This document shows positions 1 through 40,971 of a stretch of 40,971 bases of DNA, in pieces (within the stretch, counting starts at the first letter, position 1; every line of letters starts with the position of its first letter). A model generated the notes under the pieces. That model made no database searches. It worked only from the letters and a program-made list of their open reading frames with translations, and was not told where the DNA came from. This stretch comes from Rhodospirillaceae bacterium (GTDB lineage: Bacteria; Pseudomonadota; Alphaproteobacteria; Azospirillales; Azospirillaceae). The stretch spans positions 1 through 40,971 of the forward strand of contig JAJUIU010000032.1 of assembly GCA_029267445.1 (NCBI GenBank), read 5' to 3'. A program made the translations under genes and the position numbers.

Positions 1-2
1 CC

Positions 3-1637
3 GCCTGGGCCGCACCGGCCGGGGCGGAGACGCCCCGGACGCTGGTCTTCCTGACGGAGGACATCCCGGCCGGGCTGAACTACGACGGTCCGGCCGCCGC
101 GATCGCCACCACCCAGACCGGCTTCGTCAACCTGATGGAGCCGCTGGTGGGCTATGCCAGGGGGCCGGTGAACGGGGAGGGCGTGCAGCTCCTCGACTTC
201 ACGCGGTTCGAGGGACGGCTGGCGGAGAGCTGGTCCTTCGAGCCTGAGACGCTGACCTGGACCTTCCGGCTGCGCAAGGGCGTGAAGAGCTGCGCCGGGA
301 ACGAGCTGACGGCCGACGACGTGGTCTACACCTTCGCCCGGGCCAAGTCGGTCTCGGGTGCCGCCCCCATCGGCTGGTTCCTGTCCGCCGTCGGCTCCAT
401 CGACGGGTTCACGCCGGATGTCTTCACCGACCCGGCCAAGCGGACCCTGGGCGACGAGGTCCGGAAGATCGACGACCACACCGTCACGATCCGGCAGGCC
501 GCACCCAACAAGCTGTTCCTGCCGGCGCTGACGACCTTCGGCATTCTCATCTTCGATTCCAAGGAGGTCCGGCGCCACGCCACCCCGGCGGACCCCTGGG
601 CGCACGACCACGTGAACACGGTGAACGCGCCCGGATTCGGTCCCTACTGCCTGGAGCGCTGGCGCAAGGGCGACGAGATGGTCCTGCGCGCCAATCCGCA
701 TCACTGGGCGGGCAAGCCGCCGATCGAGCGGGTCGTGATCAAGCGCATCCCGCAAAGCTCCAACCGCTTCATCATCCTTCGCATGGGCGAGGCGCATCTG
801 GCGGAGCGTCTGACTCCGCGCGAGCTGGCGCGCCTGCGGGAGGTGGACGGCGTCAAGGTCGTGGGCGTGCGCGGGAACGAGAACCTGTTCGTCCACATGA
901 ACTTCCGCACGCCGCCCTTCGACGATCCGCTGGTGCGACGGGCCGTCGCGGCGGCCATGCCGCGCGACTGGATCGTGAAGAACGGCTATTTCGGGCAGGC
1001 GCAGCCCTGGTACGGGGTGGTGCCCTCCTCCTATCCCGGTTTCGTGGCCGCACCCGACGGGCTGGCGCGCGATCCGGAGCGGGCGCGCGCCCTGCTGGCG
1101 GAGGCCGGATACCCGGACGGGCGCGGGCTGGAGCGGTTCGACGGCGCCTTCCGCCTCGCCTACATCGCGGAGAAGGAGGCGGTGCTGGGACCGATCGCGA
1201 CCGCCATCCGCACGGCCCTGCGCGAAGTCGGCATCCCGGCGGAGCTGGACCCGATCCCCTCCACCCAGTACGGCGACCGCCAGCTGGTGAAGAAGGATCT
1301 GCCCTTCGCCCTGAACGACCAGGAGAAGCCGGTGGTGGTGGACGCCGGCTATGCCGTGCAGCTCTTCTTCGCCTCGCCGGCCGCGGGCGGCGTCAACAAC
1401 ATGGTCAATTACGCGAACGCCGAGGTGGACAGCCTCTGGATCGCCGCCCGCAACGAGCCGGACGAGGCCAGGCGCGCCGCGATGGTCGCGCGCATCCAGG
1501 ACATCCTGCTGGCCGACGTGGCCTGGCTGCCGGTGGTGGAATACCGGACCCAGTGGGCGGCGACGGACCGGCTTTCGGGCTTCACGTGGTACCCGGACAA
1601 CGCGATCCGCTTCGCCGACCTGAGGTTCGCGCCATGA
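3..1637 (+). CDS. ABC transporter substrate-binding protein, family 5 (5'-truncated by window)
   Basis: Periplasmic binding protein for peptides or related solutes, the capture component of a Dpp/Opp/nickel-type importer. The frame is open from base 3 with no start codon before residues that look like the end of a signal peptide (AWAAPAGAETP), so the true start lies upstream; the internal ATG at 135 is not the start. About 544 residues are visible, close to full length. Family 5 features include the N-terminal block with a W-x-F-x-L-R-K-G-V motif (WTFRLRKGV), the ANPHHW segment, and the C-terminal WLPVVEY region. Its stop overlaps the next start (ATGA), so it is coupled to the permease genes. 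The substrate cannot be read from the sequence. Confidence 0.93.
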   Translation, partial: AWAAPAGAETPRTLVFLTEDIPAGLNYDGPAAAIATTQTGFVNLMEPLVGYARGPVNGEGVQLLDFTRFEGRLAESWSFEPETLTWTFRLRKGVKSCAGNELTADDVVYTFARAKSVSGAAPIGWFLSAVGSIDGFTPDVFTDPAKRTLGDEVRKIDDHTVTIRQAAPNKLFLPALTTFGILIFDSKEVRRHATPADPWAHDHVNTVNAPGFGPYCLERWRKGDEMVLRANPHHWAGKPPIERVVIKRIPQSSNRFIILRMGEAHLAERLTPRELARLREVDGVKVVGVRGNENLFVHMNFRTPPFDDPLVRRAVAAAMPRDWIVKNGYFGQAQPWYGVVPSSYPGFVAAPDGLARDPERARALLAEAGYPDGRGLERFDGAFRLAYIAEKEAVLGPIATAIRTALREVGIPAELDPIPSTQYGDRQLVKKDLPFALNDQEKPVVVDAGYAVQLFFASPAAGGVNNMVNYANAEVDSLWIAARNEPDEARRAAMVARIQDILLADVAWLPVVEYRTQWAATDRLSGFTWYPDNAIRFADLRFAP

Positions 1638-2665
1638 TCGGGCGGTTCGTCGTCCGGCGCATCGGCGTGGCGATCGTCCAGCTCGCCGTGCTGGCGGTGG
1701 CGGTGTTCTTCCTCATCCGGCTGCTGCCGGCCGATCCCGTGGCCCGCTTCGTCGGGCTGAACGCGACGCCGGAAGCCTACGCCGCGGCGAAGGCCAACCT
1801 GGGCCTGGACCGGCCCTTGACGGAACAGTTCGCCGCCTTCCTCGGCCTTGCCGGCGACGGGCGGGTGCCGGGGCTGCTGCAGGGCGGGCTCGGCGTCTCC
1901 TGGGTGTCGGGCGCACCGGTGGCGGCGGAGGTGGCCGCCTATCTGCCGGTCACGCTGGAGCTGATCGGACTGGCCTTCCTGGTGGCGATCCTGGTGGGGG
2001 TCCCGGTCGGCGCCTGGGGAGCCCTGAAGCCCGGCGGGGCGGCCGACAAGGGCACCCTGGTCTACGGACTGTTCGCCGGGTCGCAGCCGGAATTCACCTG
2101 GGGCATCGTGTTCATCTTCGTCTTCTTCGTCGGCTTGGGCATCGCACCCGGACCGCTGGGCCGCCTGTCGCCGCTGACGGAGCCGCCCGACGCCATCACC
2201 GGCGCCATGACCGTCGACGCGCTGCTGGCCGGGCGGCCCGACCTGTTCCTGGAGGCGCTGCACTACCTGATGCTGCCGGTGCTGACGCTGGCCTTCGTGC
2301 TGTCGGGTCCGATCATCAAGATGGTGCGGGAGAACACGGGCGCGGCACTGCTGTCGGAGCATGTGCTCTACGCCCGCGCCGCCGGCCTGCCGGCGAGGGT
2401 GGTCGCCCGCGACGCGCTGCGGGCCGCCTTCGCGCCCAGCATGACCCTGATCGGCGTGCTGTTCGGGTTCATGCTCGGGGGGGCCGTGCTGGTGGAGAGC
2501 ATGTTCTCCCTGGGCGGCCTCGGCCAGTACGCGATCCGCTCCATCCTCGCCTTCGACTATCCGGCCATCCAGGGCGTGGTGCTGGTGATCTCCGCCATCT
2601 CGCTCGCCGTGTACCTGATCCTGGACGTGGCCCACGCCATGCTCGACCCGCGGGTGACGCTATGA
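1634..2665 (+). CDS. ABC transporter permease, DppB/OppB type
   Basis: Inner-membrane permease of 343 residues, the first of two membrane subunits of the importer. The N-terminus is a typical DppB start (cytoplasmic Arg-rich MIGRFVVRRIG, then a long hydrophobic helix and the LLPADPVARFVG segment). Five to six further hydrophobic segments follow, with the cytoplasmic EAA-like loop around ARAAGLPARVVARDAL and the closing LGGLGQYAIRSILAFDYP block common in the family. The start at 1634 overlaps the preceding stop by four bases, and the gene ends in the same ATGA overlap with the next permease. A longer reading from 1553 would run deep into the upstream gene and is rejected. Confidence 0.94.
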   Translation: MIGRFVVRRIGVAIVQLAVLAVAVFFLIRLLPADPVARFVGLNATPEAYAAAKANLGLDRPLTEQFAAFLGLAGDGRVPGLLQGGLGVSWVSGAPVAAEVAAYLPVTLELIGLAFLVAILVGVPVGAWGALKPGGAADKGTLVYGLFAGSQPEFTWGIVFIFVFFVGLGIAPGPLGRLSPLTEPPDAITGAMTVDALLAGRPDLFLEALHYLMLPVLTLAFVLSGPIIKMVRENTGAALLSEHVLYARAAGLPARVVARDALRAAFAPSMTLIGVLFGFMLGGAVLVESMFSLGGLGQYAIRSILAFDYPAIQGVVLVISAISLAVYLILDVAHAMLDPRVTL

Positions 2666-3561
2666 GCGCCGAGATCATGGCCCGGCCGGAGATGGCGCGC
2701 GGCGGCGGGGCCGCGGCCGGCGCCTTGTTCCGGATCGGGGCGGGGATCGTCGGGCTCATGATCGCGCTGGCGGCGGTCGGGCCCTGGATCGTCCCTTACG
2801 ATCCCTATACGGCCACCGAGGTCGTCTCCCAGCCGCCACCCCCGCTCCTGCAATGGCCGGGGCTGCTGATCGACACGTTGTTCCGGGGCGCTCCGGCGCC
2901 GCACTGGTTCGGCACCGACGCGTCGGGACTGGACGTGTTCAGCCGGACCATCGTCGCCGCGCGCACGGACCTCGTCATCGCGCTGGCCGCCAACGCGCTC
3001 AGCTTCGGGATCGGCGTCACGCTGGGCGTGGTCGCCGGCTACTACCGCAACTTCGCGACCGAGGCGCTGATGCGCCTGTCGGACCTGCTGCAGAGCTTCC
3101 CGGTCTTTATCACCGCCATGATCCTGGTGGCGCTGGCCGGGCGGAGCTGGGGCAACATCATCCTGGCGCTGACGCTGCTTTACGCGCCGATTTACCTGCG
3201 CCTGACGCGGGCCGAGGTGCTGACCCTGCGGGAGCGGGGCTTCATCGAGGCCGCACGGGCCGCCGGGGTGCCCGACTGGTCGATAGCACTCCGCCACGTG
3301 CTGCCCAACGCGCTCCGGCCGGCGCTGGTGCAGTCCTCCGTGACGGTCGGCTTCGCCATCCTGCTGACGGCGGGCCTCAGCTTCGTCGGTGCCGGCGTGC
3401 GTCCGCCCACGCCCGAATGGGGGCTGATGATCGCCACCGGTGCGGGACAGATCGTGCTGGGCGATTGGTGGCCGAGCCTGTTCCCCGGGATCGCCGTGTC
3501 GCTGACCGTGTTCGGCTTCGCCGCCCTGGGGCACGCGCTGGAGCGCCGCCATGCTGGCTGA
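2662..3561 (+). CDS. ABC transporter permease, DppC/OppC type
   Basis: Second membrane subunit of the importer, 299 residues. It has the DppC layout: one N-terminal helix (about residues 22-45), a periplasmic segment containing HWFGTDASGLDVFSR (the family signature before helix 2), then five helices. The EAA loop EAARAAGVPDWSIALRHVLP, which contacts the ATPase, is well preserved, as is the LSFVGAGVRPPTPEWGLM segment. The start codon overlaps the dppB-like stop (ATGA) and its 3' end overlaps the ATPase gene by 11 bases, so the genes form a single translationally coupled operon. Confidence 0.94.
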   Translation: MSAEIMARPEMARGGGAAAGALFRIGAGIVGLMIALAAVGPWIVPYDPYTATEVVSQPPPPLLQWPGLLIDTLFRGAPAPHWFGTDASGLDVFSRTIVAARTDLVIALAANALSFGIGVTLGVVAGYYRNFATEALMRLSDLLQSFPVFITAMILVALAGRSWGNIILALTLLYAPIYLRLTRAEVLTLRERGFIEAARAAGVPDWSIALRHVLPNALRPALVQSSVTVGFAILLTAGLSFVGAGVRPPTPEWGLMIATGAGQIVLGDWWPSLFPGIAVSLTVFGFAALGHALERRHAG

Positions 3562-5338
3562 GACTGCAAGCACCGTCCTGGCGGCACGTGGGCTGACCGT
3601 GGCCTCCCCCGGCGGACGCGCGGTGGTGGACGGGGCCGACCTCGACCTCCGGTCGGGGGAGATCGTCGGCCTGACGGGTCCGAGCGGTGCCGGCAAATCC
3701 ACGCTCGCCTTCGCCCTGCTGGGGCTGGCGCGCGCACCGTTCTCCCTCGCCGGCGGGCAGGTCCTGATCGGCGGGCGCGACCTGCTGTCCCTCCCGGAGG
3801 AGGCGGCGCGCGCGGTCCGCGGCCGCGACATCGGGCTGATCGTCCAGAACCCGCGCGCGGCCCTGCACCCGATGCTGGACGTCGGGCGGCAGATCGGCCG
3901 CATCTGGCGCACCCACACCGGCGGCGACGCGCGGGCGGCGCGCGACCGGGCGGTGGAGATGCTGCGCCTGGTGGGGATCAACGATCCGGACCGCCGGGCC
4001 GCCGCCTTCGCGCACGAGCTGTCCGGCGGCATGGCGCAGCGCGTGCTGATCGCCGCCGCCCTGGCGGCCGACCCCGCCATCCTGGTGGCGGACGAGCCGA
4101 CGAGCGGTCTGGATGTGACGGTGCAGGCGCAGTTCCTGGACATGATGTGGCGGGCGGCGAAGGACCGGGGCACCGCCATGCTGCTGGTGACGCAGGAGCC
4201 GGGCGTGCTCGCCAACTACTGCGACCGGGTCCTGACGATGGAGGCCGGCCGCATCGTCGCGGACCGGCCCACCCGCGCCCATTTCGCCGGCCGGGCGGTG
4301 ACGGCGCGGGCCACCATCCGCAGCCTGCCCGAAGCGGCCGCGGCCCCCGTGGTCACGGCCGTGTCCCTGTCCAAGCGCTTCCCCCTGCGCGACGGCAAGG
4401 CCGTGCATGCCGTGGACGACCTCACGCTGTCCATCCGGCCGGGCGAGGCGGTGGGGCTGGTGGGGGAGTCGGGCTCCGGCAAGACCACGGCCGGGCGGTG
4501 CCTGCTGCGCCTGATCGAACCGACGGCCGGCCGGGTCACGCTCGCGGGCCGGGATTTGTCCACCCTGTCGGCGGGCGACCTGCGGCGGCTGCGGGCGAAG
4601 GCGCAGATCGTACGGCAGGACCCGTTCGACAGCTTCGATCCGCGCTGGAGGCTGGGCCGGTCGCTGCGGGAACCGCTGGACGTGCACCGCCCGGACATGG
4701 ACGCCGTCGCCAAGGCGGCACGGGTGGCGGAACTGATCCGCCTGGTCGGGTGCGAGCCCGCCGTGGCGGAGGCGCGGCCGCGCGACCTTGCCGCCGGGAT
4801 GCTCCAGCGCCTCGCCATCGCGCGGGCGCTGGCGACGGAGCCCGCCTTCATCGTCCTGGACGAACCCACCAGCGTGCTGACCCCGGACGCGCGCCGGGAG
4901 ATCGTGGCCCTGCTGCGGCGCCTCCAGGACGAGCTGGGGGTCGCCTACCTGTTCATCTCCCACGACCTGACCACGGTCGCCGCCCTCTGCCACCGGGTGG
5001 TGGTCATGTATCTGGGCCAGATCGTGGAGGAGGGGACGACGGCCGCCATATTCGACGATCCGCGCCACCCCTACACCCGCGCCCTGATCGCCGCCCATCT
5101 GGACGAGGATCCGGCGAACCGCCGGGTGGACCGGCCGCAGCCGGACCGGGTGGAGGGGGAGATTCCCAGCCCCATCGACCTGCCGACGGGCTGCTACCTC
5201 GCCTCGCGCTGCCCCATGGCGCTCGACCGCTGCGGGACGGAACGGCAGGCGCTGGCGCCGCTCGCGGGGGACCGCACCGTCCGTTGCTGGCGGGCGGCGG
5301 AACTGGATACCGACAACGAGGTCCGGCATGCACTCTGA
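3551..5338 (+). CDS. Fused double-ATPase subunit of peptide-type ABC importer (DppD-DppF fusion)
   Basis: Drives the importer by ATP hydrolysis; 595 residues hold two nucleotide-binding domains in tandem. Domain 1: Walker A GPSGAGKST (43-51), signature LSGGM (158-162), Walker B ending DEPTSGLD. Domain 2: Walker A GESGSGKTT (from 305), Walker B VLDEPTS, switch His471 (ISHDL), then the oligopeptide C-terminal extension with HPYTRAL and the cysteines of GCYLASRCPMALDRC. Two oddities are visible. The switch histidine of domain 1 is Gln215 (VTQEP instead of xSHD), and the domain 2 signature is LAAGM (413-417) with D-loop SVLT instead of SALD. This suggests unequal ATP sites, as in other heterodimeric exporters and importers. 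It overlaps both neighbours by 11 bases. Confidence 0.94.
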   Translation: MLAETASTVLAARGLTVASPGGRAVVDGADLDLRSGEIVGLTGPSGAGKSTLAFALLGLARAPFSLAGGQVLIGGRDLLSLPEEAARAVRGRDIGLIVQNPRAALHPMLDVGRQIGRIWRTHTGGDARAARDRAVEMLRLVGINDPDRRAAAFAHELSGGMAQRVLIAAALAADPAILVADEPTSGLDVTVQAQFLDMMWRAAKDRGTAMLLVTQEPGVLANYCDRVLTMEAGRIVADRPTRAHFAGRAVTARATIRSLPEAAAAPVVTAVSLSKRFPLRDGKAVHAVDDLTLSIRPGEAVGLVGESGSGKTTAGRCLLRLIEPTAGRVTLAGRDLSTLSAGDLRRLRAKAQIVRQDPFDSFDPRWRLGRSLREPLDVHRPDMDAVAKAARVAELIRLVGCEPAVAEARPRDLAAGMLQRLAIARALATEPAFIVLDEPTSVLTPDARREIVALLRRLQDELGVAYLFISHDLTTVAALCHRVVVMYLGQIVEEGTTAAIFDDPRHPYTRALIAAHLDEDPANRRVDRPQPDRVEGEIPSPIDLPTGCYLASRCPMALDRCGTERQALAPLAGDRTVRCWRAAELDTDNEVRHAL

Positions 5339-6944
5339 GGCGGATTACATCGTCGTCGGCGCGGGCTCCGCCGGGTGCCTGCTGGCGAACCGGCTTTCGG
5401 CCGATCCGGGCGTGCGCGTCCTGCTGCTGGAGGCCGGGGGCCGGGACTGGAACCCCCTGATCCGAATCCCGCTGGTCGCCGGCCTGCTCTACTACATGCC
5501 GTCCCTGAACTGGGGCTACGAGACGGAGGCGCAGGAAGGGCTGGACGGCCGCAGGCTGGTATGGCCGCGCGGCAAGGTGCTGGGCGGGTCCACCGCCATC
5601 AACGGCATGATGCACATCCGCGGCCATGCCAGCGACTATGACCACTGGCGCCAGCTGGGGCTCACGGGCTGGTCCTACGAGGACGTGCTGCCCCATTTCC
5701 GGGCGTTCGAGCGCAATGTCAGCCATCCCGGGAACGATGCGTGGCACGGCCGCATGGGCGAGCTGCACACGGAGCAGGCGCGCGGCGCCCACCCGATCTA
5801 CGAGGCGTGGCTCGCCAGTGCCAAGGCCGCCGGGTTCACGGCGAACGACGACTTCAACGGCCCGGATCAGGAGGGTGTGGGCCTCTACGATTTCAACATC
5901 GAGAACGGGCACCGCGTCTCCGCCGCCACGGCCTTCCTGGCACCCGTCCGGCACCGGCGCAATCTCGTGGTGGAGACCGGCGTGCAGGTGGAGCGGCTGG
6001 TCTTCCAGGGGCGGCGCTGCACGGGTGTGGCCGTGACCCGGGACGGCCGTGCCGTGACGCTGACGGCACGGCGGGAGGTGATCCTGGCCGCCGGGGCCGT
6101 GAATTCCCCGCAGCTGCTCCAGCTTTCCGGGATCGGCGACGCGGCGCTGCTGCGCGAACTGGGCCTCGATGTGCTGGTGGACCGGCCAGACGTGGGCCGC
6201 AACCTGCAGGACCATCTCGGCATCTACGTGCAGCACAAGTGCCTGCAGCCGGTGACGCTCTACGGCCTGATGCGGCCGGACCGTGCGGTGACGGCGGGGC
6301 TGTCGGCCCTGTTCCTGCGGCGGGGCCCCGCCACGTCCATCCCGCTGGAGGCGGGCGGCTTCCTGAAGACCCGGCCGGAACTGGACCTGCCGGACGTGCA
6401 CGTCACCGTGGTCCCCGGCCTGTCGCTGGCGACGACGCAGCTCGGGCAGATGCAGCACGGCTTCCTCACCAACGTCTACCAGCTCCGCCCGGAAAGCCGG
6501 GGCAGCGTGGCGATCGTCTCCGCCGACCCGCGCGTGAAGCCCGTGATCCGGCCCAACTACCTGTCGGCCGCGACCGACGTGCGCTGCCTGCGCGACGGGG
6601 TGCGGCTGGTCCGGCGGATCGTCGGGCAGGCGCCGCTGGATGGCTTCCGGGGTGACGAGCTGTCGCCGGGTGCCGCCGTGGCGGACGATGCGGCCATCGA
6701 CGCCTGGGTGCGCGCGACGGCCAACACGATCTTCCACCCGGTCGGCACCTGCCGCATGGGGGCCGACGACGGTGCGGTGCTCGACGCGGAGCTGCGCGTG
6801 CGCGGCGTGGAGGGGCTGCGGGTTGCGGACGCCTCCGTCATGCCCACCATCATCGGCGGCAACACCAGCGCCCCGACGATGATGATCGCGGAGAAGGCGG
6901 CCGCCATGATCCTGGGTCCCGAACGACAGGGAGTGGCGGCCTGA
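5328..6944 (+). CDS. GMC-family FAD-dependent oxidoreductase (choline/alcohol dehydrogenase-like)
   Basis: Flavoprotein of 538 residues that would oxidise an alcohol group. The N-terminal FAD-binding motif VVGAGSAGCLLANRL starts at residue 9. The first GMC signature lies around GKVLGGSTAINGMMHIRG. The second is around GAVNSPQLLQLSGIG. The C-terminal catalytic His is in FHPVGTCRMG (about residue 470), followed by VADASVMPTIIGGNT. The length matches BetA-like enzymes, but the context does not fit betaine synthesis: no betB or betI is nearby, and the gene is fused by an 11-base overlap to the importer ATPase. The likely role is oxidation of the imported solute or a breakdown product; the substrate is unknown. 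Confidence 0.92.
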   Translation: MHSEADYIVVGAGSAGCLLANRLSADPGVRVLLLEAGGRDWNPLIRIPLVAGLLYYMPSLNWGYETEAQEGLDGRRLVWPRGKVLGGSTAINGMMHIRGHASDYDHWRQLGLTGWSYEDVLPHFRAFERNVSHPGNDAWHGRMGELHTEQARGAHPIYEAWLASAKAAGFTANDDFNGPDQEGVGLYDFNIENGHRVSAATAFLAPVRHRRNLVVETGVQVERLVFQGRRCTGVAVTRDGRAVTLTARREVILAAGAVNSPQLLQLSGIGDAALLRELGLDVLVDRPDVGRNLQDHLGIYVQHKCLQPVTLYGLMRPDRAVTAGLSALFLRRGPATSIPLEAGGFLKTRPELDLPDVHVTVVPGLSLATTQLGQMQHGFLTNVYQLRPESRGSVAIVSADPRVKPVIRPNYLSAATDVRCLRDGVRLVRRIVGQAPLDGFRGDELSPGAAVADDAAIDAWVRATANTIFHPVGTCRMGADDGAVLDAELRVRGVEGLRVADASVMPTIIGGNTSAPTMMIAEKAAAMILGPERQGVAA

Positions 6945-7147
6945 GGAGGATCGCGGCCGCCTGGACATGACCGTCGTACACCGAAGCTTACGACGAGGGC
7001 TCGGTTCCCTTCGCCCGCCCAACCTCTCCTGAAAGGCTTACGGGCCTGATCCAAAGCCGAAATCGCGCGTCAGGCGGCGACATCGCTCGGCCCGATTCCG
7101 CGACCCACCGAACCAGTTTGCGGATGTCTGCTGAATGCCTGGAAAGA

Positions 7148-7224
<77 letters not shown>

Positions 7225-7275
7225 ATGCCGACGCGGGAGCGGCCGGCAGATCGCGGCGTCCCGAACGTGGCCGGG

Positions 7276-7304
7276 ACCATAGCGCATCGGTCGCGGCCTT
7301 GCAA
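7276..7304 (-). promoter_or_regulatory. Sigma-70-like promoter of the tRNA-Arg gene
   Basis: On the minus strand TTGCAA (7299-7304) and TATGGT (7276-7281) are separated by exactly 17 bases. They match four of six consensus positions each and lie about 50 bases upstream of the tRNA 5' end. The spacing and position are what one expects for a tRNA promoter; the assignment rests on pattern only. Confidence 0.5.
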
Positions 7305-7343
7305 AGCGTCGATTTGCGCACTCCGCCGGCGCGGAAGAGGCGG

Positions 7344-7946
7344 TCAGGCCGGATGTCCGTCCGGCGGGTCGGCGGCATCGGGATAGCGGATGGCCACCAC
7401 CTCGATCTCCTCCACGCCGGCGGGCGTACGCAGGGTGACGAGGTCGCCGGTCCTGGACTTCAGCAGGGCGCGGGCGACGGGGGCGACCCAGCTGACGCGG
7501 GGCGGATCGCCCGGTGCCCGGAAATCCTCACCCGTCTCGTCGATGCCGACGATGGTGATGGTGACCTCCGTCCCATCCTCCCGCGCGTAGGTGACGGTGG
7601 CGCCGAAGAAGCACTGGTCGCGGCGCGGCTGGCGCGCGGGGTCCACCACCTCCGCCTTCTCAAGGCGCTTGGTCAGGAAGCGGACGCGGCGGTCGATCTC
7701 CCGCAGGCGCTTCTTTCCGTAGATGTAGTCGCCGTTCTCCGACCGGTCGCCGTTGCCGGCGGCCCAGGACACAACCTCCACCACCTTGGGACGCTCGACC
7801 CGTAGCAGGTGGCGCAGCTCCGTCTGCAGCTTCGCGTGCCCGGCCGGCGTCATGTAGTTCTTCGCACCTGCCGGGATGGGTGGGGCGCCCGCCTCGTCGT
7901 CATCGCTCTCGGCCGAGGGTGCGCCGCTTCGGGGGGCCGGGCGCAT
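7344..7946 (-). CDS. greB: Transcription elongation factor GreB-type
   Basis: Stimulates RNA cleavage by backtracked RNA polymerase. The 200-residue protein has the GreA/GreB plan: an N-terminal coiled coil (about 32-105) with the acidic tip in GDRSENGDYIYGKKRLREID, where the tip acidic residues and the GreB-like YGKKRLREIDRRVRFLTKRLE run are intact, then a C-terminal FKBP-like domain (VTYAREDGTEVTITIVG to RTGDLVTLRTPAGVEEIEV). The SWVAPVARALLKSRTGD segment is typical of GreB. About 30 extra residues rich in Asp, Ala and Pro precede the usual start, and an internal Met at the YMTPAGHAKL segment is an alternative start. Three bases separate it from the small upstream gene, so the two are cotranscribed. 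Confidence 0.93.
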   Translation of the reverse strand: MRPAPRSGAPSAESDDDEAGAPPIPAGAKNYMTPAGHAKLQTELRHLLRVERPKVVEVVSWAAGNGDRSENGDYIYGKKRLREIDRRVRFLTKRLEKAEVVDPARQPRRDQCFFGATVTYAREDGTEVTITIVGIDETGEDFRAPGDPPRVSWVAPVARALLKSRTGDLVTLRTPAGVEEIEVVAIRYPDAADPPDGHPA

Positions 7947-7949
7947 CGG

Positions 7950-8204
7950 TCAGCCCCCGCCCTCGTCGGCCTCCGGCACCAGTTCGGTCCGCCGCGCCAC
8001 GCGGGGGCCCTGCATGGCGCCAAGCGCCTCGCGCGCCAGCCCCTTCAGCCGGTCGCGCAGCCGTTCGATCTCCACGGCGGCGGATTCGTAGTCCTCGATC
8101 AGTCCGCCAACCAGGGTGGTCGGATCGTCCGCATGGTCGGGATAGCGGTCGCGGGCCTTGGCGGCGCGGCGGCGCAGGCGCTCGACGATGTCCTCGTCCG
8201 ACAT
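7950..8204 (-). CDS. Small charged alpha-helical protein of unknown function upstream of greB
   Basis: Encodes 84 residues, MSDEDIVERLRRRAAKA at the N-terminus, predicted to be largely helical with a heptad-like stretch (ESAAVEIERLRDRLKGL, about 45-61) and an acidic C-terminal end (EADEGGG). The start at 8204 is chosen because a GGGGA ribosome site precedes it by about five bases; an upstream extension in frame to 8393 has atypical composition and overlaps the divergent promoter region. No enzymatic motif is seen. Its close linkage to greB suggests cotranscription, not a shared function. Confidence 0.7.
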   Translation of the reverse strand: MSDEDIVERLRRRAAKARDRYPDHADDPTTLVGGLIEDYESAAVEIERLRDRLKGLAREALGAMQGPRVARRTELVPEADEGGG

Positions 8205-8404
8205 GGGGTCCCCGGATGCAGCGGTGATGGTCCGCTTAAAGCACCGGCGGCGCCCCCATGCCAGCCAAAAACGCCGGAGGCGGTGCCGCGCCCGGCTGTC
8301 TGCGGACGCGGAATCGGTAGGCAGCCTGCGCGGCTGCACCCCTGGCGCCGCCCGCGCTAGGGTCGGGTCCGGTCGGAACGAGGCGGCGGACACCGGGAGC
8401 GCCC

Positions 8405-9352
8405 TTGGCGGACATCACCCTGCATGGCGACGATGGCTGCGCCTTCCTGCTGGATCGGCGGCGCGACGTGATCCATGCGCTGGAGCCGGACGCGGCGCGT
8501 CACTGGCGGGGCCGCCTTGGGCTCGGCTCCGGGGTGACCGTCGATCTGCGGCTTCTCGATTCGCGTTTGCGCCTCCTGTTGCCGGCCGAGGCGGCCCCAC
8601 CCGTCCGGGCCGCCTTCGCCGGCGCGTTGGACATGGCCGCCGGCGCGCCGGACGCCACGGTGGCCGTGGAACGCCGGGCGCGCGGCTGGCGCGTCGATGT
8701 GCCGGGCGGGCCGGAGGCCTGCGGCCGCACCGGCCTCGTCCCCCTGCTGAAGGCGCGGCTGGTCCATTTCGCGCTGGAGCGCGACGCCCGCCACGGGTGC
8801 CTGCACGCGGCGGCGGTGTTGCGGCGGGGACGGGCCCTTCTTCTGGCTGGTGATTCCGGTGCGGGTAAAAGCACGCTGACGGCCGCCCTGGCCCTTGCGG
8901 GCTGGCCGCTGGCGGGCGACGACATGGTGGCGCTGGGGCCGCACGGCAGCATCCGGCCGATTCCCACGGCGTTGTGCCTGAAGCCGGGATCCGTGCCGCC
9001 GCTGCTGCCACTCGCGCCGGATCTTGCGAGGGTTCCCGCGCATCGTCGTGCGGACGGCCGACTGGTCCGGTTCCTGCCCGTCGCGCGGACGGCACCGGCG
9101 GGCGGCGACCCGGTGCCCATGTGCGGCATCCTGTTCCCCCGCTTCATCCCGGGGGCCGCACCGGTCCTGGAACCCCTGGCGCGGCGGGACGCGGCGGCCC
9201 GGCTGCTGTCCCTGTTCTTCTGCCGCGATGGCACCATAGCGCCGGGCGATCTGGACCGGGTGATCGCCCTTGCGGGCGCCGCCCCGGCCTTCGGCTTTCA
9301 ACATGGCGGGATCGCGGACGCCTTGCCGCTGCTGGAGGCGGCGTTCCCGTGA
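8405..9352 (+). CDS. HprK-related serine kinase-like protein
   Basis: A 315-residue protein with the phosphoenolpyruvate-carboxykinase/HPr-kinase P-loop fold. It shows HAAAV (His134), Walker A GDSGAGKST (149-157), and the downstream GDDMVAL strand (171-177) that holds the metal-binding acidic pair in HprK. The N-terminal 120 residues are unlike classical HprK. No HPr or PTS gene is present, so it belongs to the HprK-related group that travels with nucleotidyltransferases and small peptides in Proteobacteria. The start is a TTG at 8405 preceded by GGGAG; no better ATG is available. It overlaps the next gene (GTGA), so the two are coupled. The substrate is unknown; a small peptide or protein serine is a reasonable guess. 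Confidence 0.82.
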   Translation: MADITLHGDDGCAFLLDRRRDVIHALEPDAARHWRGRLGLGSGVTVDLRLLDSRLRLLLPAEAAPPVRAAFAGALDMAAGAPDATVAVERRARGWRVDVPGGPEACGRTGLVPLLKARLVHFALERDARHGCLHAAAVLRRGRALLLAGDSGAGKSTLTAALALAGWPLAGDDMVALGPHGSIRPIPTALCLKPGSVPPLLPLAPDLARVPAHRRADGRLVRFLPVARTAPAGGDPVPMCGILFPRFIPGAAPVLEPLARRDAAARLLSLFFCRDGTIAPGDLDRVIALAGAAPAFGFQHGGIADALPLLEAAFP

Positions 9353-10410
9353 CCACGGCCGACAGCCTGGCCGCGCTCGGCATGCTGCTTCGGGACGGAC
9401 GGGCGCCCGGCCTGACGACGGCGGACTGGCACGCCGTCCTGACGCTGGCCGACGCCGCACTGGTGACGCCGGCTCTCGCCGGCTGCGACCTGCCGCCCGG
9501 CGACATCCGCGTCTATGTCGACGGTGTGCGCGCCCTCACGACCGAGCGCGCCCGCGCCCTGCGGGCGCAACTCGCGGAGCTGGGCGCGGCCTTCGCCGCC
9601 GGGGGCGTGGACCTGATGCTGCTCAAGGGGGCGGCCGCCCTGCCTGACCTGCCGGAGGCGGCGCTGGGCGACCGGCTGTGCGGCGATCTCGACCTGGCCG
9701 TTCGGCCGGACGCTCTGCACGCCGCCCGCCGGGCGCTGTTGGATCTGGGCTACGCGCGCCTGGACGCGGGTGATCCCGACGGCCGGACCGACGGCACCTG
9801 GGCCCGCCCCGCCGACCGCGCCGGGGTGGACCTGCATCTGCGGGTGATGCCCGATGACACGCTGCTGCCAATGGCGGAGCTCTGGCGTACGGCCGAGCCC
9901 GTGCCGGCCGCCGGCGCGTCCACGGTCCGTCCGGACCCGACCCGGCGTCTGGCGCACCTGCTGCTGCATGAGATGGTGCACCACCAGGGCCTGCGGGAGG
10001 GCTGGATCAGTCCGCGCGCCCTGCTGGACCTGCGCGGGCTGATGCCGGCCGGGCCGGACTGGGCCTGGCTCCAGTCCCATTTCCGGGCACGGGGCGTCGG
10101 CCTCGCGTTGACGGTGCCGCTGCTGGCGGCGGACCGCCTGCTGGGCACGGGCTGGCCTCTGGACGCGAGGCCGGATCCGGCGACACGGCTGGTGGCGGCG
10201 CGCATCCTGCGGGGGGGCGACGCCGGGATCATGGGCCGAACCGTTGATATCGCGATCGCCGTCGGCGAGGCGCTGTCGGCCGGCCACCTGCGCCGCTTGT
10301 ACGGGCAAGGGGGCGGGGTGGCCATGCTGCGGCTGCGGCACATTGCGGGCCTTCCCGCCCGTCTCATGACCCGTCACCGCGCGACCCGGCATCCCGCCGT
10401 CCGCCGTTGA
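9349..10410 (+). CDS. Nucleotidyltransferase-fold protein (NTP_transf_5-like)
   Basis: A 353-residue protein with the minimal nucleotidyltransferase core: the helix-leading motif LLKGAA (91-96) followed by GDLDLAV (112-118) with the two metal-binding aspartates, then DLHLRV as the third acidic strand. A helical C-terminal half with HLLLHEMVHHQG follows. This family is regularly encoded next to HprK-related kinases, in lasso-peptide loci and in exopolysaccharide loci. The GTG start at 9349 overlaps the kinase stop codon. The gene converges on a small peptide gene with a shared hairpin between them. The transferred group and target are not known. Confidence 0.82.
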   Translation: MTTADSLAALGMLLRDGRAPGLTTADWHAVLTLADAALVTPALAGCDLPPGDIRVYVDGVRALTTERARALRAQLAELGAAFAAGGVDLMLLKGAAALPDLPEAALGDRLCGDLDLAVRPDALHAARRALLDLGYARLDAGDPDGRTDGTWARPADRAGVDLHLRVMPDDTLLPMAELWRTAEPVPAAGASTVRPDPTRRLAHLLLHEMVHHQGLREGWISPRALLDLRGLMPAGPDWAWLQSHFRARGVGLALTVPLLAADRLLGTGWPLDARPDPATRLVAARILRGGDAGIMGRTVDIAIAVGEALSAGHLRRLYGQGGGVAMLRLRHIAGLPARLMTRHRATRHPAVRR

Positions 10411-10428
10411 GCCGCACATCGACCCTTC

Positions 10429-10453
10429 AGGGCGCGGCGGCCGTCCGCGCCCT
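10429..10453. terminator. Bidirectional hairpin between convergent genes
   Basis: A perfect 9-bp stem (AGGGCGCGG / CCGCGCCCT) with a 7-base loop lies between the ends of the nucleotidyltransferase gene and the convergent small peptide gene. A TCGGTTTTC stretch follows on the plus strand after about a dozen bases. It probably ends transcription from the plus side and may serve both. Confidence 0.55.
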
Positions 10454-10473
10454 GTCGGATCGTCGGTTTTCTG

Positions 10474-10692
10474 TCACTTCTTCCTAGGCTTCCGCGGCTT
10501 CCGCGGTTTCTTGAGCGGCTTGCCCGTGTACGACCCCGCATGGGCGAAGGCCCGGTTGGTGGTCGACATCAGGATGGCCATCGCCGGCGGTGCGGTAAGG
10601 GCCAGTTTTCCCGCCTTGGTCAGGAACTCGCGACGCTCAGGCGACGGGCCCGCGCCGTCATCTGTCACAGTGTCGTTCTCGGACTGGTTCAT
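10474..10692 (-). CDS. Small twin-arginine-like peptide with Lys/Arg/Pro tail
   Basis: Encodes 72 residues. An acidic N-terminus (MNQSENDTVTDDG) leads into ERREFLTKAGKLALTAPPAM (19-38), a twin-arginine-type signal core, then MAILMSTTNRAFA ending in an AFA-H signal-peptidase-like site. The tail is very basic and repetitive (KKPRKPRKPRKK, 61-72). A GGAGAGGGAG ribosome site sits five to six bases before the ATG, so this start is preferred over in-frame codons upstream. It is convergent with the HprK-like/nucleotidyltransferase pair. Small peptides with such a K-A-G-K-x-A-x-T-A-P core recur near these enzymes in Proteobacteria (from memory, not searched), so it may be their substrate or partner. 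The mature part would be only about 22 residues. Confidence 0.72.
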   Translation of the reverse strand: MNQSENDTVTDDGAGPSPERREFLTKAGKLALTAPPAMAILMSTTNRAFAHAGSYTGKPLKKPRKPRKPRKK

Positions 10693-10869
10693 GATCGACT
10701 CCCTCTCCGGCACCCGGGCATTCCGTGTGCCGGGAAGGAAGTCTACGCGCGGGCGAACGCCAGTCCCGTTCGCGGAAGGCGGGCCGGTGCGCAATTGCTC
10801 GGTAAACCCCCGCTCCGTTGGGGTCGGCCCTTCCGGAGCCGACCCGACCGAAATCGCGGAGATGGACGG

Positions 10870-12000
<1,131 letters not shown>

Positions 12001-12087
12001 CGTGCCTCTCCCCATGTCCGGATCATCGCATCATAGGCCGGGGGGCGGGAGCATGTCCTTGCGAAGTGATGCCCGAATCCGCCATGC

Positions 12088-12105
12088 TGGCGCAATAATA
12101 TGCCA
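12088..12105. promoter_or_regulatory. AT-rich imperfect dyad between hppD and the Lrp-type gene
   Basis: TGGC and GCCA flank an AT-rich centre (cgcaataata), giving a dyad with six of nine base pairs matched, in the 131-base gap between the divergent genes. AT-rich imperfect palindromes are typical of Lrp/AsnC binding sites. The ATAATA core could also serve as a -10 element for either direction. Function is inferred only from location and shape. Confidence 0.35.
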
Positions 12106-12131
12106 ACGGAGCGATGCGCGGGGGGCGGGCG

Positions 12132-12611
12132 ATGGGCAAAACAACACTGGACGCGGCAGATTTGCGCATCCTGGACGCGTTGCAGCGCAACGGGCGCCTG
12201 TCCAACGTCGACCTGGCCGACCAGGTGGGCCTGTCGCCCAGCCCCTGCCTGCGCCGCGTCAGGGAGCTGGAGGAGGCGGGCTACATCACGGGATACTCCG
12301 CCATCCTGGAGCGGCGCAAGCTTGGCCTGGGCGTCGTCGCCTTCGTCGAGGTGAAGATCGACCAGAACGCGGAGGGCGACGCCCTGTTTCGCCGCGCGGT
12401 GGAGCGCATCCCGGAGGTGGTGAGCTGCTTCGTCATGACCGGCACCATGGATTATCTGCTGCAGGTCGTGGTGCCGGACCTGGACGCCTATGCCGAGGTG
12501 TCGATGCGCCGGCTGCTGCAGATCCCCGGCGTCAAGGACGTGCGGTCCAGCTTCGTGCTGGACGTGGTCAAACACTCGACCGCGCTGCCGCTGCCGGCGG
12601 GCGGGCGCTGA
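12132..12611 (+). CDS. Lrp/AsnC-family transcriptional regulator
   Basis: DNA-binding regulator of 159 residues (165 if the ATG at 12114 is used). An N-terminal winged helix-turn-helix reads LDAADLRILDALQRNGRLSN then VDLADQVGLSPSPCLRRVRELEEAGYI, matching the AsnC signature, and the C-terminal RAM ligand-binding domain follows (VVAFVEVKI... VVSCFVMTGTMDYLLQVVVPDL). The start at 12132 is favoured because a GC-rich purine run precedes it and the first ATG has a GGAG only two bases away. It is divergent from hppD and upstream of phhA, so it probably senses an aromatic amino acid or 2-oxoacid and controls this catabolic group. Confidence 0.92.
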   Translation: MGKTTLDAADLRILDALQRNGRLSNVDLADQVGLSPSPCLRRVRELEEAGYITGYSAILERRKLGLGVVAFVEVKIDQNAEGDALFRRAVERIPEVVSCFVMTGTMDYLLQVVVPDLDAYAEVSMRRLLQIPGVKDVRSSFVLDVVKHSTALPLPAGGR

Positions 12612-12769
12612 GACGCGCCGGGTGGAGACGGGGGAGCTGATCCGCCGTCGTGGCGAGACCGAATAAGGGTAGGTGACCGCCCGGAAAGATCACGGGCTTG
12701 CCCCAATTCGGCCCGGCTTGGGCTGCTAGGTTCGGTCCTCAATCAAGACCAAGACACGGGTGTTCGCAC

Positions 12770-13714
12770 ATGCGGTCCATGCAGCATCCCCATGGGATCG
12801 TCCACCAGTCCCCACCCCAGGCCGGGCGGCGCGACGGCACGGTGCGGCTGCCGGACGGACGCACGCTGGGTTTCGCGCAGTATGGCGATCCGGCCGCCCC
12901 GCCGGTGCTCTATTTCCACGGCTTCCCCAGCTCGCGGCTGGAGGCGGGGCTGATCCCCATCCCCGGCGTGCGGCTGATCTCCCCCGACCGGCCGGGCTAT
13001 GGCCTGTCCGACCCGAAGCCCGGCCGCTCCCTTCTGGATTGGGCCATGGATGTGGAGGCGCTGCTCGACGCGCTGCATCTGGACCGGGTGGCCCTGATCG
13101 GCATGTCCGGCGGCGCGCCCTACGCCGCCGCCTGTGCCCATTCGATCCCGCACCGGCTGACGGCGACGGCGCTGGTCTCCGGCATGGCGCCCCCGGGCTT
13201 CGGCTGGGAGGCGGGCAGCCCCGCCGGGTTCCTGATGGGCATGGGCCGGCGGCCCATGGCGCTGCGGCCCATGGCGCTGCGGCTGACGGCGCATACGGTG
13301 CGGGGATTCATCCGGGGCGGCGACCCGCTGGCGCTGGCCGGGCTGCTGCGGCGCCGGGCCGGCCTGCCGCCCAGCGACCGGGTGCTGTTGAACGCCGACG
13401 CGGGCGAGAAGGTGGTGACCGGCTGGCGCGAGGCGGTGCGCGGCGGTGTCGAAGGGCCGGTGTCCGACGCGCTGGTCTATGCGCGGCACTGGGGGTTCCC
13501 GCTCGAGGGCATACGGGGCCGTGTCAGCGTCTGGCACGGCACTGCGGACACCACGGTGCCGGTGGCGGCGGGCCGCCTCTACGCCGCCCGCATCCCCGGC
13601 GCCCGGGCACATATCCTGGAAGGGGAGGGGCATTTCTCCCTGATCTTCAAGCATCACCCCGCGATCCTCCGGGAGCTGCTGGAAGGCCCGGCCGACGCGG
13701 TGCGCGCCGCCTGA
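12770..13714 (+). CDS. Alpha/beta hydrolase
   Basis: A 314-residue alpha/beta-hydrolase-fold enzyme. Visible motifs are the oxyanion HGFP (50-53), the D-R-P-G-Y-G-x-S turn (SPDRPGYGLSDPK), the nucleophile elbow GMSGGAP with Ser113, the acid in WHGTADTTVP and the catalytic His in GEGHFSL near the C-terminus. A cap region with a small internal repeat (RRPMALRPMALRL) sits in the middle. The start is uncertain: ATGs at 12770 and 12779 both lack a strong ribosome site. It lies between the Lrp-type regulator and phenylalanine hydroxylase, but a step in tyrosine breakdown cannot be assigned to it. Confidence 0.85.
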   Translation: MRSMQHPHGIVHQSPPQAGRRDGTVRLPDGRTLGFAQYGDPAAPPVLYFHGFPSSRLEAGLIPIPGVRLISPDRPGYGLSDPKPGRSLLDWAMDVEALLDALHLDRVALIGMSGGAPYAAACAHSIPHRLTATALVSGMAPPGFGWEAGSPAGFLMGMGRRPMALRPMALRLTAHTVRGFIRGGDPLALAGLLRRRAGLPPSDRVLLNADAGEKVVTGWREAVRGGVEGPVSDALVYARHWGFPLEGIRGRVSVWHGTADTTVPVAAGRLYAARIPGARAHILEGEGHFSLIFKHHPAILRELLEGPADAVRAA

Positions 13715-13895
13715 GGCCGCCGCCGCCGGCCTGCGCCGCAGCGCGGCGTAGGCTGCGGCAGGAAATGGCGCATGCTGCGCAGCATTCCGCGTGGAAATTG
13801 CCAAAAAGCGGTTGCGCGCGCGCCGGATCGCAAGGAAATGGCGGCCTGCCCGCGATAAACTTGCGGGAACTGAATTCCGGCGAGGGGGATGCGCC

Positions 13896-14846
13896 ATGGA
13901 CACGGGCGTGGACGGCACGGGCGTGGACGGCACCGGCGGCAACGGCACGGGCGACGGCTTCAAGCAGGCCACGGCCAGCTCCGGCAAGACGGACAAGGAG
14001 CTGCGCGGCGACTATTCCGCCATGCGCGCCGACTTCACCATCGACCAGGGCTGGGACCGCTACACCGACACGGACCATGCCCTCTGGCGGACGCTGTACG
14101 ACCGGCAGTCCCGGCTGCTGCCGCGCTACGCCGCGCCGGAGTTCATGGACTGCCTGTCCCGCCTGGACGCGGGCGACGGCGTGCCGGATTTCCGCCGCGC
14201 CTCTGAGCGGCTGGAGGCGGCCACCGGCTGGACCATCGTGGCGGTGCCGGGCCTGATCCCAGAGGGCGCCTTCTTCGACCATCTGGCGGCCCGCCGCTTC
14301 CCGGTGACGAACTGGATCCGCAAGCCGGAGGAGATGGACTATCTGGAGGAGCCGGACGTCTTCCACGACTTCTTCGGCCACGTGCCGCTGCTGATGCACC
14401 CGGTCTTCGCCGACTACATGCAGGCCTATGGCAAGGGCGGGCAGCGGGCCCTCAAGCTGGGGCGGATCGAGAATCTGGCGCGGCTCTACTGGTACACGGT
14501 GGAGTTCGGGCTGATCGCCGGGCGCGACGGGCTGAAGGTGTTCGGCGCCGGCATCCTGTCGTCCGCCGGGGAGACGCCCTACGCCATCGAGAGCCGCAGT
14601 CCGAACCGGATCGGCTTCGAGCTTGAGCGGGTGATGCGCACCCGCTACCGCATCGACGATTACCAGCAGACCTATTTCGTCATCGACAGCTTCGAACAGC
14701 TGTTCGAGGCGACCTTCGTGGATTTCGGCCCGATCTACCAGCGCCTCGCCGGCCTGCCGGAATTCGGCCCCGCCGAGGTGCTGTCCACCGACCGCGTCTT
14801 CACCCACGGCACCCAGGAACGGGTGCGCGGGCTCGCGGCGGAGTAG
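13896..14846 (+). CDS. phhA: Phenylalanine 4-monooxygenase
   Basis: Hydroxylates phenylalanine to tyrosine using a pterin cofactor and non-haem iron. In the 316-residue protein the facial triad is His157 and His162 (VFHDFFGHVPLL) and Glu203 (YWYTVEFGL). The substrate-side segment around AGILSSAGETPYAIES is also typical. The length fits bacterial monomeric PhhA plus an extra N-terminal Gly/Thr/Asp linker of about 20 residues encoded by a 15-base tandem repeat. The ATG at 13896 has GAGGGGG seven to eight bases upstream. It feeds tyrosine into the HppD pathway encoded next door. The gene converges on the exporter gene with only three bases between the stops. Confidence 0.97.
   Translation: MDTGVDGTGVDGTGGNGTGDGFKQATASSGKTDKELRGDYSAMRADFTIDQGWDRYTDTDHALWRTLYDRQSRLLPRYAAPEFMDCLSRLDAGDGVPDFRRASERLEAATGWTIVAVPGLIPEGAFFDHLAARRFPVTNWIRKPEEMDYLEEPDVFHDFFGHVPLLMHPVFADYMQAYGKGGQRALKLGRIENLARLYWYTVEFGLIAGRDGLKVFGAGILSSAGETPYAIESRSPNRIGFELERVMRTRYRIDDYQQTYFVIDSFEQLFEATFVDFGPIYQRLAGLPEFGPAEVLSTDRVFTHGTQERVRGLAAE
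13902..13958 (+). repeat. 15-base tandem repeat at the 5' end of phhA
   Basis: About 3.8 copies of a unit close to ACGGGCGTGGACGGC. The first two copies are identical, the third is diverged and the fourth is partial. It encodes the T-G-V-D-G type linker ahead of the catalytic domain, so copy-number change would stay in frame. Confidence 0.8.
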
Positions 14847-14861
14847 GGGTCACTCCGCCGC
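14835..14861. terminator. Hairpin spanning the stop codons of two convergent genes
   Basis: A perfect 10-bp stem (GCGGCGGAGT / ACTCCGCCGC) with loop AGGGGTC covers the phhA stop and the stop of the convergent exporter gene. With only three bases between the genes, the terminator-like structure is built from coding sequence of both. No clear T-run follows on either strand. Confidence 0.5.
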
Positions 14862-16952
14862 CACGGTCCCGGCGGCGGTCTCGGCGGCGATCAGCTTGCC
14901 GCCCATCAGGACCAGCACGCGGTCGGCCGCCGCGATCGTCTCCGGCCGGTGGGCGATGACGATGCGGGTGATGCCCAGCCGCGCGATGTGGGCGTTCACC
15001 TCGCGCTCCTTGGCGACATCCAGGTGGCTGGTGCCCTCGTCCATGAACAGCAGCCGCGGCTTGCGGTAGAGCGCCCGGGCCAGCAGGACGCGCTGCCGCT
15101 GCCCGCCGGACAGGGCCGCCCCCATGTCGCCGACCAGGGTGTTGTAGTTCATGGGCATGGCCATGACCTCCTGGTCGATGCCGGCCAGCGCCGCGCACTG
15201 GCGCATCCACATCAGGTCGGGTGCTGCGTCGAAGAATGTGATGTTTTCAGCCAGGCTGCCGGACAGAAGCTGGTCGTCCTGCATCACCACGCCGACCTGG
15301 GCGCGGAAGGCGGTGGGGCCGACATGGTCCAGCGGCACCCCGTCCACCAGCACCTCCCCCTCGCGCGGGCGGAACAGGCCCAGCATGATCTTGAGCAGCG
15401 TGGTCTTGCCACCGCCCGACGGGCCGGTGATGGCGACGAACTCGCCCGGCGCGATCTCGAGATCGACGCCCGCCAGCACGTCTGGCTCCGTCTCGGCGTA
15501 GCGGTAGGACACGCCGCGCAGCGCGATGCCGCCCTTCAGCTCGTGCTGGACCAGCGGCAGGGTGTCCAGCGTGCTCTCCAGGCCCTTCTCCCGCTCCGCC
15601 AGCGCGATGTCGGCGATGCGGTCCAGGTGCAGGTCCAGCATCCGGTACTCGATCGCCGTCTCCAGCAGCTTGGTCGCCTTGTCCAGGAACTGCTGCTTGT
15701 AGCTCATGAAGGCGAACAGCATACCCACGGTCATATGACCTTCCATGGCGAGGCGCGCGCCGACATAGACGACCAGGATGTTCTCCGCCCCGTACAGCAG
15801 GTCGTTCACCGTCTTGAAGCTGATCTGCAGGCGGCCCAGGCGCACCGTGCGCTGGACCGTGTCGGCAAAGCGGTTCTGCCACACCCCCTCGCGGTCGGTC
15901 TCGCGGCCGAAGGTCTTGATCGTCTGGATGGCGCGGGCGGTCTCGATGAAGCTGGACTGCTCCTTCGCCATCGCTTCGATCTGCTCCTCCTGGCGCTGGC
16001 GCAGCACGCGGTAGGCGGCGACGCGGATCGCGGCATAGAGGACAAGCGCCACCAGCACGATGGCCGCCAGCAGGGGGGAGTAGATGAAGATCATGACCAG
16101 GGTCAGGATCGCCATCAGACCGTCCACCACGGCGGCGACCAGCCCCTCCGCGATCAGGTCGCGGATCGGCCGGGTGGACCCGAAGCGGGAGACGAGGTCG
16201 CCGATGTGCCGCTTCTCGAACCAGTCCAGCGGCAGGCGCACCATATGGTGGAACAGGTTCGCCACCATCTGGAAGCCGATCAGGTTGCCCAGGATCAGCA
16301 GCACCTGGGCGCGCAGCCAGTCCGACGCGACCCGGATGGCGGTCAGCAGGCCGAACCCGACGGCAAGTGCGATCAGCAGCCCGCCGTCGCCCTTCATCAC
16401 CGCCTCGTCCACCGCCAGCTGCATGTAGAACGGACCGGCCAGCAGCACGATCTGTAGCACCACGGACAGGACCAGCGCCTGCAGCAGGGCGCGCTTCATC
16501 CCGTCCACCCGGCCGAACAGGGCCGTCAGGGGCAGCCGCGCGCGCTCCTTCTTCCTCTCGAACGTGCTGGTCGGCGTCAGCTCCAGGGCCACACCGGTGA
16601 AATGCTGGCCCAGCTCCGCCATGGTCATGCGGACCACACCCTTGGCGGGATCGTGGATCGTGACCTTGTCGCCGCGCACCTGCGCCAGCACGACGAAATG
16701 GTTCATGTCCCAGTGCAGTACGGCCGGCAGCTTCAGGTCCTTCAGATGCGCCGGCTCAAGCCGAAGGCCACGCCCCGTCAGCCCCACCCGCTGCGCCATC
16801 AGCAGGATGGACTTCATGGTGGTGCCCTTCAGCGACACCGGGAAGCGCCGGCGCAGCGTGCCCAGATCCACCTCGTGCCCATGGTGCGCCATCACCATGG
16901 CGAGGCAGGCGAGTCCGCATTCGGCGGCTTCGGATTGCATCAACCCTGCCAT
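14850..16952 (-). CDS. Peptidase-containing ABC exporter (C39 bacteriocin-processing transporter)
   Basis: Cleaves double-glycine leader peptides and exports the cores across the inner membrane. The 700-residue chain holds a C39 papain-like peptidase (about 1-135) with Gln6, catalytic Cys12 (AECGLACLAMV), His85 (MNHFVVL) and Asp101 (IHDPAKG), all intact. The six-helix membrane domain follows (about 155-440), then an ATPase with Walker A GPSGGGKTT (around 510), signature LSGGQRQRV and Walker B LLFMDEGTS. It is therefore fully equipped, unlike C39-like degenerate forms in RTX transporters. GGGGAG lies eight bases before the ATG. It is last in a minus-strand set with an HlyD-type partner and GG-leader precursors. 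Confidence 0.95.
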   Translation of the reverse strand: MAGLMQSEAAECGLACLAMVMAHHGHEVDLGTLRRRFPVSLKGTTMKSILLMAQRVGLTGRGLRLEPAHLKDLKLPAVLHWDMNHFVVLAQVRGDKVTIHDPAKGVVRMTMAELGQHFTGVALELTPTSTFERKKERARLPLTALFGRVDGMKRALLQALVLSVVLQIVLLAGPFYMQLAVDEAVMKGDGGLLIALAVGFGLLTAIRVASDWLRAQVLLILGNLIGFQMVANLFHHMVRLPLDWFEKRHIGDLVSRFGSTRPIRDLIAEGLVAAVVDGLMAILTLVMIFIYSPLLAAIVLVALVLYAAIRVAAYRVLRQRQEEQIEAMAKEQSSFIETARAIQTIKTFGRETDREGVWQNRFADTVQRTVRLGRLQISFKTVNDLLYGAENILVVYVGARLAMEGHMTVGMLFAFMSYKQQFLDKATKLLETAIEYRMLDLHLDRIADIALAEREKGLESTLDTLPLVQHELKGGIALRGVSYRYAETEPDVLAGVDLEIAPGEFVAITGPSGGGKTTLLKIMLGLFRPREGEVLVDGVPLDHVGPTAFRAQVGVVMQDDQLLSGSLAENITFFDAAPDLMWMRQCAALAGIDQEVMAMPMNYNTLVGDMGAALSGGQRQRVLLARALYRKPRLLFMDEGTSHLDVAKEREVNAHIARLGITRIVIAHRPETIAAADRVLVLMGGKLIAAETAAGTVAAE

Positions 16953-17001
16953 ATGCGATGCTCCCCAAACGAATCTTACAGGTTTTACTTGCTCAATGAA
17001 A

Positions 17002-17751
17002 TCAAGCGATATGGCAAGATTTGTGATGTAGTATGATTACATACTCAAACGTATTTATTAGCCCATGCAGTAGGGTGGGAGTAAGTATGGAACCAGTTAG
17101 CCAACGCAAAATACCAAAGATCAGCCCGGTTGCAGCCAACGCCAGAAAATTCTCATTATTGATATGAAGTGCGGCAAATATAACAGTTGTTGTAATAATT
17201 GCAAAAAAAGGTCCAATCTCTTTGTTGATATATTCAAACATAATCCCCCTGAAAAGAATTTCCTCAAGCGTCGGGCCTATGACGCACAAAGAGAAAAAAC
17301 CAAGAATCACAAGTATCATAAAGAACTGTCGACCGTCTGCAGAAACTCCACAAGCTTCTTCGTAAAGAGAAGCTTCAGACACAAATGAATGCAGTAGCGC
17401 TACTTGGAAGAATAGCGTGGTCGCTGCAAGAGCAAAAATTGGATAACGCGAGTACCATCTTGTTGGCACGGAAAACATTTGTCTCAAGCTATCGACTGAT
17501 TTAGATTTATACAGAATGATGTAAATAGTCAATAGGAGGCATGAGAAATCCATTATTATTTTTGAAAGTATCTTGCTTGCAGATGGCCCATGATCAGGTT
17601 GGTTCTCGACGGATTGCATTGCATGACCAATCAAGGTCTGTCCAAAAAGATAGACTCCTAAAATCACGAGAACAAGGAAAAACCTCCTATCGTCAGTGTG
17701 GTCGTTTTCATGTCTAATGTGGTATTTGGTAGGCAAACTATTTTGCTCCAT
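17002..17751 (-). CDS. CPBP (Abi/CAAX-like) intramembrane protease family protein, candidate bacteriocin immunity protein
   Basis: A 249-residue multi-helix membrane protein with the CPBP motifs: Glu163-Glu164 and Arg168 (TLEEILFRG), His196 (FAALHI), His229 and Asn233 (LLHGLIN). Members of this family are often encoded with bacteriocin genes and some act as immunity proteins; others are proteases that process prenylated or secreted proteins. The start at 17751 is chosen because AGGAAA precedes it by about nine bases; a TTG 22 codons upstream is possible. The gene is clearly richer in A+T than its neighbours. It lies between the GG-leader peptide genes and the exporter gene, 49 bases ahead of the latter. 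Immunity is inferred from context. Confidence 0.85.
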   Translation of the reverse strand: MEQNSLPTKYHIRHENDHTDDRRFFLVLVILGVYLFGQTLIGHAMQSVENQPDHGPSASKILSKIIMDFSCLLLTIYIILYKSKSVDSLRQMFSVPTRWYSRYPIFALAATTLFFQVALLHSFVSEASLYEEACGVSADGRQFFMILVILGFFSLCVIGPTLEEILFRGIMFEYINKEIGPFFAIITTTVIFAALHINNENFLALAATGLIFGILRWLTGSILTPTLLHGLINTFEYVIILHHKSCHIA

Positions 17752-17890
17752 TGTTGAATTTCCTGTTTGGTTATTGGTTGCATATTCATCACGAAAAATT
17801 TCATCGGTCGCCGACAACGTGGAAACCGACGGTGCGGACGTGCCCGAAAATCCAGTGAGTCAAGTGTGATATGCTTGAGAAAGAGTAATG

Positions 17891-17923
17891 TGGGCCCGAA
17901 CTTCAGTGAAGCTCGGGCCCACC
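17891..17923 (-). terminator. Strong hairpin downstream of the first-listed GG-leader peptide gene
   Basis: A near-perfect stem of about 14 bp starting GTGGGCCCGA and ending TCGGGCCCAC lies ten bases beyond the stop of the peptide gene at 17933-18172. On the minus strand it is followed by ATTACTCTTTCTC, a modest U-rich tract. It is probably an intrinsic terminator or a processing/stability hairpin that lowers expression of the downstream CPBP and exporter genes relative to the peptides. Confidence 0.65.
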
Positions 17924-17932
17924 TGTCACTGG

Positions 17933-18172
17933 TCAGGGCACGCCGAGATCTCCCATGCTTATGTTTGGCGCAGGGGAACTGCCATCAATGCCCAGAACGC
18001 TCCGCATCCCCCAGTCAACCAATTGGGCTATGCCAATTATTTCTGCCACCTCTCGGATAAAGGTTCCCATGCCTCCACCCGCGACCATTTCCAGATCATC
18101 AAGTTCCAGAACTGAGACATCGGTGAAAGGCAACCGAAGGTCGCCATCAATAGCAACAACGTACGAGTTCAT
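17933..18172 (-). CDS. Double-glycine-leader peptide precursor 1 (putative bacteriocin)
   Basis: A 79-residue precursor. Residues 1-33 form a leader ending LELDDLEMVAGG, a textbook C39-processed double-glycine leader (hydrophobic/acidic L-x-x-D-x-L-E-x-V-x-G-G). The predicted 46-residue core begins GMGTFIREVAEIIG, is amphipathic and Gly/Ile-rich, has no cysteine, and ends NISMGDLGVP. A GGAG ribosome site lies about nine bases before the ATG. It is encoded with a second precursor sharing the core start and tail, a CPBP protein and a C39 exporter. Bacteriocin activity is inferred; a signalling role is also possible. The clear leader and matching peptidase make the secretion route the safest part of the call. 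Confidence 0.85.
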   Translation of the reverse strand: MNSYVVAIDGDLRLPFTDVSVLELDDLEMVAGGGMGTFIREVAEIIGIAQLVDWGMRSVLGIDGSSPAPNISMGDLGVP

Positions 18173-18328
18173 CGCTGATCTCCATTCGCGCTGAGGTTGT
18201 TGAACGCTTCCGCTGATACTCTCGGTTGGCTTGAAGTGGTCAGAGGTTGCATCGAGAATTCATTGGAAGCACATATACTCACAAGGAGCATGCCCATGAT
18301 GGATAGGCGCGGTCTACGTCCTGTAATC

Positions 18329-18535
18329 TTAGGCGACTCCAAGATCGCCCATGTTTACGTCCGGGGTCCCGACGGGGCGATCACACGAGATCTCCGACAT
18401 GATCTGGCCAATGATAATGATGACGATCTCGCGAGCGAATCCGCCAGAAATCATCTCAAGGTCGTCCGACGAAAGCTGCGCTTTGCTTCCCATAGGCCCA
18501 GGAAGTTCCTTGAACAATTCTAAGTTCACTGTCAT
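18329..18535 (-). CDS. Double-glycine-leader peptide precursor 2 (putative bacteriocin)
   Basis: A 68-residue precursor. The leader (1-32) ends LSSDDLEMISGG. The predicted 36-residue core starts FAREIVIIIIGQIMSEISC, a very hydrophobic segment with the only cysteine, and ends DVNMGDLGVA. A GAGGA ribosome site lies about nine bases before the ATG. Compared with precursor 1, the core shares F-x-R-E-(V/I) near its start and MGDLGV plus one residue at its end, while the middle differs in length and sequence. The genes look like diverged duplicates that may act as a two-component pair. Function beyond export is inferred. Confidence 0.83.
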   Translation of the reverse strand: MTVNLELFKELPGPMGSKAQLSSDDLEMISGGFAREIVIIIIGQIMSEISCDRPVGTPDVNMGDLGVA

Positions 18536-18599
18536 TCTGCGTCGTCCTCACTGTCTGTGGAGCCAATCGGTGTTCCACCACGGCTAGGCTCCTCGGGGG

Positions 18600-18624
18600 C
18601 CCCGCCGGCCACGTGCCGGCGGGG
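18600..18624 (-). terminator. GC-rich hairpin upstream of precursor 2
   Basis: A perfect 10-bp stem (CCCCGCCGGC / GCCGGCGGGG) with loop CACGT lies about 65 bases upstream of the precursor 2 start and about 130 bases after the small peptide gene at 18756-18905. There is no T-run on the minus strand, so it may be a partial terminator, an RNA-processing site or a stability element in the 5' leader of the two precursor genes. Confidence 0.45.
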
Positions 18625-18629
18625 GTTCC

Positions 18630-18648
18630 CGCCCGGGAATACCGGGCG
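18630..18648 (-). terminator. Second hairpin in the leader of the precursor genes
   Basis: CGCCCGG and CCGGGCG form a perfect 7-bp stem around loop GAATA, six bases from the larger hairpin. Flanking GTTCC and GGAAC could extend pairing across an AAA bulge. The two hairpins together separate the hlyD side of the operon from the peptide cassette. Confidence 0.4.
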
Positions 18649-18703
18649 AAAGGAACAAACGAATATCCTTCTTGATTGAATCTATCCTTCGCGTCCGTCG
18701 TGG

Positions 18704-18721
18704 ACCGGTCGCGCGACCGGT
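18704..18721. promoter_or_regulatory. Perfect 18-bp palindrome
   Basis: ACCGGTCGCGCGACCGGT reads identically on both strands. It lies 34 bases beyond the stop of the small peptide gene on the minus strand. It could form a 7-bp hairpin with a GCGC loop in RNA or act as a binding site for a dimeric regulator controlling the two downstream precursor genes. No further evidence distinguishes these. Confidence 0.4.
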
Positions 18722-18755
18722 GGGCCGATCCCGCCGGCCGCGCGGTTCGGCTTGG

Positions 18756-18905
18756 TTACGACGGGCGCGTCTGCTCGCGCCGGAGCCACTCCGACCAGAA
18801 GTCGTCTTGGAACAGCAGGGTTGGGCAGGGCGTCCACAAGGCACCGGAGGCCCGCTCCAGATCAGTCTGTTCGACTTCGCGGTCGTTGAGCAAATCGTCC
18901 GACAT
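18756..18905 (-). CDS. Small peptide gene with degenerate GG-type leader, between hlyD and the precursor genes
   Basis: A 49-residue product, MSDDLLNDREVEQTDLERAS then GALWTPCPTLLFQDDFWSEW, ending in LRREQTRPS. Residues 1-22 resemble an acidic export leader ending DLERASGA, where the usual GG is GA. A core of about 27 residues would contain three Trp, one Cys and a mixed-charge tail. A strong AAGGGAAGG ribosome site precedes the ATG. It is in the minus-strand operon directly after hlyD. It could be a third exported peptide, a chaperone-like helper or a regulator. A different frame through the same DNA is longer but has random-looking Arg/Pro-rich composition. Confidence 0.6.
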   Translation of the reverse strand: MSDDLLNDREVEQTDLERASGALWTPCPTLLFQDDFWSEWLRREQTRPS

Positions 18906-19098
18906 TCTTCACCTTCCCTTACGTTGGTGATTTTTGGGGCGTTCGCGTGCCCGGTCAGTCGCCCATTCGTGAGGATGGCGTCGTGGACGGGCAGGAACCT
19001 GGGTCGACCGGCGTCCCTGTGGGTCGCGCGGCGATCTCTGAATTCCGGGATCGGGGTGGTCATGCCACTGATCGGGGCGCGGATGAGACTGTCCAGCA

Positions 19099-20337
19099 TC
19101 ACATCCGCCCCCTGGCGCTCAGCAGCGGCTCCAGCAGCCATTCCAGCAGCGTGCGCTCCTCAAGCACGATGTCGGCGCGCAGCGTCATGTCCGGCTGCAG
19201 GCCGACATCACGGCCGAAGGCGTTCACGGTCGGCCGGTCCAGCGCCACGGTGACGCGGTAGGCCGGTTCCGGCAGACGGATCGGCCCCAGCGCCTCCTCC
19301 GGGGTCAGCATGGTTTCCGACACCGTCTCCACCGTGCCGCCATGGGCTCCGAAGCGCTGGAAGGGGAAGGCGTCGTACATCAGGCGCACGCGCTGCCCCG
19401 GCTCGACGAAGCCGATGGCCCGGCTGGGCACGAACAGTTCCGCCCGCAGGGCCGCATCCTCCGGCACGATGGACAGGACGGGCTTGGTCGGGTCGATCCG
19501 CTGGCCCGGCTGCGCCTGGATGCCGGTGACGCGGCCTGGGGAGGGGGCCCGTACGGTGACCGCACCCTGGGCCGACACCTCCACCTTGCGCTGAGCCAGC
19601 TCAGCCTCCGTCGCGCGCAGGCGGGCCAGGCGGTCGGCACTCTCCGCCGGCGCCTGGGCGCGCTGGATCTCCGTCTGCCGGCGTTCCTGCGTCAGGGCGG
19701 CGGTCCGCTGGTCGATGGCGGCCAGGGACTGGCGCTGGCCAAGCCACGCCTCCTCCCGCGCCCGGTACTCCGCCTCGGAGACGAACCCTTTGGCGCGCAG
19801 GTCGGACAGCGCCTTCAGCCGCTCCTCCGACACGGTGACCCGCTCGGCCTGGAGGCTACGCTGGACGGACAGCGACTCCAGCTCGGCCGTCAGGCCCCTC
19901 AGGCGGGAGTCCAGCCGGTCGGCCTCGCTGACCGCGCGGGCCTCCTCCGCCGCGATCTGCTCCCGCAGAAGCTGGGCTTGGCGGAGCAGCCCGTCGCGCA
20001 GCACGGCGTCCAGGGTGCCGCCGCCCTCCAGCCCCTGGCGCGTGTCCAGGGTGAACAGCGCTTCCCCCGCCGTGACCGCGTCGCCGGGGCCGACGGCCAG
20101 CGCCGCCAGGGTGCCAGCACGGGGCGGAACGACCCGCACGGTTCCGGTGGCCGGCGCCAGGAATCCGACGGCCGTCTCCTTCCGCGCGTAACCGGCGGTG
20201 GCCGCAAAGCCCAACGCAACCGCCAGTGAACCGGCCAGGAAGGCCGTCACCACCGGCCAGCCCATTCCCGTCAGCCCCATCGGCAGGGTGACCTGCTGGC
20301 CGGCGAGCGCTGGTATCTGGCGGAAGGCGATGGGCAT
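19099..20337 (-). CDS. HlyD/CvaA-family periplasmic adaptor (membrane fusion protein)
   Basis: Links an inner-membrane ABC exporter to a TolC-like outer-membrane channel. The 412-residue protein has a short cytoplasmic N-terminus, one membrane helix (about 27-50), a lipoyl-like half-motif (FLAPATGTVRVVPPRAGTLAAL), a long coiled-coil hairpin (about 110-245, rich in Leu/Glu/Arg/Gln), the second lipoyl half (TVRAPSPGRVTGIQAQPGQRI) and a beta-barrel C-terminal domain with GQRVRLMYDAFPFQRFG, typical of CvaA-like bacteriocin exporters. AAAGGA lies five to six bases before the ATG. It is the first gene of the operon, separated from its exporter partner by the peptide and CPBP genes. No TolC gene is in the window. 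Confidence 0.93.
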   Translation of the reverse strand: MPIAFRQIPALAGQQVTLPMGLTGMGWPVVTAFLAGSLAVALGFAATAGYARKETAVGFLAPATGTVRVVPPRAGTLAALAVGPGDAVTAGEALFTLDTRQGLEGGGTLDAVLRDGLLRQAQLLREQIAAEEARAVSEADRLDSRLRGLTAELESLSVQRSLQAERVTVSEERLKALSDLRAKGFVSEAEYRAREEAWLGQRQSLAAIDQRTAALTQERRQTEIQRAQAPAESADRLARLRATEAELAQRKVEVSAQGAVTVRAPSPGRVTGIQAQPGQRIDPTKPVLSIVPEDAALRAELFVPSRAIGFVEPGQRVRLMYDAFPFQRFGAHGGTVETVSETMLTPEEALGPIRLPEPAYRVTVALDRPTVNAFGRDVGLQPDMTLRADIVLEERTLLEWLLEPLLSARGRM

Positions 20338-20411
20338 AATGATCCTTTATTGCGCGCCCGGATTGTTATCCGATGCGTTGATGTCCAAACTGTTTGCTCA
20401 CACGCATCATC

Positions 20412-20435
20412 ATTGCACGCGATAGAACGTGCAAT
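20412..20435. promoter_or_regulatory. Perfect inverted repeat, candidate operator of the export operon
   Basis: ATTGCACG and CGTGCAAT, 8 bp each, flank the 8-base spacer cgatagaa. The dyad lies 75 bases upstream of hlyD and just downstream of a predicted promoter, where a bound dimeric repressor would block transcription. It could alternatively form a hairpin in the mRNA leader. No regulator gene of a recognised cognate type is adjacent, apart from the two-component genes. Confidence 0.5.
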
Positions 20436-20458
20436 TCAACGCCAAAGATTTTGTGGGA

Positions 20459-20488
20459 ATTATAATGCGCGTAACGCGGGTATGTCGG
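20459..20488 (-). promoter_or_regulatory. Sigma-70-like promoter upstream of hlyD
   Basis: On the minus strand a perfect TATAAT (20459-20464) is preceded, with an 18-base spacer, by CCGACA (20483-20488), which matches four of six -35 positions. Transcription would start near 20452, giving a leader of about 115 bases that contains the perfect dyad at 20412-20435. Confidence 0.5.
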
Positions 20489-20563
20489 CTATACGACAGC
20501 CAAACGCGCGCATTGCTTGCGGCGTGTAAAACACTTCAGATAGTAACTTTTCAACGCGTCGGA

Positions 20564-20986
20564 TTACTTCCGCCCGGCCTTGCCGATGACGAGGCGGAGC
20601 TTCACCTCCAGCTGGGCGCAGGAGAAGGGCTTCACAACGAAGGCGGAGACGCCTTCGACCTTCGCCTCCAGCACCGCGTCGGTGGTGCCGTTGCCGGTCT
20701 GCATGACGAAGGGCAGGTCGGGTCGGGTCTGCCGCACCTTGCGCAGAAGCTCGATGCCGCTCATGCGCGGCATCATCCAGTCGCACAGCACCACGTCGAC
20801 CTTCACGCCCTCGTCCTTCAGGATGCCCAGCGCGTCCATCCCGTCATTGGCGGTCAGGATGCTCTTGATGCCGAGCGTGCGCAGCATGTCGCAGATCCAG
20901 CCGCGCGTGGCGGCCTGGTCCTCGACCACCAGGATGGTGATCGCCTTCAGCGGGTCGTCGGGCTGCTGCGGGGCGAGGAAGGTCAT
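20564..20986 (-). CDS. Single-domain response regulator (CheY-like)
   Basis: A 140-residue receiver domain with no output domain. The acidic pocket is VVEDQ (Glu22/Asp23), the phospho-acceptor is Asp69 (LCDWMMPRMSG), the conserved Thr is Thr97 (MQTGNG) and the Lys is Lys119 (VVKPF). It starts 18 bases after the hybrid kinase stop codon on the same strand, so the two are probably cotranscribed and the kinase is its likely partner. It would act through protein contacts, for example a phosphorelay or motility switch. The export operon begins 226 bases downstream with its own promoter. Confidence 0.92.
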   Translation of the reverse strand: MTFLAPQQPDDPLKAITILVVEDQAATRGWICDMLRTLGIKSILTANDGMDALGILKDEGVKVDVVLCDWMMPRMSGIELLRKVRQTRPDLPFVMQTGNGTTDAVLEAKVEGVSAFVVKPFSCAQLEVKLRLVIGKAGRK

Positions 20987-21004
20987 GGGCGCATCCGTCC
21001 TTGC

Positions 21005-23806
21005 TCAGCGATCCTTGCCGGTGCCGTGACCGTTGGCAAGACCGTGCATGCCGGTCCCGCCTTGGGCCGGCTCGCCCTGGAGGGTCGCCGCCCCGGCGCG
21101 GGTCAGCGTGCCGGCCAGGGCCTGGGCCACCGCCGTGCGCAGGGTGGCGAGGTCGATGGGTTTGGCCAGCACCACGGCGTCGCGCGGCAGGTCGGAGGAG
21201 GCGTACTGCCCGCGCGACGGGTAGCCGGTCATGAACAGGACGCGCACGGCGGGGTCCAGCTCGGTCACCAGCTGGGCGAGGCGGGCCCCGCCCAGCTCAG
21301 GCATGACGAGGTCGGTCAGCAGCAGGTCGATGCCGCCCTCCTCGAACCGTTCCAGCGCCTCCACCCCGTCGGCGGCCGTCCGCACCGTGTAGCCGGCACC
21401 CAGCAGCGTGTCGCGCACCAGCTCCAGCAGGTCGGGCTCGTCCTCCACCACCAGGATGGTCGCCGGCCGGTCCGTCGGGGCCTTGGCCGCCTGGACGGGT
21501 GCGGCGGCGATCGGCTCGGCCGGGGCCTCGGCCTCCGGCAGCCAGATGCGCATGGTGGTGCCGCTGCCGGGCCGGCTGTCCACCGTGATGGTGCCGCCCG
21601 CCTGCTTCACAACGCCATAGACCATGGCGAGGCCGAGGCCCGTGCCCTGGCCCGGCGGCTTGGTGGTGAAGAAGGGCTCGAAGATGCGGGACTTCACCTC
21701 GTCCGGCATGCCCGTCCCCCGGTCGGCCACGGTCAGCACGCAATAGCGCCCGCCCGGCAGCTCCGGCGGCGGGCGTCCCGCGCCGCCGCTCGTCTGCAGC
21801 ATGACCGCCAGGGGCCCGCCCCTCGGCATGGCGTCGCGCGCGTTGATGGCGAGATTGACCAGCACCTGGGCCGCCATGTCCGGGTCGATGGAGACCCAGA
21901 CCGGCTCCTCCGGCAGCATGAACAGCAGCTCGATCGTCTCGCCCAGCAGCGGGTTCAGCAGGAACTCCTGCCCGCGCACCACGGCCGCCAGGTCGACCGT
22001 GCGGGCCTGCACCGGCTTGCGGCGGGAGAAGGTCAGCAGTTCGCGCGTCAGCGCCGCCGCCCGCTGCACCCCGGCGGAGATCTTGGACAGGTATCCGGGC
22101 ACCGGCCCATCCGGATCGACCATGCCCTGGGCCATGCTGGCATAGCCGCCGATCACGGACAGGATGTTGTTGAACTCGTGCGCGATGCCGCCCGCGAGCT
22201 GGCCCAGCGCGTCCATCTTCTGCGACTGGAGCAGCTGCATCTCCAGCCGCTTCTGCTCCGTCACGTCGGTGAACAGGCCGACATAGCCCCCGCCCGGCAT
22301 GGGGAAATGGCGGACCTGCACCCAGTCGCCGTTCGGGCGCTGGCGTTCGTCGAAATAGGCCCCTTCGGCGCGCAGCGAATCGTAGCTCGCCATGGTCTGC
22401 TCGACCGTCTCCTCCGGATACTCGCCGCGCTCGGCGATGAAGCGGAGGATCTCCTTGTCATGGGTGCCCGGCCGCATCAGCCGGTCGGGCAGGTCGAACA
22501 TCTCCTTCAGGTGGCGGTTGGCGGCCAACAGGTGGCCGTCGCCGTCGAAGATCTCGATGCCGATGCCGACCGTCTCCAGCATGGCGTCGATGATGCGCGT
22601 CTTGTCGTAGATCTCGCGCTCGGCCCGCTTGCGGTCGGTGATGTCGCGGATATAGGCGGTGTACCGCTTGCCGTGCTCCAGCGTCACCTCGGTGATCGAC
22701 AGCTCCACCGGGAAGACGGCACCGTCGCGCCGCAGCGCCTCGATCTCCACGCGCCGGCCAAGCATGCGGGGCGCGCCGCCCTTGGCCATGCGGTCCATCC
22801 CGGCCTCGTGCGCCGCGCGATGGTGGCCGGGGATCAGCACCTCGCCGATGGGGCGGCCCAGCACCTCGGCCCGCGTCCAGCCGAAGATCCGCTCGGCCGC
22901 CGGGTTGAACTCCAGGATCAGCCCGTCGCTGTCGATGCTGACGATGCCGTCCAGGGCCGTGTCCATGATGCTGCGGGCGCGGGCCTCGCTCTCCTGCAGG
23001 CGGCGCTTGTCCGACTCCTCGTCCGAGACGTCGCGGAACAGGGCGAGGATCAGGTTCTCCCCACCGCTGGAGAAGGGCACGCCCGTCGCCTCCGTCACCA
23101 GCGTGGTGCCGTCGGTGCGGCGGGCGATGTAGCGCACGGGCATGACCGGCCGCCCGTCGTGCTGCGCCGTCTTGGCCAGCATCTCGGCAGCCCTGGCGCG
23201 GGTCTCCTCCGCCGCGAACTCCAGCACGTTGAAGCGGGACACGTCGGCCCCGTCCGGCACGCCCAGGATGCGGCGCCCGGCGGCGTTCAGGAACCGGCCG
23301 CGCCCCTGGAAGTCGTAGACGGCGATCCCGTCGGGCGACAGGTCGACCAGTTGGCGGTAGCGGCGCTCGCTCTCGCGCAGGGCCCGCTCGCGGCGCTTCA
23401 GCTCGGAGATGTCGGTGCGGATGCAGACGGTGCCGCCGTCGGCCGTCTTGTGGTCGGAAACCAGGACCCAGCGCCCGTCATGCAGCTGGAACTCGAACGG
23501 CTCCACCGGGGGGACGCGGAAGGTGGCCAGCCGCTCCTGGATGTAGCATTCGGGATCGCGGCCAAGGGCGTCCGGGTTCTCCCCCGCCAGCACGGCGGCG
23601 CGCAGCAGCGCCTCGTACTTGGTGCCGGGCACCAGCCGGACCGCCGATTCGCCGAACATGTCGCGGAACTTGCCATTGACCAGGACGAGCCGTTCGTCGG
23701 GGTCGAACAGCGCGAACCCGTCCGAAATCGCCTCGAGGGCCTCGGTCAGCTGATGGAGGTGCAACGGCCTGTCGTTCCGATAGTCGCGCGGCTGGGACGC
23801 AGTCAT
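21005..23806 (-). CDS. Hybrid sensor histidine kinase with four PAS domains and a C-terminal receiver
   Basis: Soluble sensor kinase of about 933 residues without obvious membrane helices. The order is four PAS-type modules (first near [17 protein letters not shown], second near [20 protein letters not shown], third near [20 protein letters not shown], fourth near [18 protein letters not shown]), then HisKA with the phospho-His in [12 protein letters not shown], HATPase with N box [11 protein letters not shown]1 DRGTGM, and G2 GTGLGL, and a receiver with VVEDEPD and the acceptor Asp in [13 protein letters not shown]. The H box HEFNN is typical of cytosolic kinases of this group. An in-frame TTG eight codons upstream is a possible start. 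No haem or flavin ligand was recognised in the PAS domains. It is likely cotranscribed with the single-domain regulator. Confidence 0.93.
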
Positions 23807-23863
23807 GCCGCCGCCGGGCGGATTTGACAAGCGCCGGGACGCGGGGCCGTCCCAGTGGCGGCG

Positions 23864-24541
23864 TCAGGGCCGGTCCAGCGCCGTGACCACGCCGGCGCGG
23901 TCGGCGGCGAGCTGGGCTGCGGGCACGCGGTAGTCCACCCGCCCGCTGAATCCGCCGGCGGCCTCCACCCGGCGCAGCCACTCCTCCGACGCGCCCAGCT
24001 GGCGCAGCCGGTCCATCATGCGCTGCACGGATCGGACGGTGACGGCACCGGAGGTCAGGCCGCGCGGGGCGTGCACCATGAACTCGGCGTCCGGCGCGGC
24101 GACCCGCGTCTCCCCGACCATGAACAGGCCGACGCACATGCTCTCGCAATAGTCGCCCCGGCCGACGCGGGTCGACACCGGCCGCCCGGCCTCGCGCTCC
24201 GCCATGACGCGGTCGATCATGGAATAGCCGGCACTGGTGTATCCGCCGGGGCTGCGCAGCTCCAGCAGCAGCGGCGCTCCGGCCGGCAGCCTGTCCAGCA
24301 GCCCGTTGAACCGGGCGGCCACCTCCGGCGTGATCACCCCGTCCAGGCGCAGCGCGTAGGAGCCGTCTCCCAGCGCGGACAGGGTGAGGGTGCCCGACCG
24401 CAGCTCCGCCTCGGCGGGCGCGCTTGGCACCAGCGGCCCGACGGCCGAGGCCGTCAGCGCCTCGGCCATGGCATGGCCGGACATCGCCAGGGCGGCGATG
24501 ATCAGGGCCAGGATCGGGGCCACAATCGGGGCTGGACGCAT
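23864..24541 (-). CDS. Exported ClpP/crotonase-fold protein of unknown function
   Basis: A 225-residue protein with a signal peptide (hydrophobic run to about residue 24, AMSGHAMA-E cleavage). The body has the ClpP-like pattern seen in small periplasmic proteins: L-x-L-x-G-x-I (LRLDGVITPEVAARF), LRSPGGYTSAGYSMIDRVM matching the glycine-rich strand-turn of ClpP/SppA, GDYCESMCVGLFMVGE with a Ser before Cys at the usual nucleophile position, and FMVHAPRG with a His at the right distance. It may be a protease-like protein or have lost activity. The pair of cysteines flanking the Ser could form a disulfide. It ends 58 bases before the hybrid kinase start on the same strand. Confidence 0.8.
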   Translation of the reverse strand: MRPAPIVAPILALIIAALAMSGHAMAEALTASAVGPLVPSAPAEAELRSGTLTLSALGDGSYALRLDGVITPEVAARFNGLLDRLPAGAPLLLELRSPGGYTSAGYSMIDRVMAEREAGRPVSTRVGRGDYCESMCVGLFMVGETRVAAPDAEFMVHAPRGLTSGAVTVRSVQRMMDRLRQLGASEEWLRRVEAAGGFSGRVDYRVPAAQLAADRAGVVTALDRP

Positions 24542-24677
24542 GGGGGGCGGCTCCGGCGCGGGTACGCCGTCACCTTGCGTCCAGAACCTTGCGTGATGGT
24601 TAACGCCCCTGAACGATCCTGTCCGTGAACGCGGATGTCACAAACGGAAGGGGTGCTTTCCCGGTACCCGTGCCGCT

Positions 24678-24846
24678 CCCCTCACCCGGCTCACTGGCGT
24701 TCGCCACCCTCTCCCGCAGGGGGAGAGGACTTACCAGCCGCCGCGCACGATTCCGTGGACCTGCGCACTTTGACCGAGCTGCGGCCGTACGAGGTTTCCC
24801 CTCTCCCCCTGCGGGAGAGGGTCCCGAGCGGAGCGAGGGGGGTGAG
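24678..24846. repeat. Long imperfect inverted repeat of an intergenic palindromic element
   Basis: The arms at about 24678-24728 and 24799-24846 share a 23-base perfect inverted match built on CTCTCCCGCAGGGGGAGAGG, followed by a diverged GC-rich segment and an outer CCTCACCC/GGGTGAGG match. Each arm also folds on itself. Similar elements (ccctcaccc...ctctcccgcagggggagagg) are scattered between genes in many Alpha- and Betaproteobacteria. It fills most of the 313-base gap between the ClpP-fold gene and the GlmS-like gene and could stop transcripts coming from the GlmS-like gene. No coding sequence is seen in the gap. Confidence 0.75.
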
Positions 24847-24854
24847 GTGTGCCG

Positions 24855-27800
24855 TTAATCCCGCACCAGCTCCACCGCCGGGCGGAACAGCAGGTCGCGG
24901 GGGCTCGCGGCGGCGATGAAGCCGCTGAAATCCGTCCGCCCCGTGGCGTGGCTCGCCTCGCTGAAGGCGTCCAGCAGGTCCTCGTAGGCCCGCAGATCCT
25001 TCAGCAGCGCCGTCTTCTGCTGCAGCGAGGCCTGGGCCGCGATGTCGGCATGCAGCAGGACGAGGCCGGTCACGGTCCAGTCCCCCTCGTCGAACACGGG
25101 CACCAGCAGCAGGTTCTCCTTGCCGTGCGGGCCGGCCGACAGGATGGCCCGGCCCAGCCGCAGGGCGCGGCGCTTGCTGCCCGCCGCCGGCTTGGGCCGG
25201 TCGTAGCCCGAGGGCACGTCCGACCGACCGGATTTCATCACGGCCCGCAGCAGGGGCGCTCCGTCCGGCGCCTCACCCTCGATCCGGTAGAGGATGCCGC
25301 CCGGCACGTCCGTCAGCATCGGGCTGACGGCGATCAGGGTCTGCCGGTCATGTTCGGCAAGGCTGCCCAGGCCGACGCCGAGGTCGGCCAGCGCGCCGTG
25401 CAGCACGGGCGCGATCTCCCGGCCAGGGCGGGAGATGCCGACCGTGACGGTCTTGGCCTGATGCCGGATCGTGTCGATCGGTCGGCTCGTCTCCTCGAAG
25501 CAGTCGCGCAGCACCGTTTCGGCCTCGGTCAGCAGGCCGTCGCGGTCGCCGGCCCCGGCGCGCAGGCGCGGTGCCAGCAAGGCCAGCCGTGCGGCGAGAC
25601 GCGGCGGCAGGGCGGCGTCAAGCTCCCCCAGCGCCACCTGGTCCAGCTCGGCGCCGATGCGGTCGGCGATGTCGGCGAGGTCCGCCTTCGGCCGCGCGCG
25701 CCGCTCGTCCACCTGGGAGGCCAGCTCCCGGAAGGGGGCGGAGCGGCGGTCAATGGCGCGGGCGGCATGGAATCCCCACAGGTGCCCGGCCACCGTGGCC
25801 AGCACGAAATCCAGCCCCGCCCCGGCCGACGGCAGGCGCACCACCGCCTCCGCATAGGCGTCGAAGCAGGTCTCCCCCTTCGCGGCGAACACGATGGGCT
25901 TGCCGTTGTGCGCCTTGAAGATGGCGACCTCTTTGGCCGTGTCCTGGGCCAGGGCCGCCGGCATGTCGTTGGCCACCACCAGGGTCAGCGGCTCGGTCGA
26001 CAGGTCGATGTGCTTCTTGTCCTCGGTGAAGTCGACCGGGATGGACTTGTAGCAGAGCTCCGACAGCTTGATCCGGATCTCCTCCGCCGCGATCTTGTTG
26101 GGCCCATTGCCGACCACCGCCCAGTAGCGGTTGTAGGGCGCGTAGGCCTCCGCACAGGCGGCGATGGCGCCCTCGTCGTCCAGCACCTCCTGGATGCGGG
26201 CGGGCAGACCCTCCAGCGCGACCAGCTCGTCATGGATCTGCGGCTTCGGCAGGGTGCCCAGCGAGTCTGCGAGGCAGAGGGCGGTCAGCTTGCCGGCGGT
26301 GACCTGGCTGTAGAAGGCCTTGGTGCTGGCCACCGCCATCTCGATGTCGCGGCCATCGCTGGTGAACAGGTGGCTGTCGGATTTGCGCACCAGCGGGCTG
26401 TTGCGCCGGTTCACGATGGCGTGGATCCAGGCGCCGGCCGTGCGGGCGAGGTCCACGGTCCGGTTGGTGTCCGTGGTGGTGCCGGACTGGCTGATGGCGA
26501 TCACCAGCGCGTCGTCCAGGTTGGCGCCGTCCAGGTCGGCGGACAGTTCCGACGCCTTCGCACTCTCCACCGCGATGCCGGTGCCGGGCAGAGCCTGTCG
26601 CAGCAGGTGCGCGATGCCCATGGCGGCGATGGCGGCGGTGCCCTGGCCGGTGACGAAGATGCGGCGGATGGCCGGGCTGTCGGCATCGGCCAGCCGGCGG
26701 CGCAAGGATCCCCACGGCCCGCCGTCCAGGACGAAGCTCGCCTCCCGCCCGCCGCGCCGGTAGCGGCCCGTCAGGGTCTTGCGGACGCTGGACGCCGCCT
26801 CGTGCACCTCCTTCTCGAAGAAGTGGGCGTAGTCGCCGCGGAAGATGTCGCGGGCGAAGACCTCGATCGTCTCCGGCTTCAGGGTGGTCTCCGCCCCGTC
26901 GTCAATGCTGCGGGCCGAAAGCGCCGGATCGCCCGGCCGGGTGGACAGGATGACGGCGAGCCCGCCCTTCTCCACCTGCGCCATGGCGGCCGACGCGCGG
27001 GCGCGCGGGGCGAGGCCGTAATTCTCCGACGCGAAGATCAGGCCATCATTCACCCGCGCGATGAACAGGCTCTGCCCGCTGCCCTTCTGGCCAAGGTGCA
27101 GGCGCTCGGGCTCCAACGGGTGCTGCAGCACGATCGCCATCGACCCGTCCAGCTTGCGCAGCACCGACAGGAAGCGGTCCTCCACCGGGGCGTTGCCGGA
27201 CTGCAGGCGGTAGAGGACGGGGATGATCTTGGTGTCGCCGGTGGATGCCGGCGGAAGCGCCAGCCCCTGCGCCTCCACAAGCGTCTCCCGCAGCCTGCGG
27301 TAATTGTCCACGTCCCCGTTCATGGCGCAGACGGCGTCGACATCGGCGCCCAGCCCGTCCGCCCCTTCGCCCGCGAGCTGGCCCGCGATCGGGTGGCAGT
27401 TCGCAAGGTTGATGGCGCCGTGGCTGGCCCAGCGGGTGTGGGCGACCACGCTGATCCGGGTGGCCGCTTCCGCCAGCTCCCACAGGATCGGCTGGGCGCG
27501 CAGCTTGGCGCGCAGGGTCGCGCCATTGTCGCCCAGCTTGCCGATCAGCTGGGCCGTCTTGGCGACGAAGCGGGCCGTCATCCGGCCGTCGCCCAACGTC
27601 TGGAGGGAGACCGCGCCGTCGGCGTCGATGCCGTCCAGTCCGGCCGCGTGGATGCGCGCGCGCAGGTGGCGCAGCGCGTCGGCCGGCGGGGCGGGCAGGG
27701 TGAGCTGGACCGCCACGCCGGCGCTGTCGCGGCCGCGCACCTCCAGCCGGTCCAGGTTCTCCAGCACCTGCTCGATGCCCCAGGCGGTGAAATGCTGCGC

Positions 27801-28205
27801 CCGGTTGGGCGTCAGGCCGGCGGGCATCAGGGCCAGCGTACGGTCGATGTTGGCGACCACCTCCTGCCCAAGCTGCCAGCCATAGTCGCGCAGCCGTTCC
27901 GCCAGCCGCTCGAACGATTCCTCCCGCGCCCGGGCGTCGGCCCGGATGGCCCGTTCCAGCGTGGCGCAGTGCGCCGCGGCACCTGCGATCAGGGACCGGA
28001 TGCCTGGGTTTGTCGCTGCGGCCAGATGCGTGGCGAAGGACATAAGGTCGTCGAAACGGCCGGCCAGCGCGTCGAGTGCGGCCTCGATCCGCGCGGTGTC
28101 CGCGTGCCCCACCGCCTCCAGCTCGCCCGCGATCCGCGCCAGCCAGTCGAGGTCGGCGTCACGGGTCCAGGTCTGGTCGGAAAGAAAGCCTGCGATGCCG
28201 CACAT
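24855..28205 (-). CDS. Oversized GlmS-like protein: glutamine amidotransferase plus two SIS domains plus C-terminal extension
   Basis: A 1116-residue relative of glucosamine-6-phosphate synthase, which is usually near 610. The start is fixed by the catalytic N-terminal cysteine (MCGIAGF). Between this and the next conserved block, RGRDSAGVAV at 158-166, lies an insertion of about 125 residues. HTRWASHG (256-263) and CAMNGDVDNY complete the amidotransferase. The first SIS domain holds GQGTAAIAAMG and SQSGTTTDT, the second has VVGNGPNKIAAEEIRIKLSE. About 290 further residues follow, with no recognised domain. It probably transfers amide nitrogen to a sugar phosphate, but the insertion and tail argue for a different substrate or regulation than housekeeping GlmS. 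It stands alone as a gene. Confidence 0.85.
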   Translation of the reverse strand: MCGIAGFLSDQTWTRDADLDWLARIAGELEAVGHADTARIEAALDALAGRFDDLMSFATHLAAATNPGIRSLIAGAAAHCATLERAIRADARAREESFERLAERLRDYGWQLGQEVVANIDRTLALMPAGLTPNRAQHFTAWGIEQVLENLDRLEVRGRDSAGVAVQLTLPAPPADALRHLRARIHAAGLDGIDADGAVSLQTLGDGRMTARFVAKTAQLIGKLGDNGATLRAKLRAQPILWELAEAATRISVVAHTRWASHGAINLANCHPIAGQLAGEGADGLGADVDAVCAMNGDVDNYRRLRETLVEAQGLALPPASTGDTKIIPVLYRLQSGNAPVEDRFLSVLRKLDGSMAIVLQHPLEPERLHLGQKGSGQSLFIARVNDGLIFASENYGLAPRARASAAMAQVEKGGLAVILSTRPGDPALSARSIDDGAETTLKPETIEVFARDIFRGDYAHFFEKEVHEAASSVRKTLTGRYRRGGREASFVLDGGPWGSLRRRLADADSPAIRRIFVTGQGTAAIAAMGIAHLLRQALPGTGIAVESAKASELSADLDGANLDDALVIAISQSGTTTDTNRTVDLARTAGAWIHAIVNRRNSPLVRKSDSHLFTSDGRDIEMAVASTKAFYSQVTAGKLTALCLADSLGTLPKPQIHDELVALEGLPARIQEVLDDEGAIAACAEAYAPYNRYWAVVGNGPNKIAAEEIRIKLSELCYKSIPVDFTEDKKHIDLSTEPLTLVVANDMPAALAQDTAKEVAIFKAHNGKPIVFAAKGETCFDAYAEAVVRLPSAGAGLDFVLATVAGHLWGFHAARAIDRRSAPFRELASQVDERRARPKADLADIADRIGAELDQVALGELDAALPPRLAARLALLAPRLRAGAGDRDGLLTEAETVLRDCFEETSRPIDTIRHQAKTVTVGISRPGREIAPVLHGALADLGVGLGSLAEHDRQTLIAVSPMLTDVPGGILYRIEGEAPDGAPLLRAVMKSGRSDVPSGYDRPKPAAGSKRRALRLGRAILSAGPHGKENLLLVPVFDEGDWTVTGLVLLHADIAAQASLQQKTALLKDLRAYEDLLDAFSEASHATGRTDFSGFIAAASPRDLLFRPAVELVRD

Positions 28206-28335
28206 GGGTCCTGGCCTTGGATACGGTGGTGCCGTCGCGGTCTTGATAGACCGCTGACAGGCCCGCTGCAAAGGCCACGAAGCTGGGCCCCGATTGAGGC
28301 GGAATTCGGCGGATGTTTCGCATCCCGCGCGGGGA

Positions 28336-28935
28336 TCACTTCTCCTGCCGGATGCCCTCGAATTCGATGATGATGTCGACGTCGTCGCCGACAAGCCCGT
28401 CGGCCACGGCGTAGGTCATGCCGAAGTCGCTGCGCTTGATCTGCCCGCGCGCGGACACGCCCACCGCATAATGCTTCGGCCCGAAGGGATAGCGACCGGT
28501 CTTGTTCAGCGTCACGTCGAAGGTGACCGGCCGGGTGACGCCGCGCAGCGTCAGGTCTCCGGTGATGCGGCCCGTGCGCTCGCCCGTGCGTTCGGTGCCC
28601 GTGCCGACGAAGGTCATGGTCGGATGCTCGTCCGACCAGAGGAAGTCCTTCTTGCGCAGATGCGCGTCGCGGGCGTCGTGGTTGGTGTCCACGCTGTCGG
28701 TCTTCACCACGACCTTGATGTCCGAGACGGTCATCGCCGCCTCGTCGAAGGTGAAGCTCCCCTCCACCTCCCGGAACTCGCCCAGCGTCCTGGCGAAGCC
28801 GATATGGCTGACCATGAAGGCGAAGTGCGCGTGTTCCCGGTCGATCCGGTAGGGGAAGGGCTGCGCCAGGGCGGAGCCCGCCGTCATGGCGACGGCCGTG
28901 AGCATCAGCCAGAAAGCCAGGATCGCCGTCCGCAT
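28336..28935 (-). CDS. YceI-family periplasmic lipid-binding-fold protein
   Basis: A 199-residue protein with a signal peptide ending SALA-Q (about residue 24). The mature part is the YceI beta-barrel: YRIDREHAHFAFMVSHIGFARTLGEF at the start, SVDTNHDARDAHLRKKDFLW in the middle (the D-x-R-D-x-H-L-x-x-x-x-F motif is complete) and LRGVTRPVTFDV in the second half. The family folds like lipocalins and binds polyisoprenoids; physiological roles are mostly unknown. It is separated from the GlmS-like gene by 130 bases and divergent from the potassium channel gene. Confidence 0.93.
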   Translation of the reverse strand: MRTAILAFWLMLTAVAMTAGSALAQPFPYRIDREHAHFAFMVSHIGFARTLGEFREVEGSFTFDEAAMTVSDIKVVVKTDSVDTNHDARDAHLRKKDFLWSDEHPTMTFVGTGTERTGERTGRITGDLTLRGVTRPVTFDVTLNKTGRYPFGPKHYAVGVSARGQIKRSDFGMTYAVADGLVGDDVDIIIEFEGIRQEK

Positions 28936-29045
28936 CGCCGCCTCCGCCTCGTCCCACGCGAAACTTCGAGATGGGGGCGGCGGTCGCCGGAGTCCAGCGT
29001 GACCGGACGCCGCAACTTTCCTTGGTTCGGCCCGTTCATCCAGCG

Positions 29046-30173
29046 ATGCCGATCCCCAGGAACTTCGCCGGTGTCTGGAAGGGCCGCCCGCCGGCGCGCC
29101 GCGACATGCGGATCTCCGATCCGCGCCGGTCGCTGCGGCTGTTCCTGCCCGCCCTGCTCACCCTCATCGGCCTGCACGTGCTGGCGATGGTCGCGTTCGA
29201 GGGCATGGCGGTCGGCGACGCCCTCTGGCTGACCCTGACCACGGTCACCACCGTCGGCTTCGGCGACGTCGTGGCGAAGACCCTGCCGGGCCGCATGGCG
29301 ACGGTGCTGCTGCTTTTCTGCGGCGGCATCTGGCTGGCCTTCCAGATCGCGACCGTGGGGTTCGAATACCGGCTGGACCGGCGGCAGCGGATGCGCTGCG
29401 GGACATGGAGATGGCGGATGCGCGACCACATCCTGGTGCTGAACATCCCGGCGGAGCATGTCGTGCCCTATGTCACGCGGCTTGTCTGCGAGCTGCGGTC
29501 GAGCGAGCCCTTCCGGGACAGGCCGGTGCAGCTCCTCACCTCCGGCCATGCGGGCGGGCTGCCGCCGGAGCTGACGGACATGGGTGTCGTCCACTACTCC
29601 GGCGAATCCTGGGACCCGGAGGCCCTGCGGGCCGTGGACGTCGACAAGGCCGCCTTCATCGTCGTCATGGCGGCGGAGGAGGGGAACCCCGCCTCCGACG
29701 GGCACACCTTCGACACGGTGGACCGGCTGCGGAGCTGCGGGGCCGGCGGCACGATCCTGTGCGAGTGCGTGGACGACAAGAACCGGGACCGCCTGAAGCG
29801 CATCGGCGCCGACATCCTGGTCCGGCCCATGCGCGGTTATCCGGAGATGATCGTGCGGGCGCTGGCCGCGCCCGGCGCCGAGGCGATCCTGGAGGACCTG
29901 TTCAACAGCCGGGGGGAGGAATGCTGGCGCTACGCCGTCGGTGTGGACGGGCTGCGTTGGGCCGACATCGTGCGCGCCCTGCTGGAGGCGGACATCGGGT
30001 TGGCCATCGCGTTCCGCCACGCCGGCGACCGGACCGTCGCCATCAACCCCCACCCCGACACGACGGTCGTGGCGGACAAGCTTTTCGTCCTGGTGCGGGA
30101 GGGGAACGACCGTCCGGAGGCGGAGGTGGCCGCCATCCTGCGCCGCGACTGCCGCCCGGCCAGGGTGGCGTGA
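29046..30173 (+). CDS. Two-helix potassium channel with cytoplasmic TrkA-N/RCK-like domain
   Basis: A 375-residue membrane protein. Two helices (about 23-42 and 85-108) flank the pore helix and selectivity filter TTVTTVGFGDV, where the usual Tyr is Phe (GFGD), a variant still seen in potassium channels. The cytoplasmic part starts RDHILVLNIPAEHVVPYV, at the place of an RCK Rossmann fold, but the glycine-rich nucleotide motif is missing. SGESWDPEALRAVDVDKAAFIVVMA retains the second half of the fold. A C-terminal TrkA-C-like segment ends the chain. The start at 29046 lacks a strong ribosome site; an ATG 20 codons later is possible. Confidence 0.87.
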   Translation: MPIPRNFAGVWKGRPPARRDMRISDPRRSLRLFLPALLTLIGLHVLAMVAFEGMAVGDALWLTLTTVTTVGFGDVVAKTLPGRMATVLLLFCGGIWLAFQIATVGFEYRLDRRQRMRCGTWRWRMRDHILVLNIPAEHVVPYVTRLVCELRSSEPFRDRPVQLLTSGHAGGLPPELTDMGVVHYSGESWDPEALRAVDVDKAAFIVVMAAEEGNPASDGHTFDTVDRLRSCGAGGTILCECVDDKNRDRLKRIGADILVRPMRGYPEMIVRALAAPGAEAILEDLFNSRGEECWRYAVGVDGLRWADIVRALLEADIGLAIAFRHAGDRTVAINPHPDTTVVADKLFVLVREGNDRPEAEVAAILRRDCRPARVA

Positions 30174-30191
30174 CGCCTGCCGAACGCGGCC

Positions 30192-30770
30192 TCAGCTACC
30201 CCATTGGCGGACGCGGCCAGTGTCCACATGCACGAAGCCCGAGCGGGAATAGATGCCGACGCCGCCCCGGGCGAGGGCGAGCGCCGCCTCCCGCACCTGG
30301 GTCAGCTTGCGACCCGGCAGCGCGATGTCGATCGCCTTGCCGTCCATGTGCAGGCTGCGCCGGGCAACCCCGTCGGAGCGGGAGGCCAGCATGGCGTTGG
30401 TCTTCGGGCAGCGGTAGCCGCAGATCACGCTGAAAGGCTGGTCGCTGCCCAGGCGCTGGCGCAGGTCGTGCAGCAGGTCGAACAGCCCGGGGTCGATGGC
30501 GCCGACCTCCCCCGTCCGCCAGTCGCGCAGGACATGGTTGATGTCGGACAGGGCCGCCGCGTCGTACCGGCCGTCGGCCCAGTAGGTGGCGTTCAGGCGC
30601 TCGCCCGTGTGCAGATGGACGAAGGACAAGCTGCGCCGGGCCACAGTCTTGGTCGGGGCGGCCTTGGCCGGTGCGGCCAGTGCCGGCATCGCGAAGGCCG
30701 GCACCGCCGAGGCTGCCGCCGCGCCCAGGGCGATCCGCCCCATCGATGCCAGGAAATCCCGCCGCTGCAT
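30192..30770 (-). CDS. MepK-like peptidoglycan endopeptidase (YcbK/DUF882 family)
   Basis: A 192-residue exported zinc peptidase of the M15-like group. The N-terminus MQRRDFLASMGRIALGAAAA is a twin-arginine signal, as in YcbK homologues. The catalytic region contains GYRCPKTNAMLASRSDGVARRS, SLHMDGKAIDI with the metal-binding His and Asp, and GFVHVDTG with the C-terminal His. In E. coli the homologue cuts cross-links made by L,D-transpeptidases, and its gene is next to ycbB; the same pairing holds here with the L,D-transpeptidase gene just upstream on the same strand. The start at 30770 is chosen for its fit to the signal peptide. An upstream in-frame extension is dropped. Confidence 0.9.
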   Translation of the reverse strand: MQRRDFLASMGRIALGAAAASAVPAFAMPALAAPAKAAPTKTVARRSLSFVHLHTGERLNATYWADGRYDAAALSDINHVLRDWRTGEVGAIDPGLFDLLHDLRQRLGSDQPFSVICGYRCPKTNAMLASRSDGVARRSLHMDGKAIDIALPGRKLTQVREAALALARGGVGIYSRSGFVHVDTGRVRQWGS

Positions 30771-30906
30771 GCCCCCGCTTCCCCGCCCCCGTGGCCGCGA
30801 GTCCTGCGTGCGACGCAGGACATGGCTGCAGTCATGACAGTGGCGCATGCGGCTTGGCAAGCGACAAGTGTCTCTTCCGCCTGCACTTTTCGGCCGCCGA
30901 ACGGCT

Positions 30907-32562
30907 TCACTCGGCGATCAGCGCGGCCTCCTCGGGCCCGCCCGGCCCACCCGGAACCGCCGTGGCCAGCGCCGCTGTCAGCCGCCTGTCGCGGCCATAG
31001 ACATCGTCCCGGAACTGGACGGTTCCGTCCGGCTCCACGAAGGCCGTGACATAGGTGATGTGGATGGGCAGGGGCCGCGCCAGCCGCACCACCTGCCGCT
31101 TCCCGCTCGCGACCGCCGCGTCCAGCGCCGCGCGGTCCCATCCCGCCGTCCCCGTCAGCCGCAGAACCGCCGCCGCCAGGTCGAGCGGGTTCTGCACCCG
31201 GATGCAGCCATGGCTGAAGGTGCGCGCCGCGCGCTCGAACAGGCGCTTGGACGGCGTGTCGTGCAGATAGACGTCGAACCGGTTCGGGAACATGAACTTG
31301 ATCCGGCCCAGCGCGTTGCCCTCGCCCGGCTCCTGCCGCAGCCGGAAGGGGAACCGGCCGCCCAGCGCCGCCCAGTCCACCGTCGCGGGGTCGACGGCCA
31401 CCGCCTTCTCCGACCAGTCGGACAGCAGGGTGTACCCGTTCTTCGCGAGATGGGCCGGGTCCTTGCGGATCCTGGGCAGGATCTCCTCCCGGGCGATTCG
31501 GGGCGGCACGTACCAGTAGGGGTTCAGCTCCAGGAAGGTCATGCTGTCGCTGAACACGGGTGTGCGGCGGAACGGCTCGCCCACGATGACGCGCGCGGTG
31601 TGCGCGACCTCCCCGCCGTCGAACAGGGCGAGCTCGAAGGCCGCGAGGTTGACGATCAGGTAACGATCGCCCAGGTCGCGCGGCAGCCAGCGCCAGCGCT
31701 CCATGTTCAGTGCGATCTGCCGCACCCGGTCGGTGGCGGGGACGTTGAGCGCGGCCAGCGTGGCCTTGCCCACCGCGCCGTCAGGCTCCAGCCCGTGGCG
31801 GCGCTGGAACAGGCGCACGGCGGCCTCCAGGTCTGGATCGAACAGGTGCGGGTCGCCGGGCCGGGCCGTCTCGGCCGGCAGCTCGCCTGTCACGGCCAGC
31901 CGCTCCCGCAAGAGGGCGACCCGCGGGTCCGTCCGTCCCGGCTTCAGGCTGGGACCCTCCGGCACCCGGGGCCAGCCGCCGGCCGCCGCCAGCAGCCGGT
32001 AGGCGCGCAGCGCCTCGCGCAGACGGACATATTCGGGCCGGACCGGCGGCAGCGCGGCCATGAACCGGGGCAGGTCCTCCGCCATCGCGGCCCCGGCCAG
32101 AAGCGCCTGGGGGTCGACCTCCAGCCGCTGCACGAACAGCTCCGGGTCGACCCGCGCGGGCTCCAGCCGGCCGGCCGAAACGTCCCGGCCATAGCCCAGC
32201 AGCCCGTCCGACAGCAGGAACTCCAGCTCCGCCAGCGCGTCCGGCGAATCGCCCCGGTCGATCAGCGCCGCGATGCGCTGAACGCCGTAGTCGCGCGAAT
32301 CCAGCCCCTCCGCCGCGGCGTCGGCCAGCACGGCCAGGAGCTGGCGCGCCCGTTCCGTCGGCCCGTCCTCGGCGACCCAGAGCGGGGCCATGGCCCGGCC
32401 TTCGTAGAAACGACCCAGGATGAAGAGATCCTCGCCCTCCCGGTCGGCATCGATGCCGACGCCATGGGCGAGGCGGGCCTTGAGCGCGTCCGCAAGGGGC
32501 GCCGCGGACACGGGTGTGGCCGCGAACAGCAGCGCCGCGAACAACAGAACGACACGGACCAT
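30907..32562 (-). CDS. L,D-transpeptidase, YcbB/LdtD type
   Basis: A 551-residue periplasmic enzyme forming 3-3 cross-links in peptidoglycan. A signal peptide covers residues 1-20 (ATPVSA-A). A scaffold region is followed by a peptidoglycan-binding domain (LEAAVRLFQRRHGLEPDGAV, about 240-285) and the YkuD catalytic domain with HDTPSKRLFERAARTFSHGC; the active Cys is in SHGCIRV (about 453). The long capping loop between NPYWYVPPRIAREEILP and the catalytic motif is typical of YcbB. It lies 136 bases upstream of the MepK-like gene, matching the E. coli arrangement, so the two likely work as synthase and hydrolase of the same bonds. Confidence 0.94.
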   Translation of the reverse strand: MVRVVLLFAALLFAATPVSAAPLADALKARLAHGVGIDADREGEDLFILGRFYEGRAMAPLWVAEDGPTERARQLLAVLADAAAEGLDSRDYGVQRIAALIDRGDSPDALAELEFLLSDGLLGYGRDVSAGRLEPARVDPELFVQRLEVDPQALLAGAAMAEDLPRFMAALPPVRPEYVRLREALRAYRLLAAAGGWPRVPEGPSLKPGRTDPRVALLRERLAVTGELPAETARPGDPHLFDPDLEAAVRLFQRRHGLEPDGAVGKATLAALNVPATDRVRQIALNMERWRWLPRDLGDRYLIVNLAAFELALFDGGEVAHTARVIVGEPFRRTPVFSDSMTFLELNPYWYVPPRIAREEILPRIRKDPAHLAKNGYTLLSDWSEKAVAVDPATVDWAALGGRFPFRLRQEPGEGNALGRIKFMFPNRFDVYLHDTPSKRLFERAARTFSHGCIRVQNPLDLAAAVLRLTGTAGWDRAALDAAVASGKRQVVRLARPLPIHITYVTAFVEPDGTVQFRDDVYGRDRRLTAALATAVPGGPGGPEEAALIAE

Positions 32563-32664
32563 CAGACCACCGACACGGGCTCCGGAAAGCGGCCCATGTG
32601 TCTAACAAGGGCCGAACCGGCGATCCGTGTCGCTGATCTGCGTCACTGCGCCCCCGTGTGGCGG

Positions 32665-34560
32665 TCAGCCCGCCAGCCCGCGCTCCACGAACGCGGCGAG
32701 GCGGCGGGAGAAGGCGACCGGGTCGGGCAGGGGCTCGCCCTCCACGATCCGTGCCTGGTCCAGCAGCAGCCAGGCCGCGTCCTCCAGGCCCGCCGCACTG
32801 CCCGACGCGGCCACCTTCTCCGCCAAGCGGCGGATCAGGGGATGGCCGGGGTTGACCTCCAGGATGCGCCGGGCGGACCCGCCGTTCAGCTGCTTGTGCT
32901 GCTTCAGCAGCCGCTCCAGGTGCATGTCCATGTCGCCGTCGTCGGCGACGAGGCAGACGGCGCTGTCGGTCAGGCGCTCGGACCGGCGGACATCCTTCAC
33001 CGCGTCGCCCAGCGTGGTCTTCAGAAGCGCCACGAGGGAGGCGAGATCGCCCTCCGGTGCGGCATCCTTCTTCTCAGCCGCGTCGCTCTCGGCCTTGATC
33101 TTGGCGAGGTCGGCGCCGCCGCGCGTGACCGACTTGAAGGGCTTGCCCGCGAACTCGGCCACGGCCGGAACCCAGAACTCGTCGATCGGGTCCGTCAGCA
33201 GCAGAACCTCCACGCCCTTGGCGCGGTAGCCCTCGATCTGCGGGCTGCGGGCCAGGGCCGCGCGGTCGTCACCGACGATGTAGTAGATGGCCTCCTGGCC
33301 CTCCTTCATGCGGGCGACATAGGCGTCCAGGGAGACGAGCTCGTCGCCCGACACGGTGGTGCGGACCCGCACCAGCTTCAGCAGGTCGGCCTTGTGGGCG
33401 TGGTCCTCGTACAGGCCCTCCTTCAGCACGGCGCCGAAGGCGTCCCAGAACCGGGCGTAGTCGGGCTGCGCGTCGGCATCCTCCGCCTTCTTGGTCAGGT
33501 CCCCCAGCACGCGCTTGACGATGCCGGCGCGCATCTTGGCCAGCATCGGGTTGTGCTGCAGCATCTCCCGGCTGACGTTCAGCGGCAGGTCCTCGCTGTC
33601 GACGACACCCTTCAGGAAGCGCAGCCAGGGCGGCACCAGCCCTTCCGCCTCGTCCGTGATGAAGACGCGCTTCACGTACAGCTTCACGGAATGCTGGCGG
33701 CGCGGGTCGAACAGGTCGAACGGCCGCTGGCCGGGCACGAACAGCAGGCCCGTGTACTCGATCACGCCCTCCGCCCGCCAATGCAGGGTCAGCCAGGGGT
33801 CGTCGAAGCCGTGGGCCACATGGTGGTAAAACTCGCGGTACTGGTCCTCGCTGATCGACGCCTTCGGCCGCATCCACAGGGCCGACGCGGCGTTCAGCGG
33901 CTGGGTGTCCTCGGCCTGGGTCTCGCCCAGATGGACCGGCACGGCGATGTGGTCGGAATAGGTCTTCACCACCGTGCGCAGGCGGAACTCCTCCAGGAAG
34001 TCGGCCGCGTCCTCCTTCAGGTGCAGCACGATCCGGGTGCCGCGCGCCGGCGCGTCGTCGCTCTCCCCGATGGTGAAGCTGCCCTTGCCGTCGCTGGTCC
34101 AGCGCCAGCCCTGGGCCTCCCCCGCCTTGCGGCTCAGCACCTCGACGCGGTCGGCCACCATGAAGGCGGAGTAGAAGCCGACGCCGAACTGCCCGATCAG
34201 GCTCAGGTCCTTCTTGCCCTCCGCACTCTTCTCCGCCAGCGCCTCCATGAAGCGCGCCGTGCCGGAGCGGGCGATGGTGCCAAGATTTTCGATCAGGTCG
34301 TCCCGGTTCATGCCGATGCCGTTGTCGGCGACGGTCAGGGTCTTCGCCGCCTTGTCCGGGATCAGCCGGATGCGGAAGCCGGGATCGTCGGCGGTCAGCT
34401 CGGGCTGCGTGATGGCCGCGTAGCGCAGCCTGTCGCAGGCGTCCGAGGCGTTGGAGATCAGTTCGCGGAGGAAGACCTCCTTCTCCGAGTAAAGGCTGTG
34501 CGCCACGATATCCAGCAGGCGGCTCACCTCCGCCTGGAAGCTGAGTTTCTCCTCAGTCAT
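32665..34560 (-). CDS. htpG: Chaperone HtpG (Hsp90)
   Basis: A 631-residue Hsp90. The N-terminal ATPase domain carries ELISNASDACDRLRY, DNGIGM, and GQFGVGFYSAFMVAD with the glycine-rich lid; the middle domain has the catalytic-loop segment around RVFITDEAEGLVPPWLRFLKGVVDSEDLPLNVSRE and the C-terminal dimerisation domain follows. The start at 34560 matches other family members; a longer reading upstream is not supported. A sigma-32-like promoter lies about 110 bases upstream. It is divergent from clpB with a tiny membrane-peptide gene between them. Confidence 0.97.
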   Translation of the reverse strand: MTEEKLSFQAEVSRLLDIVAHSLYSEKEVFLRELISNASDACDRLRYAAITQPELTADDPGFRIRLIPDKAAKTLTVADNGIGMNRDDLIENLGTIARSGTARFMEALAEKSAEGKKDLSLIGQFGVGFYSAFMVADRVEVLSRKAGEAQGWRWTSDGKGSFTIGESDDAPARGTRIVLHLKEDAADFLEEFRLRTVVKTYSDHIAVPVHLGETQAEDTQPLNAASALWMRPKASISEDQYREFYHHVAHGFDDPWLTLHWRAEGVIEYTGLLFVPGQRPFDLFDPRRQHSVKLYVKRVFITDEAEGLVPPWLRFLKGVVDSEDLPLNVSREMLQHNPMLAKMRAGIVKRVLGDLTKKAEDADAQPDYARFWDAFGAVLKEGLYEDHAHKADLLKLVRVRTTVSGDELVSLDAYVARMKEGQEAIYYIVGDDRAALARSPQIEGYRAKGVEVLLLTDPIDEFWVPAVAEFAGKPFKSVTRGGADLAKIKAESDAAEKKDAAPEGDLASLVALLKTTLGDAVKDVRRSERLTDSAVCLVADDGDMDMHLERLLKQHKQLNGGSARRILEVNPGHPLIRRLAEKVAASGSAAGLEDAAWLLLDQARIVEGEPLPDPVAFSRRLAAFVERGLAG

Positions 34561-34671
34561 CGCATGTCCCCTCGCGCACTCTTCGTTGAACCCGTTGTCG
34601 CGGCATTCCGGGGAGGCGTTCCTTCGAGCGCGGACCCGCTCCCCCTCGCCCCCGTATCCGGGGTGCGCACG

Positions 34672-34700
34672 ATATGGGCGGGTCCGCGGGCGGACGCAAG
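34672..34700 (-). promoter_or_regulatory. Sigma-32-like heat-shock promoter of htpG
   Basis: On the minus strand CTTGCGT (34694-34700) and CCCATAT (34672-34678) are separated by 15 bases, close to the heat-shock consensus CTTGAAA-N(11-16)-CCCCATNT. Transcription would begin about 100 bases before the htpG start. The same box pair with identical spacing occurs upstream of clpB. The remaining DNA from 34701 to 34924 shows no gene or clear signal. Confidence 0.55.
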
Positions 34701-34924
34701 CGGGCCCATACGGACGGAGGGGCAGGGGCTGGATCACGCGAAAAGCGGTGGTGGAGGGGCCGGCGGGGCATGGTCCTGCCGGTGGGACCGCCCTCGGGCC
34801 TCTCGCGGCTCGTCCCGATCGCAAAGGATCGGGGGGCGGCTGGCTGAGAAGCCGCTGGTGCCGGTGATGTTCGTGCCCATGCTGGGAAGATCAGATGGCG
34901 GTGGCTTCATTCCCCGCCGCCGTC

Positions 34925-35011
34925 TCAGAAGATGAGCGCGAGCAGCCCGATCACGACGATCAGGCCGATGATGAAGATGATGCCGACGACGCTGCCCAGG
35001 AACTTGAGCAT
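34925..35011 (-). CDS. 28-residue single-helix membrane peptide
   Basis: The product starts MLKFLGSVVGIIFIIG and ends LLALIF. It is a single hydrophobic helix of about 24 residues with a Lys near the N-terminus, so the N-terminus should stay in the cytoplasm. A near-perfect AAGAGGAGG ribosome site lies five bases before the ATG, and a stop codon follows directly after the helix. It lies between the divergent htpG and clpB genes, on the htpG strand. The function is unknown; stress-related membrane peptides of this size are known in other bacteria, but no homologue can be named. Confidence 0.72.
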   Translation of the reverse strand: MLKFLGSVVGIIFIIGLIVVIGLLALIF

Positions 35012-35114
35012 GGAAACCTCCTCTTTTCCGCTGCGCTGGAATTCTTCCGCTCCCTGGGCAACAGCCTGTGGCCCGGTTCGTCCCGGCCGCGGTGGGCTTC
35101 GCCGGCGTCATACC

Positions 35115-35143
35115 CTTGTGTCACGCAGGGTCTCCGCCCACAT
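35115..35143 (+). promoter_or_regulatory. Sigma-32-like heat-shock promoter of clpB
   Basis: CTTGTGT (35115-35121) and CCCACAT (35137-35143) are separated by 15 bases and lie about 100 bases upstream of clpB. The arrangement mirrors the htpG promoter exactly in spacing and nearly in sequence, supporting RpoH control of both genes. Confidence 0.55.
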
Positions 35144-35242
35144 TCACCGATGATCCCTCCCGGGATCGCACCTTGACGTGGATCATGGTCCGGTCGGGCC
35201 CAGCTGGGACGACTTTACGGACCGCCAGACGGGAGACAGCGC

Positions 35243-37888
<2,646 letters not shown>

Positions 37889-37940
37889 TTTTCGCGGGTT
37901 TGCCGCTGCCGGAATCTCATGCGCCCGGCGGCGCACTGGT

Positions 37941-37980
37941 CGGGCCCCCCGTCGCGCGGGGGGCCCGGCCGATTTTCCTT
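37941..37980 (+). terminator. Intrinsic terminator of clpB
   Basis: A 10-bp stem (CGGGCCCCCC / GGGGGGCCCG) with a 7-base loop lies 53 bases after the clpB stop and is followed by GCCGATTTTCCTT on the plus strand. The convergent rhomboid gene ends at 38018, so it may also catch transcripts from that side. Confidence 0.8.
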
Positions 37981-38017
37981 CCAGCCCTATGACCGCATCC
38001 CCCTCGGCACGTCTCCC

Positions 38018-38737
38018 TCACGGTGGCCGCCGCCAGACGTCGCGCGGGTCCGGCGGGGCCAGGAACCGCACGGCCGCAAGCCCGGCGACGAAGCCGCCGA
38101 TATGCGCCCACCAGGCGATGCCGCCGCCGCCCGTCAGCATTTCCGGGCTGGCGAACAGCAGGTCGCCAGTGCCCTGGAACAGCTGCAGCCCGAACCAGAA
38201 CACCGCATACCACCAGGTGCCGACCGCCAGCGGCAGCGGGATGACGATGATCGGGATGATCAGCAGCACGCGCGACGCCGGGAACAGCGTGATATGCGCG
38301 CCCAGCACCGCCGCGATGGCGCCCGAGGCGCCGAGGGCCGGGACCTCGCTGTCGCTGTACACGGCCATGTGCGCCCAGCTCGCCAGCACGCCGCACAGCA
38401 CGTAGAACAGCGCGAAGCGCAGCCGGCCCATCCGGTCCTCCACGGCGGCGCCGAACAGCCACAGCGTCCACATGTTGGCGATCAGGTGCAGCCAGCCGCC
38501 ATGCATGAAGGTGTTGGTCAGCAGCGGCCAGTAGTTCTGCGGATCGAGGCCGACGGCGTAAGCCCAGGCGGGATCGCCGTAACGTCGCGGGATCAGGGCG
38601 AACTGGGCGGCGGCCAGGAAGGCCTCGCGCGCCGGCAGGGCCACCTGCCACAGGAACACGGCCGTGTTGATCGCCAGCAGCGCCCAGACGACGACCGGGC
38701 GGGACGCCACCGGCACGTTGGTCTTCAGGGGGATCAT
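38018..38737 (-). CDS. Rhomboid-family intramembrane serine protease
   Basis: A 239-residue protein with at least six membrane helices. The family hallmarks are all there: H-x-x-x-N in HGGWLHLIANMW (His84/Asn88), the catalytic Ser138 in GASGAI and catalytic His212 in WWAHIGGFVAGL. The loop with MGRLRFALFYVLCGVLASWAH matches the helix 2-3 region (R-F and Y-x-x-x-G). The catalytic dyad is intact, so it should be active. Substrates cannot be told. The ATG at 38737 gives a short cytoplasmic N-terminus (MIPLKTNVPV) typical of bacterial members of the WAL/NTAVF type. Confidence 0.94.
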   Translation of the reverse strand: MIPLKTNVPVASRPVVVWALLAINTAVFLWQVALPAREAFLAAAQFALIPRRYGDPAWAYAVGLDPQNYWPLLTNTFMHGGWLHLIANMWTLWLFGAAVEDRMGRLRFALFYVLCGVLASWAHMAVYSDSEVPALGASGAIAAVLGAHITLFPASRVLLIIPIIVIPLPLAVGTWWYAVFWFGLQLFQGTGDLLFASPEMLTGGGGIAWWAHIGGFVAGLAAVRFLAPPDPRDVWRRPP

Positions 38738-38855
38738 CGGCGGCGGTCCGGCTGGCCAGGGTCGGGGGCGATGTCAGGGGCGGGCGCGGGGCCCGCTCCG
38801 ACAACAAACCTGGAAACCGAATCGGACGGAGGAAAGGCCGCGCGGGGCGGCCACG

Positions 38856-38899
38856 CCTTCAGCAGCCCGGGGCCTTGCCTTCAGCAGCCCGGCGCCTTG
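38856..38899 (-). repeat. 22-base tandem duplication across the end of the M23 peptidase gene
   Basis: Two adjacent copies of a 22-base unit beginning CCTTCAGCAGCCCGG differ at one position. One copy carries the last six codons and stop of the M23 gene; the other lies directly downstream of the stop. The duplication would be silent for the protein and is probably recent. Confidence 0.7.
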
Positions 38900-40413
38900 G
38901 CGCAGGACTTGTCGGCATCCGGGCGATCGCCCGGCGTGGCCGAGACCATGGCCACACCGTCGCCCTTGGCCTGCTGGTACTGGGCGTCGATCTCGGCCAT
39001 CACCTGGCGGAAGCGGGCCAGCTCCTTGCCGGCCAGGGTGCGGCCGGTGGGCAGGTCGACCGACAGCGGGTTCACCTGCCGGCCGCGCTTCATCACCTCG
39101 TAATGCAGGTGCGGGCCTGTGGACCGGCCGGTGTTGCCGACGAAGCCGATCACGTCGCCCTGGCTGACGCGGGCACCCCGGCGGATGTTGCGGCCGAAGC
39201 GCGACAGGTGCGCATAGGCGGTGGCGATCTCGTTGTTGTGGCGGATGCGGATGTAGTTGCCGTAGGCGCCCTTCGGTCCGACCTCCTCCACCACGCCGTT
39301 GCCGGCCGCGTAGATCGGCGTGCCGGTCGGTGCGGCGAAGTCCACGCCCTTGTGCATCTTGCTGTAGCCCAGCACAGGGTGGCGGCGCATGCCGAAGCCG
39401 GAGGACAGGCGGGCGCCGTCGATCGGCGTGCGCAGCAGCGCCTTGCGGATCGATTCGCCCTTGGCGTTGAAATAGTCGACCACGCCCTGGTCGTCCTCGA
39501 AGCGGTAGACCGGCATCCGCTTGCCCGACAGGGTCAGCGCGGCGAAGACGATGCCGCCGGCCTTGGCGACCTGCCCGTCCTGGGTGGTCAGCGTCTCATA
39601 GAGGATCTCGAAACCGTCGCCGCGCTGGATGTCGCGCTGCCAGTCGACGTCATAGCTGAACAGCTGGTTGATCAGCACGGCGCGCACGGGTGCCGGCACG
39701 CCGGCCGCACTGGCGGCCTGATCGAAGGAGAAGTCGATCGACCCCTCCGCGACGGTCAGCCGGCGCTCCAGGGGCGTTTCGATCGTCTCGGCCGTGAATC
39801 CGGCGTCGGTACGGGTGACGCTGACCGACCGCTCGATCGCCGGCTGGAACTCCAGGCCCAGCAGCCGTTCGGCGTCGCCGTCGGCCTCGAACAGCAGGGT
39901 GAAGTCCTGCCCGGCCCGCAGCTTGCGGGGATCGTGCGCCTTGCGCAGGGCGGCGACGACCTGCTGCGCGTCGCCGGTCGGGACGTCGGCCTCGATCAGC
40001 AGTTCCATCAGCGTGTCGCCGCGCCCAAGGCTGACGGTCCGGCGCTGCACCGGGTCAGCCGGCACCTCCTCCGCCACCAGGGCGTCGGCGGCGCTGGCCA
40101 CCGGGTCCGCCATGGCACCGGCCACATCGGCGATGGCGGCGGGCGCGGACTCGGCCTCGGCGGCGGGTTCGGGGATGGCGACGGCGGGGGCCGCCGCTTC
40201 GGTCACGGCGGCGATGTCGAGGGTGGCCAGGTCGGAGCGCGCCTCGTGGGCGTCGCGCTGCAACGGGATCAGCGACACGCCAAGGAGAAGCGCGCCGATG
40301 GCGGTGACGGCGGCCGTGGTCGCGGCGATACGGTTCAGCACGGTCCCCGCTCCAGCATCTGCCCCCGTCCCCTCCGTTCCGGCGATCGCCCGATGATTCC
40401 GGCTCCCCGGCAT
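38881..40413 (-). CDS. M23-family peptidoglycan endopeptidase
   Basis: A membrane-anchored LytM-type cell-wall hydrolase of about 510 residues. One N-terminal helix (about 27-51, AATTAAVTAIGALLLGVSLI) is followed by an Ala/Pro/Glu-rich linker, an OapA/LysM-like part (RTVSLGRGDTLMELLIEADV) and the M23 domain with MHKGVDFAAP (metal His and Asp), YAHLSRFG and HLHYEV near the end. All zinc ligands are present, so it is likely an active endopeptidase and not an EnvC-type activator. The ATG at 40413 is chosen because the region upstream has weaker codon bias and a TTGACA lies near 40520; an ATG at 40482 is the alternative. Confidence 0.9.
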   Translation of the reverse strand: MPGSRNHRAIAGTEGTGADAGAGTVLNRIAATTAAVTAIGALLLGVSLIPLQRDAHEARSDLATLDIAAVTEAAAPAVAIPEPAAEAESAPAAIADVAGAMADPVASAADALVAEEVPADPVQRRTVSLGRGDTLMELLIEADVPTGDAQQVVAALRKAHDPRKLRAGQDFTLLFEADGDAERLLGLEFQPAIERSVSVTRTDAGFTAETIETPLERRLTVAEGSIDFSFDQAASAAGVPAPVRAVLINQLFSYDVDWQRDIQRGDGFEILYETLTTQDGQVAKAGGIVFAALTLSGKRMPVYRFEDDQGVVDYFNAKGESIRKALLRTPIDGARLSSGFGMRRHPVLGYSKMHKGVDFAAPTGTPIYAAGNGVVEEVGPKGAYGNYIRIRHNNEIATAYAHLSRFGRNIRRGARVSQGDVIGFVGNTGRSTGPHLHYEVMKRGRQVNPLSVDLPTGRTLAGKELARFRQVMAEIDAQYQQAKGDGVAMVSATPGDRPDADKSCAKAPGC

Positions 40414-40690
40414 CCCCCGCCCCGTGTCCGTCAGGTCTGCGATCCCGGCGGTTCTCAAGGGGGTGCCATGAACTGGCGTCATGTCTCGTTCGGAACTTGC
40501 CGTGTGCGCCGGGCAACTGTCAACACGGTGACAGGACCGATCCGCAGAAAATTCGCTTGACTTACGCCGAATTTGCAACGGGCACCGACCCCGGTCGGCC
40601 CAGGGAGCTGGGGAACAGGCACGCGCGCGCACGCGAGAGCTGTGACGGAAATGCGCCTTTGGAAATCGTCACCGCCGCTGTCGATTTCCC

Positions 40691-40719
40691 TTTACCCCGG
40701 CCAGGCGGGCGCCTACATA
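40691..40719 (+). promoter_or_regulatory. Upstream promoter (P1-like) of a gene to the right of the window
   Basis: TTTACC and TACATA are separated by 17 bases. Downstream sequence (GCGGCCTCCCCGG) resembles that after the second promoter 225 bases further on. It is weaker than that promoter but shares its spacing, which suggests a tandem pair. Confidence 0.45.
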
Positions 40720-40915
40720 GCGGCCTCCCCGGCGGCGGTGGTTGCCGGGGCGGGTCTTCGGGGGTCTGCGGCGCCGGTTGGCGGTGCGGGGTTCCGGACA
40801 AGGAAATCAAGGAATTGGGCGGTCCGGGTCTGGTCCTGGGCGCCTGTGGCGGGATGTTTCGGGATGGCTGTCGCGGCCGCGGATGCGGGGTGTGACGGTT
40901 TCTTGAAATGGCCTG

Positions 40916-40944
40916 TTGACAGGGGTTCGGGGGAGGCCTATATG
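40916..40944 (+). promoter_or_regulatory. Strong sigma-70 promoter, probably of an rRNA operon beyond the window
   Basis: A perfect TTGACA (40916-40921), a 17-base spacer and TATATG (40939-40944) followed by a C/G-rich discriminator. This layout, a GC-rich leader and a gene-free region are usual before rrn operons in alphaproteobacteria. The transcribed gene lies outside the window, so rRNA is inferred. Confidence 0.65.
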
Positions 40945-40971
40945 ACCGCTCCGCCGCCGGGACGGGGGCTC

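Follow-up and report, generated by a model that had tools for sequence, protein, structure and literature searches.

The described systems closest to the locus analysed here are the class II microcins, the CdzC/CdzD peptides of Caulobacter, and the Gram-positive class II bacteriocin loci that carry CPBP/Abi genes. Class II microcins carry an N-terminal leader that ends in GG (or GA). The ten known ones have cores of about 60-90 residues, and all confirmed microcins in the review that describes them come from Enterobacteriaceae (PMC10233263). Two of them, MccV and MccL, are alike only in their last 32 residues and both use Cir; it is reportedly the C-terminus that determines the uptake of class II microcins (PMC10233263). 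In the alphaproteobacterium Caulobacter both CdzC and CdzD are needed (PMC5380434). CPBP proteins have been proposed as self-immunity factors for bacteriocins (PMC8692603).

In this work we analysed a locus encoding two small GG-leader peptides, P1 and P2, in a Rhodospirillaceae bacterium; the window is the whole stretch of DNA analysed, 40,971 nucleotides long. A sequence-only reading of this window had placed two such ORFs at 17933-18535, and both were found there on the minus strand (18172-17933 and 18535-18329). From the adaptor gene to the exporter gene all features of the locus lie on the minus strand, in the order HlyD adaptor, P3, P2, P1, hairpin, CPBP protein and C39-ABC exporter. The features, preceded by a two-component gene pair upstream, are:

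23830-20564: sensor kinase and response regulator, upstream of the HlyD-P3-P2-P1 locus
19099..20337, minus strand: HlyD-type membrane fusion adaptor (PF13437, 8.1e-20; TIGR01843, 1.6e-45, below cutoff)
18756..18905, minus strand: P3, short ORF of 49 amino acids with a strong Shine-Dalgarno sequence (GGGAAGG)
18329..18535, minus strand: P2, GG-leader peptide ORF of 68 amino acids
18329..18352, minus strand: P2 tail, MGDLGVA-stop, pattern match in its own genome
17933..18172, minus strand: P1, GG-leader peptide ORF of 79 amino acids with a GGAG ribosome-binding site, paralogue of P2
17933..17956, minus strand: P1 tail, MGDLGVP-stop, pattern match in its own genome
17890..17922, minus strand: hairpin of 15 pairs with a weak T run, directly after the P1 stop (z = -5.8, from a scan for terminators and folding)
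17002..17751, minus strand: CPBP/Rce1-like intramembrane protein (PF02517, E 1.7e-19), with EExxR, FxxxH and H motifs
14850..16952, minus strand: C39 peptidase-containing ABC exporter (PF03412, 5.1e-35; PF00664; PF00005)

P1 and P2 have in common the leader motif DDLEM[V/I]xGG, which ends in VAGG in P1 and in ISGG in P2; in the whole 4.23 Mb genome this leader pattern is found in these two peptides only, and the tail pattern only at their two ends. After the GG, the core is 46 residues long in P1 and 36 in P2; both cores carry F[I/A]RE[V/I] in their opening and finish with MGDLGV, one residue (P in P1, A in P2) and the stop, an ending that the earlier reading had described correctly. That reading also made FIREV and FAREI the first residues of the two cores, which is exact for P2, whereas the P1 core opens with GMG-T and FIREV comes at position 5. 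Of the differences that it had seen between the two middles, length and cysteine content (0 versus 1 in the cores) stand, while the supposed difference in hydrophobicity does not (GRAVY 0.50 versus 0.67); the pI is 4.11 for both cores, which are thus net acidic. No family model reaches its cutoff with either peptide: P2 scores 16.2 bits against TIGR03949 (lactobin A/cerein 7B family; cutoff 21.5), mostly over the leader region, and P1 does not match this model. The predicted structure of P1 has a mean pLDDT of 40 and was left unused.

The likeness between P1 and P2 exceeds chance. When the window's stop-to-stop frames were compared two by two (149,331 pairs), two pairs shared an identical run of at least six residues at the same offset within their last eight residues, one of them presumably P1/P2. 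The two cores align with a score of 39 (shuffles: mean -18, sd 9, maximum 18), and they still score 9 when the tail is removed (shuffle mean -20.5, sd 8.0), in an alignment that pairs FIREVAEIIGIAQ with FAREIVIIIIGQ. Because the cores score above shuffles even without the tail, P1 and P2 are, as judged from these alignments, paralogues along their whole length that have diverged most in the middle; the proposal that they share both ends and not the middle makes too little of this relation. Codons differ at 14 of the 17 shared non-Met residues of the leader, core start and tail. Within P-(x3)-M-GDLGV, five of the six comparable codons (P, G, L, G, V) differ; the D codon is alike, and M has one codon. 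These different synonymous codons at identical residues indicate that the duplication is old and that the shared ends have probably been kept by selection at the protein level, an argument drawn from two sequences. Since the ends were preserved while synonymous sites diverged, the tail probably matters. One could argue that it is a mere relic of the duplication without a role of its own, as the whole peptides are homologous and the tail has no other carrier, but we consider this quite unlikely, given that six residues are identical over codons that nearly all differ and that positions beside the tail have changed.

A fixed C-terminal tag carried by variable cores across genomes had been proposed, with a database search for leader plus tail as the way to find it. 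The strict form of the tail pattern, [I/V/L/M/F...]-[N/S]-MGDLGV-x-stop, requires N or S before M, and other residues at this position were covered, as MGDLGV-x-stop, in the order and class sets only. In 84,980 species genomes the strict pattern gave a single match, which lies antisense inside an SMC gene and reads MGDFGVG, and in 2.9 million viral contigs it gave none. MGDLGV-x-stop was found in none of the 82 genomes of the order besides the source genome, and at four places outside the source genome in 385 genomes of the class, all of them short frames and none with a GG leader. As far as searched, the tail is therefore confined to the P1/P2 pair, no other genome showing it beyond chance matches, and the fixed-tag claim fails. 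Searches with single sequences and with profiles yielded no credible homologue of P1 or P2 in relatives, in the class (385 genomes), in the phylum (398), or in plasmids, phages and viral contigs, which leaves two sequences as the basis for calling the tail conserved. P1 and P2 are a local paralogue pair at a familiar kind of export locus, a new peptide family in a known kind of system; the pair is functionally suggestive and is not a widespread tag.

Orthologues of the exporter were found in the same family, 79% identical in one genome, 74-75% in three, 61% in one and 57-58% in two, and the GG-leader genes beside all seven differ from P1 and P2. These cargos are glycine-rich hydrophobic peptides at loci L062-L064, a serine/glycine-rich pair with cysteines at L065, and cysteine-containing peptides at L066 and L067; several resemble the Bacteriocin_IIc, MccV or cerein 7B models, all below cutoff (for example PF17508, 9.7e-6, at L071). 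None of them ends in the MGDLGV tail. Because cargos at orthologous exporters lack the tail, the exporter does not require it, and the suggestion that the exporter recognises the tail is unlikely. At L065 (6466-6844) two overlapping GG-leader genes agree in the C-terminal half of their products (VSCPNG...VVCN) but not in the part that precedes it; their cores align with a score of 91 (shuffle mean -3) and are unrelated in sequence to P1 and P2. Judging from this independent pair, local duplications that preserve the ends may have happened more than once at loci of this exporter. Adjoining a related exporter, L075 (11061-11675) encodes a protein of 204 amino acids with a GG-type leader and a DUF4329/JAB-like region, and this exporter group may thus also carry enzyme-sized cargo.

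Base composition sets the cargo genes apart from their surroundings. The P2-P1-CPBP block (about 16.9 to 18.5 kb) has a GC content of 0.40-0.53, against about 0.65-0.75 in its flanks and 70% in the window, and GC3 is 0.38 for the CPBP gene, 0.54 for P1 and 0.66 for P2, compared with 0.91 for HlyD, 0.94 for the ABC exporter and 0.84 for P3. By its composition this block looks like foreign, swapped cargo, and cassette DNA showed no similarity to plasmids. Loci L062-L065 keep the HlyD-cargo-ABC order seen here, around a block that is poorer in GC (0.24-0.44 at L064 and 0.23-0.49 at L065, among the closest loci) and that contains small membrane proteins; the L062 block includes a transposase-like ORF, read from the sequence. 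The exporter locus L073 has another CPBP gene of low GC content, placed between its ABC and HlyD genes, and CPBP relatives in 22 other genomes of the class have no GG-leader peptide alongside. Transferred low-GC DNA seems to replace the cargo block of this exporter from time to time, and such swapped blocks at a conserved exporter are a more general result than the tail. P3 has a leader-like stretch of the GA type (TDLERASGA|LWTPCP...) followed by a remainder of 27 tryptophan-rich residues; weak matches within the order are unconvincing and gave no clear relative. It is a possible third cargo, perhaps, in view of its native-like GC3, an older one of this exporter. Between P3 and P2, where the GC content drops, lies a strong GC-rich inverted repeat (18575-18650) that could be a cassette boundary or a terminator.

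We propose that P1 and P2 are precursors of unmodified bacteriocin-like peptides with a microcin-like layout, whose low-GC cargo/immunity cassette would have been acquired and lodged between two native export genes. Cleavage after Gly-Gly is predicted for the exporter's C39 domain, a step well founded on the domains present, and the ABC-HlyD complex, together with the TolC-type channel of the genome (a TolC-family gene with a PF02321 pair lies on another contig), would release the 46- and 36-residue cores. The hairpin after P1 is a probable partial terminator between the peptides and the CPBP gene, which would favour peptide over downstream transcripts. The neighbouring CPBP protein, whose gene likely starts at ATG 17751 with AGGAAA upstream (the longest ORF starts at 17817), is most likely the immunity protein that protects the producer; this assignment, like the putative killing activity, draws on the layout and on published associations (PMC8692603), and the protein could also have no link to immunity. 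After the old duplication the hydrophobic middle would have diverged, while the leader, the core start and the MGDLGV tail were retained. Most likely both peptides need the tail for a contact, either with a common target-cell receptor for uptake or with a shared immunity protein: by analogy with MccV and MccL it may serve uptake, and the data are equally compatible with recognition by the immunity protein. We give this account as a whole a probability of about 0.62.

Other roles for the pair fit the same locus less well. Two adjacent GG-leader peptides with a single putative immunity gene recall CdzC/CdzD, and P1 and P2 might be obligate halves of one two-peptide bacteriocin, with the shared ends as mutual contact surface. 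This is unlikely, as both cores are acidic, no two glycines lie four apart in either (GxxxG, read from the sequence) and neither has a glycine zipper with many small hydrophobic residues, as defined for the Caulobacter peptides (PMC5380434), both features of known two-peptide systems, and as identical tails suggest a common partner rather than complementary halves. Secreted signalling peptides would also use GG-leader exporters, and a sensor kinase and response regulator are encoded upstream; we dropped this gene pair as part of the system because it does not adjoin the orthologous exporters, and strong cargo turnover next to a membrane protein gene fits toxin and immunity better, which makes signalling very unlikely. 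The sequence-only reading had also considered an enzyme acting on the tail, an idea that finds little support in an operon where the CPBP protein is the only candidate modifying enzyme. If the CPBP protein were a protease that recognises or cuts the tail for processing or sorting, rather than an immunity protein, the position of its gene in the same low-GC block, its intact EExxR, FxxxH and H motifs, and the fact that CPBP relatives process C-terminal signals would all be accounted for. Known CTERM signals have a membrane helix and a basic end. No such helix or basic cluster follows the MGDLGV motif in P1 or P2, where one residue alone comes after it, and the matches to the MrtJ and MrtS models are weak, far below the equivalog cutoffs, so that we regard this role as highly improbable.

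Elsewhere in the window we observed a gene like that of HprK-related kinase A (8405-9352, plus strand; TIGR04352, 1.7e-22, below cutoff), followed by an NTP_transf_5 gene (about 9343-10410, plus strand) and by a convergent short ORF (10689-10477, minus strand) with a REFLTKAGKLALTAPPAM segment and a basic KPRKPRKPRKK end. This gene group (8405-10794) resembles a peptide-maturation cassette.

Under the proposed bacteriocin-like account, P1 and P2 make it possible to ask, in a naturally occurring pair, whether Gram-negative GG-leader bacteriocins outside Enterobacteriaceae have in their C-terminus a separable module for uptake or immunity, and the orthologous loci offer a practical way to more such peptides, which is to follow the exporter and not the peptide. 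A tentative and somewhat doubtful extension would make the conserved exporter and adaptor of this alphaproteobacterial family a docking site for exchangeable foreign cassettes of cargo and immunity genes, with the six-residue tail of the present cassette as the minimal shared address, for receptor or immunity protein, on two killing cores.

Compared with class II microcins such as MccV and MccL, the P1/P2 locus has the same GG leader, C39-ABC exporter and HlyD-type adaptor, and a TolC-type channel, here encoded elsewhere in the genome; for the adjacent immunity gene of such microcins, the neighbouring CPBP gene is a candidate here. The likeness of MccV and MccL, confined to the C-terminus, parallels the P1/P2 tail, with about 32 residues there and six here. 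P1 and P2 differ from these microcins in their acidic cores, which at 46 and 36 residues fall short of the 60-90 range, in having no sequence relation to them, in the CPBP protein as immunity candidate and in the alphaproteobacterial host. Like P1 and P2, CdzC and CdzD are two small alphaproteobacterial peptides with GG-type leaders, encoded together with a type I exporter; an immunity gene accompanies them, as a candidate one does P1 and P2. By contrast, P1 and P2 lack the glycine zipper, have a different immunity candidate and are not known to act in a contact-dependent manner. Finally, Gram-positive class II loci of the blp and pln types bring GG-leader peptides and a CPBP gene together as here, whereas P1 and P2 have dissimilar core sequences and a Gram-negative export layout with HlyD.

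Follow-up and report, generated by a model that had tools for sequence, protein, structure and literature searches.

A 49-residue peptide gene beside hlyD as a possible third, GA-leader cargo of an alphaproteobacterial C39/ABC exporter locus

In the class II bacteriocin loci of Gram-positive bacteria, short inducing peptides share the exporter of the bacteriocin, and they are usually sensed by a peptide-sensing kinase rather than a PAS hybrid. The leaders of peptides handled by C39/PCAT exporters carry a hydrophobic residue (L, I, V, M or A) at positions -12, -7 and -4, according to the accessible part of PMC10885120. The peptidase LahT is reported, in the accessible text of PMC6363468, to cleave after GA and GS in the precursors of lacticin 481 and haloduracin beta. 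Class II microcins are described with either a GG or a GA cut site in the available portions of PMC9746304 and PMC10233263, and the leaders of Cdz-like peptides end in G[G/A/S] in that of PMC5380434.

The locus described here belongs to a Rhodospirillaceae bacterium (assembly GCA_029267445.1), and the window analysed is the whole stretch of 40,971 nt of contig JAJUIU010000032.1. On the minus strand, the genes are ordered hlyD, pep49, GG68, GG79, CPBP and C39/ABC exporter (Table 1). A response regulator and a PAS hybrid kinase are located just upstream of the cluster on the same strand. Among solved structures, the C39 domain of the exporter, which spans roughly its first 130 residues, is closest to 6mpz (E 1.9e-25), which we take to be LahT and whose entry title names the double-glycine protease domain of an AMS/PCAT transporter. 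The ECG, NHF and DPAKG segments, presumably catalytic, are kept when the domain is aligned with 6mpz; as far as its sequence indicates, the C39 domain near pep49 is apparently active. Only one other C39-domain match is present in the genome, at a separate locus (C36), and no convincing leader peptide was found near this second locus (L137).

GG68 and GG79 share 39% identity (E 1.9e-08). Both end in an MGDLGV tail despite their different cores, which suggests a common C-terminal function. GG68 also has a weak NCBIfam class IIb bacteriocin match, which lies below the cut-off. Given the paralogy and the common C-terminus, the locus looks like a putative two-peptide bacteriocin system. The CPBP protease is a candidate immunity protein, and no immunity gene specific to pep49 was identified. 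A scan of the genes for the exporter, HlyD, CPBP, the response regulator, the kinase and a Clp-like protein revealed no RiPP modification enzyme.

Table 1. Features of the exporter locus, with positions in the window.
Feature	Position	Strand	Description
Peptidase C39 - ABC exporter (PCAT)	14850..16952	minus	PF03412, PF00664, PF00005
CPBP (Rce1-like) intramembrane protease	17002..17817	minus	PF02517, E 1.7e-19
GG79	17933..18172	minus	79-aa paralog of GG68, leader LELDDLEMVAGG
GG68	18329..18535	minus	68-aa peptide, canonical double-glycine leader LSSDDLEMISGG
GC-rich hairpin-forming stretch between pep49 and GG68	18540..18758	minus	several hairpins, no U-tract
pep49	18756..18905	minus	49-aa ATG ORF plus stop; predicted leader 1-22 ending Gly-Ala; predicted core 23-49
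pep49 ribosome-binding region	18906..18923	minus	AGGTGA at -9 to -4
HlyD membrane-fusion protein	19099..20337	minus	PF13437, E 8.1e-20; TIGR01843 below cut-off

An earlier note on this DNA had proposed an overlooked 49-residue peptide gene with a strong ribosome site directly following hlyD. The ATG frame is indeed read in the sequence. It is the next gene after hlyD, with a gap of 193 nt and no overlap between the hlyD stop and its start, so that "directly" applies to gene order alone; 220 nt separate its end from GG68. The start is preceded by CGTAAGGGAAGGTGAAGA-ATG. The duplex of this region with the 16S tail (-13.4 kcal/mol) is stronger than those of all 22 window genes tested (-11.4 to -1.5), and a Shine-Dalgarno (SD) site of this strength precedes seven of the 1055 ATGs in the window, pep49 included. 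The GC content at the three codon positions (0.63/0.47/0.84) follows the same order as in the 24 large genes of the window. The signal is frame-specific, the codon score being clearly poorer in each of the five other frames. By the same score, pep49 ranks first of 34 intergenic ORFs of 35-80 aa and fourth of 144 once ORFs overlapping genes are added. The further remark that the gene is too short for standard gene callers is doubtful, since the default minimum of Prodigal is 90 nt against 150 nt for pep49.

An ORF of this kind could also have arisen by chance in a GC-rich intergenic region. An ATG ORF of at least 45 aa occurs in 3655 of 5000 dinucleotide shuffles of the 563-nt gap, so the length of pep49 alone is uninformative, and the absence of homologs (see below) fits a chance origin as well. 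With a crude SD added, the count is 835/5000. An ORF, an SD and the codon-position GC pattern together were obtained in 0/5000 shuffles, at thresholds fixed only after pep49 was known, and this combination argues against chance, as does the leader discussed next. We regard a chance ORF as very unlikely. By contrast, pep49 is in all likelihood translated, and it is probably a genuine small gene.

The encoded protein reads MSDDLLNDREVEQTDLERASGA / LWTPCPTLLFQDDFWSEWLRREQTRPS, with a slash at the predicted cut. The N-terminus through Gly-Ala comprises 22 aa and is acidic, with a charge of about -5.5 at pH 7, while the predicted core of 27 aa (3409 Da if unmodified) contains three Trp, one Cys and no Gly. 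The acidic leader-like N-terminus and the Trp-rich, single-Cys tail of the earlier note are thus both borne out. The anchor residues are V(-12), D(-8), L(-7), A(-4), G(-2) and A(-1). V, L and A agree with the hydrophobic positions of C39/PCAT leaders, and Gly-Ala (residues 21-22) falls within the GG/GA/GS range of cut sites. The note's statement that some C39 peptidases tolerate GA sites is documented in published work, with the GA and GS cleavages of LahT cited above.

A regular expression requiring hydrophobic residues at -12, -7 and -4, an acidic residue at -8 and G[GAS], composed with pep49 already known, matches three of the 267 small ORFs in the window, namely pep49, GG68 and GG79. It is matched by only 4 of 50,000 residue shuffles, which again speaks against a chance ORF. 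In the related loci described below, 10 of 12,033 ORFs match after removal of those with a listed leader, and several of these ten are real leaders by eye. If the rule is loosened to accept Ala at each of the three anchors and any residue at -8, it matches 4/267 window ORFs and 32/50,000 shuffles.

Scoring against collected leaders gives a graded picture. In a strict position matrix of 19 leaders, typed from the related loci read and containing one GA and one GS leader, pep49 reaches 7.9 bits versus at least 19.1 for every leave-one-out leader. This weak score is reached by 9698 of 100,000 shuffles and ranks fifth of 229 window ORFs. An HMM was built from 66 typed leaders (62 GG, 3 GA, 1 GS), comprising matrix hits of at least about 14 bits ending in G[GAS] together with the L044 leaders; weaker hits, e.g., the GA leader at 4554 in L050, and the window's own leaders were left out. 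With this model, pep49 is third of the 267 small window ORFs, behind GG68 and GG79, at 4.1 bits (E 1.6), the next ORF scoring 1.8 bits. As good a score was obtained for 30 of 5000 shuffles (4364 sequences scored, the real one included). By similarity to the window's own two leaders, pep49 is third of 229 ORFs, a level reached by 38 of 20,000 shuffles by BLOSUM score and by 1350 of 20,000 by identity count. The N-terminus obeys the published C39 anchor rules and scores weakly in the strict matrix.

A leader weaker than typical in both the strict matrix and the HMM might also belong to a decaying or truncated former cargo gene, now unused and losing its leader through GG to GA and V to A at -4. 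The neighbouring cargo genes GG68 and GG79 have a lower GC content (0.53), which would suit a more recent module joined on downstream and is consistent with such a history, and degenerate cargo-like and HlyD fragments are present in related loci. Decay would, however, not leave an intact frame, an SD above those of the tested genes and gene-like codon positions. We therefore consider a decaying gene quite unlikely.

The predicted core is soluble and mildly acidic and contains an amphipathic segment. Its GRAVY is -0.83, compared with +0.67 and +0.50 for the cores of the other two cargos. With such a core, a toxin that inserts into membranes is less likely than a peptide with an accessory or signalling role. 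The hydrophilic core, together with the weak strict-matrix score, is also compatible with a pep49 that is translated and not exported, acting as a regulatory or structural small protein or as a hairpin-coupled element that sets the expression of the downstream peptide genes. The strong SD and the coding pattern also suit this explanation. So does the very stable RNA structure located right after the pep49 stop: the stretch folds at -108.3 kcal/mol (z -4.0), and 0 of 200 shuffles were as stable. A REP-like repeat was considered for these hairpins and rejected, as no clear second copy was found in the genome. Against a non-exported product stand the leader rule, obeyed at low chance probability, and the lack of a terminator-like site or an Rfam match at the hairpin stretch and of an unusual codon run in pep49 (by eye). 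Such a product appears unlikely to us.

No trustworthy homolog of pep49 was found in 99 relatives; 56 of them, G000's own match included, gave a hit at E up to 10, and the best matches other than its own had E values of 0.028 to 0.05. Re-alignment of 20 relative loci and examination of the small ORFs of L002, L004, L009 and L010 yielded no convincing in-register leader peptide. Across 385 genomes of the class, the search returned the gene itself and two weak matches (L021, L022), which were rejected by eye, one lying inside a long ORF and one being out of frame with a longer open frame. Across 82 genomes of the family, it returned only itself. In 40 exporter-bearing genomes, drawn from the best 80 of 576 confirmed loci, matches at E up to 1 occurred in 22 (best 0.025), and the small ORFs of the best 80 of 576 related loci gave a best E of 0.14. 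Viral contigs and plasmids contained no match, and no family was found in Pfam, NCBIfam or PHROGs. Comparison with HlyD did not identify pep49 as an HlyD remnant. GG79, an undisputed neighbour, likewise matches only its own genome among the 99 relatives, so the missing homologs of pep49 say little. A limited literature search found no published account of this locus, which may still be reported.

The related loci were taken as the best 80 of 576 confirmed exporter relatives, and the nearest among them by exporter identity are L023, L024, L025 and L027. In each of the four, leader peptides are encoded in the interval from hlyD to the exporter gene. As with pep49 here, hlyD is followed by a GG-leader gene in L023, L024 and L027. 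pep49 itself is absent from all four, and no GA leader lies between hlyD and the exporter in L023-L025. The response regulator and kinase were rejected as conserved partners, as they have no match in L023-L025 and L027. By position, not by tree, the cluster fits an insertion relative to L120 of one family genome (G002), where a phenylalanine hydroxylase gene is followed directly by a GlmS-like gene; that stretch has no hlyD match, and the sole ABC match is distant and lies far away. Fragments of the hlyD 3'-end lie beside cargo genes in L027 (2174-2479), L044 (1408-1575) and L099 (10463-10549), a pattern that might result from recombination at the hlyD end bringing in cargo modules.

Around the best 80 of 576 exporter loci, 53 short-core candidates were collected (core 6-32 aa, fair SD) with a loose pattern that admits chance hits, and they include GA leaders of L049 and L050. 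Leader peptides with short cores are thus common near these exporters. GA leaders occur in L044, L049, L050 and L078 among these loci, and in L044 the GA leader stands beside GG paralogs. Pseudoalteromonas locus L050 has GA/GS peptide sites at 11106-11619 and 10765-10860, and a further site lies at 10868-10966 in L048. Four near-identical GA-leader peptides stand in tandem in L050, their Trp-containing core being GGSVYGKVTKDGWEIGF..., and both Pseudoalteromonas loci have a single-Cys peptide (GREYDDPCDPELFFK) whose leader ends in GA or GS, GA being the form in L050. In ten Microvirga loci (L026, L028 with two, L029, L031, L032, L033, L034, L035, L037 and L039), a tiny GG-leader peptide is encoded immediately beyond the exporter gene and in the opposite orientation (about 10190-10650, minus strand), with a core of 6-16 residues on RRIIVY or close variants and a strong SD where scored. 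Their appearance is that of conserved short peptides that are secreted, perhaps as signals. Judging by the GA-leader and short-core peptides of the related loci, neither a GA leader nor a short hydrophilic core is out of character for this exporter group.

Taken together, we slightly favour pep49 as a genuine gene and a third, GA-leader cargo of the local C39/ABC-HlyD exporter. In this model, the ribosome would make the 49-residue precursor, the C39 domain would read the leader via V(-12), L(-7) and A(-4) and cut after Gly-Ala, and the exporter would secrete a 27-residue hydrophilic, Trp-containing peptide along with the two larger hydrophobic GG peptides. The product would have an accessory role in a locus for bacteriocin-type antagonism. 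The third cargo of a different kind that the earlier note suggested holds with regard to kind, as the core is unlike the other two in GRAVY and related loci hold short GA-leader peptides, whereas cleavage and export are predictions.

If true, alphaproteobacterial bacteriocin-type exporter loci hold cargo beyond the obvious GG peptides, and the mining of such loci should include GA leaders on short hydrophilic peptides. Exported together with the two-peptide pair, the short peptide might serve either as its helper or as a signal. A more far-reaching idea, which we put forward as a long shot, is that pep49 is one of a wider, so far unrecognised set of peptides that are short (6-30 residues) and hydrophilic, often have a GA leader, share C39 exporters with larger bacteriocins of Gram-negative bacteria, and act as secreted signals instead of toxins. 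The RRIIVY-type peptides of Microvirga and the tandem GA peptides of L050 would be further examples, and the neighbouring response regulator and PAS hybrid kinase a possible sensor.

Compared with known systems, pep49 differs from class II microcins in its short, hydrophilic core of 27 aa; microcin cores are larger, and a hydrophilic core is atypical for class II bacteriocins. It resembles class II microcins and other C39 (PCAT) substrates as a small precursor encoded beside a PCAT and HlyD, in its anchors at -12, -7 and -4, and in a GA site of the kind accepted there, according to the accessible parts of the sources. The locus as a whole is similar to CdzABCDI of Caulobacter in combining alphaproteobacterial type I export, two adjacent small leader peptides and a membrane protein, and the Gly-Ala end of the pep49 leader falls within the G[G/A/S] of Cdz-like peptides. 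With 49 aa versus the 60-151 given for Cdz-like peptides in the accessible part of PMC5380434, and with a core that, having no Gly, forms no zipper, unlike the Cdz-like glycine-zipper toxins, pep49 falls outside that group in both size and core. With Gram-positive inducing-peptide loci, this locus has in common a short leader peptide that would use the bacteriocin exporter, and a response regulator and kinase just upstream; in contrast to those loci, the kinase here is a PAS hybrid.
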